Below, in pieces: positions 1-64,000 of a stretch of DNA of 64,000 nucleotides; the first letter of the stretch is position 1, and every line of letters starts with the position of its first letter. A program made the position numbers and the translations under genes. Where the stretch lies: assembly GCF_002940685.1 (NCBI RefSeq), contig NZ_PNFP01000010.1, positions 62,001 through 126,000 of the forward strand. The letters are read 5' to 3'. This DNA is from Ensifer adhaerens. Lineage in GTDB: Bacteria; Pseudomonadota; Alphaproteobacteria; Rhizobiales; Rhizobiaceae. The notes beneath the pieces were generated by a model. It was given only the letters and a program-made list of their open reading frames with translations, was not told where the DNA came from and searched no databases.

Positions 1-51
1 CCTACTTGCGATGCCGACCTGAACGCACTGCCGAAGAATGGAGAATTGTTG

Positions 52-660
52 ATGGTTTCACCGGGTCTCTACCGACTGGGCACGCGTGAACCGCGCGTTC
101 CCGCTGACGGTCGATATTACGTCGCGCCCGGCGCCGTGGTGATCGGCGACGTGCGGCTCGAAGCGGATGTCAGCATCTGGTTCAATGCCGTCTTGCGCGG
201 CGACAACGAGCCGATCATTCTCGGGCGCGGCTGCAACATCCAGGACGGCTGCGTCGTTCACACCGACCCCGGCTATCCCGTCGAGATCGGCGATGATGTC
301 ACCGTCGGGCACAATGCCACCATTCACGGATGCCGGATCGGCAAAGGCAGCCTCGTCGGCATGGGGGCCACGATCCTGAACGGCGCGCGGATCGGAGAGA
401 GATGCCTGATCGGGGCCAGCGCCCTGGTACGGGAGAACATGGTCGTCCCGGATGGATCGCTGGTCGTCGGCGTGCCCGCCCAGATCGTCCGCGCCCTCGA
501 CGGAAAGACGGCTGAGGCGTTGTCGATCGGGGCGCAACGTTATCGAGCGAAAGCCCGGAGCTACCCCGGGGAGCTCCAGCCGGTCTCCGTCGAACACGTA
601 TCGCCGGGGGCGGACCCAAGCAATTTCATCATGCGGGAGAAAATGCATGACGCAGAATGA
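52..660 (+). CDS. Gamma carbonic anhydrase family protein
   Basis: A left-handed beta-helix (hexapeptide-repeat) protein of 202 residues. Repeats run from about residue 25 to 145, and a C-terminal helical tail is typical of the family. The three zinc-ligand histidines expected for gamma carbonic anhydrases are visible at H70, H87 and H92 (VVHTD and GHNATIH). The likely role is cytoplasmic CO2/bicarbonate interconversion, although many such homologues have never been shown to be active. I chose the ATG at 52 because GGAGA lies 7 bases upstream; a TTG at 46 is in frame. The frame is open to the window edge, but the protein N-terminus looks complete from the ATG. The gene overlaps the next by 14 bp, so the two are probably translationally coupled. 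Confidence 0.9.
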   Translation: MVSPGLYRLGTREPRVPADGRYYVAPGAVVIGDVRLEADVSIWFNAVLRGDNEPIILGRGCNIQDGCVVHTDPGYPVEIGDDVTVGHNATIHGCRIGKGSLVGMGATILNGARIGERCLIGASALVRENMVVPDGSLVVGVPAQIVRALDGKTAEALSIGAQRYRAKARSYPGELQPVSVEHVSPGADPSNFIMREKMHDAE

Positions 661-1699
661 GAACCGACTGGTCAGTGTCGTCGAGCACTGGCTCCCGCGC
701 ATGGAGGTGGCCGGGATCCCCTCGGCAACGGCACGCGCCGTCATCGAGCGCGCCGGCGTCTGGCAGAAATGGCTTGCGATCTGGAGCGAGGAGGGCGAGC
801 GTCACGCGGAACTTGGCGCCGCGGCTTTGCTCGCCGGCCGCCACGTGACCGCCGGCGAGGCCTATGCCCGCGCCAGCCTTTTCTACCATTTCGGGCAGTT
901 TATGGCTTTCGAGGACCTTGACGCCAAGGCGAGGGCGGCCGCGCGCAAGGTGGAACTCTACCGCCTCGCAGCGCCCTTGCTTGATCCGCCTGGCGAGATG
1001 GTCTCCGTGCCCTTCGAAGGTGGAGAACTCCAGGCCGTCCTTCGCGTGCCGAAGGGAGAAGGCAGACATCCGATGGCGCTGATCATCCCGGGCTCGGATT
1101 CGACCAAGGAGGAATTCCCGGCCTTCGAGCGGCATTTTCACGCCCGCGGCGTCGCGACCCTCTCGCTCGACGGCCCAGGGCAAGGCGAGGGGCGTTCGAT
1201 GGGAGCGCTGCGCCCGGATATCGGTCCGGCCGTCGAGGCGGCCATCCGGTCTGTGGAGGCGCATCCGCGCCTTTCGGGCAAGGTCGCGCTCGTCGGCATG
1301 GCCTTCGGCGGCTTTCTCGCCCTGCGCGCCGCCGCGTCCGTGCCGTCGCTCGCCGGCGTCGTCTCGATCAATGGCTTCTTCGATCTCGGCGGGTTCTGGG
1401 ATGCGCTGCCGCAGGTCTATCGCGACAACATGCGCTTCTCGCTGGGGGGCGCGGACGTTCGCGAACGCGCGGATCGTTTCACGCTGGCGCGATGCGCGCC
1501 GCCGACCGTCCCGGCTCTCATCCTCCACGGCGGACGTGACAAGATCTTTCCGCCCTCCGAAGCGGTAAAATGCGCGGACACCTGCGCGCGCGGCGCCGAA
1601 CTGCACATCTTCGAGGACGGCAACCACGTCTGCAACAACATTCCCTGGCTTTATCGCCCGCTGGTGGCCGACTGGGTGGCGGAGCGCATGCGCGCGTGA
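647..1699 (+). CDS. Alpha/beta hydrolase lacking the nucleophile serine
   Basis: A 350-residue alpha/beta hydrolase with a helical N-terminal part (about 1-110), as in the 2,6-dihydropseudooxynicotine hydrolase/FrsA-like group, followed by the catalytic fold. The nucleophile elbow reads GMAFGG, so residue 219 is alanine where active members have serine. The acid (D298 in HGGRDKIFP) and histidine (H327 in DGNHVCN) are kept. It may therefore be a non-esterase relative, as in FrsA-type proteins, or inactive. The start ATG at 647 sits inside the end of the carbonic anhydrase gene, so the pair forms a two-gene operon. The substrate is unknown. Confidence 0.85.
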   Translation: MTQNENRLVSVVEHWLPRMEVAGIPSATARAVIERAGVWQKWLAIWSEEGERHAELGAAALLAGRHVTAGEAYARASLFYHFGQFMAFEDLDAKARAAARKVELYRLAAPLLDPPGEMVSVPFEGGELQAVLRVPKGEGRHPMALIIPGSDSTKEEFPAFERHFHARGVATLSLDGPGQGEGRSMGALRPDIGPAVEAAIRSVEAHPRLSGKVALVGMAFGGFLALRAAASVPSLAGVVSINGFFDLGGFWDALPQVYRDNMRFSLGGADVRERADRFTLARCAPPTVPALILHGGRDKIFPPSEAVKCADTCARGAELHIFEDGNHVCNNIPWLYRPLVADWVAERMRA

Positions 1700-1752
1700 C
1701 GAACGAAGACGGATACTTCGCCCGTTGCGGTTGGTTGTGGCCAAGGGCTGCG

Positions 1753-2907
1753 TCAGGCGTCCGGCAGGGTGAAGACGGCGCAAGCTGCCGCGATGCCGCG
1801 CAAGGGATGATCGCCGAGCGACAGGAGCGGCGTTAACGTGGCGTCGGCGACGGCGCCCGAGATCAGCACCGACCGGCCGAGCGGCCGGCACAGGCCCTCC
1901 AGCCGGCTGACGAGGTTTACCGCCGGGCCGATCGCGGTAAAATCCAGCCGGTCGGCGGCGCCGATATTGCCCCAGAAAACATCGCCGAGATGCAGCGCCA
2001 CGCCGAAGGAGAGCGGCGGCAGACCCTCGGCCTGCCGTGTCTGGCCGAGATGTGTCATGCCGGCGCGCGCGGCAGCAACCGCGCGCAGCGCCGCATCGCA
2101 GGCCTCGCGCGGCGAACCGCTGACCGGAAAGATCGCCAGGACGCCGTCGCCGATGAATTTCAGCACCTCGCCGCCAAAGGCGTGGACCGCCCCGGCGAGG
2201 CGGTCGAACCAGGCGTCGAGCGCCGCGATCACCGCGGCGGGCTCCGATGTCTCGGACAGCGCGGTGAAGTTGCGCAGATCGGCGTAGAGCAACGCTGCAC
2301 GAATGGTCTCGCCGGTGCCGCGGCTCAACGATCCGGCGCGGACACGGGCGGCACTGCGGCGGCCGAGATAGGCTTCGAGCAGGGCGGCAAGCGCTGCCCG
2401 CTCGGCAAGTGCCGTAAGTGGCGCAGCGGCAAAGCGCGCGACATCACGGAGCCGGGCCGTCTCGTCAGCGTCGAATGGCCGGATCCCGGCCCAGCCGAGC
2501 GTCGCGTGGTCCGTCCCCGCGCCGGTCGACTGGTCGAGCGTCGGCCCGAGCCCGGCCAGCCACTCCTCGCCCGCCCGGTCCGAGACGGCGCCGGCAAAAC
2601 CCAGGCTCTCGATCACCACGCCGGTCTCGGACCGCCAAAGCCAAGTGCGGTGGGCGATGATCGGATGCGGCACGGCCAGGGTCAGGGCGCCGCCCGCGAG
2701 CGGCAGACCGTCGGCGGCAAGCCGGCCGCCGAGTTCTAACAGGAACCGGTCCGGCTCCGGCGAGGCGCTTGCCTCGTCCACGAGCCAGGCGAGGGGTGCG
2801 GACAAATCCATGGCAAAGAGGATAGCGCCGAGGCCCCCGCGGACAAGGACCTTTCCGCGCGGTACAGCGGGCAAGCTTTGGAGGGAGCCGGTAGCGTCAT
2901 CCGCCAT
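1753..2907 (-). CDS. Class III adenylate/guanylate cyclase
   Basis: The protein (384 residues) has an N-terminal region of about 190 residues that I do not recognise. A C-terminal class III cyclase catalytic domain occupies about 203-370. Both metal-binding aspartates are present: D210 in YADLRNFT and D254 in KFIGDG. So are the lysine before FIGD (K250), the purine-selecting aspartate in RLDFTAIG and the Asn/Arg pair in AVNLVSRLEG. The enzyme should therefore be active and probably makes cAMP. No membrane segment is evident. The start is uncertain: neither the ATG at 2907 nor the internal ATG at 2811 (MDLSAPLAW) has a good ribosome binding site. It is convergent with the hydrolase gene and divergent from the SRPBCC gene. 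Confidence 0.87.
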   Translation of the reverse strand: MADDATGSLQSLPAVPRGKVLVRGGLGAILFAMDLSAPLAWLVDEASASPEPDRFLLELGGRLAADGLPLAGGALTLAVPHPIIAHRTWLWRSETGVVIESLGFAGAVSDRAGEEWLAGLGPTLDQSTGAGTDHATLGWAGIRPFDADETARLRDVARFAAAPLTALAERAALAALLEAYLGRRSAARVRAGSLSRGTGETIRAALLYADLRNFTALSETSEPAAVIAALDAWFDRLAGAVHAFGGEVLKFIGDGVLAIFPVSGSPREACDAALRAVAAARAGMTHLGQTRQAEGLPPLSFGVALHLGDVFWGNIGAADRLDFTAIGPAVNLVSRLEGLCRPLGRSVLISGAVADATLTPLLSLGDHPLRGIAAACAVFTLPDA

Positions 2908-2982
2908 GGCGGTCTATGCTGGCGGCAGCCCGCATCCGGCCTCTCATGCCGGCGGGCAGGCCAATCTGCAAAGGGAAGACCG

Positions 2983-3447
2983 ATGCCAGACGCCCTTGTC
3001 GTTCGCCGCGAAACGCATATCCCGGCGCCGCCCGCCGCGGTATTCGCTCTTTTGACCGACCCGGAAAAGATCCTGCGCTGGATGGGAACCGAGGCCGACA
3101 CCAAGGCGGAGCCCGGCGGCCTCTATCTCGTCAACGTGACCGGCGCCCGGTTTGCCCGTGGGTCTTTCCGCGAAGTGGTGCCGGTGCACCGGCTCGCCTA
3201 CAGCTTCGGCTGGGAGGGGAGCGACATCGTCCCGCCTGGCTCCAGCCTGATCGAGATCGACCTGATCGAGCAGCCGCCCGGAACATTGCTGCGCCTCACA
3301 CAAACGGGATTGCCCAGCGCCGAACAATGCGCCGGCCACGCGGAGGGCTGGGCGCACTACCTGGAGCGGCTCCGACAGGTGGCGTCCGGGCGCGACCCGG
3401 GGCCCGATCCATGGCTTGGCCGCGACGGCGCGGCCCAAGCCGGCTGA
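2983..3447 (+). CDS. SRPBCC (AHSA1-like) domain protein
   Basis: A 154-residue single-domain protein of the START/Bet v1-like SRPBCC superfamily. The N-terminus (HIPAPPAAVFALLTDPEKILRW) and the C-terminal helix pattern ending in GWAHYLERL are typical of the AHSA1/ATPase-activator subgroup. These proteins have a deep hydrophobic pocket; the ligand here cannot be told from sequence. The ATG at 2983 is preceded by AAGGGAAG at good spacing. The stop lies 3 bases from the end of the convergent Lrp-family gene, so the two transcripts must overlap. Confidence 0.85.
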   Translation: MPDALVVRRETHIPAPPAAVFALLTDPEKILRWMGTEADTKAEPGGLYLVNVTGARFARGSFREVVPVHRLAYSFGWEGSDIVPPGSSLIEIDLIEQPPGTLLRLTQTGLPSAEQCAGHAEGWAHYLERLRQVASGRDPGPDPWLGRDGAAQAG

Positions 3448-3450
3448 TCC

Positions 3451-3924
3451 TCAGATCGGCAACAGCGCGTCCGGCTTGACGTCGCCGACCGACGCGTAGG
3501 TATGCGTTTCCCTGACGCCGGGCAGGGGCAGGATCACCCGTTCGAGAAAATCCTGAAACAGCGACATGTCGGCGATCCGCGCCTTCACCAGATAATCGAA
3601 ACCGCCGATCACCATGTGGCATTCCAGGACTTCCGGCGCCTTCACGACCGCCTCGGAGAAGCGCTCGAAAATGTGCGGGGCTGTATGATCGAGGCGCACC
3701 TGGATGAACACGACGGTGCCGCGGCCGATCTTCTTCGGGTCGAGGATCGCTCTCACGGCTTTCACATACCCCTCGCGAAAGAGGCGCTTCACGCGCTGGC
3801 TCGTGCCTGTTGGGGACAGGCCGACACGCTCGGCCAGTTCCAGCGTGGTCCGCCGACCATCTTCCTGCAGCAATCTCAGCAAGGTGCGATCGATCGTGTC
3901 GAGACCTGCAATTTCGATACTCAC
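3451..3924 (-). CDS. Lrp/AsnC family transcriptional regulator
   Basis: A 157-residue regulator with an N-terminal AsnC-type winged helix-turn-helix (about 8-65: LDTIDRTLLRLLQEDGRRTT, LAERVGLSPTGTSQRVKRL) and a C-terminal RAM ligand-binding domain (about 70-150). The length is standard for the family. The start is a GTG with GGAGC upstream. It is divergent from the EamA transporter gene across about 130 bp, so it probably controls that exporter in response to an amino acid. This inference follows the usual Lrp-LysE/EamA arrangement. Confidence 0.92.
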   Translation of the reverse strand: MSIEIAGLDTIDRTLLRLLQEDGRRTTLELAERVGLSPTGTSQRVKRLFREGYVKAVRAILDPKKIGRGTVVFIQVRLDHTAPHIFERFSEAVVKAPEVLECHMVIGGFDYLVKARIADMSLFQDFLERVILPLPGVRETHTYASVGDVKPDALLPI

Positions 3925-4053
3925 GCAAATTGCTCCATGAAAGAGTGATAATCGCTCAAATTAGTTGAAATCAGTGTATTTAGACGCAGCCGCCTGCGCA
4001 ATACGGTGTTTCTGTCGAAGCTCGGTGGGCTTCCGCAATGTGGGGAGGCGGGC

Positions 4054-4950
4054 GTGCAAAGTGCTACAATCGGGGAGGGCGACCGCAGCCGGCGGCTGGC
4101 GATATGGGCAGGGGTGGCGGTCGTAGCAATCACCACCTTGCAGTTCGTGGCCGCCCGGTTCAGTTTGCGCGAGCATCTGACGGCCGCCGACATCGTCACC
4201 TTGCGGTTCTCCGGTGCCGCCCTGGCTTTCCTGCCGGTGTTCCTCAGCTTCGGCTTGCCGAAGTTGCTGCAGCTTGGCTGGCGCAAGGCAGCCGTGCTGG
4301 CGCTGCTGACGGGGCTGCCCTATCCGCTGATCATCAACCAGGGACTTTCGCTCGCACCGGTCGCCCATGCGGCAGCACTCTCTCCCGCCGTGATCGTCTT
4401 CTTCTCGTTCCTGTTTTCCCGCCTCGTCTTCAAGGACAAGGCCTCCGGCACACGCCTTGCAGGCGTTGCCACGGTCATTGCCGGCCTTTTGCTGTTCGTC
4501 GCACAGTCGGGCGTCGCCGACGCCGGGACATTGCGCGGTGATCTGTTGTTCGCCGTGTCGGGCTTGATGTTTGCCACCTTTGCGGTGCTGGTGCGGCTAT
4601 GGTCCGTCGACGCCGTGACGGCGACGATCGCCGTGGTGTTCTTTTCCTGTCTGCCGTTGCCCTTGCTGCACATTCTGGCGCCCAGCGGGTTCGCTTCCGC
4701 CTCTTTCACCGAAATTGCCACGCAATTCGTCATCCAGGGCTTTCTCGCCGGAGCGCTGGCGAGCGTTCTCTACACCTATGTCATCCGTCAATTGGGCCCG
4801 CAGCCTGCGTCGCTGTTCATGCCGTGCGTTCCGGTGACGACGACCGCGGCAGGCGTCGTCGTTCTCGGCGAAGTCCCGACGCTGCTTCAGGTCGTCGCCA
4901 TTGCCGTCATCACGTTCGGAATGGTCTTCCCGATCCTGAAAAGGGCGTAG
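4054..4950 (+). CDS. DMT superfamily (EamA) transporter
   Basis: An integral membrane protein of 298 residues with about ten hydrophobic helices in two EamA repeats. The second repeat carries the familiar end QPASLFMPCVPVTTTAAGVVVLGE. Members export amino acids or related metabolites from the cytoplasm. I favour the GTG at 4054 because GGGGAGG lies five bases upstream; another in-frame GTG at 4006 would add 16 residues with no ribosome binding site. The divergent Lrp-type regulator is the probable controller. Confidence 0.88.
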   Translation: MQSATIGEGDRSRRLAIWAGVAVVAITTLQFVAARFSLREHLTAADIVTLRFSGAALAFLPVFLSFGLPKLLQLGWRKAAVLALLTGLPYPLIINQGLSLAPVAHAAALSPAVIVFFSFLFSRLVFKDKASGTRLAGVATVIAGLLLFVAQSGVADAGTLRGDLLFAVSGLMFATFAVLVRLWSVDAVTATIAVVFFSCLPLPLLHILAPSGFASASFTEIATQFVIQGFLAGALASVLYTYVIRQLGPQPASLFMPCVPVTTTAAGVVVLGEVPTLLQVVAIAVITFGMVFPILKRA

Positions 4951-4968
4951 GCCGGGCCGGCGGCTGGC

Positions 4969-6126
4969 CTATTTCTGTGCCTGGGCCTGTTCGGCAGGCA
5001 TGGGCTTGACCGGTGCGCCGGGAAAAATCTTCTGCAGGTTTCCAGATATCACCTGGTCGCCCTCCGAAACGCCCGACGTCAGGCCGATGAGGTCGCCGCT
5101 CGCCGGGCCGAGGGTGACCAGCCGCTGCTCGACCGTTTCACCCTTGCCGACGACATAGATGTATTTGCCGAGCTGGCTGGAGCCGAGCGCCGTTTCCGGC
5201 ACCATCAGCACGTTCGGCTCGTCGCGGACCTTCAGCCGCACGCGGACATATTGGCCGGGCAGCAGGGTCAGATCGGTGTTGTCGATCGTCACGCGCGCCA
5301 CCACCGTTCCGGTATTGCCCTCGACCGTATTGTTGATGAAGCTGAGATCGCCGCGATAGCGCGGCTCCTTGTCACCGGGCAGAAGCACTTCCGCCTCCAC
5401 CTTGCCTTTCGCCCGTGCCTTCTGGATGTCGGAGAGCTCCGTCTCGCTCGGGTTGAACGAGACATAGATCGGCGAAAGCTGCACCAGGTTGTTAAGCGGC
5501 GTTCCGGCGGTGTTGCTGACGAGCGTTCCCTCGGGCGCCTGGTTGCGACCGAGCCGGCCGGCAAAGGGCGCGCGGATCTCGGTGTAGTCGAAGTTGATCT
5601 CGGCGGTGCGCACCGCCGCCCGCGACATGGCCAGCGCCGCTTCGGCCTGATGCACGGCGCTCTGGCGCTGGTCGAAACTGTCCTTGTCGAGATACCCGGT
5701 CGTGGCAAGCTCGTTGCCGCGGTTGAGGTTGGAGCGAAGATAGGCGAGCGACGCTTCGTCCCGCTCGACCTGGGCTTTCGCCTGGTCGAGCTCGGCGCGA
5801 TAGTCGCGCGCGTCGATCCGGTAGAGAAGATCGCCTTGCTTCACATCCGAGCCGTCGGGCACGGCCTGCGATTCGATGTAGCCGGTGATCTTGGCGCGCA
5901 GCGTCACATTGCGGATTGCTTCGGTCCGGGCCGAATAGTCGAGATAGATCGGAATGGTCTTCTTGACGACCGCTGCGACCGGAACCGGCATGGCCTGTTG
6001 CGGCGGGCCGACCGCCGCGCCGGCATCGCCGCCCTTCAGCTCGAAGCCGCCGTTTTTGTAGTGATAGGCTGCAGCGAGGGCGGCGACCACGACCGCTGCG
6101 GCAAGAAGCAGTTTCGAACCACGCAT
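4969..6126 (-). CDS. RND efflux periplasmic adaptor (membrane fusion protein)
   Basis: The 385-residue adaptor of an HAE1-type RND pump. It has an N-terminal membrane-spanning signal (about 5-22) without a lipobox cysteine, a biotinyl-lipoyl half-motif, an alpha-helical hairpin (about 115-185), the second lipoyl half (RAPFAGRLGRNQAPEGTLVS), and beta-barrel and membrane-proximal domains. It joins the inner-membrane pump to an outer-membrane channel, which is not encoded nearby. It lies 15 bp downstream of the pump gene in the same operon, so the order is permease then adaptor, the reverse of the commoner arrangement. Drugs, solvents or plant phenolics are plausible substrates. Confidence 0.93.
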   Translation of the reverse strand: MRGSKLLLAAAVVVAALAAAYHYKNGGFELKGGDAGAAVGPPQQAMPVPVAAVVKKTIPIYLDYSARTEAIRNVTLRAKITGYIESQAVPDGSDVKQGDLLYRIDARDYRAELDQAKAQVERDEASLAYLRSNLNRGNELATTGYLDKDSFDQRQSAVHQAEAALAMSRAAVRTAEINFDYTEIRAPFAGRLGRNQAPEGTLVSNTAGTPLNNLVQLSPIYVSFNPSETELSDIQKARAKGKVEAEVLLPGDKEPRYRGDLSFINNTVEGNTGTVVARVTIDNTDLTLLPGQYVRVRLKVRDEPNVLMVPETALGSSQLGKYIYVVGKGETVEQRLVTLGPASGDLIGLTSGVSEGDQVISGNLQKIFPGAPVKPMPAEQAQAQK

Positions 6127-6141
6127 GTCAGGCTCCAGTTC

Positions 6142-9100
6142 CTATTCCGCCGCCTCCGGCTCGTGACGCTGGCCGATCGGTTGCGAGGATGTGCCCTCGC
6201 GCCACCTCTCGATGACTGCGTAGAAGACCGGGACGAAAATCAGTGTGAGAATGGTTGCCGCCAGCATGCCGCCAAAGACGGTGGTGCCGATCGACTGGCG
6301 GCTGGCTGCACCCGCGCCTCGGGCATACATCAGCGGCAGAACGCCGAGGATGAAGGCAAAGGCCGTCATCAGGATCGGCCGCAGCCGCAGCCGCGCCGCT
6401 TCCGCCGCTGCGGCGACCACATCAAGCCCCTCCTCGCGCCGCCTTCTTGCGAACTCGACGATCAGGATGGCGTTCTTGGCGGCAAGTCCAACCAGCATCA
6501 CGAAACCGATCTGCGAATAGACGTCTATCTGCATGCCGCGCAGCCACAGCGCCGAGAGCGCCCCCAGGAGCGCGAGCGGCACCGAAAGCAGCACCATGAA
6601 CGGCATCGACCAGCTTTCATACTGGGCGGCCAGGATCAGGAAGCAGAAGACGAGGGCGAGCGCAAAGACGAGCGCGGCGATCGAGCCTGCCCGGATCTCC
6701 TGATAGGTAATGCCGGTCCACTCGAATGTGTAGTCCCTGGGCAGCGTCGTGCGGGCGACCCGTTCCATCGCCGCCACCGCCTGGCTCGAGCTGAAGCCGG
6801 GCGCTGCCGCGCCGTTGACCAGTGCCGAGGGATAATTGTTGTAGTGGGTGATGGTCTCGGGGCCGACCGTCGGCTTGAAGGTTCCAAGCGTGTTGAGCGG
6901 CACCATCTCGCCCTCGGTGTTGCGTACATAGAGGCGCGAGAGATCGGTGGCGGAAGCCCGCGCCTCCTGGTCGGCCTGCAGCGTCACGCGGAAGGTGCGG
7001 CCGAAGATGTTGAAGTCGTTGACATAGAGTGAGCCGAAATAGATCTGCAGCGTGCTGAAGATATCCGGCAGGCTCAAGCCCAGCAGCTTCGCCTTGTCGC
7101 GGTCGAGGTCATAGTCGAATTGCGGGCTCGAGGTGCTGAAGGTGGTGAAGAGCTGGTAGGGGTTGATCTCCGGCTGCTTGCGGGCCTCGGCAATCAACGC
7201 CTGGGTCGCGTCGTTGAGCGCCTGGGCGCTGCGCCCGGCGAGGTCCTCGACCTGGAATTCGAAGCCGCCGGTGGCGCCGAGGCCCTGGATCGACGGCGGG
7301 TCGAAGGCGAGCACGAGCGCGTCCGGGATCTGCAGGAGTTGCGGGGTCACCGCTTCACGCAGCACCGAGGCGCCTTGTTCGGGCGGGCGCTCATCCCATG
7401 GCTTCAAGACGGCGAACTGCACGGCGGAGTTCGACTGGGCGGCGAAGGACAGGAAGTTGAAGCCGACCACCGAGCCGACGAAATCGACGCCGGCGGTGCC
7501 GCGAAGGATTTCCTCGGATCGACGTGCGACCGCCTCGGTGCGCTCCAGCGAGGCGCCGTCGGGCAACTGGATGACGACGAAGAAGTAGCCCTGGTCCTCG
7601 ACCGGCAGGAAAGTCGAGGGGATGCGCTGCCATAGCGCATAGGTCGAGGCGACCGCGGCGAGGAAGACGGCAAACAGCGCCCAGCGCCAGCGCACCAGCG
7701 CGGCGACGCTGTGTGCATAGCCGTGCGACAGCGCGTGAAAACCGGTGTTGAACCAGCGGAAGAGCGCAAAACGTGGCTCGCCGCGATAGCGCAGAAACGC
7801 GGCGCTCAAGGCGGGGCTGAGGGTCAGCGAGTTGAAGGCGGAAAAGGCGACGGAGATCGCGACCGTCAGCGCGAACTGGTTGTAGAGACTGCCGGCGACG
7901 CCCGGAATGAAGGCGACGGGGATGAAGACGGCAAGCAGCACGGCGGTCGTCGCGATGATCGGGCCGGTCACCTCCTGCATCGCCTTCTTGGTGGCTTCGA
8001 GCGGCGGCAGCCCGGCCTCCAGCTGGCGTTCGACGTTCTCGACGACGACGATCGCGTCGTCGACCACGAGCCCGATGGCGAGCACCATGCCGAGCAGGCT
8101 CAGCATGTTGAGCGAGAAGCCGAAGAGATACATGACGACCAGCGTCGCGATCAGCGAGACCGGAATGGCGATCGTCGGGATGATCGTCGTGCGCAGGTTC
8201 TGCAGGAAGATGAAGACGACGAACACGACGAGGGCCAAGGCCTCGAGCAGCGTGAAGACGACATCCTTCATAGCCGCGGAGACGAAGCGCGTGGTGTCGT
8301 AGAACATGTGGTAGGCGATGCCGGCGGGGAAGCGCTCAGACAGCTCGTCCATCTTCGCCTGCACGCGGGCCTGCAGGTCGAGCGCATTGGAGCCCGGCGC
8401 CTGGAAGACGGCAAGCACGACGCTCTCCTTGCCGTTGAAGGTGACCGAGGACGAGTAGAGCAGGGCGCCGAGCTCGATGCGGGCGACGTCGCGCAGCCGG
8501 GTCGTCGCTCCGGTGGTCTGGTCGGCGCGAAGCACGATATCGCCGAACTGGGACGGGTCGCTCAAGCGCCCAAGCGCGTTGATCTGCATTTCGAAGGGCG
8601 TGCCCGCCGGCGCCGGCGATTGCCCGATCTTGCCGCCCGCGACCTGGATGTTCTGCTCGGCAATCACGTTCTGGACGTCGACGGCGGTGATGCCGAGATT
8701 GGCCATGCGGTCGGGGTCGAGCCAGACGCGCATCGAATAGCGGCGCTCGCCGAAGAGCTGGACGTCGCCGACACCCGGCAGGCGCTTCAAGGGATCGAGG
8801 ATCTGCAGATAGGCGTAGTTGCTGACCGAGGCGAAATCGACCGAATTGTCGGGCGAATCCAGGCTGACGAGCACGGTGAAGTTGGGGATCTGCTTGGCGA
8901 TGGTGACGCCGGTCTGGTTGACGAGGGCAGGAAGCGAGGAGGCGGCCTGCGACACGCGGTTCTGCACGTCGAGGGCTGCAACGTCGATCGGGTACCCCAC
9001 TTCGAAGGAAATGATGATGCGCGACGAGCCGTCGTTCGAACTCGCCGAGGTCATGTAGAGCATGCCCGGCACGCCGTTGATCTGCTGTTCGAGCGGCGTC

Positions 9101-9285
9101 GTCACCGTGTCGGCGACCACCTGGGCGCTGGCGCCCGGATAGTTGGCGGCGACCACGATCTGCGGCGGCGTCACGTCGGGAAACTGCGAGATCGGCAGCA
9201 GGAAATAGCAGATGCCGCCGGCAAGCGTCATGATGATTGCGATCGCCGATGCGAAGATCGGCCGGTGGATGAAGAAGTCGATCAT
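6142..9285 (-). CDS. RND efflux pump permease, HAE1 family
   Basis: A 1047-residue inner-membrane proton-driven exporter of AcrB/BepE type. It starts MIDFFIHRPIFASAIAI, followed by the first large periplasmic loop, TM2-7, the second loop and TM8-12. The proton-relay aspartate pair is in GLVVDDAIVVVENV of TM4. Length and ends match full-length HAE1 pumps. The adaptor gene follows 15 bp downstream. The promoter should lie in the 455-bp space shared with the divergent TetR gene, where there is a palindrome at 9649-9666. The TetR protein is the likely repressor. Confidence 0.95.
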   Translation of the reverse strand: MIDFFIHRPIFASAIAIIMTLAGGICYFLLPISQFPDVTPPQIVVAANYPGASAQVVADTVTTPLEQQINGVPGMLYMTSASSNDGSSRIIISFEVGYPIDVAALDVQNRVSQAASSLPALVNQTGVTIAKQIPNFTVLVSLDSPDNSVDFASVSNYAYLQILDPLKRLPGVGDVQLFGERRYSMRVWLDPDRMANLGITAVDVQNVIAEQNIQVAGGKIGQSPAPAGTPFEMQINALGRLSDPSQFGDIVLRADQTTGATTRLRDVARIELGALLYSSSVTFNGKESVVLAVFQAPGSNALDLQARVQAKMDELSERFPAGIAYHMFYDTTRFVSAAMKDVVFTLLEALALVVFVVFIFLQNLRTTIIPTIAIPVSLIATLVVMYLFGFSLNMLSLLGMVLAIGLVVDDAIVVVENVERQLEAGLPPLEATKKAMQEVTGPIIATTAVLLAVFIPVAFIPGVAGSLYNQFALTVAISVAFSAFNSLTLSPALSAAFLRYRGEPRFALFRWFNTGFHALSHGYAHSVAALVRWRWALFAVFLAAVASTYALWQRIPSTFLPVEDQGYFFVVIQLPDGASLERTEAVARRSEEILRGTAGVDFVGSVVGFNFLSFAAQSNSAVQFAVLKPWDERPPEQGASVLREAVTPQLLQIPDALVLAFDPPSIQGLGATGGFEFQVEDLAGRSAQALNDATQALIAEARKQPEINPYQLFTTFSTSSPQFDYDLDRDKAKLLGLSLPDIFSTLQIYFGSLYVNDFNIFGRTFRVTLQADQEARASATDLSRLYVRNTEGEMVPLNTLGTFKPTVGPETITHYNNYPSALVNGAAAPGFSSSQAVAAMERVARTTLPRDYTFEWTGITYQEIRAGSIAALVFALALVFCFLILAAQYESWSMPFMVLLSVPLALLGALSALWLRGMQIDVYSQIGFVMLVGLAAKNAILIVEFARRRREEGLDVVAAAAEAARLRLRPILMTAFAFILGVLPLMYARGAGAASRQSIGTTVFGGMLAATILTLIFVPVFYAVIERWREGTSSQPIGQRHEPEAAE

Positions 9286-9648
9286 GACGGGATCGATCCT
9301 TGTGAGGCGCCGCCAAAGGGGCGGCCCGCATGGCGGGAGGTTTCGAAACCGGGCACGCGCACGCCCGCCGCGCGGACCTTGCGGTCAGCGACGGTCTGCT
9401 CAGCCTTCAGCCCATCCAGCATGCGCATCGTAAGGCTCCAGCACGAGATCATGATGGGCCGGAACGACCCAAATCACGAGCGTTATCGAATTTTAAAAAG
9501 TCTCTGCGGTGTGCGCTCTGGCTAAAAGACGCCTGACGACCGCGCCCACCGACACTGCGCTTGAAAATTTTTCTGCGGTTACCGCCGGCGTTTCCGGAAG
9601 AGCTCTTTGCCGCAAGCGGATGCTCTTCGATTTACACGGTGGCGAAAA

Positions 9649-9666
9649 TGTTACTGGTCGGTAACA
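9649..9666. promoter_or_regulatory. Candidate TetR operator between tetR and the RND operon
   Basis: An inverted repeat TGTTAC-N6-GTAACA with perfect 6-bp arms. It lies 75 bp before the tetR start and within the 455-bp divergent region 9286-9740. I see no convincing gene in that region. Size and symmetry suit a TetR-family dimer site. Confidence 0.5.
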
Positions 9667-9740
9667 CCGTCGCATGTTATCGACCCATGACAGGGCGTCA
9701 AGGGGCAAGATTTCCGCGCCGTCCACGCCGGGCCACTGCG

Positions 9741-10343
9741 ATGAAAACGGATTTCTGCAAGCCATCCCGTCGTTCGCCGCGCGATCGCATCGTCGAGGCC
9801 GCGCGTGATCTCTTCCGCCGCCGCGGCATTCGCGGAACCGGCGTCGATGCCATCGCCGATGCGGCCGACAGCAACAAGATGACGCTCTACCGCCACTTCA
9901 GTTCGAAGGACGATCTGATCGTCGAATGCCTGCGCCAAGCGGGAATGGAAATGGACGGCTTCTGGCGCGAGCTGGAAGATACCTATCCCGGCGACGGATT
10001 GGGGCAGCTCAGGGCCTGGATCCGGCGCATCGCAGAGCATCTCGACGGCGACACGTGCCAATGCGAAATGATGAGCGCCGCCGCGCAGTTGACGGATGAG
10101 GAACATCCCGGACGCGAGGTGATCCGCCTGTTCAAGGATGCGCAACGGGATCGGGTCGTGGAGCTTTGCCGAAGGGCCGGTATCGCCGATGCGGAACTGC
10201 TCGCCGACACGTTGCTGCTGTTGATCGAAGGCGCGCGCGCCGCGCAGCAGAGCAGCGGCGCCGAGGGGCCAAGCGCTCGTTTCGCCGAGATCGCCGATGC
10301 GGCGATCCTGTCCTTTGCCGGCAGTGGAACGGCTTCCAGATAG
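9741..10343 (+). CDS. TetR/AcrR family transcriptional regulator
   Basis: A 200-residue regulator. The N-terminal TetR helix-turn-helix is clear at about 12-58 (RDRIVEAARDLFRRRGIRGTG, VDAIADAADSNKMTLYRHF), and an all-helical ligand-binding C-terminal domain follows. It is divergent from the RND permease-adaptor operon and so is its likely repressor. The start ATG at 9741 has no strong ribosome binding site; an ATG at 9687 and a TTG at 9561 are also in frame, but the HTH sits at normal depth from 9741. Confidence 0.88.
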   Translation: MKTDFCKPSRRSPRDRIVEAARDLFRRRGIRGTGVDAIADAADSNKMTLYRHFSSKDDLIVECLRQAGMEMDGFWRELEDTYPGDGLGQLRAWIRRIAEHLDGDTCQCEMMSAAAQLTDEEHPGREVIRLFKDAQRDRVVELCRRAGIADAELLADTLLLLIEGARAAQQSSGAEGPSARFAEIADAAILSFAGSGTASR

Positions 10344-10353
10344 CGGCTGCTTG

Positions 10354-11676
10354 CTATCGCTCGGCGGGCCAGTCCGGGTGGTGGCTGTCGATCACGAACA
10401 CATGGGTGTGGCGGTGGCCGCTGCCGACGCGCGTCGCACCGGAAAGATGGGGGTGATCGTCCGCCAGCGCGTGGTGCACGTGCTCGATTTCGTCCGGATC
10501 CTGCGCCGGCCAGAGCCGGGCGGCGGTGACGATGGCGCCGATGGCGATGAGGCCGAGCGTGGTGAAGGTCGCGGCGAGCCCGGCGGTTGCGCCGAGCCAG
10601 CCGGCCAGCGGATAGGTGATCAGCCAGCAGGCATGCGACAGGGCGAACTGCGCGGCAAAGAGCGCCGGCCGGTCCTCGGGCTGCGCGGAGCGGCGGAGCA
10701 ACCGACCCGACGGCGTCTGGGTCAGCGAGTAACCGAGGCCGATGACGAGCCACAGCGGCAACAGCGAAGCGAAATTTGGAACGAGTGTGCCGATGAAGAG
10801 GCCGGCGGGGAGGATCGCCGCGCCCGAAAACATGGCGACGCGATCGGGTACCCTGTCGAGGAGGTGCGGCAACAGCAGCGCGGCGATCATCGAGCCGGCG
10901 CCGAAGGCGGCAAGTGCGATGGCCGTGTCGGACTGGGTTAGTCCAAACTTGGCCTGCACCAACACCACCGTGTTGACGATGACCATCGACCCGGCCGCCG
11001 AGACCGCGAGATTGAGCGCGAGCAGACCCTTGAGCCGCGGCGTTGCCAGATAGATGCGCAGGCCCCGGGTCGTCCGGTCGTAGATGCCGCGCGGTTCCGC
11101 TGCTTTCGGGGTTGGAAGCGCGACCGAGACGACGAAGGCGGCCGAGGCGAGGAAACCGATCACCGTGCCGGCAAACAGGTCGTGGAAACTGACGACGGTA
11201 AGCAGCGCTGCGGCAAGCATCGGGCTTGCGACGCTTTCGAGGTCATAGGCGAGCCGCGAGAGCGACAGGGCGCGGGTGTAGTCCCTCTCGTCGGGCAGCA
11301 CATCGGGAATGGTCGCCTGGAAGGTCGGGGTAAAGGCGGCCGACGCCGACTGCAGCACGAAAATCAGTACATAGATCTGCCAGATCTCGGTCACGAAGGG
11401 CAGGAACAGCGCAACGGCCGCGCGCACCAGATCGAGGCCGACGAGCATGGCGCGACGTGGAAGCCGCTCGGCGAAGGCGGCGGCGATCGGCGCCACGCCG
11501 ACATAGGCGATCATCTTGATCGCGAGCGCCGTTCCGAGCACCGCGCCCGCTTCGGCGCCGGCGAGATCATAGGCGAGAAGCCCGAGTGCGACGGTCGCAA
11601 GACCGGTTCCGATGAGCGCGATCACCTGCGCCAGGAACAGATGGCGGTATGTCCGGTTTGCAAGGATCTGCAGCAT
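10354..11676 (-). CDS. MFS exporter with His-rich C-terminal tail (NrsD/NreB-like, probable Ni2+ efflux)
   Basis: A 440-residue major facilitator with about 12 membrane helices and the loop motif AAFAERLPRRAM after TM2. The hydrophilic tail from about 395 is rich in histidine (IEHVHHAL, DDHPHLSG, GHRHTHVFV, DSHHPDW). Such tails are known from the nickel exporters NrsD and NreB, where they bind metal. The gene lies 47 bp downstream of a metal-sensing repressor of the CsoR/RcnR family in the same operon. Efflux of nickel, or possibly cobalt, from the cytoplasm is therefore the best call; the metal is inferred. Confidence 0.85.
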   Translation of the reverse strand: MLQILANRTYRHLFLAQVIALIGTGLATVALGLLAYDLAGAEAGAVLGTALAIKMIAYVGVAPIAAAFAERLPRRAMLVGLDLVRAAVALFLPFVTEIWQIYVLIFVLQSASAAFTPTFQATIPDVLPDERDYTRALSLSRLAYDLESVASPMLAAALLTVVSFHDLFAGTVIGFLASAAFVVSVALPTPKAAEPRGIYDRTTRGLRIYLATPRLKGLLALNLAVSAAGSMVIVNTVVLVQAKFGLTQSDTAIALAAFGAGSMIAALLLPHLLDRVPDRVAMFSGAAILPAGLFIGTLVPNFASLLPLWLVIGLGYSLTQTPSGRLLRRSAQPEDRPALFAAQFALSHACWLITYPLAGWLGATAGLAATFTTLGLIAIGAIVTAARLWPAQDPDEIEHVHHALADDHPHLSGATRVGSGHRHTHVFVIDSHHPDWPAER

Positions 11677-11723
11677 GGTGTTGGGCTCGCTCGGTAGCGT
11701 TTGGTGACGGCGGCTGCCGTCGC

Positions 11724-12005
11724 TCAGAGGTATTTTGTGATCGCCTTGAATTCGTCGATGGAGTGGCGCTGGTCGCGGGCAAGCGCCCCGATCGTGTCTT
11801 CAAGGCAATGGTCCAGATGATCCTGGATCAGGGTTCGCTTCGCCTGGCTGATCGCCTTCTCCACCGCATGGAGCTGCTGGGCGATGTCGAGGCAGGGCCG
11901 GCCTCCTTCGATCATGGCGATGACGCTCTTCAGATGGCCTTCGGCGCGCTTCAGCCGCTTGACGATCTCTGGGTGGGTGTCGTGTCGATGTTCGCTCATT
12001 TCCAT
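11724..12005 (-). CDS. Metal-sensing repressor, CsoR/RcnR/InrS family (DUF156)
   Basis: A 93-residue all-helical DUF156 repressor. Candidate metal ligands are H6, C38, H63 and C67. Their spacing (32, 25, 4) equals that of the H-C-H-C set of the cyanobacterial nickel sensor InrS, and differs from CsoR (no first His) and RcnR (His in the last position). InrS controls the exporter NrsD; here a His-tailed MFS gene follows 47 bp downstream. An ATG two codons in (11999) is an alternative start. A perfect palindrome with a G-tract touches the first ATG and should be its operator. Confidence 0.9.
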   Translation of the reverse strand: MEMSEHRHDTHPEIVKRLKRAEGHLKSVIAMIEGGRPCLDIAQQLHAVEKAISQAKRTLIQDHLDHCLEDTIGALARDQRHSIDEFKAITKYL

Positions 12006-12028
12006 ATCCTATCCCCCTGGATAGGATA
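12005..12028 (-). promoter_or_regulatory. Operator and promoter of the metal-efflux operon
   Basis: A perfect inverted repeat with 10-bp arms (TATCCTATCC and GGATAGGATA) around CCCT, giving a run of five G on the coding strand. A G-tract between AT-rich inverted arms is the known operator type of CsoR/RcnR/InrS proteins. On the minus strand TTGAAC (12034-12029), 17 bases and TAGGAT (12011-12006) resemble a sigma-70 promoter inside the same site. Confidence 0.7.
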
Positions 12029-12134
12029 GTTCAAGCGCCGTCGTTTCCGACCGTGTTTCCGGGCAGCGGTGCCTTCAGCGTCTCGTCCGAGTCGTGCGGC
12101 CCGGACAGCCGAACCTGCGCTTTCGCTCCACTCC

Positions 12135-12176
12135 AAAAATAGAAGGCCTATGCCCCGCCATCGGACGGGGCATAGG
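12135..12176 (-). terminator. Rho-independent terminator after the MDR oxidoreductase gene
   Basis: An 11-bp perfect stem (12147-12157 with 12166-12176, 8-base loop) is followed on the minus strand by CCTTCTATTTTT. It lies about 30 bp after the stop of the gene ending at 12206. Confidence 0.75.
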
Positions 12177-12205
12177 TCGGCTCTGCGAGGGGCGGGCGCC
12201 TGCGA

Positions 12206-13204
12206 CTAGAGGCGCACGAGCATCTTGCCGGTGTTGGCGCCCTTGAAGAGGCCGAGGAAGGCGTCGGGCGCATTCTCCAGGCCGTCGACGATGGTCTCGC
12301 GCAGCGCGATCTTCCGTTCCTTGATCCAGGCGCTCATCTTGCGGTCGAACTCGGGGATGAGATCGACGTGATCGGAAACGATCAGCCCCTCCAGGCGGAT
12401 GCGTTTCTCGATCGCCTGGAAGATGTTGCGCGGCCCGGCCGCGCCGCCGGCATTGTAACCGGTGATCATGCCGCAAAGCACGAAGCGGGCGTGGTCGTTG
12501 GCGCGCGCCAGCGCCGCTTCGAGATGGTCGCCGCCGACATTGTCGAAGTAGATGTCGATGCCGTCAGGTGCTGCGGCCGCAAGCGCTTCGGTCAGATCGG
12601 ACGTCTCGCGATAGTTGATGACCGCGTCGACGCCGATCTCGTTCTTCAGCCAGTCGGCCTTGTCCGACGAGCCGACCGAGGCGATTACCCGCAGGCCGTT
12701 GAGCTTGGCGATCTGGGCGACGATGCTGCCGACGGCGCCGCTGGCGGCCGAAACGAAGATGGTCTCGCCTGGCCTGGCATTGGCGATCCGCGTCAGCCCC
12801 ACATAGGCGGTGAGGCCGGGAAAGCCGAGCGCGCCGAGATAGGCCTGGGCCGGGAGATCCGGGTCGATCTTGCGTGCCGCCGCCGCGTCGATGACGGCAT
12901 AATCCCTCCAGCCGGCGAAGTGCACGACGGCGTCGCCGACCGAGAAGGCCGGATCGGTGGAGTGTTCGACCACGCCGACGGCGGCGCCATCCATGGCCGC
13001 GTCAAGCTGGAACGGCGGAATATAGCTTTTCCGGTCGTCCATGCGGCCGCGCATGTAGGGATCGACGGACATCCAGGTGTTGCGGACCAGCAGCTGGCCG
13101 GGTTTCGGATCGTCGAGGCGCCGGCTGGCGATCGCGAAGTTTTCGGCGGCCGGAAGTCCGGTCGGGCGGCTCTTCAGACGGATTTCGCGGGTTGCGGTGG
13201 ACAT
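12206..13204 (-). CDS. NADP-dependent oxidoreductase, MDR family (CurA/leukotriene B4 dehydrogenase-like)
   Basis: A 332-residue zinc-independent medium-chain reductase. The N-terminal part has the family marker RNTWMSVDPYMRGRM. The Rossmann fold starts at about 150 with FVSAASGAVGSIVAQIAK, and YFDNVGGDHLEAAL matches the 2-alkenal/curcumin reductase subgroup. It should reduce conjugated carbonyl compounds with NADPH in the cytoplasm. The start ATG at 13204 follows AAGGAAAA. It is the second gene after a flavodoxin-fold oxidoreductase (119-bp gap), and a divergent LysR gene stands beyond. Detoxification of reactive aldehydes or quinones is a reasonable joint role. Confidence 0.92.
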   Translation of the reverse strand: MSTATREIRLKSRPTGLPAAENFAIASRRLDDPKPGQLLVRNTWMSVDPYMRGRMDDRKSYIPPFQLDAAMDGAAVGVVEHSTDPAFSVGDAVVHFAGWRDYAVIDAAAARKIDPDLPAQAYLGALGFPGLTAYVGLTRIANARPGETIFVSAASGAVGSIVAQIAKLNGLRVIASVGSSDKADWLKNEIGVDAVINYRETSDLTEALAAAAPDGIDIYFDNVGGDHLEAALARANDHARFVLCGMITGYNAGGAAGPRNIFQAIEKRIRLEGLIVSDHVDLIPEFDRKMSAWIKERKIALRETIVDGLENAPDAFLGLFKGANTGKMLVRL

Positions 13205-13323
13205 GGTTTTTTCCTTTGCTTTCTGGGATTCGATTGAGGGATGAACAGGTTGGCTCGCGCGCCGCCTGCAGCGGCGCTCGGTTCGGTGAAAGATGGATTT
13301 CGGGTTGCCGGCGACCGGTGGCT

Positions 13324-13956
13324 TTAGTTCGCCGGCAGGAGGTGGCGGTGCGCCGAAGGCTGGTGCTGGCCCTCGGCATAGGCGCGGCCAAGATCGTGGG
13401 CGGTGGCAAGATTGCGCAGGCGCGCCGCGCGGTCGCCGCTCTCCACGTCCAGGAACAGGTGCGTCTCGACATTGGTGACGCCGCTGAAGTTGAAGATGCC
13501 ATGGGCGATCTGGGCGGCCATCGCGCCTTCGTAGCCGTGCTCCTGGTAGAGCCGGTGGCCGCCGGCGCCGGTCGCGATCAGTCGAACGTGCTTTGTCGAG
13601 AGCGGCCCGGAGAAGCGATCGTTGCTGCCGAAGGCCCAGCCCTTGGTAAAGACACGATCGATCCAGCCCTTCGTTACGGCCGGCAGCGACCACCAATAGA
13701 TCGGAGTGGCCAGCAGCAGGAGGTCCGCCCGCTCGACGCGTTGCTGTTCGCGCCTGACATTCTGCGGCAATGGTCCAGTCTCGCGATAGAAAGCCAGGTC
13801 CGCGCGGGTCATGCGCGGGTCGAAACCTTCGCCGGCAAGGTCGGCCAGTTCGACCTTTGCGGTCTTCGTTTCGCGGATGCCGGCGACGTAGCGGTCGGCC
13901 AGGGATTTGGCGAAGGACTGGCCGTCCGGATCGGCTGTGACGAGAAGAATGTTCAT
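13324..13956 (-). CDS. NAD(P)H-dependent oxidoreductase, flavodoxin-like fold (NQO/KefF type)
   Basis: A 210-residue FMN/FAD-dependent quinone reductase-like protein. It starts MNILLVTADPDGQSFAKSLA, the nucleotide-binding loop of the family, and later has LLLATPIYWWSLPAVTKGWIDR, the motif lining the flavin site. It probably reduces quinones by two electrons. The next gene downstream encodes an MDR reductase, and the divergent LysR gene starts about 90 bp away. The LysR protein probably controls both. Confidence 0.9.
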   Translation of the reverse strand: MNILLVTADPDGQSFAKSLADRYVAGIRETKTAKVELADLAGEGFDPRMTRADLAFYRETGPLPQNVRREQQRVERADLLLLATPIYWWSLPAVTKGWIDRVFTKGWAFGSNDRFSGPLSTKHVRLIATGAGGHRLYQEHGYEGAMAAQIAHGIFNFSGVTNVETHLFLDVESGDRAARLRNLATAHDLGRAYAEGQHQPSAHRHLLPAN

Positions 13957-14039
13957 GTCGCCCTCGTGTGTCTGCGTTTGTTGGATCTATACAAACATCT
14001 GTCAGAGCGATAAAAAAGTTTGAATATTGGCGTCTATCT

Positions 14040-14054
14040 ATCGAATGGTTCGAT
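14040..14054. promoter_or_regulatory. Candidate LysR site overlapping the start of the LysR gene
   Basis: Perfect inverted repeat ATCGAA-TGG-TTCGAT containing a T-N11-A pattern, the general LysR-type recognition shape. It covers the possible start ATG at 14045, so binding would repress the regulator's own transcription or the true start is the ATG at 14057. Confidence 0.4.
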
Positions 14055-14950
14055 CAATGTTGCGCATATCCCTGGACCAGTGGCGGACCTTCATCGCGGT
14101 GGTCGATGCCGGCGGCTTCGCGCAGGCGGCCGAGGCGCTGAACAAGTCGCAGTCGACGGTCAGCTATGCGGTGCGCCAGATCGAGGAGAGGCTCGGTGTC
14201 GCCGTCTTCGAGATCGAGGGCCGGAAGGCGCTCTTGACCACCGAGGGGCGTATTCTCTACCGGCGCGGCAAGTCGCTGGTCGACGAGGCGACGCGGCTGG
14301 AGCGGGCAGCCGAAAACCTTGCCAAGGGGCAGGAGCAGATGCTGAGCCTGGCGGTGGAGGGGCTGTTTCCGACCTGGCTGCTGTTGCGCTGCATCGAGCG
14401 GTTCGGCGAGGAGGCGCCGGAGACCCGCATCGAGCTCCATGAGAGCGTGATGGGGGGAACGGACGAGTTGCTGCTGTCGGGCGCCGTCGACCTTGCGATC
14501 TGCGCCGACAATCTGCCGGCCGGCCACACGGGCGAGGTTCTCCTGCGCTATCGGGCCATTGTGGCGGCCGCCCCTTTCCACCCGTTGCATCAACTGGACC
14601 GGGAACTCGGGATCGAGGATCTGAAAGGCCACCGCCACCTGGTGATCCGTGACAGCGGTTTGCAACGGCAACGCCCGAGTGTCTGGAGCGTGACGGAGCG
14701 GCGGCTGACGGTCAGCCACAAGGCAACCTCCATTCGCGCCGCTTGCATGGGCATGGGCTTTGCCTGGTATCCGGAGGACTGGATTCGCGAGGAACTTGCC
14801 GCCGGCCAGCTGAAGCCGCTGCCGCTGAAGGAAGGGTCGGAGCGCTGGGGCGCCATGTATCTGGTCTACCCGGATCCGGATGCTGCTGGACCGGGCGCCC
14901 GGCGCCTCGGCGACATCATCAGGCAAGAGGCCCGCGCCCTCGCGCAGTAG
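14045..14950 (+). CDS. LysR family transcriptional regulator
   Basis: About 301 residues with an N-terminal winged HTH (LDQWRTFIAVVDAGGFAQAA, EALNKSQSTVSYAVRQIEERLG) and a periplasmic-binding-like effector domain (about 95-300). It is divergent from the flavodoxin-like and MDR reductase genes, so it is probably their activator or repressor. Three starts are possible (TTG 14027, ATG 14045, ATG 14057), none with a good Shine-Dalgarno. A palindrome at 14040-14054 covers the second one, which makes ATG 14057 (MLRISLDQW) also attractive. Confidence 0.9.
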   Translation: MVRSMLRISLDQWRTFIAVVDAGGFAQAAEALNKSQSTVSYAVRQIEERLGVAVFEIEGRKALLTTEGRILYRRGKSLVDEATRLERAAENLAKGQEQMLSLAVEGLFPTWLLLRCIERFGEEAPETRIELHESVMGGTDELLLSGAVDLAICADNLPAGHTGEVLLRYRAIVAAAPFHPLHQLDRELGIEDLKGHRHLVIRDSGLQRQRPSVWSVTERRLTVSHKATSIRAACMGMGFAWYPEDWIREELAAGQLKPLPLKEGSERWGAMYLVYPDPDAAGPGARRLGDIIRQEARALAQ

Positions 14951-14992
14951 GCGTCTGTCCGTGCGTCCTTCGAGCCCGTGCCACTGTCCCTT

Positions 14993-15451
14993 TCAGGCCA
15001 GCCGTTCCAGCAGACCGCGCCGTCCGCGCTCCATCACCACGCCATGGTTCCAGCGGAAGACGGGCCGGAGGATGAAGGAAAGCCGGACCATCCAGGGTTT
15101 CGTCACTTCTACGATCCAGTCGTAGCGAACGCGGCAGCTGGCTTCGTCGCCTTGCAGCGTCCAGCGGCCGATGCCGTCGAGTTCGCCCAGGGCCCGGCCC
15201 TCGATGAGGAAGGGCTGCTCGACTTTCACGGTCTCCATGTCGAAGACCAGCTCGTAGGGCAGCGCCGTCGACCAGCGCATGCGCCTGATGGCGCCGACAC
15301 CGCGCTCGTCGCCCTGTCGCAGCAGCGTCACCTGTTTCACCGAGGGCCACCACTCGGGCCAGCGTTCCGGCGTGCCGAGCTCACGCCAAACGTCTTCAAG
15401 CGGGGAAGCAATCGTCCATTCGGTGACAAGATGAAAATTGGTCGACGACAT
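14993..15451 (-). CDS. SRPBCC family protein (polyketide cyclase/dehydrase-like)
   Basis: A 152-residue Bet v1-like protein. It shows WTIASPLEDVWRELGTPERW and PEWWPSVKQV near the N-terminus, usual in the polyketide-cyclase/dehydrase Pfam group, and a C-terminal long helix. It probably binds a small hydrophobic ligand; no enzyme activity can be claimed. The start ATG at 15451 follows GAGGGA at good spacing. It lies downstream of the symporter gene on the same strand, with a strong hairpin between. Confidence 0.82.
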   Translation of the reverse strand: MSSTNFHLVTEWTIASPLEDVWRELGTPERWPEWWPSVKQVTLLRQGDERGVGAIRRMRWSTALPYELVFDMETVKVEQPFLIEGRALGELDGIGRWTLQGDEASCRVRYDWIVEVTKPWMVRLSFILRPVFRWNHGVVMERGRRGLLERLA

Positions 15452-15492
15452 CGCCGATCCCTCAACAGGCGGATGGCCTGCAGTATAACACG

Positions 15493-15518
15493 GCATGCGG
15501 GCCTTGCGGCCCGCATGC
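15493..15518 (-). terminator. Hairpin terminator after the symporter gene
   Basis: Perfect 11-bp stem (15493-15503 with 15508-15518) and TTGC loop, 14 bases past the symporter stop. It has no clear T-run, so termination may be partial. Confidence 0.5.
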
Positions 15519-15532
15519 TCTGATCTGCGCTG

Positions 15533-16894
15533 TCAGGCAGCGCGTGCTGCGGCAGCCAGCGGCTCGAGGTCGTCGAGGACCTTGTCGCCGTTGTAGACGG
15601 TCTCGTCGAGGATGCCCTCGCGCTTGGCGACGATGGTCGGCACCAGAGCCTGGCCGGCGACGTTGACCGCCGTGCGGCCCATGTCGAGGATGGGGTCGAT
15701 GGCGAGCAGCAGGCCGACGCCCTCGAGCGGCAGGCCGAGCGTTGAAAGCGTCAGCGTCAGCATGACGGTGGCGCCGGTGAGGCCGGCGGTGGCGGCAGAG
15801 CCGAGCACCGAGACGAAGACGATCAGCACATATTCCTGGATGCCGAGCGGCAGACCGAAGAACTGCGCGATGAAGATCGCCGAAATCGCCGGGTAGATCG
15901 CGGCGCAGCCGTCCATCTTCGTGGTTGCGCCGAGCGGCACGGCGAAGGCGGCATATTCGCGCGGCACGCCGAGGCTCTTTTCGGTCACCGTTTCGGTAAC
16001 GGGCAGGGTGCCGACCGAGGAGCGCGAGACGAAGGCGAGCTGGATCGCCGGCCAGGCGCCGGCGAAGAAGCGCGAGGGCTTCAGGCCGTGGCCGACGAGC
16101 AGCGCCGGGTAGACGACGAAGAGCACGATCGCCAGGCCGATATAGACGGCGGCGGCATACCAGCCGAGCTGCGCCAGCGTTTCCCAGCCATATTGCGCGA
16201 CGGCGCGGCCAAGCAGGCCGATCGTGCCGATCGGCGTCAGCCGGATAACCCACCAGAGGATCTTGCGCACGACCGCAAGCAGCGACTGGTTGAAGGCGAG
16301 GAACGGCTTGGCCGCGTCACCAACCTTCAGGGCGGCTGCACCGACGGCGATCGAGACGACGAGGATCTGCAGGACGTTGAAGTTGAGTGAGGTGGTTGCA
16401 CCCGTATCGGTGACCTTGGTGCTCGCTTCGAGGCCGAGCATGTTGGCCGGCACGAGGCCCTTCAGGAAATCGAGCCATGAGCCGGAATAGGACGGCGCCT
16501 TCGCGGCTTCCTGCGAAACGGCCGAGCCGACACCCGGCTGGATGATCAGGCCGAGCGCGATGGCGATGACGACGGCGATCAGCGAGGTGAGCGCGAACCA
16601 GAGCAGCGTCTGCCAGACGAGCTTGGCGGCATTCTGCAGCGTCGCCAGATTGGCGATCGAGGCGACGATGGCGGTAAAGACGAGCGGCGGCACGAGCGCG
16701 CGCAGAAGCTGGACGAAGATCGAACCGATCGTCTGCAGGGTCACCGTCAGCCAGTTGGCATTGCCGCTGCCATCGACGCCCATATTGCGGGCGATGAGGC
16801 CGAGCAGCAGGCCGATGACCATGGCTGCCAGGACCTGGAAGCCGAAGGAGGCGAAAATCGGCTTTGGTGAGGATTGGGTGGTTGCTTGGGACAC
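15533..16894 (-). CDS. Dicarboxylate/amino acid:cation symporter (DAACS family)
   Basis: An inner-membrane secondary transporter of about 453 residues. The family signatures are clear: the serine-rich re-entrant loop SRSSVGTLPVT, the PLGATTKMDGCA segment (PLGATxNMDG in most members) and the C-terminal DPILDMGRTAVNVAGQ, where Asp and Asn/Arg bind cation and substrate. The cargo is a C4-dicarboxylate or an acidic amino acid such as glutamate. I favour the GTG at 16894 because GAGAGT lies seven bases upstream; an ATG at 16939 would add 15 residues. A palindrome at 17002-17030 lies in the promoter region. Confidence 0.92.
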   Translation of the reverse strand: MSQATTQSSPKPIFASFGFQVLAAMVIGLLLGLIARNMGVDGSGNANWLTVTLQTIGSIFVQLLRALVPPLVFTAIVASIANLATLQNAAKLVWQTLLWFALTSLIAVVIAIALGLIIQPGVGSAVSQEAAKAPSYSGSWLDFLKGLVPANMLGLEASTKVTDTGATTSLNFNVLQILVVSIAVGAAALKVGDAAKPFLAFNQSLLAVVRKILWWVIRLTPIGTIGLLGRAVAQYGWETLAQLGWYAAAVYIGLAIVLFVVYPALLVGHGLKPSRFFAGAWPAIQLAFVSRSSVGTLPVTETVTEKSLGVPREYAAFAVPLGATTKMDGCAAIYPAISAIFIAQFFGLPLGIQEYVLIVFVSVLGSAATAGLTGATVMLTLTLSTLGLPLEGVGLLLAIDPILDMGRTAVNVAGQALVPTIVAKREGILDETVYNGDKVLDDLEPLAAAARAA

Positions 16895-17001
16895 GTCGTT
16901 TACTCTCAATTGTGTGGCGGCGATCGCATTTTTAGGCATCGGTCGCCGCAGGTGCCCGGAAAATAGTCGAGTATTCCGATCGAGATAAGAAACCCTTTGG
17001 C

Positions 17002-17030
17002 TCGAAAATTATTCCAAGTGGAATATTTTC
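17002..17030. promoter_or_regulatory. Imperfect palindrome upstream of the symporter gene
   Basis: The arms CGAAAATTATTCC and GGAATATTTTCG surround AAGT, symmetric apart from one extra base. It lies in the 516-bp space between the symporter and the secreted-protein gene, which is otherwise without a convincing gene. An operator is possible; the binding protein is unknown. Confidence 0.35.
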
Positions 17031-17410
17031 GCGGAGCAACCGCGCGCTGTCGTTCAGGCAGGATGGCCCTGAGGGCGATGCAGCGGTTGCCGATCTCGAA
17101 AGCGGGCCGAACGACGAAAAACATTTCAATCCGGCCGCGCCTCATTGAAATCTCCTTCGCATCCTGATCCTGCCGCGGGAAAAAGGGCGGCGAGCCCCGG
17201 TTGATCGAAATCGACCTGCCACGGCCGCGCGATCGCAGCGCCCGTGCGTTCGTTCGCCAGCGCGAAGAGCTGCTCGGCGTCTTTGGACTGCATTGAGGCT
17301 GCTTGCTGCGGAACGGTTGCAGCGATCGCGCGTTATTCTCTCCAAGTCCGCATCCACCGGGGCGACGCTGCCCGGTGGGCCGGATGCTCGGCCGAGACAG
17401 GAGCAACGCC

Positions 17411-17794
17411 ATGAAGCTATCGAAGGGAATGTCATTCGCCGCAATCGTTCTCGCCCTTGGCACGGCAGCACCGGCACTCGCCAATGGCTTCTACACCGGC
17501 ATCGACCCGCATAATCCCCCAGGTACTCAGAACAGGGTGCTGTATGCGCGACCCTACTATGTCGAGCCTGCGCCCGGTCCTGTTTATGTCGAGCCGGCGC
17601 CGCAGGTCTATGTCGACCCGATGCCGACCGGCAGCATCTATGTGGATCCGTATGTCGACCCGGCGCCGGGCTACATCTATCGCCCGCCGGCACGCACCTT
17701 GGGTGACGCCCGCCAGCGCTATACGGGCGAGTATCAGGGCGGCGGACAGGGGGACTATTATCTGGGTGTCACACATCCGCCGCAGGTCCCCTGA
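17411..17794 (+). CDS. Exported Pro/Tyr-rich protein of unknown function
   Basis: A 127-residue protein with a clear Sec signal peptide (MKLSKGMSFAAIVLALG, cleavage after PALA at about 25). The mature part is dominated by tyrosine, proline and acidic repeats of the type YVEPAP/YVDPxP between about 50 and 95, then a basic and glycine-rich end. Such low-complexity, tyrosine-rich segments suggest a cell-wall or outer-membrane association, but no family is recognised. ATG 17411 follows AGGAGC. No operon partner. Confidence 0.75.
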   Translation: MKLSKGMSFAAIVLALGTAAPALANGFYTGIDPHNPPGTQNRVLYARPYYVEPAPGPVYVEPAPQVYVDPMPTGSIYVDPYVDPAPGYIYRPPARTLGDARQRYTGEYQGGGQGDYYLGVTHPPQVP

Positions 17795-17894
17795 GCGGTC
17801 TGTTGAGCAAACGGGTGCAGCGACATGAGACGCTCGCCTGTGTCGGTCGGCGTGCCTCGTTTCAGATGCCCGGAGTTGAGATGCGTTGCCGGTC

Positions 17895-17998
17895 CTACAG
17901 CGCCGCGCGTCTTATCAGACGCGTAAAGGTCGCTGTAGAACTTTGATTCTGGAGCATCTTTCTGCCCCAAGTGATGCCACTTGAGGCAGGATGCTCTA
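17895..17998. repeat. Palindromic intergenic repeat (two hairpins)
   Basis: Two nested hairpins in tandem. The first runs from CTACAGCG (17895) to CGCTGTAG (17938), with inner arms CGCGTCT/AGACGCG. The second runs from AGCATC (17953) to GATGCT (17995), with CAAGTG/CACTTG at its top. I recognise both as common interspersed elements of Sinorhizobium/Rhizobium genomes. The right end supplies the TAG stop codon of the LLM oxidoreductase gene. Confidence 0.75.
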
Positions 17999-19018
17999 GC
18001 GCCAACCAAGCGCCGGCGCGACGTGCTTGAGGATCGCCTCGATCACATGGGCGTTGTATTCGACGCCCAGCTGGTTCGGAACGGTCAGGAGCAACGTATC
18101 AGCCTCGGCAATCGCCTCGTCCTTCGCCAGTTGCTCGACCAGCACTTCGGGTGCTGCGGCGTAGCTGCGCCCGAAGATCGCCCGCGTCTTGTCGTCGATG
18201 AAGCCGATCTGGTCTTCCTGCTTGTTTCCGCCGCCGAAATACATGCGGTCGCGATCGTCCACCAGCGCGAAGATGCTGCGGCTGACTGAGACGCGCGGCT
18301 CGCGCGTGTGGCCGGCTGACTTCCAGGCTTCCCGGTAGGCGCGGATCTGGTCGGCCTGCTGGACATGGAACGGCAGGCCGGTCTCATCGTCCTTGAGCGT
18401 CGAGCTCTGCAGGTTCATGCCGAGCTTGGCGGCCCACACAGCCGTGGCGTTCGAGCTTGCACCCCACCAGATTCGCTCGCGAAGGCCCTGTGAGTGCGGC
18501 TCGAGACGCAGGAGGCCGGGAGGGTTGGGGAACATCGGCCGCGGATTGGGTTCGGCGAAGCCTTCGCCGCGCAGCACGTCGAGCAGCACCTCCGCGTGCC
18601 GCCTTGCCATGTCGCTTTCGGTCTCGCCATCGGACGGCTGGTAGCCGAAGTGGCGCCAGCCGTCGATCACCTGTTCCGGCGAGCCGCGGCTGATGCCGAG
18701 CTGCAGGCGTCCGCCGGCGATGAGATCGGCGGCACCGGCATCCTCCGCCATGTAGAGCGGATTCTCGTAGCGCATGTCGATGACGGCGGTGCCGATCTCG
18801 ATCCGGCTGGTCTTCGCGCCGATCGCGGCCAGGAGCGGGAATGGCGAGGCGAGCTGGCGGGCGAAGTGATGGACGCGGACATAGGCACCATCCGCGCCCA
18901 GTTCTTCCGCCGCAACGGCAAGGTCGATCGATTGCAGCAGGGCGTCAGCCGCCGATCGCGTCTGCGACTGGGGCGAGGGCGTCCAGTGTCCGAAGGAAAG
19001 AAAGCCGATCTTCTTCAT
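17996..19018 (-). CDS. LLM class flavin-dependent oxidoreductase (luciferase-like)
   Basis: A 340-residue TIM-barrel flavoenzyme of the bacterial luciferase-like group. It shows the N-terminal MKKIGFLSFGHW strand, the RIEIGTAVIDMRYENPLYMAEDAG region and LQLGISRGSPEQ, which form the F420/FMN-binding barrel. It is a monooxygenase or reductase acting on an unknown organic substrate. It stands alone. Its TAG stop is the first three bases of a palindromic repeat that may terminate transcription. Confidence 0.9.
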   Translation of the reverse strand: MKKIGFLSFGHWTPSPQSQTRSAADALLQSIDLAVAAEELGADGAYVRVHHFARQLASPFPLLAAIGAKTSRIEIGTAVIDMRYENPLYMAEDAGAADLIAGGRLQLGISRGSPEQVIDGWRHFGYQPSDGETESDMARRHAEVLLDVLRGEGFAEPNPRPMFPNPPGLLRLEPHSQGLRERIWWGASSNATAVWAAKLGMNLQSSTLKDDETGLPFHVQQADQIRAYREAWKSAGHTREPRVSVSRSIFALVDDRDRMYFGGGNKQEDQIGFIDDKTRAIFGRSYAAAPEVLVEQLAKDEAIAEADTLLLTVPNQLGVEYNAHVIEAILKHVAPALGWR

Positions 19019-19156
19019 GGTGGTGCCGCCTGTCGAATGAAACCGCCCGTTTCATGGCACGATTCCGGTTCCGGATACAGACGGCCTCCGGTGACTTCGC
19101 CGTGAACGGCGGGGCGCTTCGGTCCTGGCGCACCGCCGTCCTCAGCAGGGTTCAGC

Positions 19157-19474
19157 CTATTGCCGCACCTGCAGGCGCGCCTTCATGTTCGGGTGAAAGC
19201 GGCAGGTGTAGTCGAAGGTGCCGGCCTTGCTGACGGTGAGTGTCGCCGTTTTTTTCGGCGGTATCACGACGTCGAACTCACCCTTGGCCGTTGCCGTGTG
19301 GGCCATCACGTCGTTGTTTTGCCACTCGATCACGTCGCCGACGGCGGCGCTGATTTCGGCGGGCGAAAAGACGAGCTTGTCGATCGTGATCCGGATGGTT
19401 TCCGCTTGCGCCGACGGCACGGCCAACATCACCGCCAGGCCGCAAACGGCACCAAGGCTCAGCTTATGGATCAT
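19157..19474 (-). CDS. Exported cupredoxin (amicyanin/plastocyanin-like)
   Basis: A 105-residue small blue copper protein with a Sec signal peptide (about 1-24, PSAQA cleavage). The type 1 copper ligands are visible: His in MAHTAT, and Cys, His and Met in CRFHPNM at about 90-97. The periplasmic protein probably carries electrons or handles copper. It is the third gene of an operon behind an ECF sigma factor and a DUF4142 protein (8-bp gap). Oxidative or metal stress is a plausible trigger, by inference from that context. Confidence 0.92.
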   Translation of the reverse strand: MIHKLSLGAVCGLAVMLAVPSAQAETIRITIDKLVFSPAEISAAVGDVIEWQNNDVMAHTATAKGEFDVVIPPKKTATLTVSKAGTFDYTCRFHPNMKARLQVRQ

Positions 19475-19482
19475 GCCGCAGC

Positions 19483-20004
19483 CTATTTCATCATGGCCGC
19501 GACATGCTCGGCATGTTGCTGATGTCCCTGGAACAGCTTGAGGCCGGTCTCCAGCAGGTCCTTGAGCTCGGCATTCTTCGCGGAGGGAATGAGCAGGCTT
19601 TCAAGCGCCCCATTGACCTGCTTGTGGTAGGCCACCTCGTTGGCGACATAGGCCTTGTCGAAGTCGGCGCCGCTGAGCTTCGAAAGCTTCTCGCGCTCCT
19701 CAGTGGCCGCTTTCATCAGTGCGCGGCTGGTGTCGTTGTCCTCGGGCGTCACTTTCAGTTTCTTGACGAGATCGAGGGCCTGCGTGTTCACGGCCTCGTG
19801 GTCGCGCAGCATGTCGTTGGCAAAGCTGATGACCTCCTTGTCCTTCGAGATTTTCAGGGCCTGCTTGGCGGCTTCGATATCGATGACGCCGGCGGTGTAA
19901 GCGATATGGGCGATCTGGGGATCGGTGACCTTCGTGTCGGCCGCAAGGGTAGTGCCGCTGATGAGGCAGGCGAAGGCGAAGGCTGACGTGAGGCGGGCAA
20001 ACAT
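19483..20004 (-). CDS. DUF4142 domain protein, exported
   Basis: A 173-residue protein with a signal peptide (about 1-21, TLAAD) and a DUF4142 four-helix-bundle domain resembling ferritin-like proteins. Conserved features include FANDMLRDHEAVN, AYHKQVNGALESLL and a histidine-rich end GHQQHAEHVAAMMK. The function is unknown; the fold and His/Glu content suggest metal or redox stress protection in the periplasm. It has its own copy of a GGGAACGTTC-type promoter at 20056-20087 and sits between the sigma factor and cupredoxin genes. Confidence 0.9.
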   Translation of the reverse strand: MFARLTSAFAFACLISGTTLAADTKVTDPQIAHIAYTAGVIDIEAAKQALKISKDKEVISFANDMLRDHEAVNTQALDLVKKLKVTPEDNDTSRALMKAATEEREKLSKLSGADFDKAYVANEVAYHKQVNGALESLLIPSAKNAELKDLLETGLKLFQGHQQHAEHVAAMMK

Positions 20005-20055
20005 CGGGAACTCCTTTTACCGGTGGCGATCGCCGCCGGTCTTGATGGACGATAC

Positions 20056-20087
20056 CCGTTGGATGCGCGCCGCCCGCGAACGTTCCC
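20056..20087 (-). promoter_or_regulatory. ECF-type promoter of the DUF4142-cupredoxin genes
   Basis: On the minus strand GGGAACGTTC (20087-20078), 13 bases, then ATCCAACGG (20064-20056). Element order and spacing are identical to the promoter before the sigma gene (20811-20842), which points to one sigma factor reading both. Confidence 0.65.
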
Positions 20088-20094
20088 GAAAATA

Positions 20095-20796
20095 TCAGCT
20101 TGAAAGGCCGAGGTTCTTCATGACCGCCTCCGTCAGCCGGGCGCAGCGGCGACCGGCAAAGGGGAAGGCGTTCAGAAGCACGGGCCCGACCTTGCGATCG
20201 ATCTGCTGGCGCAGGAGCTGGCGGGCCCGGTGCAGGCGGCTCCTGACGGTCTTCGGGTTGATGCCAAGCAGAGTTGCAGTTTCCTCCACGCTCATCGCTT
20301 CGATGACCCGCGCGGTAAAGACCAGGCGAAAATCTTCCGGCAACGCGTCGGCGGCCTCTTCCACCAGCCGCAGGATCTGCCGCTGCGCGACGCTGCGCTC
20401 CGGATCGTCCGGGTTCGCCGCATGGGGGAACGGCACGATCTCGGCGCCGGCCCCGTCCGTTGGAAGCGGAACCTCGCGGCGCGTTGCCGACCTGCGCAGC
20501 CGGCCGAGCGCCTCGTTCAGCACGACGCGGTGAAGCCAGGTGGCGAGGCTGGCGTCGCCGCGGAACGTATCCAGATGTTCGAAGGCGCGCAGATAGGCCT
20601 CCTGCACCACATCCTCGGCGACGCTGTCGTTGCGCACGACGGCGCGTGCGATGCGAAAAAGCCGCTGGTTGTGCCTGGTCATGATGGTCCGGAAGGCTTC
20701 CGGGTCCCTGGCGAGCGCACGCTCGATGAGATCCTGGTCCGTCAAGTCAGCCGTTGCCGGCGCTGCGCGCGTCGTTTGCGGGGCATCCTTCATCAT
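20095..20796 (-). CDS. ECF-type sigma-70 family RNA polymerase sigma factor
   Basis: A 233-residue sigma factor with region 2 (about 22-90: LIERALARDPEAFRTIMTRH, AEDVVQEAYLRAFEHL, ATWLHRVVLNEAL) and region 4 (about 140-195: LPEDFRLVFTARVIEAMSVEE, LGINPKTVRSRLHRARQLL). About 30 extra residues follow region 4. No anti-sigma gene is adjacent, so activity must be set otherwise. Two ATGs in tandem (20796, 20793) follow GGAGG; the second has the better spacing. The upstream promoter motif is repeated before the next gene, which suggests autoregulation. Confidence 0.92.
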   Translation of the reverse strand: MMKDAPQTTRAAPATADLTDQDLIERALARDPEAFRTIMTRHNQRLFRIARAVVRNDSVAEDVVQEAYLRAFEHLDTFRGDASLATWLHRVVLNEALGRLRRSATRREVPLPTDGAGAEIVPFPHAANPDDPERSVAQRQILRLVEEAADALPEDFRLVFTARVIEAMSVEETATLLGINPKTVRSRLHRARQLLRQQIDRKVGPVLLNAFPFAGRRCARLTEAVMKNLGLSS

Positions 20797-20810
20797 CCAC
20801 CTCCAAACCA

Positions 20811-20842
20811 CCGTTTGATGCGGATCCGGCAAGAACGTTCCC
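20811..20842 (-). promoter_or_regulatory. ECF-type promoter of the sigma factor gene
   Basis: On the minus strand GGGAACGTTC (20842-20833), 13 bases, then ATCAAACGG (20819-20811), a sigma-E-like -35/-10 pair. It is very close to the start codon, giving a leader of about 12 bases with the GGAGG ribosome site. Confidence 0.65.
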
Positions 20843-20950
20843 GAGAAAGCATACGCCTTGCGCTCGACACCCGGAATGGCGATGGGCGCATGTTTGTCAG
20901 CGGTGGAATGGGCCATTCGGGGCTGGCGATTTGCGGGTTTCCGCCCGCGG

Positions 20951-20975
20951 AAGTTGGGCGTTTCTGCGCCGTTCC
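20951..20975 (-). promoter_or_regulatory. Possible RpoE2/EcfG general-stress promoter toward the sigma gene
   Basis: GGAAC, 18 bases, TT on the minus strand agrees with the GGAAC-N18/19-TT consensus published for S. meliloti RpoE2. The motif is short, so chance agreement is possible. Confidence 0.35.
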
Positions 20976-21014
20976 CGCATGGGTACCCGTCGCCGCTTTT
21001 TTTTCTTCGGCCAG

Positions 21015-21040
21015 GGAACTGGGGTTCCCCTTGGCGAGTT
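21015..21040 (+). promoter_or_regulatory. Possible RpoE2/EcfG general-stress promoter of the 136-residue protein gene
   Basis: GGAAC (21015-21019), 18 bases, GTT (21038-21040), about 70 bp before the start codon at 21110. It overlaps a palindrome GGGAAC-TGGG-GTTCCC. Confidence 0.45.
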
Positions 21041-21109
21041 TGAGGATCGGCGACCCCGGTATGCAGGGGCGCGTACCGCGGTCGCATCTTCGCACTAGGA
21101 GAGACGACG

Positions 21110-21520
21110 ATGAAGCATCAAACAATAGAACAATTGCAGGCGCTCGCCGAAATTCGTCCCGATCCCGTCATGACGAGAACGGAACGGCTCCAGCGTTGGG
21201 CCGAACTCCTCGAAAGCAACCCCGACCGTCGGCTGGGCACGCTTTCCGGAACCGAGCGTGCGACCACTGCCGTTCGCCAGGCCATGCAGGTCAACGGTTC
21301 CCCCATGACCGTCGCCTTCGAGGATCCGCAATTGCGGTTCGCGGGGCTCGCCGACGACAGCTACGGCGAAGCAAAACGCTTCTTCGAAATATCGGACCAT
21401 CAGTTGCACGACATCGTCTGCGACTGCAATTTCGGTAGTTCGGTGCGGGCCGCCTATGCCGCCCGGCGGGTCCGCGCAGCCATTGGTCTTTGGCCGCGCC
21501 TGAAGGCGCTCTTTAGCTGA
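21110..21520 (+). CDS. Conserved-looking cytoplasmic protein of unknown function
   Basis: A 136-residue soluble protein without signal peptide or membrane segment. The mid-part (MTVAFEDPQLRFAGLADDSYGEAKRFFEIS) and a cysteine pair in HDIVCDCNFG are the most distinctive parts; a basic helical end follows. I do not recognise a family. The start ATG follows CTAGGAGAG. A general-stress-type promoter (GGAAC-N18-GTT) lies about 70 bp upstream, and the gene is divergent from the ECF sigma operon, so a stress role is possible. Confidence 0.7.
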   Translation: MKHQTIEQLQALAEIRPDPVMTRTERLQRWAELLESNPDRRLGTLSGTERATTAVRQAMQVNGSPMTVAFEDPQLRFAGLADDSYGEAKRFFEISDHQLHDIVCDCNFGSSVRAAYAARRVRAAIGLWPRLKALFS

Positions 21521-21824
21521 GGGCTGAGCCGATCGGCCAGCCACAGGGGAAGCCAGGGCGCCAGCCGGACGCTTCCCTCACCTCTCGTTTTCGCGGTGGC
21601 GGGAGCCTCCTGCTCGCGCCGAGGCAGCGCTTGTGCCAGCGCATTCCCCGGCTGCTCCAACACGCCTGGCTCAGCGATCTCGGCACGCGTTCTCGGTCGA
21701 CATCATGCAGACCTAGCCCGAGGGAGTATATCGTTATCCTCCTGCCCTAGAGCATCATCCCTTCAACGCCGGTGCCGCGCGGCTCGCCGGGGGTGGAGGG
21801 ATGCAGCCGCGGGAGGAGGATTTC
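21521..21824. other. Intergenic region without a recognised gene
   Basis: About 300 bp. A CTAGAGCAT sequence at 21747 matches the end of the palindromic repeats found elsewhere in this window and may be a remnant. Two ribosome-site-like GGAGG runs precede the amidohydrolase start. Confidence 0.4.
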
Positions 21825-23528
21825 ATGACATTGGCAGCAGTGACCCGGGCCCTGGGGGCAACATCCATTCTGGCGATCATGGCCTGTGCGGCGCAGCCGG
21901 CTTGGGCGGCACCCGACCTGATCGTGCTGAACGGCGACGTGCGCACCGTCGACAAGGGCAAGCCGAAGGCACAGGCCTTCGCGATCGAAAACGGCAAGTT
22001 CACCGCGATCGGCAGCAACGACGAGATCAAGGCCTTGGCCGACGCTGAGACCAAGGTGTTCGACGCCGGCGGCAAGACGGTGACGCCGGGCTTCATCGAC
22101 GGGCATACGCACCTGACCTCGGGCATGGACATGGTGACCGGCGTCGACCTGTCCTACATCCCGGACAAGAAGACCTGGCTCGAAAAGATCAAGGAAGCCG
22201 ATCAGCGCCTGCCGAAGGGCGTCTGGCTGATGGGCGGCGGTTGGGACTATACGCTCGGCGAAGGCAAGCTGCCGACCAAGGAAGACCTCGACGAAGTGGT
22301 GCCGGACCGCGTCGTCATCCTGCGCGACATCGATTTCCATTCCTACTGGGTAAACTCCAAGGCGCTCGAAGTCGGCGGCGTGACCGCGACGTCCAAGGTC
22401 GAGGAGGGTGGCGAGGTCGTGCTCAACGACAAGGGCGAGCCGAGCGGCATTCTGCTCGAGAGCGCCGGCGATCTCGTCGAGAAACATCGGCCGGCGGTTG
22501 CCGACGCGGAGCGCCGCGAAGCCCTGCTTGAGACGATGAAGTTCGCCAACAGCCTCGGCATTACCGGCGTCAACGACATGTCCGACCTTGCCGCCGTGCA
22601 CGATTATGCAGCGATCCTCGCTGAAAAGAAGTTGCCGCTGCGCGTCTGGTACGGCTTCTTCGAGGGCGACCCGAAGAAGATCGCCGGTGCGGTCAAGGAC
22701 CGCGACGAGGTCGACAAGATTGTCGCCGACTCCGGCGAACAGGAGAAGAAGGGACCGCTGCTGAAGCTCGGCTACACCAAGTCGGTGATCGACGGCGTGC
22801 TGTCCACGCGCACGGCCTATATGCACGAGGATTATTCCGACCAGCACGGCTGGAAGGGCAAACCCTTCGAGACCAAGGAACAGCTTGCCGCCGCCATCAA
22901 GGCCTCCAACGAGAACGGCTTCCCGACGGCGGTGCACGCGATCGGCGACGGCGGCGTCAGCCTCGTTCTCGACGCTTTCGCCGAAGCCTCCGTGCCGCGG
23001 CCGCAGCCCAACCGCATCGAGCATATCGAGGTGGTCGAGACCAAGGATATCCAACGCTTCAAGGAACTCGGCGTCGTCGCATCGATGCAGCCGAACCACG
23101 CCACCGGCACGATCGGCAAATACATCACCGAGCGTATCGGCAGCGATCGCGAGCCGCGGGCCTATGTCTGGCATTCGATGCTCGACGCCGGCGTGCCTCT
23201 GGTGTTCGGTTCCGACTGGCCGACGTCGCCGCTGAGCCCGCTCACCCAGATCAACGACGCCGTCTTCCGCGAGAGCCCGTTCGGTCTTGGCGACGGCCCC
23301 TGGCATCCGGAACAGGCTGTCAACTTCGATCAGGCGCTGCACGGCCTGACGCAGGCCGGAGCCGACATGACGCCCTGGGGCGGTGAGATCGGCTCGATCA
23401 GCGTCGGCAAGTGGGCGGATTTCGTCGTCATCGACGGCACCTTGCCGGATCCACTCGACCGCTCGATCCGCGAGCGCAAGGTGGAGGCGACCTATCTCGC
23501 CGGAAACGAGGTCTATCGCCGCCCCTAA
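21825..23528 (+). CDS. Exported amidohydrolase (YtcJ/NfdA-like)
   Basis: A 567-residue metal-dependent amidohydrolase of the amidohydrolase_3 group. A signal peptide covers about 1-28 (MTLAAVTRALGATS to PAWAAPD), so it works in the periplasm. Metal ligands appear in GFIDGHTHL; HAIGDGG, RIEHIEVV and the terminal FGSDWPTSPLSP complete the TIM-barrel set. It should hydrolyse an amide or N-formyl bond; the substrate is unknown. I chose ATG 21825 because GGGAGGAGG lies directly upstream and it gives a normal signal peptide; ATG 21801 is possible. The LysR gene downstream (222-bp gap) may regulate it. Confidence 0.9.
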   Translation: MTLAAVTRALGATSILAIMACAAQPAWAAPDLIVLNGDVRTVDKGKPKAQAFAIENGKFTAIGSNDEIKALADAETKVFDAGGKTVTPGFIDGHTHLTSGMDMVTGVDLSYIPDKKTWLEKIKEADQRLPKGVWLMGGGWDYTLGEGKLPTKEDLDEVVPDRVVILRDIDFHSYWVNSKALEVGGVTATSKVEEGGEVVLNDKGEPSGILLESAGDLVEKHRPAVADAERREALLETMKFANSLGITGVNDMSDLAAVHDYAAILAEKKLPLRVWYGFFEGDPKKIAGAVKDRDEVDKIVADSGEQEKKGPLLKLGYTKSVIDGVLSTRTAYMHEDYSDQHGWKGKPFETKEQLAAAIKASNENGFPTAVHAIGDGGVSLVLDAFAEASVPRPQPNRIEHIEVVETKDIQRFKELGVVASMQPNHATGTIGKYITERIGSDREPRAYVWHSMLDAGVPLVFGSDWPTSPLSPLTQINDAVFRESPFGLGDGPWHPEQAVNFDQALHGLTQAGADMTPWGGEIGSISVGKWADFVVIDGTLPDPLDRSIRERKVEATYLAGNEVYRRP

Positions 23529-23686
23529 GCCGGGGCGGAAGCGTCCGTCGCTTGCCGGTTGCCGTGCGCGGACAGGTCGTCGGCGGCCTTCCGCCACGAC
23601 TGTCCTTGCACCTGTCCGGGTCACGCTCGGTCGGCGCCGCCAGCGCCGGCCGATTTGTCGTTCGGGCCATGGACGCACTAGCTTAG

Positions 23687-23700
23687 TGCATGAAAATGCA
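23687..23700. promoter_or_regulatory. Small palindrome before the LysR gene
   Basis: TGCAT-GAAA-ATGCA in an AT-rich stretch 50 bp before the LysR start codon. It is a plausible LysR-type operator. Confidence 0.3.
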
Positions 23701-23749
23701 TAATAATTGCGCTTCACTTTGAGATCGTTGAAGCTAAAGGCACGTTGGA

Positions 23750-24688
23750 ATGGCGTTGGATTCGTTGGATGTGCGGCTGCTGCGCATTTTTGTGACGATT
23801 GTCGAGGCAGGCGGTTTTGCGGCGGCGCAGGGAGAGCTCAACCTGTCGCTCTCGACGATTTCCAACCATATCTCGGCGCTGGAAAGCCGCCTGGGGCTGG
23901 TCCTCTGCCAGCGGGGCCGGTCCGGTTTCCGCCTCACCGAGGAAGGCCGCGCAGTCTACGAGGAGGCCAAGCGCCTGTTCGGTACGATCGACCAGTTCGA
24001 TATCCGCATGAAGGGGCTGCAGCACCGACTGAACGGGACGCTCTCCATCGGTCTCATCGACAACACCCTGTCGGACCCGGCCTCCCGCCTCAATCGTGTC
24101 TTTGCCCGGATGACCGACGAGGCGCCCGAAGTGGCGCTGTCGATCGTCACCCGGCCGCCGCATGAATTGCTGCGTGACGTGATCACCGGCGAGCTTCATA
24201 TCGCGATTGCAAGCTTCCCGCGCACGACGCTGGGGCTCGAATATGTCGATCTCTACGAGGAGACGCAGCGCTTTTATTGCGGCGCTGAACATCCGCTGTT
24301 TTCCCGCGATGACAGCACGATCGAGATCGACGATATCCGGTCCTACAATCTGATCGGCCGCTCCTACTGGAATGCCCGCGACCTCAAGATCTTCTCGATC
24401 GCCAATCCGCGCGCGACGGTCTGCGACATGGAGGCGGAGGCGCGGCTGATCCTCTCGGGCCGCTATCTCGGTTACCTGCCCGATCATTTTGCCAGTCGCT
24501 ATGTCAGCGAGGGGCTGTTGCGGCCGATCCGCCCGGATCTCTTCAGCTACAAGGCACCGTTCCAGGTGGCCTTCGACAAGTCGCGCGCGAAGTCCGGGCT
24601 GGTGCCGTTCTTCGTGAAACTGCTGACGAGCGAGTTCGGCGTTCCGCAGTCTCGCCGAGACCCATCGCGCATGCGGGCAGGACGCTAA
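23750..24688 (+). CDS. LysR family transcriptional regulator
   Basis: A 312-residue LTTR. The HTH is at about 6-65 (LDVRLLRIFVTIVEAGGFAA, GELNLSLSTISNHISALESRLG), and a type 2 periplasmic-binding fold follows to about 295. The effector domain resembles the group that includes regulators of amidohydrolase/aromatic catabolism genes, but no effector can be named. Its TAA stop codon is made by the left end of a RIME-like repeat. The target may be the amidohydrolase upstream. Confidence 0.92.
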   Translation: MALDSLDVRLLRIFVTIVEAGGFAAAQGELNLSLSTISNHISALESRLGLVLCQRGRSGFRLTEEGRAVYEEAKRLFGTIDQFDIRMKGLQHRLNGTLSIGLIDNTLSDPASRLNRVFARMTDEAPEVALSIVTRPPHELLRDVITGELHIAIASFPRTTLGLEYVDLYEETQRFYCGAEHPLFSRDDSTIEIDDIRSYNLIGRSYWNARDLKIFSIANPRATVCDMEAEARLILSGRYLGYLPDHFASRYVSEGLLRPIRPDLFSYKAPFQVAFDKSRAKSGLVPFFVKLLTSEFGVPQSRRDPSRMRAGR

Positions 24689-24791
24689 AGCGCGTCGCAA
24701 TCTTTCAGATTCGCTCGTGCGCATTAAGTTATTGATTTGACGCATGTCGTTGTCGCCAAACCGCTGCGCACTTTTGCGCGACATGCTCTAG
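24686..24791 (+). repeat. RIME-like palindromic repeat, copy A
   Basis: A 106-bp element. It begins with the stop codon of the LysR gene and ends GACATGCTCTAG. It contains two imperfect hairpins around TTAAGTTATTGATTTG. Copy B (34916-35021) is the same length, about 90 percent identical by eye, and in the opposite orientation. I recognise it as the Rhizobium-specific intergenic mosaic element type. Confidence 0.8.
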
Positions 24792-24852
24792 GACGCCGGG
24801 TCGCTGCTTGCGGCCGGCGCCTGGAAATGAAGGACCACGTTGCCTGGCGGTT

Positions 24853-26685
24853 TTAGTCGAGCTCGAAGTTTTCCTTGTAGTCCTGCTTCAGGTGCGCCGG
24901 CTGGTCTTCCTTCTTCAGCATGCAATTGCCGACGACGAGGCGCTCGATTTCCGTTCCCATGAAGCAGCGATAGGCGTCTTCGGGATTGCAAACGATCGGC
25001 TCGCCACGCACGTTGAAGCTGGTGTTGACGAGCACCGGGCAGCCGGTGCGCGCCTTGAACCGGGTCAACAACTCCCAGTAACGCGGGTTGGTCTCGCGGT
25101 GCACCGTCTGGATACGGGCGGAGTAGTCGACATGGGTCACCGCCGGTATTTCCGAGCGCGGCACGTTGAGCAGATCGATGCCGAACAGGTTTTCCTGCGG
25201 ATGATTGGCGTGCAGACGGCGGCTTTCCAGGACGTCGCCGACAAGCAGCATGTAGGGGCTGTCCGTGTCGATATCGAACCAGTCCGACACGTCTTCGCGC
25301 CGGATCGACGGAGCAAAGGGGCGGAAGCTCTCGCGGTACTTGACCTTGAGATTGAGCATCTTCTGCATCGTCGGCGAGCGTGCGTCGCCGAGGATCGAGC
25401 GCCCGCCGAGTGCGCGCGGGCCGAACTCCATACGGCCCTGCATCCAGCCGACGGCCTTTTCCTCGGCCAGCGCCGAAACCGTGGACGAGGTGACGTCCTC
25501 GTCCGACAGGACCTCGAATTTGGCGCCCGTGGCGGCGAGCCGCTGTTCGACCTCGCCCTGCTCGAAGGCAGGTCCGAGGTAGGAGCCGGACATCGCGTCA
25601 CCGTCCTTCGGTACGCGCGTGCTTCCGAGATACTCGTACCAGACGGAAAGCGCCGCCCCGAGCGCCCCGCCCGCGTCGCCGGCGGCAGGCTGGATCCAGA
25701 TGTCGTCGAAGATGCCGGCCTTCAGCAGCTTGCCATTGGCGACGCAGTTGAGCGCGACGCCGCCCGCAAGGCAGAGATTCTTCTCGCTCGTCTGGCGCCG
25801 GGCAAAGCGCGCGAGCCGCATGACCGCCTCTTCGGTCACGACCTGCACCGAGGCCGCCAGGTCCATCTCGCGTTGGGTCAGCGGCGCTTCCGGCTTGCGG
25901 GGTTCGCCGCCGAAGAGGTCGTGAAAGGCCGGCGAGGTCATCCTGAGGCCCGTGCAATAGCCGAAATAGTGCTGGTCCAGACGGAAGGAGCCGTCGTCCT
26001 TGAGATCGATCAGGTTGTCGAGGATCGTCTGCGCGAACCGCGGCCGCCCATAGGGCGCAAGCCCCATGACCTTGTACTCGCCCGAATTGACCTTGAAGCC
26101 GGTATAATAGGTGAAGGCCGAATAGAGCAGGCCAAGGGAGTGCGGGAAATGCACTTCCTTCAGGAAGTCGAGGCGGTTGTCGTGGCCATGGGCAAGCGAC
26201 GTGGTGCACCACTCGCCGACGCCATCCATGGTGAGGACGGCGGCGGAGGCGAAGGGCGAGGGAAAGAAAGCGCTCGCCGCATGGGACTGGTGGTGCTCGG
26301 TGAAAAGCAGCGAGCCGTCCCATTCCTTCTTGCCGGCGAGCTTTCCGAGATCCTTTCGCAGCATCGTCTTCTGGAACAGCTTTTCCTTGATCCAGACCGG
26401 CATCGCGACGCGGAACGAACTGAAGCCGTGCGGCACTGTCGCAAGATAGGTCTCGACAAGCCGCTCGAATTTCAGAAACGGCTTTTCATAGAAGACGACA
26501 TGGTCGATGTCGTTCATGGTGCAGCCTGCTTCCGACAAGCAGTATTCGATTGCCCGCGCCGGAAAATCCGGGTCGTGTTTCCGGCGCGTGAAGCGTTCTT
26601 CCTGCGCGGCGGCTACGATGCGCCCGTCTTCGACGAGCGCAGCCGCGCTATCGTGGTAAAAGGCAGAGATGCCGAGGATACGCAC
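24853..26685 (-). CDS. Carbamoyltransferase, NodU/CmcH family
   Basis: A 610-residue O-carbamoyltransferase. The N-terminal part has the ASKHA-like start GISAFYHDSAAALV and the metal-binding HHQSHAASAF at about 133. The C-terminal Sua5/YrdC-like part has GRMEFGPRALGGRSIL and NTSFNVRGEPIVC. The family moves carbamoyl from carbamoyl phosphate, through carbamoyl-AMP, to a hydroxyl of a sugar or antibiotic. The GTG start follows AAGGCGG, which overlaps the stop of the DUF5989 gene 12 bp upstream, so translation is coupled. It is far from any nod genes; the SxtJ-DUF5989-carbamoyltransferase order suggests modification of an exported glycan or lipid. Confidence 0.93.
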   Translation of the reverse strand: MRILGISAFYHDSAAALVEDGRIVAAAQEERFTRRKHDPDFPARAIEYCLSEAGCTMNDIDHVVFYEKPFLKFERLVETYLATVPHGFSSFRVAMPVWIKEKLFQKTMLRKDLGKLAGKKEWDGSLLFTEHHQSHAASAFFPSPFASAAVLTMDGVGEWCTTSLAHGHDNRLDFLKEVHFPHSLGLLYSAFTYYTGFKVNSGEYKVMGLAPYGRPRFAQTILDNLIDLKDDGSFRLDQHYFGYCTGLRMTSPAFHDLFGGEPRKPEAPLTQREMDLAASVQVVTEEAVMRLARFARRQTSEKNLCLAGGVALNCVANGKLLKAGIFDDIWIQPAAGDAGGALGAALSVWYEYLGSTRVPKDGDAMSGSYLGPAFEQGEVEQRLAATGAKFEVLSDEDVTSSTVSALAEEKAVGWMQGRMEFGPRALGGRSILGDARSPTMQKMLNLKVKYRESFRPFAPSIRREDVSDWFDIDTDSPYMLLVGDVLESRRLHANHPQENLFGIDLLNVPRSEIPAVTHVDYSARIQTVHRETNPRYWELLTRFKARTGCPVLVNTSFNVRGEPIVCNPEDAYRCFMGTEIERLVVGNCMLKKEDQPAHLKQDYKENFELD

Positions 26686-26697
26686 GATCGAGCCGCC

Positions 26698-26847
26698 TTA
26701 GAACAGCGTGTAGATGAAGGGGGCGACAGCCGTTCCCTGCGTCAGGACCACCAGAGTTCCGAAGATGGTCGTCATGACCAGGATCGGCAGCAACCAGTAT
26801 TTCTTGCGGTTGCCCATGTAAGACAGGAGTTCCCGAGTAAGGTCCAT
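26698..26847 (-). CDS. DUF5989 family small membrane protein
   Basis: A 49-residue protein: about 18 polar residues (MDLTRELLSYMGNRKKYW) and then one long hydrophobic helix with the family ending QGTAVAPFIYTLF. The family occurs next to NodU-type carbamoyltransferases and SxtJ proteins in many bacteria, with no proven function. The ATG at 26847 follows AGAGGA. It is the middle gene of the three-gene operon. It is probably an inner-membrane partner that places the carbamoyltransferase at the membrane (inference). Confidence 0.88.
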   Translation of the reverse strand: MDLTRELLSYMGNRKKYWLLPILVMTTIFGTLVVLTQGTAVAPFIYTLF

Positions 26848-26892
26848 TTTCGTGTCCTCTGTCCGATACAGTAAGGGATAGGTTCTTCAAAT

Positions 26893-27324
26893 TCAGAACT
26901 GGTTTTTCATCGTGGCCTCGGCCGCGTCGCCTTTTGGCTTCTCGATCCAATAGGTCTTTGCGTTCTTGTCGAACTGCGCGGCCAGCGCGTCATGCCTGCG
27001 CAGCCTGAGATAGAAGCCGATCGGCACGAAGGTCGTGACGTAGATCAGGAACATCACGACGGGGTTGACGATCCTGAAAAGGACGACGCCGAGCTGCATC
27101 CAGAGGTGGTTGGCGCGTGTCAGGGTCGCGGGCGCGATGAACGCCAGGACGACAAGAACCGCGCCGATCACGGCAATTACGGCCGTCACCGTGGTTATCT
27201 CGGAAGCCCGCCACCATTTCACCAGAGCGATCAGCAAGAGGATGCCACCGACGGTATAGCCGAAACTTCTGTTCGACGGTCCTTCCGGGAGCTTCTCTTT
27301 GAGTGGTCCGTGAGAAATGCTCAT
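26893..27324 (-). CDS. SxtJ family membrane protein
   Basis: A 143-residue inner-membrane protein with about three to four hydrophobic segments (SFGYTVGGILLLIALVKWW, VTAVIAVIGAVLVVLAFI, LFRIVNPVVMFLIYVTTFVP) and a conserved cytosolic end containing FDKNAKTYWIEK. SxtJ was named from saxitoxin clusters, but the family is widespread beside carbamoyltransferases. I chose ATG 27324 because GAGGTGG lies upstream; an alternative start at 27339 adds five residues. It is the first gene of the SxtJ-DUF5989-carbamoyltransferase operon and is divergent from the histidine kinase gene. Confidence 0.87.
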   Translation of the reverse strand: MSISHGPLKEKLPEGPSNRSFGYTVGGILLLIALVKWWRASEITTVTAVIAVIGAVLVVLAFIAPATLTRANHLWMQLGVVLFRIVNPVVMFLIYVTTFVPIGFYLRLRRHDALAAQFDKNAKTYWIEKPKGDAAEATMKNQF

Positions 27325-27801
27325 TGCTATCCACCTCAAAGCGGTTAGCTAAAAACGCTCATTTTCAATTGTACCGAGGAATGAGAAAATTTAGTCATTT
27401 ATAATGAGAGAATATGAGCGGCAAATACTGGGATAGGTCAATATGCCAATGGATATAGACGGGCATATCCTGCTCGTTTTCTTGGCGGCCCATGCTGATG
27501 TTGAGGACTTTGTACGGACGCTTGCGGTGTTACAGCTGCCCTGACGCAAGCGCGAGGATGTGTCGGATGCCGATCAAGCCCTAACCTTGGGTATACTCGT
27601 GGCTGAAGGCAATTGAGAATATGATCATAAAAGCGTATTCTTGCATGATTTTAGAAGGTGCGCTTAGCGACTCCAAGATTCGTGCTGCCCATATCGTTAA
27701 CGGTGTGGTTGTCTCGGTCTGCAGTCGACATTTAGTTTTGTTCTGGATCGCCGCGCGTATTTGCAACTTGGCGGGGATCGGCCGAAGGCGGAGACAACGG
27801 C
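27325..27801. promoter_or_regulatory. AT-rich divergent control region of the carbamoylation module
   Basis: 477 bp clearly poorer in GC than its surroundings, lying between the SxtJ operon and the kinase gene. It contains an inverted repeat ATATGCC-N14-GGCATAT (27441-27468). A short reading frame at 27443-27544 (33 codons, MPMDIDGHILLVF at its start) has only a weak ribosome site, so I do not call it a gene. Promoters for both arms should be here. Confidence 0.5.
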
Positions 27802-29610
27802 ATGAGGCTGGAGCCGACAGACTGTTTCAGCGCTCGGCGTTGGAGCCCGGCGGGCAACCGTCTGCGGCCGGAGTTGAGATCGGCGATCGACGGGGACCAG
27901 GCTTCGGGACGTAAGGTGTGGGCGAACACCTTCCGCGCCCGATCCGACAAGGTAATCGCTGTCGGGCGCATCCTTCTTGCCGCCGGCAGCGTGTGGATCG
28001 TCTGGCTTGATTCCGTTCATGTGCCGCTGCCGCCCGAGCCGATCTATTTTCTTCTGACTGTTTATCTGTTCTACGCGGTCGCGGCCGCCTTTCTAGTCTG
28101 GCGCACGGACATTTCGCGGGTTCGCGGCACCCTGGTCCGCCATGTAATCGATGTTGCTGCCCTGACCACATTCATGTCGATGACCGATGGTCCAGCCAGC
28201 CCGTTCTTCATGTTCATGCCGTTCACGCTGCTTTCAGCGACCCTGCACTGGCGTTGGCGCGGGGCGCTTTACACAGGCCTTGTCTGCCTGGCAGCGTTGC
28301 TCTACCTCGGATACTTCGACACCAACGAGCTGCTCGATCCGGATTCGGACACGACCACCAACGCATCGCGGCTTCTTTTCATTTTCGTGGCTGCGGTCTT
28401 GCTGGTTTGGCTCGGCGCACATCAGGAAGCAGTCAGAGCTGAGCTGTTACGCCTCGTCCAGCGAACGCCGGCCCAGCCAAGGGGCCGTGAGTGGCCAGTA
28501 CGCACGGCACTCGATTACGCCGCCCACGTCATGCTGGTGCCGCGCGCACTGCTATTGTGGACGGACGCGGAAGAGCCTTGGACCTATGCGGCTTTGTGGA
28601 ACAAAGGCGAACTCGAGGTCGTGCAGATGTCGCCAGACGCCTTTGGCAGCTGGACGGACGAGAGATTACTGTACAGCAGCCTGCTGATCACTGAGGCCGC
28701 GGCCGGGCGCCTTCTCATCCACACGGGCGAGGGGCGGTTTCATCGATGGACGGATCCCGAGCCGCCGATCTCGCCGGCTCTCGTCGAGGCTTTCAAGATC
28801 AATTCCGCGGTCTCGACCTTTTTCCAGGTCGACGATCTCCAGGCACGCCTCTTTGTATTGGAGCCACCCGCACTCACGCTCGACGACGTTGCGATCACCG
28901 AGATTATTGCCGACCGGATAAAGGCCCTGTTCGAGCAAGCCATCCTGGTGCGGCAGCTGAGCGACGAGGCAGCAGTGAACGAGCGTATCCGTATCGGTCG
29001 CGACCTGCATGACGGCGTCCTCCAGGCCCTTGCGGGCACCGCATTGCATCTTCAGTCGCTGCGGAAGCTCACCGATGTGCGGCCGGAGGTTCTGGCGGAG
29101 CGCCTCGACACCATCCAAGCGATGCTGCAGGACGAACAGCGGGAGCTTCGTGGCTTCATTCGGGCACTCGAGCCGGGCGGCAACCTGAGGGCTACCGACG
29201 AAATGAGCCTTGAGCGGCAACTCGAGGCGTTGGCGGTGCGGCTTAGTCAGCAATGGCAGATCGACATATCGATCGCCTTCGATCCACCGGCTGGCATCGA
29301 TCTGCCGTTGGCTCTCACCTATGAACTCGCCCGCATGACCTCTGAAGCGACCGCCAACGCAGTCCGGCATGGCGGAGCGCAGACGGTCCGGATCGTGGTC
29401 CGGGTCGACGCTGGTTCGATCGTGCTGACGATCGACGACGACGGCATCGGCTTCGGCTATGGTGGGCGCCTTGACCATACTGAGTTGCAGCGGGAAAAAA
29501 TCGGGCCCCGCAGCCTGCGTGAGCGCGCGGCGGCGCGCGGCGGAAAACTTGCGATCGAAAGGATAGCGGAATGGACAAGGGTCATCGTCATGTTGCCGAT
29601 GCCGCAGTAA
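27802..29610 (+). CDS. Membrane sensor histidine kinase, NarL/DesK (HisKA_3) type
   Basis: A 602-residue kinase. About five hydrophobic helices lie between residues 50 and 210, a GAF-like region at about 225-385, then the HisKA_3 dimerisation domain with phospho-acceptor H403 in GRDLHDGVLQAL, and an HATPase domain (ATANAVRHGGA, DDDGIGF). It senses a membrane or envelope cue and phosphorylates the response regulator whose gene overlaps by 40 bp. The ATG follows GGAGA. Its place between the two arms of the carbamoyl/SGNH module makes it the likely controller of both. Confidence 0.92.
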   Translation: MRLEPTDCFSARRWSPAGNRLRPELRSAIDGDQASGRKVWANTFRARSDKVIAVGRILLAAGSVWIVWLDSVHVPLPPEPIYFLLTVYLFYAVAAAFLVWRTDISRVRGTLVRHVIDVAALTTFMSMTDGPASPFFMFMPFTLLSATLHWRWRGALYTGLVCLAALLYLGYFDTNELLDPDSDTTTNASRLLFIFVAAVLLVWLGAHQEAVRAELLRLVQRTPAQPRGREWPVRTALDYAAHVMLVPRALLLWTDAEEPWTYAALWNKGELEVVQMSPDAFGSWTDERLLYSSLLITEAAAGRLLIHTGEGRFHRWTDPEPPISPALVEAFKINSAVSTFFQVDDLQARLFVLEPPALTLDDVAITEIIADRIKALFEQAILVRQLSDEAAVNERIRIGRDLHDGVLQALAGTALHLQSLRKLTDVRPEVLAERLDTIQAMLQDEQRELRGFIRALEPGGNLRATDEMSLERQLEALAVRLSQQWQIDISIAFDPPAGIDLPLALTYELARMTSEATANAVRHGGAQTVRIVVRVDAGSIVLTIDDDGIGFGYGGRLDHTELQREKIGPRSLRERAAARGGKLAIERIAEWTRVIVMLPMPQ

Positions 29611-30251
29611 CGCTGCGCGCAATCGTCGTAGATGATCACCGGATCGTCCTTGACGGGCTGCGCCGCCTGATCGAGACCGTGCCTGGCTGGCAGGTGGCCG
29701 CGACCTGCGAGCGCGCCGACGATGCGTTGCAGATCCTCTCAGAAAAGGCTGTCGACATCGTTGTTGCCGACCTTCGCATGCCGCAAATGGACGGACTTGA
29801 ATTCATCCGTCGGCTGCGTATTCATGGACAGCAGATCGCAATCGTCATCCTGACGGCCGACATCTCCGACGACCAAATCGCCGAAGCGATGAAACTCGGG
29901 GTGAGCGGCATCGTGCTCAAGGAGCAGGCGCCTGACACCCTGCTCGATTGCATCGATGCAGTGGCCGCCGGCAAGACCTATTTGCAAGATCGGGCGCTGA
30001 CCTCTGCGCTCGATCGGATACGGATGCAGGAGACCGCGTGGACGCAAGGGGGTGAACTCTTGACCCAGCGCGAAATTGAAGTGTCGCGCCTGGCGGCCTC
30101 CGGCATCCGAAGCAAGGAGATCGGCGCCCGACTTGGTATTTCTCCGGGCACCGTTAAGTTGCATCTCCACAGTATCTACAGCAAGCTTGGCATCGCGACG
30201 CGCGTCGAACTTGCCAATCGGGCCAGCCGGCTCCTGAGAGCGCCAGAGTAG
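29571..30251 (+). CDS. LuxR/NarL-type response regulator
   Basis: A 226-residue regulator with a receiver domain (about 15-130; acidic pair D21/D22, phosphorylation site D67 in VVADLRMPQMDG, conserved K in VLKEQAP) and a LuxR HTH (about 160-220: LTQREIEVSRLAASGIRSKEIGARLGISPGTVKLHL). It overlaps the kinase gene by 40 bp, so the two are translated together. The targets are probably the AT-rich control regions before the SxtJ operon and the SGNH genes; this is inferred from position. Confidence 0.93.
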   Translation: MDKGHRHVADAAVTLRAIVVDDHRIVLDGLRRLIETVPGWQVAATCERADDALQILSEKAVDIVVADLRMPQMDGLEFIRRLRIHGQQIAIVILTADISDDQIAEAMKLGVSGIVLKEQAPDTLLDCIDAVAAGKTYLQDRALTSALDRIRMQETAWTQGGELLTQREIEVSRLAASGIRSKEIGARLGISPGTVKLHLHSIYSKLGIATRVELANRASRLLRAPE

Positions 30252-30384
30252 CGGCCAACGGTTGTGTTCAACGAGTTCCAAGATCATCGAAGCCGCCGTT
30301 TGTTTGCGGTGGATTAGCAAGTACACATTTTTCTTTCTGCATTCGTCGTAGCTTTTCGTAGATTTCGTTCAAGGAAATATAGCT

Positions 30385-31719
30385 ATGAATTCAAGAAGGG
30401 TTGCGGCGATACTGTGTGGAGTGCTCGCCGTCTATCTGCTTCTCAGCCCGATATACGCGCTATACCATTTCAAGGAATACGCCTCTTCGATCCCGTTGAT
30501 TGCGCGCTACGTCCTTGCGCCAGTCGTACTGGCACTCTTCTTCCTTGCCGTCGGCCTCTTTGCGAAGCCGTCCGTCGCTCTCACTGCTGGCGTCTATGCC
30601 TTAAGCGTTCTTGGTGGGCTGTTCCTATTTGAAACCCTGCTGACATTGCGCTCCGTCCCGGTTCGCATGTCTATGCTGGGACAATTGTCGCCCGAGCAGA
30701 GCGCCGCTATCGCGCGGGAGGGTGACGTCGTGCGCGGCTTTACCTTGCCGCAGCTCAACAGACTGTCTGATGTCAAGGACCTGAACCGTGCCGTTCTTTC
30801 CGGGTTCCCTGCGCAGCAGGTCATTCTTTGCGCGCAACCGTCCAGTGTCGTCAGCTACAGGGCAGACCGCTATGGCTTCAACAATCCGGACTCGGTTTAC
30901 GATAGCGGCCGGATAGACGTGATGCTGCTCGGCGACTCCTTTGTCGAAGGTTTCTGCTTGCCGCCAGGCGTCGATCTCGTCTCGCAGCTGCGCCAGAAGG
31001 CCGTCTCGGCCGTCGGCTTCGGCATTCGGGGCAGTGGCCCTCTAACAGAGCTCGCAATGCTAGGGCGGTTCGGTCCGATGCTCAGGCCACGCCATGTTCT
31101 CATTGTGTTTTTTGAGGGCAACGACTGGCGAAATCTGGAGGGAGAGCTCTTGATTTCATGGTTGCGTTCCGCCCTTGACGAATATGCCGATTTTGGCACG
31201 CCGCAAAGCGCAGGCGCGGCAATGCTTCGAGCAAGGGCCGCCATCGGCGAACTCAACCGCCAGCCCATAACGGTGGCGGACCTGCTTGCAAGGACCGAAG
31301 TGCTGCGCAACTTCTTTGCCCTGCAGCAGACCTTTGCACGGCTCGGGTTGAATTTTCCGGGGGCGACGCAGGATATTCCAGAGTTTAGGCATGTCCTTCG
31401 GCGGTCAAAATCGATCGTGCAGAGTTGGGGCGGCTCGCTCCAGCTCGTCTATGTGCCGAGGGTCGATCGGTATCTGGGCGCTTTTTCCGCTCGCTCCGCT
31501 TTCGAGCCGCTGCGCTCGCTGGTCGCGCGAGGTGCGGCCAGCGAGGCTGTTCCCCTCATCGACCTTTCGACCGCTTTCGAAGGGCGTCCTCGGCCACAGG
31601 AGTTGTATGGCGCGGATGGTCACTTCAGCGACAGCGGCGCAGTGTTTGCAGCCGAGATCATCGCCCGCCACATCCAGGATGGGTCGATCGCCGATGCTGC
31701 GGTTCGAGAGGGGCGATAG
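30385..31719 (+). CDS. Membrane-anchored SGNH hydrolase-like protein (1)
   Basis: A 444-residue protein with three hydrophobic helices in the first 90 residues and then a periplasmic SGNH/GDSL-like domain. The nucleophile block is MLLGDSFVEGF, the oxyanion segment is FEGNDW, and the end GADGHFSDSG supplies the Asp-His pair. The family includes acyl esterases and acetyltransferase partners acting on glycans (AlgX/AlgJ type). It lies 133 bp after the response regulator gene. The start ATG follows AAGGAAATATAG. Sequence suggests an O-acetyl or other acyl-ester activity; the substrate is unknown. Confidence 0.82.
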   Translation: MNSRRVAAILCGVLAVYLLLSPIYALYHFKEYASSIPLIARYVLAPVVLALFFLAVGLFAKPSVALTAGVYALSVLGGLFLFETLLTLRSVPVRMSMLGQLSPEQSAAIAREGDVVRGFTLPQLNRLSDVKDLNRAVLSGFPAQQVILCAQPSSVVSYRADRYGFNNPDSVYDSGRIDVMLLGDSFVEGFCLPPGVDLVSQLRQKAVSAVGFGIRGSGPLTELAMLGRFGPMLRPRHVLIVFFEGNDWRNLEGELLISWLRSALDEYADFGTPQSAGAAMLRARAAIGELNRQPITVADLLARTEVLRNFFALQQTFARLGLNFPGATQDIPEFRHVLRRSKSIVQSWGGSLQLVYVPRVDRYLGAFSARSAFEPLRSLVARGAASEAVPLIDLSTAFEGRPRPQELYGADGHFSDSGAVFAAEIIARHIQDGSIADAAVREGR

Positions 31720-31977
31720 AACGGCAATCGCGATCTGCCGCCCGCGTTGCTGCCCATGACCTTCCGACAATTCGCCGTACATCATGAAGAAACAAGGCTG
31801 GAGTATATCCATCTGGATATATTCAGAATGAAAATCCTGAGATAGAGTTCGGAATTGTAAGGCGTATCCGGCAGAGAAGCGAAATCGCCGAAGCTCATGT
31901 CGCTGTATAAAAAATAGATTATTGGTGTCGTAGTCAAAAAATATTCACGGTGTTCTTCTCTGCTTCGGAGGGCCACT

Positions 31978-32454
31978 ATGCATGTTCAAAGTGTTATTGA
32001 AATAGCGCAAACAGACGGTCGGATTCCGGTCGAGATAATCATAAAGGGTTATCGTTTGAGCCAGAAGCGGCTTACCGTCTTCGTATTGAACGAGGTGACG
32101 CCGGCCGCGGTCAATCGCGTGCTCGATCCCGTGGTGCCGACGTTACCTCTTCTTATTCCCGGCGTGCTCTACGTCAAGATTTCAGATGATGCCCGCGTGC
32201 GCGAGGCCGTCGAGACCGCGGAGGTCGTCTACGCCGCCACCAGTCTGTTTCGCGACCTGTTGACCGGTTACGGGATCTTGCCCGGCCTGCTCCGGCCGGT
32301 CGAACTCCTGCGACCGGGTTCCTCCAGGTGCACCGGGCCCGCGGACGCCGGCGAACAGAAGCGTGCGGCGTCTCCGGCGAAAGTGCCGAGGCGGACGACC
32401 ACCTATCTCGCCAGCCTAGTGCGGTCCTACTGGCGCGAAGCCGGAAGCGGCTGA
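31978..32454 (+). CDS. Protein of unknown function in the SGNH cluster
   Basis: A 158-residue, probably cytoplasmic protein. The N-terminal 100 residues look like an alpha/beta domain (VEIIIKGYRLSQKRLTVFVL, VVPTLPLLIPGVLYVKIS, AVETAEVVYAATSLFRDLL). The rest is basic and low in structure. No family is recognised. ATG 31978 has CGGAGG upstream. Position between two SGNH genes suggests a role in the same module. The 258-bp upstream space is AT-rich and has the repeat TATATCC-ATCT-GGATATA at 31804-31821, so a separate promoter is likely. Confidence 0.65.
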   Translation: MHVQSVIEIAQTDGRIPVEIIIKGYRLSQKRLTVFVLNEVTPAAVNRVLDPVVPTLPLLIPGVLYVKISDDARVREAVETAEVVYAATSLFRDLLTGYGILPGLLRPVELLRPGSSRCTGPADAGEQKRAASPAKVPRRTTTYLASLVRSYWREAGSG

Positions 32455-32508
32455 GTTGGGCGGTGCGGCATTAACCCCAAATGTTTCAACACAGAGCGTA
32501 CGATCAAG

Positions 32509-33768
32509 ATGTCAGCCGACATGTCCCGAAAAGCCGAACGTCCGGATGCGCTCAATCTCAACAATCCGACGGCTACGCCTTCGGATTTCCTTGACCAAGA
32601 CAGGCCCCGGTCGAATGGGATCCTGCAGCGCATGCGCCGTTCGCGCAACTTCGGCGGCGTGATGGATGGGCTGATCATCGTCGTTTCCGGCATTGCCGCC
32701 ATTCTGATCTGCGAGACGGTGTTGCGGTTTGTGCCGAGCCTCCAGTCGCCGGTCGGCGAGGGCGAATATGTCTATTGCGGCGTGCCGCGGGCGCGCCACC
32801 AGTCACACGCGCTGTATGGCTACACCGAAATACCGGGCAACAGCTATTTCGAACGCTTCAGCCCGTTTGACCCGTGGAACCATATCCAGATCAACAGCGA
32901 CGGCTTCCGCGACAATGCGACCGGCAACGGCGCGCCGATCCTGGTTCTCGGCGATTCCATGGTGCGCGGTTCGCTCGTCAAGGAGAGTGAGACCTTCAGC
33001 GCGCTTCTGAACGCCTGGCATCCGCAACTCCTCTTCAAGAACTACGGTACCGGCGGCTACGGCCAGCCAAACGAGATCCGGCTCTACGAGGACAAGGGTC
33101 CCACCATTCCGCACAAGCTGGTCGTCGTCGGCCTTTCGCTCAGCACCGATGTCGAGGACAACGCCGAGCGGGCCGTGCTGACGCCATCGTCGGCCGAGAT
33201 CACGGTCGAACCGGCGGGGACTGGAGCGAAGAAGCCCAGCCTCGCTCTGCAGGCGCACCTGTACCTGTGGCAGAAAAGCAAGCTCTACAATTGGTTCTAT
33301 CTGACGCTGCTGCGGCCCTATATCGGCGACAGGGCGTCCCGGCGGGACATGGACCAGGCGATCGAGCTGACGCGTCGGCTGTTCGTGCGGCTTGCAGGCG
33401 ATGCGTCAGCGAACGGTGCCGAACTGCTCATCGTTATCCTGCCCGGCTGGGCGGAACTTGCGGGCCGCGACGACGGTCTGCAGCCGACAAAGCAGCGCGA
33501 GATGGTCAAGGCATTCGCCGCCGCGACACCAGGGGTTTACGTGGTCGATCCGACGGCGAAGCTCGCTGCCAGCGACCCGATGAAGACCTATGGCAGCGGC
33601 GACAAGCACCTGTCCCCGCTCGGGCATTTCGTCGTGGCCGTGGCGATCGACAAATGGCTGCTCAACAGCTGGCGCGGCGGCCAGGGCCTCACGACTGCCA
33701 AGCATGAATTCGTTCAGAGCGCTGTGGTCCAGCCTGATTGCCTGCAGCTTTCGCAGGTCGCGCCGTGA
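32509..33768 (+). CDS. SGNH hydrolase-like membrane protein (2)
   Basis: A 419-residue protein with a polar N-terminus of about 50 residues, one transmembrane segment (MDGLIIVVSGIAAILICETVL) and a periplasmic SGNH-like domain: ILVLGDSMVRGSLV (serine block), a glycine/asparagine segment FKNYGTGGYGQPNE and the end GSGDKHLSPLGH with the Asp/His pair. It probably acts on acyl groups of an exported glycan. The ribosome site before ATG 32509 is weak, so ATG 32521 is possible. It is followed after 25 bp by a third SGNH gene. Confidence 0.83.
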   Translation: MSADMSRKAERPDALNLNNPTATPSDFLDQDRPRSNGILQRMRRSRNFGGVMDGLIIVVSGIAAILICETVLRFVPSLQSPVGEGEYVYCGVPRARHQSHALYGYTEIPGNSYFERFSPFDPWNHIQINSDGFRDNATGNGAPILVLGDSMVRGSLVKESETFSALLNAWHPQLLFKNYGTGGYGQPNEIRLYEDKGPTIPHKLVVVGLSLSTDVEDNAERAVLTPSSAEITVEPAGTGAKKPSLALQAHLYLWQKSKLYNWFYLTLLRPYIGDRASRRDMDQAIELTRRLFVRLAGDASANGAELLIVILPGWAELAGRDDGLQPTKQREMVKAFAAATPGVYVVDPTAKLAASDPMKTYGSGDKHLSPLGHFVVAVAIDKWLLNSWRGGQGLTTAKHEFVQSAVVQPDCLQLSQVAP

Positions 33769-33793
33769 TCGGCGGACCTGAAAGGAAGATCAG

Positions 33794-34867
33794 ATGTACA
33801 CCAATGCATCCAGAGCCGAACCGAACAGCGGCCGGAAATCTACCATTCTCAGGCGAGCACCACTCGCTGTGCTCGCGACGGCGTTCAGCCTCGCTCTCTT
33901 CGGTCTGATGATCGAAGGCATGGCGCGTACCGTCTTCGACAACGGCATGGATTTCGACCTCGAGATGTGGAAATACGCCCGCGACCTGAAACGCGTCAGC
34001 GCCGAGCCGGCGATCGGCCACGAGCACATTCCGAACTCTATCGGCGTCTTCATGGGTGTGCCGGTGAGCATCAACTCGATTGGCCTGCGCAACAGGGAAG
34101 TCGGCCCTGTTGCCGACGGGACGACGCGGGTGGTGATGCTCGGGGATTCGCTGACCTTCGGCTGGGGCGTGAAAGAGGAGGATACGCCGTCCAGGCTGCT
34201 GGAAACGGTCCTCAACGGTGGCACCACCGGGGCGCGCAATTACGAGGTCATCAACACCGGCGTCGGCAACTACAACACGCAGATGGAAGTCGCCTACTTC
34301 ATGACCAATGGCTTCGAGCTCAAGCCCGATGTCGTCGTTCTCAACTATTTCATCAACGATGCCGAATCGACACCGCGCCGTCGCGAGGTCGGCTGGGGCG
34401 AATATTCGCAGGCCTACGTCATCCTTGCGTCTGCCATCGACAAAGTCTCGCGCATCTTCCTCGGCCGGGCCGACTGGAAGGGCTATTACCGGGGTCTCTA
34501 TGAAGACGGGCAGCCCGGTTGGGCGGAAGGGAAGGAGGCGATCAGGCTGCTTGCGAGCTTCTGCCGCGAGCGCGACATCAAGCTTGTGGTCGTCAACTAT
34601 CCCGAACTGCATGAACTCAAGAACTACCCCTTCCCGGAGGTCACCGGTGCGGTCGAGACGCTGGCCCAGGACGAGGATGTTCCCTTCCTCGATCTTCGCC
34701 CGTCGGTCGAGGATCTCGTACCGGAAACGCTCTGGGTGTCGCCGTCCGATGCTCACCCGAACCGGATCGCCAACGAGCGCTTCGCCGAGGCGATCGCCGG
34801 AATGTTGGAACGCTCCTACCCGACGCTCTTCGCCGAGACCGGATCGGTCGCCAACGTCCAGCCGTGA
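33794..34867 (+). CDS. SGNH/GDSL hydrolase family protein (3)
   Basis: A 357-residue protein with an N-terminal membrane anchor (about 20-42: APLAVLATAFSLALFGLM) and a complete SGNH domain: VVMLGDSLTFGWGV (block I), NTGVGNYNTQ (block II), NYFINDAE (block III) and SPSDAHPNRIAN (block V Asp-His). This type sits beside NodU-type carbamoyltransferases in many genomes. ATG 33794 follows GAAAGGAAG. It is the last gene of the plus-strand arm; copy B of the RIME-like repeat comes 49 bp after its stop. Confidence 0.87.
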   Translation: MYTNASRAEPNSGRKSTILRRAPLAVLATAFSLALFGLMIEGMARTVFDNGMDFDLEMWKYARDLKRVSAEPAIGHEHIPNSIGVFMGVPVSINSIGLRNREVGPVADGTTRVVMLGDSLTFGWGVKEEDTPSRLLETVLNGGTTGARNYEVINTGVGNYNTQMEVAYFMTNGFELKPDVVVLNYFINDAESTPRRREVGWGEYSQAYVILASAIDKVSRIFLGRADWKGYYRGLYEDGQPGWAEGKEAIRLLASFCRERDIKLVVVNYPELHELKNYPFPEVTGAVETLAQDEDVPFLDLRPSVEDLVPETLWVSPSDAHPNRIANERFAEAIAGMLERSYPTLFAETGSVANVQP

Positions 34868-34915
34868 GGCGACCGCGATCGGCCGTTGCGTAGCTTCATG
34901 CTCGGCGGTTCGCCG

Positions 34916-35021
34916 CTAGAGCATGTCGCGCAAAGAGCGCGGCGGTTTTGCGACAACGACATGCGCCAAATCAATAACTTAAGCGCACCGAGCGTATCTG
35001 AAAGATCGCGAGGCGCTTTTA
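34916..35021 (-). repeat. RIME-like palindromic repeat, copy B
   Basis: A 106-bp element, inverted relative to copy A at 24686-24791. Read on the minus strand it begins with the TAA stop of the autotransporter gene and ends GACATGCTCTAG. It lies between the convergent SGNH and autotransporter genes, so it may act as their terminator. Confidence 0.8.
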
Positions 35022-38003
35022 GAAATCCACGATCAGGTTTGCGCGGCCGGCACTCGAGCGTGCGCCGTTTCCGAATTCGCCGAGATAGGTGATCGCCAGC
35101 CGCGCGGATTTGGAGAGGCGGGCGGAGATGCCTGCCTCCATCACCACGGCATCGCGCGCCATGGGAACGCCGGCGATGGTGAAGGGGGTGGCGCCGGCAA
35201 AGGCAAGCCGCGCGGACGGCGCAATGTCGCCGCCGGCGTGGCGCCAGCCGAGCATGCCCGAGGCGGAGACCGGGACCTGGCTTGCCGGCAGGTCCGCCCA
35301 CCAGCGCACGCCGATGGTTGTCAACGTGGCGTCGTCGTCGGCGTCATCCGCCGACAGCGCCGCCGAACCGCCGGCCTCCCTGAACTGATCGGTATCGAGA
35401 TAGACATAGGCAAGGTTCGCGAACGGCTGCAGCCGGATGGCGTCGGCGTCGAGGGTGACGGAAAGGTCGGCAAACACCTGGGCAACGCTGCTGTCGTAGT
35501 CGGCAGTCAGCCGATCGCTGAACGAGCCGAAGGCAAGGTCACGCTCGGACGAGACTTCGTTATGGGTGTAGATCGCGCCGCCTGCAAGGTTCAGCGCCCC
35601 GATGTTCCCATATCCGTAGAGGCCGGCATGGTAGGCATCGACACGCGCCTGCGGCTGAACGGTGAGATGGCTGTAGCCGAGGATCCCGCCGAGGCGCCAA
35701 TCGTCGGAAACCGACGTATCGGCGCCGACGAGGACACCCGCCGTGCGGCTATCGATAGCTGCTGCGTTGCCGTCACCGGACAAATGGCCCGCGCCTGCAA
35801 ACCCCGACGTCCAGAAGACAGCGTCCTCGGTTTCCTGAAGGGTCGAGACGGCCGAGCCCGCGCGCTCCAGAATGGCGTCCCGCGGAAAACGGCTGTCCCA
35901 CATCAGCGCGCTCTTGACCGAAGCGTGGACCTCGCCGCTCAGTTGGGAAAAGGCGCTTGCCGCCGTTGCATCATCCAGCGAGAGCACGGCCAGCGTGAGC
36001 GGGCTCGTGATGCCCAGCGCTTCGACAGCGCTTGCCGCTGCGCGCCCGTTGGCGGTTTCTGCGAGGTCCGCGAAGGCAACGTCGTTGCGGTCGAGCCTCA
36101 GATCGATGCCGGTGGCGCCATAGGTCAGCGTCGGCGACAGGAACGCAAGATTGCTCGTCACCGCGTCGAACCGGCCGCTGACAGTGCCGGCAGAAACGAT
36201 CGTGTAGCTCGTCGACGGGTCATAGACGCCGCTGCCGGCGAGGACCGCCAACCTGCCGCCCTCAAGCGAAAGCGCGCCCGAAACGGCCAGGCGGTCTGAT
36301 TGCCCTGCCGCATCCACATCGACCTGATAGATCGAGCCCGAACGGAACGTCAGGTCGCCGTTGACGGTGGCAACCGCGATGCCGGGGCCGGGAGAGACCA
36401 CACCACCGGCATTGATCGTCAGGCCGCCAACGATGCCGCTGCCGGACAAGAGACCGCCGTCGAAGATCTCGACCGTCCCGGCGACCGTACCCTGATTGAC
36501 GAGCGCGCCGCCCGTGATGCTTGCCGGACCGCTGATCGTGCCGGTGTTTTCAAAGAGGCCGCCGCTACTTGCAAGCGAAGCGATGGTTCCGTCGTTCGAC
36601 CCGGTGCCGGCGTTGGAAACTGCCCCGGCAGTCGCGCCGCTGTTGTTGGTGAACGTGCCGTTGGCACCGATCTCGACGTCGGCGAGCGCCGCATTGTTGA
36701 CGACGCTGCCGCCGGCAACGGTTGTCTTTCCGGTCACCGTGCCGTTGCCGTTGTTGGTGAAGGATCCGCCATCGTTGCGCACGGAAGCGATGGTTCCGGC
36801 ATTCGAAAGGGTGCCGGCGTTGGTGACGTTGCCGGCCACGGCGCCGCTGTTGTTGACGAAGGCGGCGGCGGCCGCGACATCGGCGTCGGTGACGACAAAG
36901 TTGTTCGTCACGGAGCCGCCTGTAACCGTCGTCTTCCCGGTGACTGTGCCGCCGGCATTGTTGGCGAAGTTTCCGGCTGTGTTGGTAAGTCCGGCGATCG
37001 TGCCGGCATTCGACGCGGCGCCGCTGTTGGTGACGGCTCCTGCGCTCGCGCCCGAGGTGTTCGTGAAGGTGCCGCCCGCGCCGACGGTGACCGTACCGAG
37101 GGTCGCGTTGTTGGTGACGGCGCCGCCCGAGACCATGGTTTCGCCGGTCACTTCGCCGCCGAAATTGTTGGTGAAGCTTCCGGCGTCGTTGCGCACCGAT
37201 GCGATGGTGCCGGCGTTCGAGACCGTCCCGGCGTTGGTAATCGCTCCCGCCGTTGCGCCATTGTTGTTGACGAAGGCGGCCGCTGCCGCGACATCCGCGT
37301 CGGTGACGACGAAGTTGTTGGTGACGGTTCCGCCCGCCACCGTCGTTTTCCCGGTGATCGTGCCGCCGGTGTTGTTGGTGAAGTTCCCCTGGGTGTTCGT
37401 CAGCGAGCCCATGGTTCCGGCGTTGGAGGCGGTGCCGGCATTCACCGTCGCGCCGGCGACGGCGCCGGTGTTGTTCACGAAAGTGCCCCCGGCCGAAACG
37501 TTGACGTCACCGACCTGGCCGTTGTTGGAAAGCGACGTGGCGCTGCCGACGCTGGCGCTGTCCAGCGTTCCGTTCACCGACACGTTGCCGCTGTTCAGCG
37601 TCAGTCGTCCGTTGAGGTCCCCATCGATCGACAGGCTGCCGCCGTTCAGCTCGACATTGGAGGTGAGTGCGCCGCCTGCGTTGATGCTGACGCTTCCGGA
37701 ATTGATCGTGCTGCCGTTGGTGACGGTCAGCGCTCCGGTGTTGGAGATAGTGACATTTCCGCCGTCGACGCCAAGCTGGCGGATCGTACGGCTGTCGTTG
37801 ACCTGCGGAGAGCCGGTTTTGACCTCCGCTGCGTCGTTTGCGCCGGGCAGGGCGGGCGCCCAGTTCGCGCCGTTGCCGAACTCATTGTCGGCTCCCCCGG
37901 TCCAAACGGTCTGGGCAAGCGCCGGCGTCGAGAGGGCAAGAGAGGCTAGTGCCGTGAAAAGGCCGAGGCGTTTGGAAAGGACCGCGAGCGGTGTTTGTCG
38001 CAT
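35019..38003 (-). CDS. Autotransporter (type Va) with repetitive passenger
   Basis: A 994-residue secreted protein: signal peptide about 1-30 (LSTPALAQ), a Gly/Asn/Thr-rich beta-helix passenger about 31-690, and a C-terminal autotransporter beta-domain about 725-994 ending in phenylalanine (ANLIVDF). The passenger has short repeats such as NAGTxSNAGTIASV and a large duplicated unit of 138 residues, each holding NNFVVTDADVAAAAAFVNN. The barrel inserts in the outer membrane and exposes the passenger, probably for adhesion. Its stop codon is supplied by the adjacent RIME-like repeat. It stands alone. Confidence 0.9.
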   Translation of the reverse strand: MRQTPLAVLSKRLGLFTALASLALSTPALAQTVWTGGADNEFGNGANWAPALPGANDAAEVKTGSPQVNDSRTIRQLGVDGGNVTISNTGALTVTNGSTINSGSVSINAGGALTSNVELNGGSLSIDGDLNGRLTLNSGNVSVNGTLDSASVGSATSLSNNGQVGDVNVSAGGTFVNNTGAVAGATVNAGTASNAGTMGSLTNTQGNFTNNTGGTITGKTTVAGGTVTNNFVVTDADVAAAAAFVNNNGATAGAITNAGTVSNAGTIASVRNDAGSFTNNFGGEVTGETMVSGGAVTNNATLGTVTVGAGGTFTNTSGASAGAVTNSGAASNAGTIAGLTNTAGNFANNAGGTVTGKTTVTGGSVTNNFVVTDADVAAAAAFVNNSGAVAGNVTNAGTLSNAGTIASVRNDGGSFTNNGNGTVTGKTTVAGGSVVNNAALADVEIGANGTFTNNSGATAGAVSNAGTGSNDGTIASLASSGGLFENTGTISGPASITGGALVNQGTVAGTVEIFDGGLLSGSGIVGGLTINAGGVVSPGPGIAVATVNGDLTFRSGSIYQVDVDAAGQSDRLAVSGALSLEGGRLAVLAGSGVYDPSTSYTIVSAGTVSGRFDAVTSNLAFLSPTLTYGATGIDLRLDRNDVAFADLAETANGRAAASAVEALGITSPLTLAVLSLDDATAASAFSQLSGEVHASVKSALMWDSRFPRDAILERAGSAVSTLQETEDAVFWTSGFAGAGHLSGDGNAAAIDSRTAGVLVGADTSVSDDWRLGGILGYSHLTVQPQARVDAYHAGLYGYGNIGALNLAGGAIYTHNEVSSERDLAFGSFSDRLTADYDSSVAQVFADLSVTLDADAIRLQPFANLAYVYLDTDQFREAGGSAALSADDADDDATLTTIGVRWWADLPASQVPVSASGMLGWRHAGGDIAPSARLAFAGATPFTIAGVPMARDAVVMEAGISARLSKSARLAITYLGEFGNGARSSAGRANLIVDF

Positions 38004-38136
38004 GGGTGCCGCCGGTGCTACGAACGCTCGCGAATCAGCCAGCGGAATGGGTAGCTTTGGCTATCTAATCATGGTTAACGATTTACTACCACCTTTGCTC
38101 CCGGGCCAGATGGGACACCGCCATCGCCCGGTGGCA

Positions 38137-38155
38137 GAGCCGAAAGTTTCGGCTC
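38137..38155 (-). terminator. Palindrome after the FAD oxidoreductase gene
   Basis: Perfect 9-bp arms GAGCCGAAA/TTTCGGCTC around one base, 35 bp past the stop at 38190. It can fold as a strong hairpin with an AAAGTTT top; there is no T-run. Confidence 0.4.
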
Positions 38156-38189
38156 CGCTTGCCCCTTGAAGCCGCCGGAAAACGTTTGC

Positions 38190-39584
38190 TCAACTGAGCG
38201 GGAAGCCCATGGCCGAGACCATCTTGAGCCAAGGCCTGCGCCAGCCGCCGGACTTGTCGGCGGTGTCGAGCGCATACATGGTGATCTGCGCGCCGAGCCA
38301 GCGGAACGGCTCGGGCGGGATCGTATTCGGAAGGCTGGTGGCGAAATCGAGCCGGCTCTCCGGGGTCTTCGAGCCGTCGAGGATATCGAGCGCGATGCGT
38401 GCGCCGAAACGTGATGCCGAGACGCCGAAGCCGGAATAGCCGCCGGCATAAACGACCTTTTCGTCATGGTAGCGCTGGAAGTGCACGGCCATGCGGGTGC
38501 TGAGATCGATCGGCCCGCTCCAGGCATGGCTGAAGCGCAGGCCTTCGAGCTGCGGGAAGGTGTCGAAGAAAGCGGCGGCGAGCGGCTCATAGGTATCGAG
38601 CTCCCTGTCGACCGACGGGAACGGATCGCCGGCAAAGGCATAGGCGAGGCGTCCGCCGAAGATGATCCGGTTGTCCTTGGTGAGCCGCATGTAGTTCATC
38701 TGGGTGCGGGTGTCGTAAACACCCTGCCGGTGGCTCCAGCCGATCGAAGCCATCTGGTCTGCCGACAAGGGCTCCGTCGCCAGCACCCGATCGCGCACGG
38801 CGACGACCCTGTTTTTGATCTTCCTGTGGCCCGAGACAAAGGCATTGGTGGCGAGCAGCACCTTGGGCGCGGTCACGCTGCCGGAAGGCGTATGCGCCTT
38901 CATCCGGTCGCCGAGGTCTTCGAGGCCTGTCAGCTCGGTGTTTTCGAAGATCCGTACGCCGAGCGTGAGCGCGACCCGCTTCAGTCCGAAGGCAAGCAAC
39001 GCCGGATGCACCGTGCCGCAGATGTGCTTCGACCAGACGCCGGCCTTGTAGCGCGGCGAATTGATCTCGGCGCGCACCGCGCTCTGATCGAGGAAGACGG
39101 CCTGGTGGCCATATTTCAGATGGAGTTCGTGCTCCTCGTGCAGCGCCTCGATATGGGCGTCGTCGACAGCGACGGTCAGCTCTCCGCCCCATTCGGCATG
39201 ACAGTCGATCGCATGCTCGTCGAGCGTCGCAAGGAAGCCGTGCATGTTCTCCTGGCCAAGCTTCTCAAGCGCTGCGATATCCTTGGGGAAGATGCGAACG
39301 GCGTTCGAAAGGCCGTGCATGACGGAGGTCGAAACGACGCCGCCCGGACGGCCGGATGCGCCATTGGCGACCGATCCCTTCTCGATCAGCACGACGTCGA
39401 TTTCCGGCTGGCGCTGCTTGGCCTGGATGGCGCCCCACAACCCGGTAAAACCGCCGCCAACGACGAGCAGATCGGCGTTCAGATGGCGCGCCAGCCGTTC
39501 GCGAGCCTCGGGCGCATCCGGCCGGTCGAGCCAGAAGGGCGTCATCGTCACATCTGCAAGGGCTTTGCTTCTGACCTTGGTCAT
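38190..39584 (-). CDS. FAD-dependent amine oxidoreductase (PuuB/OrdL-like)
   Basis: A 464-residue DAO-fold flavoenzyme. The dinucleotide motif LLVVGGGFTGLWGAIQAK is at about 38; GASGRPGGVVS and the C-terminal YAGGYSGFGVSASRFGARI are typical of gamma-glutamylputrescine oxidase and related enzymes. It should oxidise an amine or amino acid. The start ATG at 39584 gives a standard N-terminus (MTKVRSKALADVTMTPFWL). A cupin gene lies 13 bp upstream in the same operon; a polyamine-type ABC transporter and a ureohydrolase follow in the region, so a guanidino/polyamine substrate is likely (inference). Confidence 0.9.
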   Translation of the reverse strand: MTKVRSKALADVTMTPFWLDRPDAPEARERLARHLNADLLVVGGGFTGLWGAIQAKQRQPEIDVVLIEKGSVANGASGRPGGVVSTSVMHGLSNAVRIFPKDIAALEKLGQENMHGFLATLDEHAIDCHAEWGGELTVAVDDAHIEALHEEHELHLKYGHQAVFLDQSAVRAEINSPRYKAGVWSKHICGTVHPALLAFGLKRVALTLGVRIFENTELTGLEDLGDRMKAHTPSGSVTAPKVLLATNAFVSGHRKIKNRVVAVRDRVLATEPLSADQMASIGWSHRQGVYDTRTQMNYMRLTKDNRIIFGGRLAYAFAGDPFPSVDRELDTYEPLAAAFFDTFPQLEGLRFSHAWSGPIDLSTRMAVHFQRYHDEKVVYAGGYSGFGVSASRFGARIALDILDGSKTPESRLDFATSLPNTIPPEPFRWLGAQITMYALDTADKSGGWRRPWLKMVSAMGFPLS

Positions 39585-39597
39585 CGGGCGCCTCACA

Positions 39598-39975
39598 TCA
39601 CTTCGCGGCGGGTGCGGTGTAGAGGACGTAGACCTTGCGCATCGTCTCCAGCACCTCGAAACGGACCTCGATACCGGCCGGCAGGACGTAGCTTTCGCCA
39701 GCTGAAAAGGTCTCGACGGATCCATCGGGATTGGTAATCGCCACCTTGCCCGAGAGGATGACGCTGTATTCGTTGCCGTCGGGATAGGACAGCATTTCCG
39801 CGTACGGCGTCGACTGCCAGGTGCCGATGACCACGGCCTTGTCGGGGCTTTCGAAATGAACATCGCCGAGCTCGTCCGCAAAGCCCGAAAGGATCGCCTC
39901 CGGCGGCACGACGCTGCATTTCTCAAGGGCGTTGAGGCCGACACCATCGCGCCCGAGTTTGATGACCTTCGACAT
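39598..39975 (-). CDS. Cupin domain protein
   Basis: A 125-residue single-domain cupin (DUF861/cupin_3-like). It shows SYPDGNEYSVILSGKVAI and AGESYVLPAGIEVRFEVLE, the beta-barrel strands of the family. Similar small cupins accompany FAD amine oxidases in amine-catabolic operons of rhizobia; their function is not settled. ATG 39975 has GGAG upstream; a GTG at 39981 is in frame. It is the first gene of the two-gene operon, and is divergent from a LuxR-type regulator gene across 385 bp that hold no other gene. Confidence 0.87.
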   Translation of the reverse strand: MSKVIKLGRDGVGLNALEKCSVVPPEAILSGFADELGDVHFESPDKAVVIGTWQSTPYAEMLSYPDGNEYSVILSGKVAITNPDGSVETFSAGESYVLPAGIEVRFEVLETMRKVYVLYTAPAAK

Positions 39976-40260
39976 GTTCACTCCAGTTCAGAAAGACGAG
40001 CGCCAAGTCGATCGGCCGCGCGCCAGGGTTTCGTTGCTTCAATCTTCTGCGGAAAGACGGGATGCCCGAGATCAATATGCCGTCTCGACAGTCACGTGCC
40101 GCCTTGCCTGCCGCGGATCTACTGTGCGGCTTGCATCATTTTTCTAGGCGTCGGTATCGCTGCCCGGAATACGCCAAAGGGCTAGGTTCGCTCCTCGGCG
40201 GACCATCCGCGCCGCGCCGCAAGGCCTTGCCCCGCCGGGTGTCGGCCACCTATGCCGTTG

Positions 40261-40287
40261 TTTTGGTTCGCCAAAAGATAGTTTTGG
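40261..40287. promoter_or_regulatory. Alternating TTTTGG/CCAAAA half-sites before the LuxR gene
   Basis: Three half-sites: TTTTGG (40261), CCAAAA (40271) and TTTTGG (40282), giving overlapping inverted repeats with 4- and 5-base spacers. They lie 74-100 bp upstream of the LuxR start and about 285 bp from the cupin start. The core TTCGCCAAA recurs at 45266 before the ABC binding-protein gene. Confidence 0.5.
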
Positions 40288-40360
40288 AAAACCCGTAGTG
40301 AAAATCCGTTACTTGCGGCGAACCCAACCTTCGCCTAGTCTGCGCTTGGAGGAGAACAGC

Positions 40361-41245
40361 ATGAACGACGATACGATCATCAAAGTCTGCGCCCCGGCGC
40401 AGCGGGCGTCCGGCGTGGGCGACCTGGCGCTGTCGCTTATGGAGGGGGTTGGCCGTTCGGATTTCCAGGACCGGCTGGCCCAGTCGCTGAAGCGTCACAT
40501 CACGATCGATGCAGGCCTGATGCTCCTCTATCGACGCGACGCAGCGCCGAAGATCCTGTTCAACGACTGGCGCACGGACAGGGGGCTGTCGGATATTCGC
40601 GCCTATCTGCAGGGGCCGTACCGGATGGATCCGTTCTACCGGCTGGCGCTCGACAATGGCGACGACGGACTTTATCGCCTGCGGCAGATCGATCCGTCCT
40701 TCGACCGGTCGCAATATTACCGCGACTACTACCGGCATTCCGGCCTGCACGACGAATTCAACGTCTTCATCGGCATTGACGCCGACACGAAGATCGCGAT
40801 CTCGCTGGCACGGCGCCATTCGCATGCGGCCTTCAGCGGCGAAGATCAGGATTTCCTGCAGAAAGCGGCGCCGCTCATCAGCATGGCCGTGCTTCGGCAT
40901 TATCGCGATCTCAGGCCCGAAGGCCTGGGCGACGACGGCTCGCCGCTGCAAAGCGCCCTGGCGCAGGCGGTCAGGAACTTTGGCCGCAGCCTGCTCACCG
41001 ATCGCGAATGCCAGGTGGCGCAGATGATCCTGCGTGGTTACTCGGTCAAGGGGGCTGCCGAAAAGCTCGGCATCTCGCCGGCGACCGTCAAGCTGCATCG
41101 CCGCAATCTCTACGCCAAGCTCGACATCACATCGCAGACAGCACTGTTCTCGCTGTTTATCGACGCCGTGTCGTCGGCAAGCAACGCCTTTGAAGATCCG
41201 CTGGCCACATATCTTTCGCCGGGCGGCGCGCTGAGGCCGCACTGA
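40361..41245 (+). CDS. LuxR family transcriptional regulator
   Basis: A 294-residue regulator. The N-terminal 200 residues form a sensory region without a recognised cofactor motif (ITIDAGLMLLYRRDA, GPYRMDPFYRLALD). A LuxR HTH sits at about 215-275 (LTDRECQVAQMILRGYSVKGAAEKLGISPATVKLHRRNLYAKL). There is no phospho-acceptor domain. GGAGGAG precedes ATG 40361. It lies between the cupin-FAD oxidase operon and the polyamine-like ABC operon, and probably controls both; a shared motif supports this. Confidence 0.9.
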   Translation: MNDDTIIKVCAPAQRASGVGDLALSLMEGVGRSDFQDRLAQSLKRHITIDAGLMLLYRRDAAPKILFNDWRTDRGLSDIRAYLQGPYRMDPFYRLALDNGDDGLYRLRQIDPSFDRSQYYRDYYRHSGLHDEFNVFIGIDADTKIAISLARRHSHAAFSGEDQDFLQKAAPLISMAVLRHYRDLRPEGLGDDGSPLQSALAQAVRNFGRSLLTDRECQVAQMILRGYSVKGAAEKLGISPATVKLHRRNLYAKLDITSQTALFSLFIDAVSSASNAFEDPLATYLSPGGALRPH

Positions 41246-41266
41246 GCCAGCGCGTTACGCCGGCAA

Positions 41267-41293
41267 TCCCGGGAAGAACTGCTCTTCCCGGGA
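41267..41293. terminator. Bidirectional terminator between the LuxR and ABC permease genes
   Basis: Perfect 11-bp stem (41267-41277 with 41283-41293, 5-base loop) followed by ACTGTTTC on the plus strand. It lies between convergent genes with stops at 41245 and 41300. Confidence 0.65.
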
Positions 41294-41299
41294 ACTGTT

Positions 41300-42094
41300 T
41301 CAAGCGGCAGTTACCCGTTGTTCGGAACGCCGCGAGACCAGTTGCGCGGCCACCAATCCAAGCACGACGATGCCGAGGATGATCGTTGAGATCGCGTTGA
41401 TCTCTGGCGTCACGCCGAACTTGATCTGCGAATAGATCTTGATCGGCAGGGTCGATGCACCCGGGCCGGTGGTGAAGCTCGATATCACCAGATCATCCAG
41501 CGACAGGGTGAAGGAGAGCAGCCAGGCGGAGACCAGCGCCGGGATCATGTTCGGCAAGGCGACGCTGACGAAGGCCTTGGCCGGCGGGCACCCGAGGTCG
41601 CGGGCTGCCTCTTCGAGCGAGGGGTCGAGCTCGACCAGCCGCGACTGCAAGACGACGGTTGCAAAGCAGAGCGTGAAGGTGGTGTGGGCGAGCGTGATGG
41701 TCAGCGGCCCGCGATCAATCCCGAGCGTCACGAACATCAGAAGCATCGAGACCGCCATCACCACTTCCGGCATGACCATCGGCGCAAGCAGCATACCGTT
41801 GAGCAGCGCCCGGCCGCGGAACCGCCGCAGCCGCACCATGACGACCGCCGCAAGCGTGCCGAGAATGGTCGCGGCCGTCGCCGAGACCGCGGCGACCAGG
41901 AAGCTCACCTTCGCGCCTTCGATGATCGAGGGGTTGGCAAGAACGGTCGCGTACCATTGGGTGGAAAATCCGCCCCAGACGGTCACCAGTTTCGAGCCAT
42001 TGAAGCTGTAGACGACGAGGACCGCGATCGGCAGGTAGAGGAAGGCGAGGCCGAAGAGGATCGACAGCCGATTGAACCAGCTTGGTTTGGTCAT
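41300..42094 (-). CDS. Polyamine-type ABC transporter permease (PotC/PotI-like)
   Basis: A 264-residue inner-membrane protein with six helices. The EAA loop reads EEAARDLGCPPAKAFVSVALPNMIPAL, the site that contacts the ATPase. The C-terminal LDDLVISSFTTGPGASTLPIKIYSQI is typical of PotC/PotI permeases. It is the last gene of the binding protein - ATPase - permease - permease operon (10-bp gap to the previous gene). With its partner it forms the channel for a putrescine-like cation or guanidino compound. Confidence 0.94.
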   Translation of the reverse strand: MTKPSWFNRLSILFGLAFLYLPIAVLVVYSFNGSKLVTVWGGFSTQWYATVLANPSIIEGAKVSFLVAAVSATAATILGTLAAVVMVRLRRFRGRALLNGMLLAPMVMPEVVMAVSMLLMFVTLGIDRGPLTITLAHTTFTLCFATVVLQSRLVELDPSLEEAARDLGCPPAKAFVSVALPNMIPALVSAWLLSFTLSLDDLVISSFTTGPGASTLPIKIYSQIKFGVTPEINAISTIILGIVVLGLVAAQLVSRRSEQRVTAA

Positions 42095-42104
42095 GGCGAT
42101 CTCC

Positions 42105-43022
42105 TCAGCCTTGCGCGCGCGCCTGGCGCGACTGGAAATAGACGATCGGCACGACCAACAAAGCGAGCAGGACGATCGTCACGGCGGCCGCCGTCGGCCA
42201 GTCGCGGTTGTTGAAGAATTCGAGCCAGATGGCGCGGCCGATCATCTGTGTGTCGGCGCCGCCGAGCAGATCCGGGATGACGAACTCGCCGACGACGGGG
42301 ATGAAGACCAGCGCGCAGCCGGCCGCAACGCCGGGCAGGCTCAACGGGAAGGTGACCCGCCAGAAAGCGGAGATGCGCGAGCAGCCGAGATCGCGCGCCG
42401 CCTCGATCAATGTCTTATCGGCGCTGCTCAAGGTCGAGTAGATCGGCAGAACCATGAAGGGCAGGTAGGTGTAGACGATGCCGATATAGATCGCCGTCTC
42501 GGTGTTGAGGATGCGCAGCGGTTCGCTGATCAGGCCGATCTTCAACAGGAGCGCGTTTAGCAGGCCGTCGTTCCTGAGGATGCTCATCCAGGAATAGACG
42601 CGGATCAGCATCGAACTCCAGAAGGGGACAATCACCAGGAAGACCAGCAGCGAGCGTGACGACGGCGAACAGGAGGCAATGCCGTAGGCGAGCGGATAGG
42701 CGATGAAGAGCATGGCGGCGGTCGAGATCGCCGCGATCTTGAGGCTCGTCAGATAGGCGAGCAGGTAGGTGTCGTCGGTGAGAACATAGAGGAAGTTCTC
42801 GAAATTGAGGCGCAAGTTCAGGATCGAGCCGTCCCAGGCGGTCAGCGGCTCGAAAGGGGGCATGCCGAGGCGCACGGTCGAAAGGCTGATGCCGGCGACG
42901 AGCGCGAAGGGCGCGAGAAACAGCACCAGAAGCCAGGCATAGGGAATGGCAATCAGCAGGCGTTTGCCCCAGTTCGTCGTTGCGGAAGGGGTGGCCGCGG
43001 GAGCGATGGCGACAGAAGACAT
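42105..43022 (-). CDS. Polyamine-type ABC transporter permease (PotB/PotH-like)
   Basis: A 305-residue membrane protein with six helices. The EAA loop is IEAARDLGCSRISAFWRVTFPLSLPGV, followed by FIPVVGEFVIPDLLGGADTQMIGRAIWLEFFNNRDWP, characteristic of PotB/PotH. It forms a heterodimeric channel with the next gene's product. Gaps to neighbours are about 10 bp on both sides, so one polycistronic message is expected. Confidence 0.94.
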   Translation of the reverse strand: MSSVAIAPAATPSATTNWGKRLLIAIPYAWLLVLFLAPFALVAGISLSTVRLGMPPFEPLTAWDGSILNLRLNFENFLYVLTDDTYLLAYLTSLKIAAISTAAMLFIAYPLAYGIASCSPSSRSLLVFLVIVPFWSSMLIRVYSWMSILRNDGLLNALLLKIGLISEPLRILNTETAIYIGIVYTYLPFMVLPIYSTLSSADKTLIEAARDLGCSRISAFWRVTFPLSLPGVAAGCALVFIPVVGEFVIPDLLGGADTQMIGRAIWLEFFNNRDWPTAAAVTIVLLALLVVPIVYFQSRQARAQG

Positions 43023-43031
43023 GGTGATCTC

Positions 43032-44099
43032 CTACTCCGCCAGCAGGCGGCTTGCCTGCGGCGGCCAGCTTGCGAACACGCGGTCGCCGACGCGGAGATC
43101 GCTTTCGCCGCCGAGATTGACCCGGCGCGCGTCGAGTGTTGCGCCGGAGTTCAGTCGGACGCGGTAGTGCCGCTCGACGCCGGTATAGGTGAGTTGCTCC
43201 ACCGTGCCTTCGAGGCCGCTGCCCGAAGTCGAAAGCTCCACCCGTTCCGGGCGAACCGAGACCCAGAACGGCTGATCGAGTGCCACCCGGTCGGTGAAGC
43301 CGGCGCGCAGACCGCCGCCGGCCTCGTCGCTTTCGATCCGGAGCTCTTCGCCGCTGCGCTCCGCTCGGCCCCCGGCAAAGACATTCGTCTCGCCGAGGAA
43401 CTTGGCGACATAGCGCGACCGCGGCGTTTCGTAGACTTCTGACGGTGAGCCCACCTGCAGCACCTGCCCCTGCTTCATGATGGCGATGCGGGTAGAAACG
43501 GTCATCGCCTCGTGCTGGTCGTGGGTGACGATGATGAAGGTGAGGCCGAGTTCGCGTTGCAGGCGGACGAGTTCGAGCTGGGTTTCGGTGCGCAGGTTCT
43601 TGTCGAGCGCGCCGAGGGGCTCGTCGAGCAAAAGCACCTTGGGCCGCTTGACCAGCGCCCGGGCGAGCGCCACGCGCTGGCGCTGGCCGCCGGAAAGCTG
43701 CGCCGGCTTGCGGTCGAGCAGTGCAGACAGCTGCAGCTTTTCCGCCACCTCGTCGATGCGCTTCCTGATCTCGCTCTTGTCGAGGCCGTCCTGCTGCAGG
43801 CCGAAGGCGATGTTCTTGCCGACTGTCAGATGCGGAAAGAGCGCGTAGGACTGGAACATCATGTTGGTCGGGCGTTTATGCGCCGGAACGTCGGTGACGT
43901 CGGCACCCTCCAACCTGATCGCGCCCGAGGTCGGCGTCTCGAAGCCGGCGATCATCCGCAGCAGCGTCGACTTTCCGCAGCCGGATGGTCCGAGCAGCGA
44001 GAAGAACTCGCCTTTCTCGATACTGAGGTTGATGTTGTTGACGGCGGTGACGACGCCATAGGACTTCGCCAGGTTCTCGATCGAAATATAGGATTGCAC
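43032..44099 (-). CDS. Polyamine-type ABC transporter ATP-binding protein (PotA/PotG-like)
   Basis: A 355-residue ATPase: Walker A GPSGCGKST, Q-loop MFQSYALFPH, signature LSGGQRQRVALARAL, Walker B VLLLDEPLGALD, H-loop THDQ, then a C-terminal TOBE_2 domain (about 270-350) with SVRPERVEL. The start is a GTG at 44099, giving MQSYISIENLAKSYG; the ribosome site is weak. It energises uptake with the two permeases downstream. It lies 29 bp after the binding-protein gene. Confidence 0.94.
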   Translation of the reverse strand: MQSYISIENLAKSYGVVTAVNNINLSIEKGEFFSLLGPSGCGKSTLLRMIAGFETPTSGAIRLEGADVTDVPAHKRPTNMMFQSYALFPHLTVGKNIAFGLQQDGLDKSEIRKRIDEVAEKLQLSALLDRKPAQLSGGQRQRVALARALVKRPKVLLLDEPLGALDKNLRTETQLELVRLQRELGLTFIIVTHDQHEAMTVSTRIAIMKQGQVLQVGSPSEVYETPRSRYVAKFLGETNVFAGGRAERSGEELRIESDEAGGGLRAGFTDRVALDQPFWVSVRPERVELSTSGSGLEGTVEQLTYTGVERHYRVRLNSGATLDARRVNLGGESDLRVGDRVFASWPPQASRLLAE

Positions 44100-44128
44100 G
44101 GGGTCTGATCCTGCTGTTGACGGTTCGC

Positions 44129-45235
44129 CTATTGGCCGGCCCTGAACGCCGACCAGACGCGGGTGCGCTCGCGCGTCTGGCGCGGCGGCAGCGACTTGTC
44201 GACGAAGAGCTTGGAACGGACCTCCGCAGGAGGGTAGATGTTCGGGTTGTCGCGGATCGCGGCATCGACTTCCGCCGTCGCCGCCGCATTGGCATTGGCG
44301 TAGAAGACGTGGTTGCTGATGGCAGCCACCGTCTTCGGCTCGAGAATGTAGTCGATGAAGGCGAGCGCCTGTTCCGGGTCCGGTGCGTCGGCGGGGATCG
44401 CCATCGTGTCGAAGGAGATGATCGTGCCTTCCTTCGGGATCGCGTAGTCGACCGTAACGTCGGTCTCGGCTTCTTCGGCGCGGGCAGCCGCAATGCCGGC
44501 ATCGCCGCTCCACATCAGCGCCAGGCAGAGCTGGCCGGAGGCCATGTCGGCCACGAGCTGGCCGCTCTGCATATGGCGGATAAAGGGGCGCAGCTTCAGC
44601 AGCAGTTCCTTGGCTTTGTCGAGATCCTCCGCCTTTGTGGAATAAGGATCGAGGCCGAGATAGTTGAGCGCGATCGGGATCACCTCGTTTGGCGCGTCGA
44701 CAATGCCTATGCCGCAGTCCTGGAACTTTGCTGCCACTTCAGGCTTGAAGAACATGTCGAGGCTGTTGGTCGGCGCATCCGGCAGGCGCGCGCTGACGAG
44801 CTTGGCGTTGTAGGCAACGCCCGTCGTCAGCCACATGTAGGGGACGAGATACTTGTTCGCGGGGTCGTGCTCGGCCACGAGCTTCAGGAGGTCCTTGTCG
44901 AGATTGCCGTAGTTCTTGAGGGCGGTGATATCGATCGGCTTTAAAGCGCCGGACTGGATGAGGCGTTCTCCGACGGTTGCGCTCGGAAAGGCGACATCGA
45001 AGCCGCTGCCGCCGGCAAGCAGCCGCGTCTCGAGCACTTCCAGCGAATCGTAGAAATCGACCCGCGTTTCCACTCCGGTCCTGGCCTGGAAGTTCGAAAC
45101 GGTGTCTTCGGCGAAGTAGTCGGAGAAATTGTAGATGAACAGTTTGTCCTGCGCCTGTGCAGTTGTTGAGACCGTGATGGCCGCGAGTGACGCGGCGAGC
45201 ATGGAGCGCAAAATGGTGCGACGTGAGTTTTGCAT
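44129..45235 (-). CDS. Polyamine-type periplasmic binding protein (PotF/PotD-like)
   Basis: A 368-residue extracellular solute-binding protein. The signal peptide is about 1-28, with SRRTILR resembling a twin-arginine motif, so Tat export is possible. The mature start KLFIYNFSDYFAEDTVSNFQ, the MWLTTGVAYNAKLV segment and VVIP-like DAPNEVIPIALNYLG are standard for spermidine/putrescine binders. It is the first gene of the ABC operon; GGGAGGAAAC precedes ATG 45235. A divergent ureohydrolase gene starts 241 bp away. The ligand may be 4-guanidinobutyrate, agmatine or putrescine. Confidence 0.94.
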   Translation of the reverse strand: MQNSRRTILRSMLAASLAAITVSTTAQAQDKLFIYNFSDYFAEDTVSNFQARTGVETRVDFYDSLEVLETRLLAGGSGFDVAFPSATVGERLIQSGALKPIDITALKNYGNLDKDLLKLVAEHDPANKYLVPYMWLTTGVAYNAKLVSARLPDAPTNSLDMFFKPEVAAKFQDCGIGIVDAPNEVIPIALNYLGLDPYSTKAEDLDKAKELLLKLRPFIRHMQSGQLVADMASGQLCLALMWSGDAGIAAARAEEAETDVTVDYAIPKEGTIISFDTMAIPADAPDPEQALAFIDYILEPKTVAAISNHVFYANANAAATAEVDAAIRDNPNIYPPAEVRSKLFVDKSLPPRQTRERTRVWSAFRAGQ

Positions 45236-45265
45236 GTTTCCTCCCAAAGACACGGTATTTTTGTT

Positions 45266-45275
45266 TTCGCCAAAG
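45266..45275. promoter_or_regulatory. TTCGCCAAAG motif in the ABC/ureohydrolase divergent region
   Basis: Shares TTCGCCAAA with the half-site array at 40261-40287. It lies 31 bp upstream of the binding-protein start codon and is followed by TTGGCC, making GCCAA-AGTGA-TTGGC. Confidence 0.35.
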
Positions 45276-45476
45276 TGATTGGCCGGTCCTGTGAGGGCAA
45301 CACTCCCTTTGGCTAGGTGCGGGCGGCGCGGCATCGTCGTAAACGGCAATCGACGCCTGCCTTCGCTGGATCGACCGTGTTGGTTTGATCGCGATCGAAG
45401 TAACATTCGATCAATGGGCATTTCTCGGCCTGCAGCGCCTGATAGGGTTCCGGCGAGATCAAAAGGGAGAGCCTCG

Positions 45477-46430
45477 ATGGAAGAGAAATTCAACCAGCCG
45501 CTCGGCGGCAACGACATGCCCCGCTTTGGTGGCCCGGGCACGATGATGCGCCTTCCAACAGCGGCGTCGGCCGCCGGCCTCGACGCCTGCTTCGTCGGCA
45601 TTCCCATGGATATCGGCGCGTCCAACCGTTCCGGTACGCGCTATGGACCGCGCCAGATCCGCGCGGAATCCGTGATGATCCGTCCCTACAACATGGCGAC
45701 CGGTGCTGCCCCCTTCGAAAGCCTGCAGGTCGCCGATATCGGCGACATCGCCATCAATACCTTCAACCTGCCGGCCAATATGGAGATCATCACCCGCAAC
45801 ATCGGCGAGATCCTGAAGCACGACTGCATTCCGCTGACCCTCGGTGGCGATCACACGATCAGCTACCCGATCCTGAAGGCGATCGCCGAAAAGCATGGGC
45901 CGGTCGCCCTCATCCATGTCGATGCGCACGCGGATATCAACGACACGATGTTCGGCGAAAAGATCGCCCACGGCACCCCGTTTCGTCGCGCCTATGAGGA
46001 CGGCTGCCTCAATCCCAATCTCGTTTTCCAGATTGGCCTGCGCGGCACCGGTTATGCGTCTGACGATTTCGACTGGTCGCGTGACAAGGGCTTCACTGTC
46101 GTGCCAGCCGAGGAATGCTGGCACAAGTCGCTGGTGCCGCTGATCGAAGGCATCCGCGCGAAGATCGGCAACCACAAGACCTATTTGACCTTCGATATCG
46201 ACAGCCTCGATCCGGCCTATGCGCCGGGCACCGGTACGCCCGAGATCGGGGGTCTTACCGTCATCCAGGCACTCGAGATCATCCGCGGCTGCCGCGGCCT
46301 CAACCTGGTCGGCGCCGATCTCGTCGAGGTGAGCCCGCCCTTCGACACGACGGGAACGACCGCGATCACCGCGGCGAACCTGCTTTATGAAACGCTCTGC
46401 GTGCTGCCGGGGGTGAAGTACAAGCGGTAA
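45477..46430 (+). CDS. Ureohydrolase, agmatinase family (probable guanidinobutyrase)
   Basis: A 317-residue binuclear manganese hydrolase that releases urea from a guanidino compound. Metal motifs are GGDHTIS, DAHADIND and SFDID-like TFDIDSLDPAYAPGTGTPEIGG. The N-terminal block QPLGGNDMPRFGGPGTMMRLP and the C-terminal LCVLPGVKYK resemble, from memory, Pseudomonas guanidinobutyrase/guanidinopropionase more than E. coli agmatinase. ATG 45477 follows AAGGGAGA. It is divergent from the polyamine-type ABC operon, whose substrate it probably uses. A 9-bp-stem terminator follows. Confidence 0.92.
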   Translation: MEEKFNQPLGGNDMPRFGGPGTMMRLPTAASAAGLDACFVGIPMDIGASNRSGTRYGPRQIRAESVMIRPYNMATGAAPFESLQVADIGDIAINTFNLPANMEIITRNIGEILKHDCIPLTLGGDHTISYPILKAIAEKHGPVALIHVDAHADINDTMFGEKIAHGTPFRRAYEDGCLNPNLVFQIGLRGTGYASDDFDWSRDKGFTVVPAEECWHKSLVPLIEGIRAKIGNHKTYLTFDIDSLDPAYAPGTGTPEIGGLTVIQALEIIRGCRGLNLVGADLVEVSPPFDTTGTTAITAANLLYETLCVLPGVKYKR

Positions 46431-46460
46431 CGGCTCCGGCAAGCTTGATTGCGGATTGGC

Positions 46461-46485
46461 AGGAGGCCGGAGGCGGCCTCCTTTC
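46461..46485 (+). terminator. Rho-independent terminator of the ureohydrolase gene
   Basis: Perfect 9-bp stem AGGAGGCCG/CGGCCTCCT with GAGG loop, followed by TTTCC, 30 bp past the stop. Confidence 0.7.
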
Positions 46486-46505
46486 CGAAAACCTTTCGAA
46501 CGCCT

Positions 46506-47474
46506 TTAGTGCTTTGCCGGGCGCAGACGCCCCCAGATCGGCGCGACGACATTGCCCATGACGACGATCGTGACGGCACCGACGACGAGGGCGAGCAGTG
46601 CCTGCTGTGCCGAGGTCGCAAGCCAGCCGACGAGCCCGGGCGCGAACTGAAGCGCCTGCGCGACATGCTCGGAGATGTCGTGGATGAAATGTTCCGGCCC
46701 GACCTCGCCAAGTTGCGCCATGCCATGCACGAGAATGCTGCCCCCGACCCACAGCATGGCGGCGGTGCCGATGGCGGCGAGAGCCTTGAGGAACACGGGC
46801 ATGCCGAGCACCAGTCCGCGGCCGAGCGGCCGCAGGAGCGCGACGGGGTTTTTGGCAAGCGCGACGCCGGCATCGTCGGCCTTCACGATCAAACCGACCG
46901 CTCCGTAGACGGCAAGCGTGATGAGGATGCCGACGCCGGCCAGAACTCCTGCCTGCGTGTAGATGCTGGCGTCGGCAACGGTCGAGAGCGTCAGCGCCAT
47001 GATCTCGGCGGAAAGAATGAAGTCGGTTCGGATAGCGCCCGCAACCTTTTCGTTTTCAAGCGCTGCCGGATCGCTGGTGGCACCGAGCACGGCTTCCTCA
47101 TGTGCGTGGGCGGCATGGGGGAAGAGGGCACCATAGAGCTTCTCGGCGCCCTCGTAGCAGAGATAGATGCCGCCGACCATGAGCAGCGGCGTGATCGCCC
47201 ACGGCGCGAAATAGCCGAGCAGGAGCGCTCCGGGCAGAAGGAAAAGCAGCTTGTTCTTGAGCGAGCCGTAGGCAATCCGCGCGATGATCGGCAGTTCCCG
47301 TTCCGGCGTCAGGCCAACGACGTAGCGTGGCGTCACAGCCGCATCGTCGATCACGACGCCAGCGGCCTTGGTGCTGGCCTTCACCGTCTGGGCGGCGACG
47401 TCGTCGAGCGAGGCGGCAGCCATCTTGGCGATCGCAGTGATATCGTCGAGGAGGGCGATGAGACCTGTGGCCAT
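46506..47474 (-). CDS. DUF808 family inner-membrane protein (YedI-like)
   Basis: A 322-residue membrane protein of the DUF808/YedI family. The start MATGLIALLDDITAIAKMAAASLDDVAAQT is the family signature, and six or more hydrophobic helices follow. The function is unknown. ATG 47474 is chosen over an upstream in-frame ATG at 47552 because the family starts there. It is convergent with the ureohydrolase gene and divergent from the TetR gene across 257 bp that hold a large palindrome. Confidence 0.9.
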   Translation of the reverse strand: MATGLIALLDDITAIAKMAAASLDDVAAQTVKASTKAAGVVIDDAAVTPRYVVGLTPERELPIIARIAYGSLKNKLLFLLPGALLLGYFAPWAITPLLMVGGIYLCYEGAEKLYGALFPHAAHAHEEAVLGATSDPAALENEKVAGAIRTDFILSAEIMALTLSTVADASIYTQAGVLAGVGILITLAVYGAVGLIVKADDAGVALAKNPVALLRPLGRGLVLGMPVFLKALAAIGTAAMLWVGGSILVHGMAQLGEVGPEHFIHDISEHVAQALQFAPGLVGWLATSAQQALLALVVGAVTIVVMGNVVAPIWGRLRPAKH

Positions 47475-47673
47475 TGACGGCTGAACCCTTTGAGAGAAAT
47501 CCGAAAAAGCGGCAGTTAAGTCGCCAGTACCTACCATGGTGTGTCGAGTCAACGGCCGCTGCGGTTGCGTCAGTCATGGTCTGCATCGCAGAGCCTTCAG
47601 ATGGTCCGGCGGCGGCCATTCTGGTCTTCAAATGTGATCGCCATGCCCGACTGTACCATTGACGCACACTTCG

Positions 47674-47723
47674 TTTCGATTTACGACTGACGAAATACGA
47701 AATTCGTCAGTCGTAAATCGAAA
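47674..47723. promoter_or_regulatory. Perfect 21-bp-arm inverted repeat before the TetR-RND operon
   Basis: Arms 47674-47694 and 47703-47723 are perfect reverse complements around an 8-base centre. The left arm starts TTTCGATTTACG and the inner ends are CTGACGAA/TTCGTCAG. The right arm ends 8 bases before the tetR start codon. It is probably the TetR operator; as RNA it would form a long hairpin covering the ribosome site region. Confidence 0.75.
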
Positions 47724-47731
47724 GGCCAGCG

Positions 47732-48340
47732 ATGCCCGTGAACAACGATATCGTCGTCGACCAGACACGGCAGGACAACATCACGCGCATCCTCGATGCG
47801 GCGGAGGGGCTGTTTCGGCACTTCGGCTACAGCAAGACCAATGTTGCCGACATCGCCCGCGAGCTCGGCATGTCGCCGGCAAACATCTACCGTTTCTTTG
47901 CCTCGAAGACCGAGATCCACCAGGCGCTTTGCGCGCGCATGCTCGCGGCCAGCTACCAGATGGCGCAGGAGATCTGCCAGTTGCCGCTGAGCGCGAGCGA
48001 GCGCCTGCACCGCTACGTCCATGCCCAGCATAAAATGACCGTCGAACTGATGCTCGACGACACGAAGGTGCACGAGATGGTGATCGTTGCCATCGAGCGC
48101 GAGTGGCACGTCATCGACAAGCACATCGACAGGATCGACGCGCTTCTGGCCGACGTCATCCGCGAAGGGATTGCCGCGGGCGAGTTCCGTGACCAGGACG
48201 CCGATGCCGCGTCCCGCTGCTTCGGGGCGGCGACCGTCACGCTTTGCCATCCGCAAATGGTCGCCCAGTGTCTGAGCAAGACGAACCGCGCAAGTCCGGA
48301 AGAGCTTGTCGAATTCGCGATCAACGCATTGAAAATCTAG
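47732..48340 (+). CDS. TetR family transcriptional regulator
   Basis: A 202-residue repressor. The HTH is at about 17-62 (ITRILDAAEGLFRHFGYSKTNVADIARELGMSPANIYRFF) and the ligand-binding domain follows. It is the first gene of an operon with an RND adaptor and permease (57-bp and 26-bp gaps), so it probably represses the whole operon and itself through the palindrome at 47674-47723. The ribosome site AAAGG directly abuts the right arm of that palindrome. Confidence 0.92.
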   Translation: MPVNNDIVVDQTRQDNITRILDAAEGLFRHFGYSKTNVADIARELGMSPANIYRFFASKTEIHQALCARMLAASYQMAQEICQLPLSASERLHRYVHAQHKMTVELMLDDTKVHEMVIVAIEREWHVIDKHIDRIDALLADVIREGIAAGEFRDQDADAASRCFGAATVTLCHPQMVAQCLSKTNRASPEELVEFAINALKI

Positions 48341-48397
48341 CAGAAATATTCCCGGCGTGGCTTCGGGCCTGCGCCAGCCTGTTTTGGGAGTGCGAAC

Positions 48398-49549
48398 ATG
48401 TTTAAGCTCATAGAATTTCGCCGCCGTATTTCATTTTTTGCCACTGCTGCACTCCTCTCGACGCTCGCGGCGACACTGGCCGGCTGCTCGCAGGAAAAGA
48501 CCGAAGCCACTGCTGTGGTGCGCCCGGTCAAGGTCGTCGAGATCGCTGAGGCCGACACGGCCCGCCAGCTCAGCTATTCCGGCTCCGTGCGAGCGCGGAC
48601 CGAAATGAACCTCGGCTTCCGCGTCAGCGGCAAGATCGTCGAGCGGGTCGTCAATGTCGGCGACCGCGTAAAGGTCGGCGATCTGCTGGCGCGCGTCGAC
48701 GCCACCGACTATGAGCTCGCCGTACGCAGCGCCTCGGCCAATCTGGAAGCATCCGAGCGCCAGGTCGAGACGGTCAAGCTGGTTCGCGACCGCGCCGAGC
48801 AGCTGCTCGCCCGGAAGTTTGCCTCGCAGGCGCAGTTCGACCAGTCGGTGCTGAGCTACAACCAGGCAGTGGCGACGCGCGACGCCGCGAAGTCGGCGCT
48901 GTCGCAGGCGGAGAACCAGGTGACCTATACGAACCTCGTTTCCGACCGGCCTGGCATCGTCACCACGATCAATGCCGATGTCGGCCAGGTCGTCGGTTCG
49001 GGCACGCCTGTCGCAACCGTCGCCGTCGAAGGCGAAAAGGAAGTGCAGGTCGCCGTGCCCGAGACGGAGATCGCCAATTTCAAGGCCGGCTTGCCGGTCA
49101 AGGTCGGGCTCTGGTCCGACACCGGGCTGTCGCTTGACGGCGCGGTGCGCGAGGTGGCCGGCAGCGCCGACCAGCAGTCGCGGACATTTTCCGTGCGGGT
49201 GAGCCTGCCGAACGATCCGCGGGTTCTGCTCGGCATGACCGCGACCGTCGAGGCGTCGGCCGGCAATGGCAAGGCGTACGTTTCGGTCCCCTTGAGCGCG
49301 CTGGCGCAGAAGGACGGCTACACCATTGTCTGGGTCGTCGATCGCGGCACGGAAACCGTCCGCAGCCGTCCGGTCACGCTTGCGGATTTCACCGCCGATG
49401 GCGTGCGCGTCACCGACGGCCTCGACGTGGGCGATCTCGTCGTCGCCGCCGGCACGCAGTTCATGGCCGACGACCTCAAGGTGACGATCTCGGACGCGAC
49501 AACGCAAGTTTCCGCTTCGGTGCAGGCCGAAGCCCCCCTCGTGCGCTGA
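48398..49549 (+). CDS. RND efflux periplasmic adaptor lipoprotein
   Basis: A 383-residue adaptor. The lipobox LAGC follows the signal helix, so it is a lipoprotein anchored at about residue 28. Domains in order: lipoyl half (GFRVSGKIVERVVNVGDRVKVGD), coiled-coil hairpin (about 105-165), second lipoyl half (SDRPGIVTTINADVGQVV), beta-barrel and membrane-proximal domain. GGGAG precedes ATG 48398. It pairs with the permease gene 26 bp downstream. It belongs to the AcrA/TriA-like part of the family; no outer-membrane channel gene is present. Confidence 0.94.
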   Translation: MFKLIEFRRRISFFATAALLSTLAATLAGCSQEKTEATAVVRPVKVVEIAEADTARQLSYSGSVRARTEMNLGFRVSGKIVERVVNVGDRVKVGDLLARVDATDYELAVRSASANLEASERQVETVKLVRDRAEQLLARKFASQAQFDQSVLSYNQAVATRDAAKSALSQAENQVTYTNLVSDRPGIVTTINADVGQVVGSGTPVATVAVEGEKEVQVAVPETEIANFKAGLPVKVGLWSDTGLSLDGAVREVAGSADQQSRTFSVRVSLPNDPRVLLGMTATVEASAGNGKAYVSVPLSALAQKDGYTIVWVVDRGTETVRSRPVTLADFTADGVRVTDGLDVGDLVVAAGTQFMADDLKVTISDATTQVSASVQAEAPLVR

Positions 49550-49575
49550 CACCCGAGAACCGCGGAACCGAGCCG

Positions 49576-52500
49576 ATGACCACCTCCTCTTCCGATGAAA
49601 AACGGCCCTTCAACCTTTCTCGTTGGGCCATTGCGCATCCGAGCATGGCGCGCTTCCTGTTCGGCCTCATCATTCTCGCCGGTGTTTTCGGCCTGATGCG
49701 CATGGGGCAGAAGGAGGACCCGGATTTCACCTTCCGCGTCATGGTCGTGCAGGCTTTCTGGCCCGGCGCCTCGATCGAGGAGATGCAGGACCAGGTCGTC
49801 AACAAGATCGAGCGCAAGCTGCAGGAAACGCCGCATCTCGATTTCGTGCGCTCCTATACCCGCGCCGGCAGTGCGATCATCACGCTGCAGGTCGAGGGCG
49901 ACACCAATGCGCAGCAGGTGGCGGACGCCTTCTATCAGGTCCGCAAGAAGGTCGGTGACATCTCCAACGAACTCCCGGAGGGATTGCTCGGCCCGTACTT
50001 CAACGACGAGTTCGGCGACACCTTCATCACGCTGCATTCGCTGAGCGGTGAAGGCTACAGCTACCCGGAGCTGAAGAAGTTCGCGATCCAGGCGCGCGAC
50101 ATGCTGTTGACGACGCCGGGCGTCGAAAAGGCCGTCATCATCGGCGACCAGCCGGAGAAGATCTACATCGACGTGTCCTCGCAGGTGCTGGCCGAACGCG
50201 GGCTGACGCTCAACGACCTGCGCAGCACGATTGCCGGCCAGAACAACATCGATCCGGCCGGCTCCGTCGATACCGGCACGCGCTCGGTGCGCATCTCGGT
50301 CGAAGGCAGCCTCGACAAGGTCGAGGACCTGAAGAACCTGCGCCTTCGTGCCGGCGGCCAGATCACCCGCCTCGGTGATATCGCCACGGTCAGCTCCGGT
50401 CTCGAAGACCCCTATTCACGCAAGTTCCGCTTCAACGGTCAGGACAGCGTGCAGCTCGGTGTCGTCATGGCCAAGGGCTTCAAGGTGACCGATGTCGGCA
50501 AGGCGGTCGAAGCGACCTATGAGCACTTCGAGGCGTCGCTGCCCTATGGCGTCAAGGTCGACCAGGTGTCGAACCAGCCTGAAGTGGTCAAGGAAGCGGT
50601 CGGCGAATTCATGAAGGCGCTCGGCGAGGCGCTCGCGATCGTGCTCGTCGTGTCGTTCTTGTCGATCGGCTGGCGCTCGGGCCTGGTGATCGCGATCACT
50701 ATCCCGCTGGTGCTGGCCGCCACTTTCGCCATCATGTACGAACTCGGCATCGACCTGCAGCGCATCTCGCTCGGCGCGCTGATCATTGCGCTCGGCCTTC
50801 TGGTCGATGACGCCATGATCGTCGTCGAGATGATGGAAAGGAAGCTGGAGGAGGGGCTCGTCAAGGTCGAGGCCGCGAGCTTTGCCTATACCTCCACCGC
50901 CTTCCCGATGCTGACGGGCACGCTGATCACCACGGCCGGCTTCATTCCCGTCGGCTTTGCCGCCTCGACCGCCGGCGAATATGTGCGCTCGCTGTTCTAT
51001 GTCGTCGGCATCGCGCTCGTCGTTTCCTGGTTCGTGGCGGTCTATTTCACCCCCTGGCTCGGCAACATGCTTCTGAAGCAGCGCAGCCACGCCGGCAACC
51101 ATCACGACGTCTTCGACACGCGCTTCTACCGTCGCCTGCGCACGACCGTCACCTGGGCCGTGCGCCATCGCATCATCGTGCTTTCGACGACGCTCGTCCT
51201 TTTCTTCGTCAGCCTCTGGGCCTTCCAGTTCATCCCGAAGAACTTCTTCCCGCAATCGTCGCGACCGGAAATCCTCGTCGACCTCTGGCTGCCCGAAGGC
51301 ACGAGCATCAAGGAAGTCGAAAAGCAGGCCAAGGCCCTCGAGGCCCGCATGATGGACGACGAGGACAAGCGCTTCATCGCCACCTATATCGGCGAAGGTG
51401 CGCCGCGCTTCTTCCTGCCGCTCGACCAGCAGCTGCGCAATCCGAACTTCGCCCAGCTTCTCGTGATGGCCAAGGACGAACCGGCGCGCGAACGGCTGAT
51501 CGCCAAGATGCGCGCGATCCTGGCTTCCGACTTCCCGTCGATCCGCGCCAAGGTCGATCGCCTGTTCCTCGGCCCGCCGACCGGCTGGCCGGTGCAGATG
51601 CGCGTCATGGGGCCGGACCGCGAGGAAGTCAGGCGCATAGCCGACCGGGTGAAGGCGAAGTTCCACGAGAACCCGCTGCTCGGCGCCGTGCACGACGACT
51701 GGCTGGAGCCGGTGCCGGGCATGAAGCTGGTGATCGACCAGGACCGCGCCCGCGCGCTTGGCGTCACGTCCCAGCGCATCCGTCAGATGCTGCAGGCGAG
51801 CGTCACCGGTGCGCCGCTCGATAACTTCCGCGACGGCGAGGAGACGGTGGCGATCGTCGCTCGCGAGCCGGCGGAGAGCCGCAAGCTCCTCAGCTCGGTC
51901 GACTCCATCTACATCCCGACCGACTTCGGTGGTTTCGTGCCGCTCTCGCAGGTGGCCAAGGTCGTGCCCGTACTCGAGCAGGGCATCGAGTGGCGCCGCG
52001 ATCGCCTGCCGACGATCACCGTGCGCGGCACGCTGCCCGATGGCGTGCAGCCGAACGACGTGGCGATGAAGATGTTCGGCGAGATGCAGTCGCTGCGCGA
52101 CAGCCTGCCCGCCGGCTATTCGATCGCCATCCAGGGCGGGGCTGAAGATTCGGCGGAAAGCCAGGCCTCGATCGCCGCCAAGGCACCGATCATGCTCGGC
52201 GTCATCGTCATCCTGCTGATGATCCAGCTCCAGCATTTCGGCAAGGCGATGCTGGTTCTCGCGACCGGTCCCCTCGGCATCATCGGCGCTGCGGCCGCGC
52301 TTCTGATCAGTGGCGCGCCCTTCGGCTTCGTCGCGATCCTCGGCGTCATCGCGCTGCTCGGCATCATCATGCGCAACTCGATCATCCTGGTCGACCAGAT
52401 CGACCAGGATATCGCGGCGGGCATGGACCGCGCCGAGGCGATCATCGGCTCCGCCGTCCGGCGTTTCCGGCCGATCACGCTCACCGCCCTGACGGCCGTG

Positions 52501-52731
52501 CTGGCGCTGATCCCGATCTCGCGCGGTGTCTTCTGGGGGCCGCTTGCCTACGCCATGATGGGCGGCATTCTGGTCGCGACCGTGCTGACCATTCTGGTGC
52601 TGCCGGCGGGCTATGCGCTCTTCTTCGGGCGCGAACCGAAGAAGGGGCCCGTCGAACCGGAAACGGCGGAAGAAGCCGCAGCCGACGATGCAAAGACTGT
52701 TCCTTATCCCGCAGCCGTGGCGGCGGAGTAG
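49576..52731 (+). CDS. RND efflux pump permease
   Basis: A 1051-residue RND transporter with 12 helices and two large periplasmic loops. It starts with a polar extension and then NLSRWAIAHPSMARFLFGLI. The TM4 proton relay is LGLLVDDAMIVVEMMERKLE, and GVIALLGIIMRNSIILVDQI lies in TM10. The sequence group (VexF/TriC-like rather than AcrB) fits the lipoprotein adaptor before it. It probably exports toxic organics or detergents, under control of the TetR gene at the head of the operon. A hairpin at 52760-52781 ends the operon. Confidence 0.95.
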   Translation: MTTSSSDEKRPFNLSRWAIAHPSMARFLFGLIILAGVFGLMRMGQKEDPDFTFRVMVVQAFWPGASIEEMQDQVVNKIERKLQETPHLDFVRSYTRAGSAIITLQVEGDTNAQQVADAFYQVRKKVGDISNELPEGLLGPYFNDEFGDTFITLHSLSGEGYSYPELKKFAIQARDMLLTTPGVEKAVIIGDQPEKIYIDVSSQVLAERGLTLNDLRSTIAGQNNIDPAGSVDTGTRSVRISVEGSLDKVEDLKNLRLRAGGQITRLGDIATVSSGLEDPYSRKFRFNGQDSVQLGVVMAKGFKVTDVGKAVEATYEHFEASLPYGVKVDQVSNQPEVVKEAVGEFMKALGEALAIVLVVSFLSIGWRSGLVIAITIPLVLAATFAIMYELGIDLQRISLGALIIALGLLVDDAMIVVEMMERKLEEGLVKVEAASFAYTSTAFPMLTGTLITTAGFIPVGFAASTAGEYVRSLFYVVGIALVVSWFVAVYFTPWLGNMLLKQRSHAGNHHDVFDTRFYRRLRTTVTWAVRHRIIVLSTTLVLFFVSLWAFQFIPKNFFPQSSRPEILVDLWLPEGTSIKEVEKQAKALEARMMDDEDKRFIATYIGEGAPRFFLPLDQQLRNPNFAQLLVMAKDEPARERLIAKMRAILASDFPSIRAKVDRLFLGPPTGWPVQMRVMGPDREEVRRIADRVKAKFHENPLLGAVHDDWLEPVPGMKLVIDQDRARALGVTSQRIRQMLQASVTGAPLDNFRDGEETVAIVAREPAESRKLLSSVDSIYIPTDFGGFVPLSQVAKVVPVLEQGIEWRRDRLPTITVRGTLPDGVQPNDVAMKMFGEMQSLRDSLPAGYSIAIQGGAEDSAESQASIAAKAPIMLGVIVILLMIQLQHFGKAMLVLATGPLGIIGAAAALLISGAPFGFVAILGVIALLGIIMRNSIILVDQIDQDIAAGMDRAEAIIGSAVRRFRPITLTALTAVLALIPISRGVFWGPLAYAMMGGILVATVLTILVLPAGYALFFGREPKKGPVEPETAEEAAADDAKTVPYPAAVAAE

Positions 52732-52759
52732 CGCCGCGGTGGCTTTCGGGGGTGTCGAC

Positions 52760-52781
52760 CGGGCGGCGACCATGCCGCCCG
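52760..52781. terminator. Hairpin after the RND permease gene
   Basis: Perfect 8-bp stem CGGGCGGC/GCCGCCCG with GACCAT loop, 29 bp past the pump stop and next to the end of the peptidase remnant. Confidence 0.5.
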
Positions 52782-52784
52782 ATG

Positions 52785-53090
52785 TCAGGCGGTGATGTAC
52801 ATCGCCTGACCCTGGGCGAGGCACTGGAAAAGTTCATATCCCAGCCAGATATAGCCGCGGCGTCCATTCCATTCGTATCCCCGGGTCTCACTGAAGCTGT
52901 TCTGGATGAGCATGGCCTGCTGCTCGTCGCCATAGCCGATGATCAACATGCAATGGCCGGTGTTCGGCAACTTTTCGAGGGGCCCTGTCAGCGGCTCCGG
53001 CCCCTCATATTCCATGAAGCCGCCGTTCAGTGACTTGAGTTTGCCGGGGTTTTGATCGTCCGGTGTTCCGGCAATAATGAAATGTGTGTT
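52785..53090 (-). pseudogene. 5'-truncated papain-like (C1) cysteine peptidase fragment
   Basis: The open frame from a stop just before 53090 down to 52785 encodes the C-terminal part of a papain-fold domain. It includes the active-site histidine in TGHCMLIIGYGD, the asparagine in IQNSFSE, and the usual aromatic/glycine end RRGYIWLGYELF. The only ATG (53015) would leave 76 residues. The catalytic cysteine half and any start are absent, and sequence to 53163 shows no more of it. I call it a decayed gene; a short functional protein is unlikely. Confidence 0.65.
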
Positions 53091-53163
53091 TCACTATTGA
53101 CTCTTTGTGGATCATCCATTCCGTTTGCCGCCCATTGATCATCTGTTTCCAGGGAGGTTTCGA

Positions 53164-54093
53164 ATGAGGAAGTTGTTGTTCGCCGCAGTGGCGACCCTGC
53201 TCGCCGGCACGGCGCACGCCGAGAACATCGGTATCACCATCGCCCGTTCCGACAGCGCGTTCCTGACGATCCTGCGTCAGGGCATGGAAGACCGGGCCGC
53301 CAAGCTCGACGGCGTGTCGGTTCAGGTCGAGGACGCCCAGAACGATCCGAGCAAGCAGCTGGATCAGGTGCAGAACTTCATTTCCTCCGGCGTTGATGCG
53401 ATCGTCGTGGTCGCCGTCGATGGTGACAGCACCCCGGCGTTGACGAAACTGGCAAGTGCCGCCGGCATTCCGATCGTCTACGCCAACCACCCGCCGGCCG
53501 ATGTCGATACGCTTCCGCCGACCGCCGCCTTCGTCGGCTCGAACGAGATCGATTCCGGCACGCTGGAAACGAAGGAAGTGTGCCGGCTGCTTGGCGGCAA
53601 GGGCGCCGTCTACGTCCTGATGGGGCCACTCAACAATCATTCGTCCCTGACCCGCACGAAGGATATCCACGACGTCATCGCCACGGACGCCTGCAAGGGC
53701 ATGAGCGTGATCGAGGAGCAGAGCGCCAACTGGGATCGCCTCGAGGCCAGCAACATCATGACCAACTGGCTGTCGACCGGGCGCGCATTCGATGCCGTCA
53801 TCGCCAACAATGACGAGATGGCGATCGGCGCGATTCAGGCCATGAAGGCGGCGGGCACCGACATGTCGAAGGTGGTGGTCGGCGGTATCGACGCCACGCC
53901 GGACGGGCTTGCCGCCATGGCTTCAGGCGATCTCGACGTCACCGTTTTCCAGAACGCTATCGCGCAGGGCGCAACGGCGATGGATGCGGCGGTCGCCCTG
54001 GCGCGAGAGGAAAAGACCGAACGGCAGATCTGGGTTCCGTTCGAACTGGTGACGCCCGAAAACATGAAGGACTATGCCAAGGCGAACCAATAG
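53164..54093 (+). CDS. Sugar/inositol-type ABC periplasmic binding protein (MocB-like), orphan
   Basis: A 309-residue type 1 periplasmic binding protein with a signal peptide (MRKLLFAAVATLLAGTAHAEN). Its sequence (QVEDAQNDPSKQLDQVQNFI, SGVDAIVVVAVDGD, TRTKDIHDVIATDACKG, VIANNDEMAIGAIQAMKAAG) matches the group of rhizopine/inositol binders such as MocB. ATG 53164 follows AGGGAGG. No permease or ATPase gene is adjacent, so it must share a transporter encoded elsewhere, act in chemotaxis, or be a leftover. A strong hairpin lies 80 bp downstream. Confidence 0.9.
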   Translation: MRKLLFAAVATLLAGTAHAENIGITIARSDSAFLTILRQGMEDRAAKLDGVSVQVEDAQNDPSKQLDQVQNFISSGVDAIVVVAVDGDSTPALTKLASAAGIPIVYANHPPADVDTLPPTAAFVGSNEIDSGTLETKEVCRLLGGKGAVYVLMGPLNNHSSLTRTKDIHDVIATDACKGMSVIEEQSANWDRLEASNIMTNWLSTGRAFDAVIANNDEMAIGAIQAMKAAGTDMSKVVVGGIDATPDGLAAMASGDLDVTVFQNAIAQGATAMDAAVALAREEKTERQIWVPFELVTPENMKDYAKANQ

Positions 54094-54173
54094 ACCTGCG
54101 CGGCACTATCGTCGGATCGCCATCGGCGAGAGACGGTCGGGGGTGGATCTCGGCTTCAATTGACGCCGAAAGC

Positions 54174-54200
54174 CGGCAGGCCGCGTGCTGCGGCCTGCCG
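54174..54200 (+). terminator. Strong hairpin after the binding-protein gene
   Basis: Perfect 11-bp stem (54174-54184 with 54190-54200) and GTGCT loop, 80 bp past the stop, followed by ATTCCC. It is the likely terminator although no T-run is present. Confidence 0.55.
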
Positions 54201-54646
54201 ATTCCCTCTCGTGTCCGGCAGATGTCCTCCGATCGCTCCGCCCAGCATGCGTCCCAACCGATTGCCGACGTGCAGATCGCGATCGCGGCCTTGTGGCCGG
54301 TGGCTGTTTTCGATCCGCGTCCCTGCCGAGTTGGGACACCCGAACCTTTCCCTGATCCCGGGTTGTGCCGTCGCCTTCCTCGCGATGATCCGCCAGGTGC
54401 GCCGTCGAAACCGGCCGACTGAAGGTCTCTCACGCGCGCAACGCGATCGGGGGCCGCGCTTTCGTGTGCCAGCCGGCCGCCGATTGTTCGCACCTGGTTA
54501 ACCGAATGACAAAAGCACCAACTTCTAAGGGTTGCCCACGGCGCATTTGCGCACGATCTTCTTTCCTGGCCGGAACGGCGGATAGGCACGGGATCACACC
54601 CAGGTGTCTGCCACGCACGGCGAGATCGTGAGTGGGAACGGTTGGC
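54201..54646. other. Long leader region of the glucan operon
   Basis: About 445 bp without a recognisable gene between the hairpin and bgsB. The promoter of the bgsBA operon should be here; I see no certain -35/-10 pair. Confidence 0.35.
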
Positions 54647-55879
54647 ATGCTCCTGAACCATCGCATCACACGGATCACCGTCGGCATCTTGTTGCTAACG
54701 CTTGCAATCGTGGTCCTCCTGCCCGGTTTGACGGGCTTTACCAGCCTCGACGGCACGGTGAACGCACGCTTTGCCGTCATCAACGCGCCGATCGATGGCG
54801 AGATCGGACAGGCGCCGCCACGCATCGGCACGCCGGTTGCCGAAAACGAGACGCTGCTGACCATCCGCAATGAACGGGTCAACCGGGCGATCCTTGCGTC
54901 CTTGCACGCGGAAGGAAAGACGGCTCTCGATCGGGTCACGGCGCTGGAGCGGGAGCGGAACGAACTTGTGGGCCTTCGCGACCAGCTAGCGAGCCGACTG
55001 GAGATTTTCAAGAACGCGACCATCGCCAGCCTGGAGCGGGAGCTTCGCATCCTGCAGAAGCGGGTGGAGGTGTCGCAGGCGCAGGACTTCGTTGCCAAGG
55101 TCGACCTCGACCGGCGTCAGGAACTGGAATCGAAGGGCATCTTCACGCGCAAGATGGTGGAGGCGGCCAAGGCGGCGGGCGCTGCCACAGGCGGCGAGGT
55201 CGAGATCAGCAATATGTCGCTGGAGTTGCTGGAACAACGTCTGGCTGCGGTTCGCCAGGGGATTTTCGTCGTTGGCGACGGCCAGAACGACGTGCCCTAT
55301 TCGCACCAGCGTCAGGATGAAGTCGTCGTGCGCATCAGCGACCTCAACACCCGCATCGTGGAAAACAGCACGCGCGCCGACCAGATCGAACGTCAGTTGG
55401 TCGAGGAGGAGAAGCGGGTTCGCAGTCTCGAACTCGCGGCCATTGCCTCGCCCTTCAGCGGCGTTGTCTGGAGCCGCAATGTCGTCAATGGCTCCAACGT
55501 CATCCTGAACAACGAACTGATGCGCATCCTCGATTGCCGCGAACTCTTCGTCGATATTCTCGTGCCCGAGGTCGACTACGACGAGATCTATCCGGGGCGG
55601 GAGGCCGAGGTCCGGCTCCTCGGGCGAAGCGAGGTCTTCAAAGGCAAGGTGCAGGCGGTCAAGGGTTCGTCTGCCGTCGTCGAAAAGGACAACCTCGCCG
55701 CCAAGGAACCGGAGACGGATGAACGCGACGCGCGCATCCGCATCCAGCTCGCCCCGTCCGCACTCAACAGCGATTTCGGCAATTTCTGCCAGGTGGGACG
55801 GACCGCCCAGGTGCGCATCTCCAAGCACAACCTGCAACTGACGCAGTGGATCAAAGGCCTGTGGTTCAACCTGTTCTAG
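54647..55879 (+). CDS. bgsB: Beta-glucan export protein BgsB (HlyD-like)
   Basis: A 410-residue membrane fusion-like protein with one N-terminal membrane helix (about 9-30: ITRITVGILLLTLAIVVLLPG), a lipoyl half (FAVINAPIDGEIGQAPPRIG), a long coiled coil (about 85-270) and the second half (IASPFSGVVWSRNVVNGSNV). In S. meliloti bgsB precedes bgsA, and both are needed for the mixed-linkage (1-3)(1-4) beta-glucan. The gene overlaps the synthase gene by 34 bp. I chose ATG 54647; a GTG at 54632 adds five residues. Assigned by gene order and partner, so slightly less certain than bgsA. Confidence 0.82.
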   Translation: MLLNHRITRITVGILLLTLAIVVLLPGLTGFTSLDGTVNARFAVINAPIDGEIGQAPPRIGTPVAENETLLTIRNERVNRAILASLHAEGKTALDRVTALERERNELVGLRDQLASRLEIFKNATIASLERELRILQKRVEVSQAQDFVAKVDLDRRQELESKGIFTRKMVEAAKAAGAATGGEVEISNMSLELLEQRLAAVRQGIFVVGDGQNDVPYSHQRQDEVVVRISDLNTRIVENSTRADQIERQLVEEEKRVRSLELAAIASPFSGVVWSRNVVNGSNVILNNELMRILDCRELFVDILVPEVDYDEIYPGREAEVRLLGRSEVFKGKVQAVKGSSAVVEKDNLAAKEPETDERDARIRIQLAPSALNSDFGNFCQVGRTAQVRISKHNLQLTQWIKGLWFNLF

Positions 55880-57858
55880 CGCTGGCGCCCACATTGCTGG
55901 TCATCGCCTTCTTCCTGCTTGGACCGTCCAACTGGTCGCGGCATCAAAGCTGGGCGCGAACCATCACTTGCCTTGTCGTTGGCGTCGTTGCGCTGCGCTA
56001 CATGATCTGGCGCCTTACCGAAACCGTTCTTCCCTATCCGGCCGGTGGCGCGAACGTCTACTGGGTCTGGTTCGTCTTTATCGTCGAGCTCCTGGCTTTC
56101 ACCGAAGTGGTGCTCTTCCTTATCCTGATGAGCCGCTACGTGGATCGCAGCGCCGAGGCCGATCGCCTCGGGAAGACATTCTTCACCCGCAAACACCAGG
56201 ATCTGCCGACCGTCGACGTTTTCATCCCGACCTACAACGAGCCGATCGACGTTCTCGAGCGCACCATCGTCGGGGCATTGGCGCTCGACTATCCGAAGGA
56301 CAAGTTCAGGGTCTACGTGCTGGATGACGGCCGGCGCGCGTGGTTGAAGGCGTTTTGCGAAGAGCGCGGAGCGGTCCATGTCACGCGACCGGACAATGCC
56401 CACGCGAAGGCCGGCAACATGAACAGCGGCCTGCGGGCGAGTTCGGGCGACTTCATTGCCATTTTCGACGCGGACTTCGTGCCCTATCGCCACTTTCTCA
56501 GGCGCACATTACCGTTCTTTTCGGATGAGACAATCGGCATCGTCCAGACACCGCAGCATTTTTTCAACGTCGATCCGGTGCAATCCAATCTCGGCCTGGA
56601 AAACATCTGGCCGGACGAACAACGCCTGTTCTTCGACGAGATCGCGCCCAGCCGCGACGTCTGGGACGTCAGCTTCTGTTGCGGCTCCTGCTCGATCGCC
56701 CGTCGCAAGGCGGTTGATGCCATCGGCGAGTTCCCCACGGAGTCGATCACCGAAGACCTGCTGACGACACTGTCGATGCTCAACAAGGGCTACAAGACGC
56801 GCTACCTGAACGAGCGCCTTTCCATGGGCTTGGCCGCCGAGAACCTGACAGGCTACTTCGTCCAGCGCGAACGCTGGTGCCAGGGCGGCATCCAGACGCT
56901 CTACCTGCACAACGGCCCCCTGCGCGGGCCGGGTCTGTCGCTGTTTCAGCGGATCATGTTTCTCCCCATGTCCTGGCTTGTTCAATATCTCGTTCGCCTG
57001 GTCGTCCTGCTGGTGCCGATCGCCTATCTCTGGTTCGGCGCCCTGCCGCTGCACTTCACCGGCGTTGCCGACTATGTATCGAACCAGATCCCCGTTCTCG
57101 CAGCCTATTTCCTGTTGATGCTGTGGATCACGCCGACGCGCTACCTGCCTGTGGTTTCCAGCGCCGTCGGGACTTTCGCGACGTTCCGCATGCTGCCGAC
57201 AGTGGTTTCCAGTCTGATCAGACCGTTCGGCAAGCCGTTCAAGGTCACCCCCAAAGGGACGGGCAACGAGACTAACGCTTTCGACGCCTACACGTTTGCC
57301 TGGATCGCCGGCTTCATCGTCCTCACGGCCCTGGGTCTCCTGATCAATCTCGTTCCCGAGACCTCGCAGGTTCGAGGCTCGTTTTCGGCGATCGGCGCTG
57401 TTTGGGCCGGCATCAACATCGTCGTGCTGGTCATCGCCTCGCTCATCTGTTTCGAAAAGCCTCGCCGCCTCTTCCAGGCCTTCAAGCTCGATGAGCCCGC
57501 CAGCGTCGAAGGCACGCCCGGCCGCGTCGTCAGCCTCTCGCTCGACAAGGCGGTGGTCGCCGTTCCGGCCGAGACACGCTTCGATTCGGCGGCGGTGACG
57601 CTCAGGCTCGACGGTTTCGTGCCTTTACAGGCCGAACTCCGACAGGTCACGCAGCGCGGCGGTGACATCACCCGGTCCGGAGACAAGCGACGCTACTATC
57701 TCCACCTCCACTACGAACTCGATGGCGAGGAGCGCGACAGAATGATCGTCAAGCTCTATACCGGCCGCTACTCCCAGGACGTTCCTGATATCGACAAGGT
57801 CGCGGTCTCCGTGAACCTGTTGCTGCGTGCCTTCGGTCGCACGCGCACCGTCTCCTGA
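55846..57858 (+). CDS. bgsA: Mixed-linkage beta-glucan synthase BgsA (GT2, cellulose-synthase-like)
   Basis: A processive GT2 synthase of about 670 residues in the inner membrane. Catalytic motifs are present: D in VDVFIPTYNEPID, DDG in VYVLDDGRRAW, DAD in IAIFDADFVPY, TED in ESITEDLLTTL and QRERWCQGG. Helices flank the domain (two to three before, four to five after). The C-terminal 140 residues (from about 530) lack a normal PilZ RxxxR motif, as reported for S. meliloti BgsA, which is activated by cyclic di-GMP. The start is a GTG inside bgsB, 55846 or 55861; the latter has AAAGG upstream. Confidence 0.87.
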   Translation: MDQRPVVQPVLALAPTLLVIAFFLLGPSNWSRHQSWARTITCLVVGVVALRYMIWRLTETVLPYPAGGANVYWVWFVFIVELLAFTEVVLFLILMSRYVDRSAEADRLGKTFFTRKHQDLPTVDVFIPTYNEPIDVLERTIVGALALDYPKDKFRVYVLDDGRRAWLKAFCEERGAVHVTRPDNAHAKAGNMNSGLRASSGDFIAIFDADFVPYRHFLRRTLPFFSDETIGIVQTPQHFFNVDPVQSNLGLENIWPDEQRLFFDEIAPSRDVWDVSFCCGSCSIARRKAVDAIGEFPTESITEDLLTTLSMLNKGYKTRYLNERLSMGLAAENLTGYFVQRERWCQGGIQTLYLHNGPLRGPGLSLFQRIMFLPMSWLVQYLVRLVVLLVPIAYLWFGALPLHFTGVADYVSNQIPVLAAYFLLMLWITPTRYLPVVSSAVGTFATFRMLPTVVSSLIRPFGKPFKVTPKGTGNETNAFDAYTFAWIAGFIVLTALGLLINLVPETSQVRGSFSAIGAVWAGINIVVLVIASLICFEKPRRLFQAFKLDEPASVEGTPGRVVSLSLDKAVVAVPAETRFDSAAVTLRLDGFVPLQAELRQVTQRGGDITRSGDKRRYYLHLHYELDGEERDRMIVKLYTGRYSQDVPDIDKVAVSVNLLLRAFGRTRTVS

Positions 57859-58060
57859 CATGGGGCCGTTGCGCGCCCGCATGTTTCAACGCTGGTTGCC
57901 ATCAAAGTCCGACAGGCCGCTCAGCGATTCGCATTTTCCACCACTTAACCAGGCGTTCCGCGACGATATTTAACTTCGAAATACCACTTGAGGGATCGGA
58001 TCATATCTTTCGCCAGCGCAGCGGACCTCGATTGACAGTGCGTCTTTGCCGGACCTATCG

Positions 58061-58083
58061 TTAAGTCAAGCTGCTTGACTTAA
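58061..58083. promoter_or_regulatory. Perfect 23-bp palindrome upstream of the hexosaminidase region
   Basis: TTAAGTCAAGC-T-GCTTGACTTAA, fully symmetric. It overlaps CTTGAC, the usual rhizobial -35 hexamer. It lies in the 547-bp space between bgsA and the GH20 gene, and is a probable operator of an unknown regulator. Confidence 0.55.
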
Positions 58084-58116
58084 TAGTTCAGTACGAAACC
58101 TGGAGGGGAGTTCGTC

Positions 58117-58215
58117 ATGACGGCAGTCGAGGAGATGCGGCCTTTGCGCCGTGCGTCGCGGGACGGGAGGAGTGAATGGCACAGCCTTTTGCGGCGGTTG
58201 TTACCGCGCCGATGA
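58117..58215 (+). CDS. Candidate small ORF, 32 residues, basic
   Basis: The ATG at 58117 has GGAGGGGAG at good spacing. The peptide is short and ends arginine-rich (SLLRRLLPRR). It lies just after the 23-bp palindrome, so it may be a leader peptide. It overlaps the next small frame. No family is recognised, and it could be non-coding. Confidence 0.3.
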   Translation: MTAVEEMRPLRRASRDGRSEWHSLLRRLLPRR

Positions 58216-58319
58216 GGTTCGGCGCGACCGAGTTCCGCGCCGAAGCATTGCTCGCCGCACACGAGCAGACGAGTCGAACGCAGCGCTTCAAGCCAGCCCT
58301 TGGCCAAACCTCGACGTGA
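58176..58319 (+). CDS. Candidate small ORF, 47 residues
   Basis: The ATG at 58176 follows GGGAGGAG at short spacing. The peptide MAQPFAAVVTAPMRFG... has a balanced composition and no membrane segment. It overlaps the 32-codon frame and ends 86 bp before the GH20 start. Either this or the previous frame could be real; support is only the ribosome site. Confidence 0.3.
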   Translation: MAQPFAAVVTAPMRFGATEFRAEALLAAHEQTSRTQRFKPALGQTST

Positions 58320-58405
58320 GCTATGTAAATCAGGGACAGCCCTTCCCACCCATTCTACCGGCCGCTCGAGCCGACGCAGAGATCAACCTTTCACGGAGCC
58401 ATTCG

Positions 58406-60430
58406 ATGACGTTTGCCGCCAAATCTGAATTCCTGCTGGAAACGCTCTGGGTGCCGGTTGGCACCGCCGACAGGTCGGTCTATGCGCTGACGCTCACCAA
58501 CAATTCGGACCGGCCGCTCAAGGGCTTTCGCCTTGGTGTGTCCGGGCCGGCGCGCATCGATCCCGCCGCCGAGGTCGAGGGCGGACAGCTTCTGGTCCGG
58601 CTCTCCAACTATGCGGAGTTCGCGCCGCCGGAAGGCTTCGAGCTTAAGCCTGGCGCGACCTGGACGCTCAAGGCCCATGGCATGAGCTTCGAGCCGCGCC
58701 ACTGGACCGACGGCGCCAACGCCGCCTTTCTGGTGCTTGCCGACGGCACGAACGCGCCGGTCGCGGTGCTTGCCTCGCGCGCCCATGGCGACAATGCCGA
58801 GCTGAAGCGTGGCGCCGCCGTCTATCCGGTGCCGAAGGTGGCGCCGGTGCCGGTCTCGATCGTGCCGTGGCCGCAGGCGGTTGCGGTCTCCGGTCAGCTA
58901 TTGGCGCCTCCGGGCCTCGATCTGAAGGCCGAAGGCAGCGAGGCTTCCGGCGCCGCCAAGGCCTTTGCCGATCTCACCGCAAGTCTGTTTCCGGTCGAGG
59001 GTATTGTCCGGCCGGCGGCGGAGGGCGGTTTCCCGGTCGAATTGTCAAAGGCGTCGGACCTTGGTCCGGAGGCCTACACGATCCGCTTCTCGCCAGCCGG
59101 CGTTGCCATTTCGGGCGGTAGCCAGACGGGTATCCTCTACGGCCTGATCACGCTCGGCCAGGTCCTGCGCGGCGCACGGTCGCATCCGGGCACCTTCGTG
59201 TTTCCGACGGGTGGCGAGATCAAGGACGAGCCGGCGCTCGCCTGGCGCGGCACCCATCTCGACGTCGCCCGGCAGTTCTATAGCACCGCCGAGGTCGAGC
59301 GCTTCCTGCGGCTTATGGCCTGGAACAAGCTCAACCGTTTCCACTGGCACCTGACCGACGACGAGGCCTGGCGCATCGAGATTGACGCCTATCCGGCGCT
59401 CACCGAAATCGGCGCCTGGCGCGGCCACGGGCGCAAGATCCCGCCACTGCTCGGTTCCGGGCCTGAACCGACGGGCGGCTACTACACCAAGGCGGCGGTT
59501 CGCCAGATCGTGGCGCTTGCCGCCAGTCTCGGAATCGAGGTGATGCCGGAGATCGATATCCCCGGTCACTCCTACGCGATGCTGCAGGCGATCCCGGAAC
59601 TGCGCGATCCCGAGGAGAAGGGCAGCTATCATTCGGTTCAGGGCTTCCCGGACAATTGCCTCAACCCGGCGCGCGAAGAGACCTATCGTGTGCTGGAAGT
59701 CATCTTCGACGAATTGATCGAACTCTTTCCGATGCGCGCCATCCATGTCGGCGCCGACGAGGTGCCGCTCGGCGCCTGGTCCGGTTCGCCCGAGGCGCTG
59801 TCGCGGCTTCGGGCCGTTGCCGGCGATGAGGTGGCCGATACCCACGCCAAGCGCCTGAACGTCGTCACCAACACCCATGGCGCCGACGAGATCGACGGTT
59901 CGGGTGCCGCGGTGCTGCAGGGCGAGTTCCTGGCACGCGTCCAGGCGTTCCTGGCGAGCCGAAATTGCGTCACCGGTGGCTGGCAGGAGGCCGCCCACGG
60001 CAACGTCATCGACAAGGCGAAATCGCTGCTCTTTGGCTGGCGCACGGTGGAGGCATCCGCAGCGCTTGCCGAGGAAGGCTACGACATCGTCGTCTGCCCG
60101 GGCCAGGTCTATTATCTCGACATGGCCAACAGCCCCGCCTGGTCGGAGCCAGGCGGCAGCTGGGCCGGCTGGTCGGACCCGGAAAAGCTCTACACATTTG
60201 ACCCCGTGGAAGGCTGGACGGATGCGCAGAAGAAGCATCTGCTCGGTGTGCAATGCTGCATCTGGTCCGAGCCGATGACCGATCGCGCTGTCTTCGACCG
60301 GCTCGTCTTCCCGCGGCTTTCGGCGCTGGCGGAAACCGGCTGGACGCGACCCGAACGCAAGTCCTTCAAGCGCTTCGAGGCGCTGGTCGGGCTGATGCCG
60401 GTGCTCTACGGCTTTTATGCTGCGGAGTAG
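58406..60430 (+). CDS. Beta-N-acetylhexosaminidase, GH20
   Basis: A 674-residue glycosidase. An N-terminal carbohydrate-binding-like/GH20b region (about 1-275) is followed by the GH20 TIM barrel with WRGTHLDVARQFYSTAEVE, NRFHWHLTDDEAWR, MPEIDIPGHSYAML, the catalytic Asp-Glu pair D451-E452 in HVGADEVPLG, and CIWSEPMTD. It removes terminal N-acetylglucosamine or N-acetylgalactosamine by substrate-assisted catalysis. No signal peptide is visible, so it acts in the cytoplasm on imported chitin or glycan fragments. ATG 58406 follows CGGAG. No transporter gene is adjacent. Confidence 0.92.
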   Translation: MTFAAKSEFLLETLWVPVGTADRSVYALTLTNNSDRPLKGFRLGVSGPARIDPAAEVEGGQLLVRLSNYAEFAPPEGFELKPGATWTLKAHGMSFEPRHWTDGANAAFLVLADGTNAPVAVLASRAHGDNAELKRGAAVYPVPKVAPVPVSIVPWPQAVAVSGQLLAPPGLDLKAEGSEASGAAKAFADLTASLFPVEGIVRPAAEGGFPVELSKASDLGPEAYTIRFSPAGVAISGGSQTGILYGLITLGQVLRGARSHPGTFVFPTGGEIKDEPALAWRGTHLDVARQFYSTAEVERFLRLMAWNKLNRFHWHLTDDEAWRIEIDAYPALTEIGAWRGHGRKIPPLLGSGPEPTGGYYTKAAVRQIVALAASLGIEVMPEIDIPGHSYAMLQAIPELRDPEEKGSYHSVQGFPDNCLNPAREETYRVLEVIFDELIELFPMRAIHVGADEVPLGAWSGSPEALSRLRAVAGDEVADTHAKRLNVVTNTHGADEIDGSGAAVLQGEFLARVQAFLASRNCVTGGWQEAAHGNVIDKAKSLLFGWRTVEASAALAEEGYDIVVCPGQVYYLDMANSPAWSEPGGSWAGWSDPEKLYTFDPVEGWTDAQKKHLLGVQCCIWSEPMTDRAVFDRLVFPRLSALAETGWTRPERKSFKRFEALVGLMPVLYGFYAAE

Positions 60431-60654
60431 GGCGTGAGTTTCCAGTTTTCGTCTGGACTTGGCCGGACGATTGATTGGATGGGTGAACGGCGGCGCAAGC
60501 CGCCGTTTGTCACTCGGAGTTGGCCCGAGCGTCATTGCCGTGATTTGGATTTTCCTGCTTGTACGTTGGCGCGTGGCACGCAAAAGTGCGCATCGTTTCC
60601 GACGACGACGGCCGCGGAAATGTGAGTTTGCTGAGCCCTGAGGCCAAGATATCG

Positions 60655-61560
60655 ATGCGAAGACTTCCTGGATTGTCGGCGATGAAGGTCTTCGAAGTGG
60701 TCGGCCAGACCCGTAGCTTCACGCGCGCGGCCGAGCGCCTCAACCTGACGCAGAGCGCTGTCAGCCGGCAGGTCCGCAACCTCGAGGATGAGCTTGGCGA
60801 AGACCTGCTGATCCGCCGCCACCACCATCTCGAATTGACGCCGGCCGGCGCCGAGCTGCTGGCGACGATCCAGGAGGCGTTTCACAGCATCGAGGTGTCG
60901 CTGCGCAGCATCACCGAGAAGAGCAACCAGAACCGTTTGCGGATCAACGTCCCGCCGACCTTTGCCAAGCGCTGGCTGCTGCCGCGTCTGCCGCGGCTGC
61001 GTGAGGCCTTACCCGATGTCGATATCAGCCTCGGTACCGAAGCCGCGGATACGCTGGCCGAGCGCGGACTTCTCGACTGCGCCATCCGCTTCGGCGACGG
61101 CGAATGGCCGATGCTGGACGCCAGCATCCTGATGACGGAGCGGCACGTCGTCGTCTGCGCGCCATCGCTGCTCGAAGGGCTGAAAATCGAAGGCCCATCC
61201 GACCTGCAGCGTTTTACCTTCCTGCATGTGCTCGCCTCGCCCGACCGGCGGTATCTGACCTGGCGTCACTGGCTGGACGCGGCCGGTTTCCAGGATGTCG
61301 ATACCCGCGGGGGCCTCGAGTTCGATTTGCTCGATCTCGCAATCGAGGCGGCCTGTGCGGGGCTGGGCGTCACCGTCGCCGACCGCTCAATGGTCCGCAA
61401 CCAGTTGCAGACCGGCCAATTGGTGCAGCTTTTCGATGTCGAGGTCGAGGGTCACGAATCCTACTGGTTCGTGACGCGGCCCCAGGCCGTAAACGACCGC
61501 AAGGTGGATGCTTTCCGTACCTGGCTGCTCGCAGAAGTCGCCGCCGACCGGGTCGCCTGA
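60655..61560 (+). CDS. LysR family regulator, GcvA-like
   Basis: A 301-residue LTTR of the GcvA/AmpR-like group: HTH at about 3-60 (LPGLSAMKVFEVVGQTRSFT, ERLNLTQSAVSRQVRNLEDELG), effector domain from about 90 with NVPPTFAKRWLLPRLPRL and CAIRFGDGEWPML. It precedes an aldehyde dehydrogenase gene on the same strand. A palindrome with LysR-type spacing follows its stop at once (61565-61585). ATG 60655 is the best start; GTG 60622 is possible. Confidence 0.9.
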   Translation: MRRLPGLSAMKVFEVVGQTRSFTRAAERLNLTQSAVSRQVRNLEDELGEDLLIRRHHHLELTPAGAELLATIQEAFHSIEVSLRSITEKSNQNRLRINVPPTFAKRWLLPRLPRLREALPDVDISLGTEAADTLAERGLLDCAIRFGDGEWPMLDASILMTERHVVVCAPSLLEGLKIEGPSDLQRFTFLHVLASPDRRYLTWRHWLDAAGFQDVDTRGGLEFDLLDLAIEAACAGLGVTVADRSMVRNQLQTGQLVQLFDVEVEGHESYWFVTRPQAVNDRKVDAFRTWLLAEVAADRVA

Positions 61561-61564
61561 GCCA

Positions 61565-61585
61565 AGCATTCCATTTTGGAATGCT
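61565..61585. promoter_or_regulatory. LysR-type palindrome before the aldehyde dehydrogenase gene
   Basis: AGCATTCC-ATTTT-GGAATGCT, perfect 8-bp arms with a T-N11-A core, five bases after the LysR stop and 170 bp before the dehydrogenase start. It could also be a weak terminator. Confidence 0.5.
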
Positions 61586-61754
61586 CTCACTGAAAAATAC
61601 TCGCTTGTGCCTGCGGACCTATCGTCGCAACAGTTTCGTGACGGTCTCGGTCGGGGAGAGAGACGGGCCGTCGCTCGTTGCGCCCTCTCCCGCTTCATCC
61701 GTATCCCCGCGCGCTCCTGGTGCCAGGATCGGCCGCAAACACATCCGAGATGCC

Positions 61755-63179
61755 ATGAGCCCCTATCGCAACTTTTCCGGCGGTCGTTTCATCGAAAGCA
61801 TGTCTGCGATGACGATCGACGTCCGCAATCCGGCAACCGGCCAGGTCTTTACATCGGTGCCGGCAGCCACGGACGACGAGGCAAGGGCGGCTGTCGAGGC
61901 AGCCGTGAAAGCGCAGCGCGGCTGGGCCGCCCTGCCGGCGATCCAGCGTGGTGATGCGCTGCGCCGGCTGGCGTCAGTGCTCGAAAGCCGGGCCGAGGGC
62001 ATCGGCGCGGCCCTTGCGAAGGAGTCGGGCAAGAGCCTTGCCGACGCGACTGCCGAAGTCATCTACGGCGCCGAACTGATGCGCTATCATGCCGAATGGG
62101 CGCGGCGCATCGAAGGCGAAGTGATCGAGAGCGACAATCCGGGCGAGACGCTTCTCCTGAAGCGTGTTCCGATCGGCGTCGCCGCCTGCCTGATCCCGTT
62201 CAACTATCCGATCTACACGCTGGTGCGGAAGATCGCCCCGGCGCTGATATCCGGCAACGCCGTCGTCGTGCGGCCGAGCAACAACACGCCGACGTCCGCC
62301 TTCGCGGTGGCTGAAGCGATCGTCGAGGCCGGCCTGCCGGAGGGGCTCGTCAACATACTGACCATGTCGCATGACGTTGCAAAAACGCTCTGCACCCATC
62401 CCGGCATCGGCATGATCACGCTGACCGGCAGCGTTTCGGCCGGGCGCATCGTGCTCGACTACTGCAAGGAAAACATCGCCAAGCCCTCTCTCGAACTCGG
62501 CGGCAAGACCCCCGTCATCGTCGAGCCGGATGCGGATCTCGATGCTGTGGCACAGGCGATCATCGCCGCCAAGACCGCCCATTGCGGCCAGGTCTGCACC
62601 AGTGCCGAGCGGCTCTATGTGCAAGAAAGCGTGCATGACAAGCTGGTCGCCAAGCTGCGTGAAGGCTTTGCCGCCCGCGGCTTCGGCGACCGCGCCGAGG
62701 ATGCGACCCGCATGGGCCCGCTCGCCAATGCCGCGGCGCAGAAGCGCGTGCATGAAATGGTCGAGCAGGCGAAGGCTGAAGGCGGCATCGTTGAAATCGG
62801 TGGCTATCTGCCTGACGGTCCGGGTTACTTCTATCCGCCGACGCTGATTTCCGGCTGCGCCCAAGAGATGGAGATCGTGCGCGAAGAGGTCTTCGGCCCA
62901 GTTCTCGCGGTGATCCGCTATTCCAGCTTCGAGGAGGCGCTGGCGAAGGCGAGCGACCATCAGTTCGGCCTGAGCTCGGTGCTCTTCACCGAGAACTATC
63001 GCACCGTCATGCGCGCGAGCGACGCGATCGAGGCGGGTGAGCTCTACGTCAACCGCTTCCCGGCTGACCCCTATCAGGGCTTCCATGCCGGCTGGAAACG
63101 TTCGGGCCTCGGCGGCGACGACGGCAAGCACGGCATGCTGGAGTTCACCCAGACGCGCCTGGTCGTCTTGAAACACTGA
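61755..63179 (+). CDS. NAD-dependent aldehyde dehydrogenase (AldA/lactaldehyde type)
   Basis: A 474-residue ALDH. Key sites: the N-terminal RNFSGGRFIE strand, NAD contact region IPFNYPIYTLVRKIAPALISGNAVVVRPSN, the glycine motif LTGSVSAGR, catalytic glutamate in SLELGGKTP, catalytic cysteine C281 in HCGQVCTSAE, and EEVFGPVLAV near the end. It oxidises an aldehyde to an acid with NAD(P). ATG 61755 gives the family-standard start although its ribosome site is weak; ATG 61800 is internal. The MFS gene 107 bp downstream probably brings in the parent compound, both under the GcvA-like regulator. Confidence 0.93.
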   Translation: MSPYRNFSGGRFIESMSAMTIDVRNPATGQVFTSVPAATDDEARAAVEAAVKAQRGWAALPAIQRGDALRRLASVLESRAEGIGAALAKESGKSLADATAEVIYGAELMRYHAEWARRIEGEVIESDNPGETLLLKRVPIGVAACLIPFNYPIYTLVRKIAPALISGNAVVVRPSNNTPTSAFAVAEAIVEAGLPEGLVNILTMSHDVAKTLCTHPGIGMITLTGSVSAGRIVLDYCKENIAKPSLELGGKTPVIVEPDADLDAVAQAIIAAKTAHCGQVCTSAERLYVQESVHDKLVAKLREGFAARGFGDRAEDATRMGPLANAAAQKRVHEMVEQAKAEGGIVEIGGYLPDGPGYFYPPTLISGCAQEMEIVREEVFGPVLAVIRYSSFEEALAKASDHQFGLSSVLFTENYRTVMRASDAIEAGELYVNRFPADPYQGFHAGWKRSGLGGDDGKHGMLEFTQTRLVVLKH

Positions 63180-63193
63180 TCATTTGAAATGAC

Positions 63194-63220
63194 ACAATTC
63201 CGGACGGGAACCGGAATTGT
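63194..63220. promoter_or_regulatory. Palindrome between the dehydrogenase and MFS genes
   Basis: ACAATTCCGG-N7-CCGGAATTGT, perfect 10-bp arms, 14 bp after the dehydrogenase stop and 67 bp before the MFS start. Terminator or operator; no T-run argues for an operator or attenuator. Confidence 0.45.
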
Positions 63221-63286
63221 TCGGACATCAACATCAAGACCGGGCCGATGGCATGCTCCCGCCATCGGTCGGGGAGGAGACTGCCT

Positions 63287-64000
63287 GTGAGCTTGACTGC
63301 TGAAACCGAAATCGCCGCGCCGTCCGTACCGGCCCGTAGCCGCTACCTGCAGCTGGCGCTGATCGTGATCGCCGCCGGCGCGATCTATCCGATCCTCTAT
63401 CTGCGCCAGTCCTACCAGACGACGATGCTGGAGGTGCTGAAGCTTTCGAACACCGAGCTCGGCGTGCTCTATTCCATTCTCGGCACGAGCTTCCTACTCG
63501 GCTACCTGCCGAGCGGCTGGCTCGCCGACCGCGTCCAGCCGCGCATCCTGATCCTCGTCTCCATGGTCGGCACCGGTTTGCTCGGCCTCTGGTACGCGAC
63601 GCTGCCCGGCTATTCGGCGCTGCTCGTCATCTATTGCGGCTTCGGCGTCACGACGGGCCTGACATTCTGGGCCGCCACGCTGAAGCAGGTGAACCTGATT
63701 GCCGGCGCCAATGAGCAGGGACGCTTTTTCGGCATTCTCGATGGTGGCCGCGGCCTGGTCGAGGCGCTGCTCGCGAGCGTCGCGATCGCGCTCTTCGTCT
63801 TTGCGACAGAAACGCGCGGCGCCGGGCTTGCCACGGGTTTCCGCGACGTCGTGCTGCTCTATGCCATCTTCTGCATCGTCGTCGGCATTGCCTATTTTGC
63901 CGTGTCGCAGCCGGTCAAGACGGACAGGTCTGCGCGCAAGCGTGAGGGTAGCCTGCTTGCCGACATCAAGACGCTGCTCCGCATTCCGGAGGTCTGGCTC
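63287..64000 (+). CDS. MFS transporter, partial (cut by the window end)
   Basis: The first 238 codons of a major facilitator. About six hydrophobic helices are visible, with the loop motif LPSGWLADRVQPRILI after TM2 and GRFFGILDGGRGLVEALLAS in TM5. The GTG at 63287 has GGGGAGGAG upstream. The substrate is probably a carboxylate or sugar acid linked to the aldehyde dehydrogenase upstream, but this is inference from position. Confidence 0.88.
   Translation, partial: MSLTAETEIAAPSVPARSRYLQLALIVIAAGAIYPILYLRQSYQTTMLEVLKLSNTELGVLYSILGTSFLLGYLPSGWLADRVQPRILILVSMVGTGLLGLWYATLPGYSALLVIYCGFGVTTGLTFWAATLKQVNLIAGANEQGRFFGILDGGRGLVEALLASVAIALFVFATETRGAGLATGFRDVVLLYAIFCIVVGIAYFAVSQPVKTDRSARKREGSLLADIKTLLRIPEVWL

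Follow-up and report, generated by a model that had tools for sequence, protein, structure and literature searches.

The window, a 64,000-nt stretch of an Ensifer adhaerens contig, carries a block of genes that, judging from comparison with related loci, probably forms a self-regulated, inducible carbamoylation satellite of one exported, sulfated Wzx/Wzy polysaccharide. At the sequence level, the linkage of these genes, their joint occurrence with a gene that marks the locus for this polysaccharide, the conservation of operator-like sites, and the grouping in a single clade are established.

The organism is a soil bacterium akin to root-nodule rhizobia. Open reading frames and Pfam searches recovered every gene named in the initial annotation: a carbamoyltransferase (CTase), DUF5989, and SxtJ on the (-) strand and, on the (+) strand in this order, a kinase, a LuxR-type regulator, SGNH1, UNK158, SGNH2, and SGNH3. 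The region at 27325-27801, described as an AT-rich control region, indeed had a GC content of 48.4%, compared with 63.5% in the window. The gene content of the proposed span, 24686..35021, was retained, but its ends, at 24686 and 35021, fall on an ~105-nt repeat in inverted orientation. Since two copies of this repeat are also present in a relative's polysaccharide locus (locus L117), the repeat does not mark a boundary specific to the module, and a mobile element framed by it was ruled out on the same ground. Two search words from the repeat gave two matches in the window and no exact match among 105 loci. Our home-made gene caller overlooks some genes, such as UNK158 in loci L034, L035, and L038.

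CTase (24853..26685, - strand) is an SxtI-like O-carbamoyltransferase of the NodU/TobZ type that exceeded the cut-offs of both Pfam models, Carbam_trans_N (362.9 versus 24 bits) and Carbam_trans_C (241.1 versus 27 bits). The alignment with GdmN spanned its full length (E 4.4e-98), and an HHxxH (HxxxH) motif and an Asp were present, which we take to be the residues of a Kae1-type metal site. Nod-factor carbamoylation had been considered unlikely, and we agree because CTase scored only 177.9 bits against the NodU equivalog model of NCBIfam, far under its cut-off of 1000. DUF5989 (26698..26847, - strand) is an SxtK-like protein of 49 aa with one hydrophobic segment (PF19451, 77.8 bits; cut-off 27). 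The SxtJ-like small membrane protein (26893..27324, - strand; 143 aa) has two long hydrophobic stretches and scored 24.0 bits against PF19588 (cut-off 24.4). The homology clusters of SxtJ and CTase each covered 44/49 loci among the matches listed. Together with a GDSL protein, CTase, DUF5989, and SxtJ, the last 0.4 bit under its cut-off, constitute an sxtIJKL-type gene set.

Hydrophobic segments are present near the N termini of the SGNH proteins. SGNH1 (30385..31719, + strand) combines membrane segments with an SGNH domain (Lipase_GDSL_2, 34.1 bits; cut-off 32.9); in an alignment of 14 sequences, GDS, N246, and H413 were invariant and D411 nearly so, and its structure model was only fair (pLDDT 71). 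Six genomes of the genus were kinase positive, and in three of them SGNH1 was not detected. SGNH2 (32509..33768, + strand), anchored by one hydrophobic segment, had no Pfam hit, not even to Lipase_GDSL_2; it weakly matched the NCBIfam LA_2490 SGNH model (19.4 bits; cut-off 325) and an SGNH3 gene in Kaistia, and GDS and DxxH blocks were recognizable by eye. SGNH3 (33794..34867, + strand), also membrane anchored, scored 43.3 bits against Lipase_GDSL_2 (cut-off 32.9) and 50.6 bits against LA_2486 (cut-off 300). The conserved partner UNK158 (31978..32454, + strand) had no Pfam hit, and its N-terminal ~110 aa are predicted to form a single beta/alpha Rossmann-like domain. Its Foldseek search returned nothing at E <= 0.001; the best matches (E 0.02 and more, TM-score <=0.45) belonged to various Rossmann-like folds and included several UDP-GlcNAc 2-epimerases. 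We set aside one sequence match (0.0016) to PDB entry 8qai, whose name indicates a designed coiled coil. UNK158 was present in 5/327 genomes of the order, always within 8 kb of DUF5989.

The regulator, SxtJ, DUF5989, and CTase genes were located within 10 kb of the kinase gene in 16/16 named kinase loci, in several gene orders. Linkage of the two arms across genera, the portion of the initial annotation's refutation test open to sequence analysis, is thereby supported, and on this evidence the arms belong together. In a CTase tree of 42 rows, from which the duplicates L025, L032, L033, L088, and L168 and loci without a CTase call of 560-660 aa were left out, the 22 kinase-bearing CTases formed one clade (98/96), as did the 27 UNK158-bearing CTases (96/94). 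Two plasmid records, from S. americanum CCGM7 and S. meliloti Ak57, contained a CTase at 78% or more but no kinase; the Ak57 record kept the regulator and both predicted operators. Among distant kinase relatives, locus L090, a 5.6-kb contig, has a kinase/regulator pair but no CTase, and the gene calls of locus L089 are unreliable.

The membrane sensor histidine kinase (27802..29610, + strand), which contains hydrophobic segments, is of the HisKA_3 type (60 bits); its residues 72-218 weakly matched an ActS/RegB-like NCBIfam model (26.2 bits; cut-off 350). The NarL/LuxR-type response regulator (29571..30251, + strand) contains Response_reg and GerE domains, and GTVKLHLHS in its DNA-binding domain was invariant across 13 loci. 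By Pfam, the two therefore form a NarL/LuxR-type two-component system. The predicted operator is TATATCCANNGRYATAT, with the dyad TATATCCA-N2-TGGATATA as its best form. Predicted operator 1, TATATCCATTGGCATAT (27441..27457, - strand), is located 116 bp upstream of sxtJ within CTATATCCATTGGCATATTGACC, which overlaps a -35-like TTGACC, and predicted operator 2, the perfect dyad TATATCCATCTGGATATA (31804..31821), 156 bp upstream of UNK158. The motif sampler forces one site per sequence, so the evidence comes from how nearly identical the sites are and from the subsequent scans, which covered the fetched loci and, for the 15-mer, the whole genomes of 16 members of the genus. Upstream of sxtJ, the scan word (<=1 mismatch) was found in 22/22 kinase loci, which are not 22 independent cases because they include close relatives, and in none of five Markov simulations of those loci. 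A second operator-like site was found upstream of UNK158 in 18/20, with starts set by hand in the window, L034, L035, L037, and L038. The best 15-mer score before sxtJ or CTase was 13.0 in 20 kinase-less loci, compared with 17.6-28.1 in kinase loci; 23 kinase-less loci were taken, and L092, L098, and L105, in which neither gene was called, gave no row. The operator was absent from the kinase-less cassettes and polysaccharide loci scanned. Among 61 other scanned loci, 13 matches were obtained, 12 in duplicates of kinase loci (L025, L032, L033, L088, and L168) and one intragenic (L091). These results suggest that the two arms, which had been proposed to share their control, may do so through a common operator predicted before sxtJ and UNK158. 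Autoregulation of the window kinase was rejected, as the best dyad match in its upstream region had seven mismatches; L034 and L038 do have a copy ahead of the kinase (0 mismatches to the scan word), and L035 and L040 have a weaker one (two mismatches). Inclusion of the polysaccharide genes in the regulon was also rejected, as the fetched polysaccharide loci had no site with <=2 mismatches besides the module copies.

The polysaccharide locus of the window's genome, on contig C3 (~13.1-32.2 kb), is of the sulfated, Wzx/Wzy type. One glycosyltransferase (GT) was used as its marker, and all co-occurrence counts refer to this single gene and not to the whole locus. With a probe from S. psoraleae, GT was detected in 6/6 kinase-positive versus 1/10 kinase-negative genomes of the genus (p=8.7e-4). 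In the family, it was detected in all seven genomes with UNK158-type cassettes versus 7/240 others; this grouping was chosen post hoc, and for all DUF5989 genes over the cut-off the count was 7/10. GT was also found in 16/16 named kinase genomes from several genera, an independent count of 11/11, since five of them fed rows to the GT profile. All 36 kinase plasmid records contained GT, and ~100 plasmid records with GT (101 or 102, depending on the search) included these 36 with the kinase. Cassette and locus are often on the same replicon, and part of the co-occurrence may therefore reflect shared ancestry. The module lies within or adjoins the locus in E. canadensis, NGR234, S. americanum, S. 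psoraleae, and Sinorhizobium sp. 8-89; in E. adhaerens, both are on one record, separated by 0.7-1 Mb. S. terangae has a module without SGNH1 and a polysaccharide locus that holds an SGNH1. In genome G015, an MBOAT gene occupies the cassette position, and an acyltransferase as a general substitute for the cassette was rejected, as no similar gene was present in the fetched stretches of seven family genomes with GT and without DUF5989. The counterpart locus of S. meliloti is the Clr-activated nodP2-smb21248 cluster, and the coordinates of SMb21240 and exoF3 (PMC12542648) match our locus map. Of the target named earlier, an exported glycan or lipid, the glycan is thus favored and is narrowed by GT co-occurrence and the locus maps to, probably, one sulfated Wzx/Wzy-type polysaccharide.

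Another glycan, such as the LPS core, O-antigen, K-antigen, or an arabinose-containing polysaccharide, could instead be carbamoylated, with the co-occurrence reflecting only shared replicon ancestry. In S. meliloti 1021, the module adjoins arabinose-polysaccharide genes near uxs/uxe, away from the sulfated locus, and WapO, another CTase of the NodU family, has putatively been assigned to the LPS-core heptose in Pseudomonas. However, the uxs/uxe neighborhood was confined to the meliloti group (L176 and L045) among the mapped loci, while the marker GT accompanied the kinase in every named genome across several genera and in five relatives its locus contains the module or lies next to it, so we regard this explanation as unlikely. 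A diffusible small molecule as the product is highly improbable. The core gene set is the same as sxtI-L of saxitoxin clusters, which has relatives in the suomilide cluster, and the best solved relatives of CTase, GdmN and TobZ, act on small molecules. Yet visual inspection, mostly of the gene maps alone, revealed no biosynthetic core in 19/22 kinase loci (all but L021, L023, and L038), the N-terminal hydrophobic segments of the SGNH proteins argue against it, and the kinase-less UNK158 cassettes of genomes G104, G238, and G169 are likewise accompanied by polysaccharide genes, either close by or elsewhere in the genome.

The predicted operator, in turn, might belong to another regulator or be a conserved promoter element, with the kinase pair controlling other genes. 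The 23-mer overlaps a -35-like TTGACC, followed 18 bp further by TCTATA in several Sinorhizobium loci, and matches to the 15-mer (<=1 mismatch) occurred in 15/16 genomes of the genus, more commonly than those of a reversed control. Against this, 46/46 matches to the 23-mer (<=3 mismatches; 202 sequences) lay upstream of sxtJ, and the sites were restricted to scanned loci carrying the regulator gene. The sxtJ sites deviate from the perfect dyad by three to four mismatches, but in the window clade the copy upstream of UNK158 matches the dyad perfectly, and the 15 other matches examined in the genus lacked the left half (at least six mismatches). We thus consider control by another factor quite unlikely.

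In the favored explanation, decoration of the sulfated polysaccharide, SxtJ and DUF5989 would anchor CTase to the inner membrane, presumably as a complex, and CTase would O-carbamoylate a sugar on the lipid-linked repeat unit. The genes for polymer synthesis lie outside the module, elsewhere in the genome. The three periplasm-facing SGNH proteins may then trim or exchange O-substituents, with UNK158 as a putative cytosolic accessory. On a signal, the kinase and regulator would turn decoration on by binding the dyad operators before sxtJ-DUF5989-CTase and UNK158-SGNH2-SGNH3, leaving the polysaccharide synthesis genes outside their control. More tentatively, the two-component system may have been gained once by a carbamoylation cassette, making it a polymorphic, on-demand rhizobial switch that alters how a sulfated surface polysaccharide, itself a possible signal to the plant, is decorated rather than how much of it is made.

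The block had been put forward as an undescribed system. This does not hold for its core, the known CTase/SxtJ/SxtK/SxtL set of saxitoxin clusters, but the two-component system, the operator, and the unlinked polysaccharide partner are new. The CTase of S. meliloti would be SMb20472, an identity obtained by interpolation. In the portion of a Tn-seq study available, SMb20472 was reported to be symbiosis essential and was labeled ornithine carbamoyltransferase (PMC7268258); it may thus have been misread as an arginine-pathway enzyme. If the module decorates the nodP2-smb21248 polysaccharide, the function of sxtJ and sxtK and the structure of the polymer become testable in the laboratory strain S. 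meliloti 1021. The module further offers a predicted regulon whose operator is specified and an example of polysaccharide decoration controlled separately from polymer synthesis.

Among known systems, the O-carbamoyltransferases GdmN and TobZ, whose structures are solved, belong to the same family as CTase over its full length. Both are small-molecule tailoring enzymes that are not known to have SxtJ or DUF5989 partners. The two-component system resembles NarL, MctR, and MadR in pairing a HisKA_3 kinase with a GerE-type regulator; unlike these, it is a component of a cassette and fell under every NCBIfam cut-off among the matches listed. WapO is likewise a CTase putatively assigned to an envelope sugar, that of the Pseudomonas LPS core, but it sits in the LPS-core locus, and SxtJ, DUF5989, SGNH, or two-component partners are not mentioned in the available part of that paper (PMC8005017). 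The orthologous polysaccharide locus, the nodP2-smb21248 cluster, is reported to be activated by Clr and to yield one of the two signals that have been proposed to restrict secondary root infection, a product structurally unknown as of 2017 (PMC5498481); in the accessible main text, the term carbamoyl is absent and the cluster is not linked with the module. The closest likeness is to saxitoxin clusters, in which, according to the sections available, CTase (sxtI), SxtJ, SxtK, and the GDSL protein SxtL are adjacent (PMC2679770, PMC2885083); we read SxtK as DUF5989 from its size and place. Genes like sxtJ, K, and L also occur in the suomilide cluster, and in a 2010 review the sxtJ and sxtK homologues were described as lacking any functional characterization (PMC2885083, as far as available). 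Unlike in these clusters, no toxin core was noticed in the module, which differs further in having UNK158, three SGNH proteins that contain membrane segments, a two-component system with a predicted operator, and a polysaccharide locus as its partner.

In the module (24853-34867), the leftward arm (- strand) encodes, in order, SxtJ, DUF5989, and a carbamoyltransferase (CTase), and the rightward arm a kinase, a LuxR-type regulator, SGNH1, UNK158 (31978..32454, + strand; no Pfam match), SGNH2, and SGNH3. Gene and domain calls in the window (contig C2:62001-126000 of the 7.52-Mb genome G000) confirmed this gene set as described in the initial annotation. The left flank holds a LysR gene and an amidohydrolase-like gene assigned by eye, and the right flank an autotransporter gene (35019-38003; Pfam 184.1 bits), whose passenger is made of four 207-nt repeats. 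Three close relatives share both flanks, and a fourth shares the left one. A dispersed 105-nt repeat was present in inverted orientation at both module ends (24687-24791 and 34916-35019; copies ~90% identical), and two further copies were found in the polysaccharide locus (L117) of another compared genome, G003. The repeat at the module ends resembles rhizobial RIME repeats.

The kinase was present in 6/16 genus genomes (threshold 1e-40), 4/247 family genomes (1e-70), and 5/327 order genomes (1e-60). Three of the five order matches sit with DUF5989; the two most distant (2.3e-108 and 8.4e-64) do not. A kinase-profile scan of named genomes gave 16 loci, from Ensifer, Sinorhizobium (including S. 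fredii, S. americanum, S. terangae, and S. psoraleae), Rhizobium sullae, two Kaistia species, and one further Rhizobiales isolate. All 16 have the regulator, SxtJ, DUF5989, and CTase genes within 10 kb; SGNH1 was present in 13, UNK158 in 14, and SGNH2 and SGNH3 together in 6. Because gene order varies among the kinase loci, this linkage is not mere inertia. The linkage part of the initial interpretation is supported. UNK158 occurred in 5/327 order genomes, each time with a DUF5989 gene within 8 kb; DUF5989 was commoner (42/327, 41 above the cut-off). In a CTase tree of 42 rows, the 22 kinase-bearing cassettes formed one clade (support 98/96), nested in a clade of 27 UNK158-bearing cassettes (96/94). 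Among 72,556 plasmid records, the kinase was found in 36 and a CTase of at least 78% identity in 38, namely all 36 kinase records and two without the kinase. The S. americanum CCGM7 record (NZ_CP013054.1) gave no kinase match and carries a CTase (90%) ~6 kb from the polysaccharide glycosyltransferase (GT). In S. meliloti Ak57 (locus L199), the cassette lies at a different place without a kinase match, an acyltransferase gene adjoins the regulator, SGNH1 matches fall in two frames, and both operator-like sites are retained. E. adhaerens G001 (L174) has an SGNH1 homologue (60%) on the same replicon at a third location, beside a glycosyltransferase-like reading frame.

For 11 representative loci, motif sampling in the 250 bp before sxtJ yielded almost the same site each time, a predicted operator. 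In 1.2 Mb scanned, strong copies (17.6-28.1 bits) were found only before sxtJ of kinase loci, and the best match elsewhere scored 16.2 bits. Kinase-less loci (20 with a called sxtJ or CTase) had no strong copy before those genes (at most 13.0 bits). The extended 23-mer, CTATATCCAWYGGYATATTGACC, allowing three mismatches, gave 46 matches in 202 sequences (duplicates counted), all before sxtJ and on the right strand. The scan word TATATCCANNGRYATAT was found with at most one mismatch before sxtJ in 22/22 kinase loci; at up to two mismatches, it gave no match when the kinase loci (470 kb) were simulated five times with a Markov model, and the reversed word gave none at up to two and eight at three. 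The core was found again before UNK158, where the window clade has the perfect dyad TATATCCATCTGGATATA (31804-31821 in the window). Within 320 bp before UNK158, 18 of the 20 loci holding this gene match the symmetric dyad with at most four mismatches, and the best sites of the two Kaistia loci are at five; the sxtJ copies differ from it at 3-4 positions, and the best matches in 50 simulated windows at 4-6. In the genus, a 15-mer form matched in 15/16 genomes; among the 20 loci listed, the 23-mer was intact in G000, G001, G003, G009, and G011, all kinase genomes, and the other 15 were without its left half. In several Sinorhizobium loci, SGNH1 and sxtJ are divergent, with the same predicted intergenic site between them. 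The regulator DNA-binding domain contains an invariant GTVKLHLHS (13 loci). As a prediction, the shared sites before sxtJ and UNK158 support the regulation part of the initial interpretation.

Co-occurrence with a sulfated Wzx/Wzy-type polysaccharide locus was followed through a single marker, its GT. In the genus, a S. psoraleae GT probe matched 7/16 genomes, namely all six kinase genomes and G015 (p=8.7e-4). G015, the sole genus genome with GT and without the kinase, encodes an MBOAT acyltransferase in its polysaccharide locus (L121:1014-2582). A GT profile matched 14 of 247 family genomes, comprising all 7 with UNK158-type cassettes, three of which (G000, G001, and G011) had contributed rows to the profile, and 7 without DUF5989. 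By the same search, GT was absent from three family genomes of one genus that have a DUF5989 cassette without UNK158. Under the post hoc UNK158 grouping, Fisher tests gave p=3.4e-10 when genomes were counted and p=6.8e-6 when genera were; with the 10 DUF5989 genomes taken together, p was 3.7e-8. These tests ignore ancestry. GT was also present in 16/16 named kinase genomes, 11 of them independent of the five that had contributed profile rows, and in 36/36 kinase plasmid records among the rows listed by two GT searches (101 and 102 records). In these genome and plasmid searches, this cassette type was not seen without GT; GT does occur without the cassette.

In Ensifer canadensis (G006), the module sits between polysaccharide genes for a transport protein, sulfotransferase, glycosyltransferases, flippase, export protein, sugar transferase, PIG-L, and DegT, with Wzz and Wzy_C domains nearby. 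Similar neighbours surround the module in NGR234 and, by homology cluster, in S. americanum, S. psoraleae, and Sinorhizobium sp. 8-89; those seen in R. sullae (L037) are a glycosyltransferase and a sulfotransferase-like gene only. Polysaccharide genes are also near the kinase-less UNK158 cassettes of three genomes (G104, G238, and G169). The S. terangae module is without SGNH1, and an SGNH1 sits in the polysaccharide locus. The window genome carries the polysaccharide locus on a separate contig (C3, ~13.1-32.2 kb), where it encodes a sulfotransferase, GT, a pectate-lyase-like protein (21.3 bits, under the cut-off), Wzz/kinase, methyltransferase, Wzx, Wza, PIG-L, DegT, priming transferase, Wzy, and CysQ-like, CysN/C, and CysD-like proteins. 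Polysaccharide loci L120 and L114 encode 4,6-dehydratase, DegT aminotransferase, formyltransferase, ATP-grasp, and PIG-L proteins, a set suggestive of a repeat unit that contains an N-acylated amino-deoxy sugar. The exported glycan or lipid first proposed as target is narrowed by GT co-occurrence and the adjoining loci to one polysaccharide as the probable substrate, with the carbamoyl chemistry putative.

The S. meliloti 1021 module occupies pSymB 479713-487224, and the polysaccharide locus lies at ~795-818 kb. Site positions from PMC12542648, taken as distances to start codons, place SMb21240 and exoF3 (SMb21245) at the mapped Wzz/kinase and export genes. This locus is the cluster activated by Clr, whose proposed product is a sulfated polysaccharide with a possible role in limiting secondary infection (PMC5498481). 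The gene for UDP-xylose synthase is SMb20458 (PMC6024577), and the start of SMb20475 is near 488483. From the number of genes between these two, the CTase gene (L176:19739-21571) is probably SMb20472, provided that the 49-aa DUF5989 gene has no number. In a Tn-seq paper (PMC7268258), SM_b20472 appears among the genes essential for symbiosis under the name 'arcB2', as an ornithine carbamoyltransferase. Beyond that paper, no mention of SMb20466-SMb20470 or SMb20472 was found in the open-access literature, nor was the module found described in the accessible portions of that on SxtJ/DUF5989 or CTase with SGNH.

By alignment, the CTase is full length with a metal-site motif as in GdmN. DUF5989 and SxtJ are membrane protein-like, and SGNH1-3 have N-terminal hydrophobic segments, as judged by hydrophobicity. 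The kinase membrane part gave weak PilS-like and ActS/RegB-like scores. UNK158 is predicted to form one Rossmann-like domain (pLDDT ~90 over most of residues 1-110), for which fold comparison returned no convincing relative. In the mechanism that we propose, a lipid-linked unit of the polysaccharide would be carbamoylated at the inner face and then edited in the periplasm. GDS, N246, and H413 are invariant in 14 SGNH1 sequences. We regard an esterase (or decarbamoylase) role of the SGNH proteins as somewhat more probable than a transferase role. Since removal of carbamoyl groups is the function proposed for SxtL (PMC2679770), they may be decarbamoylases. The module as a whole is a variant of an already known cassette.
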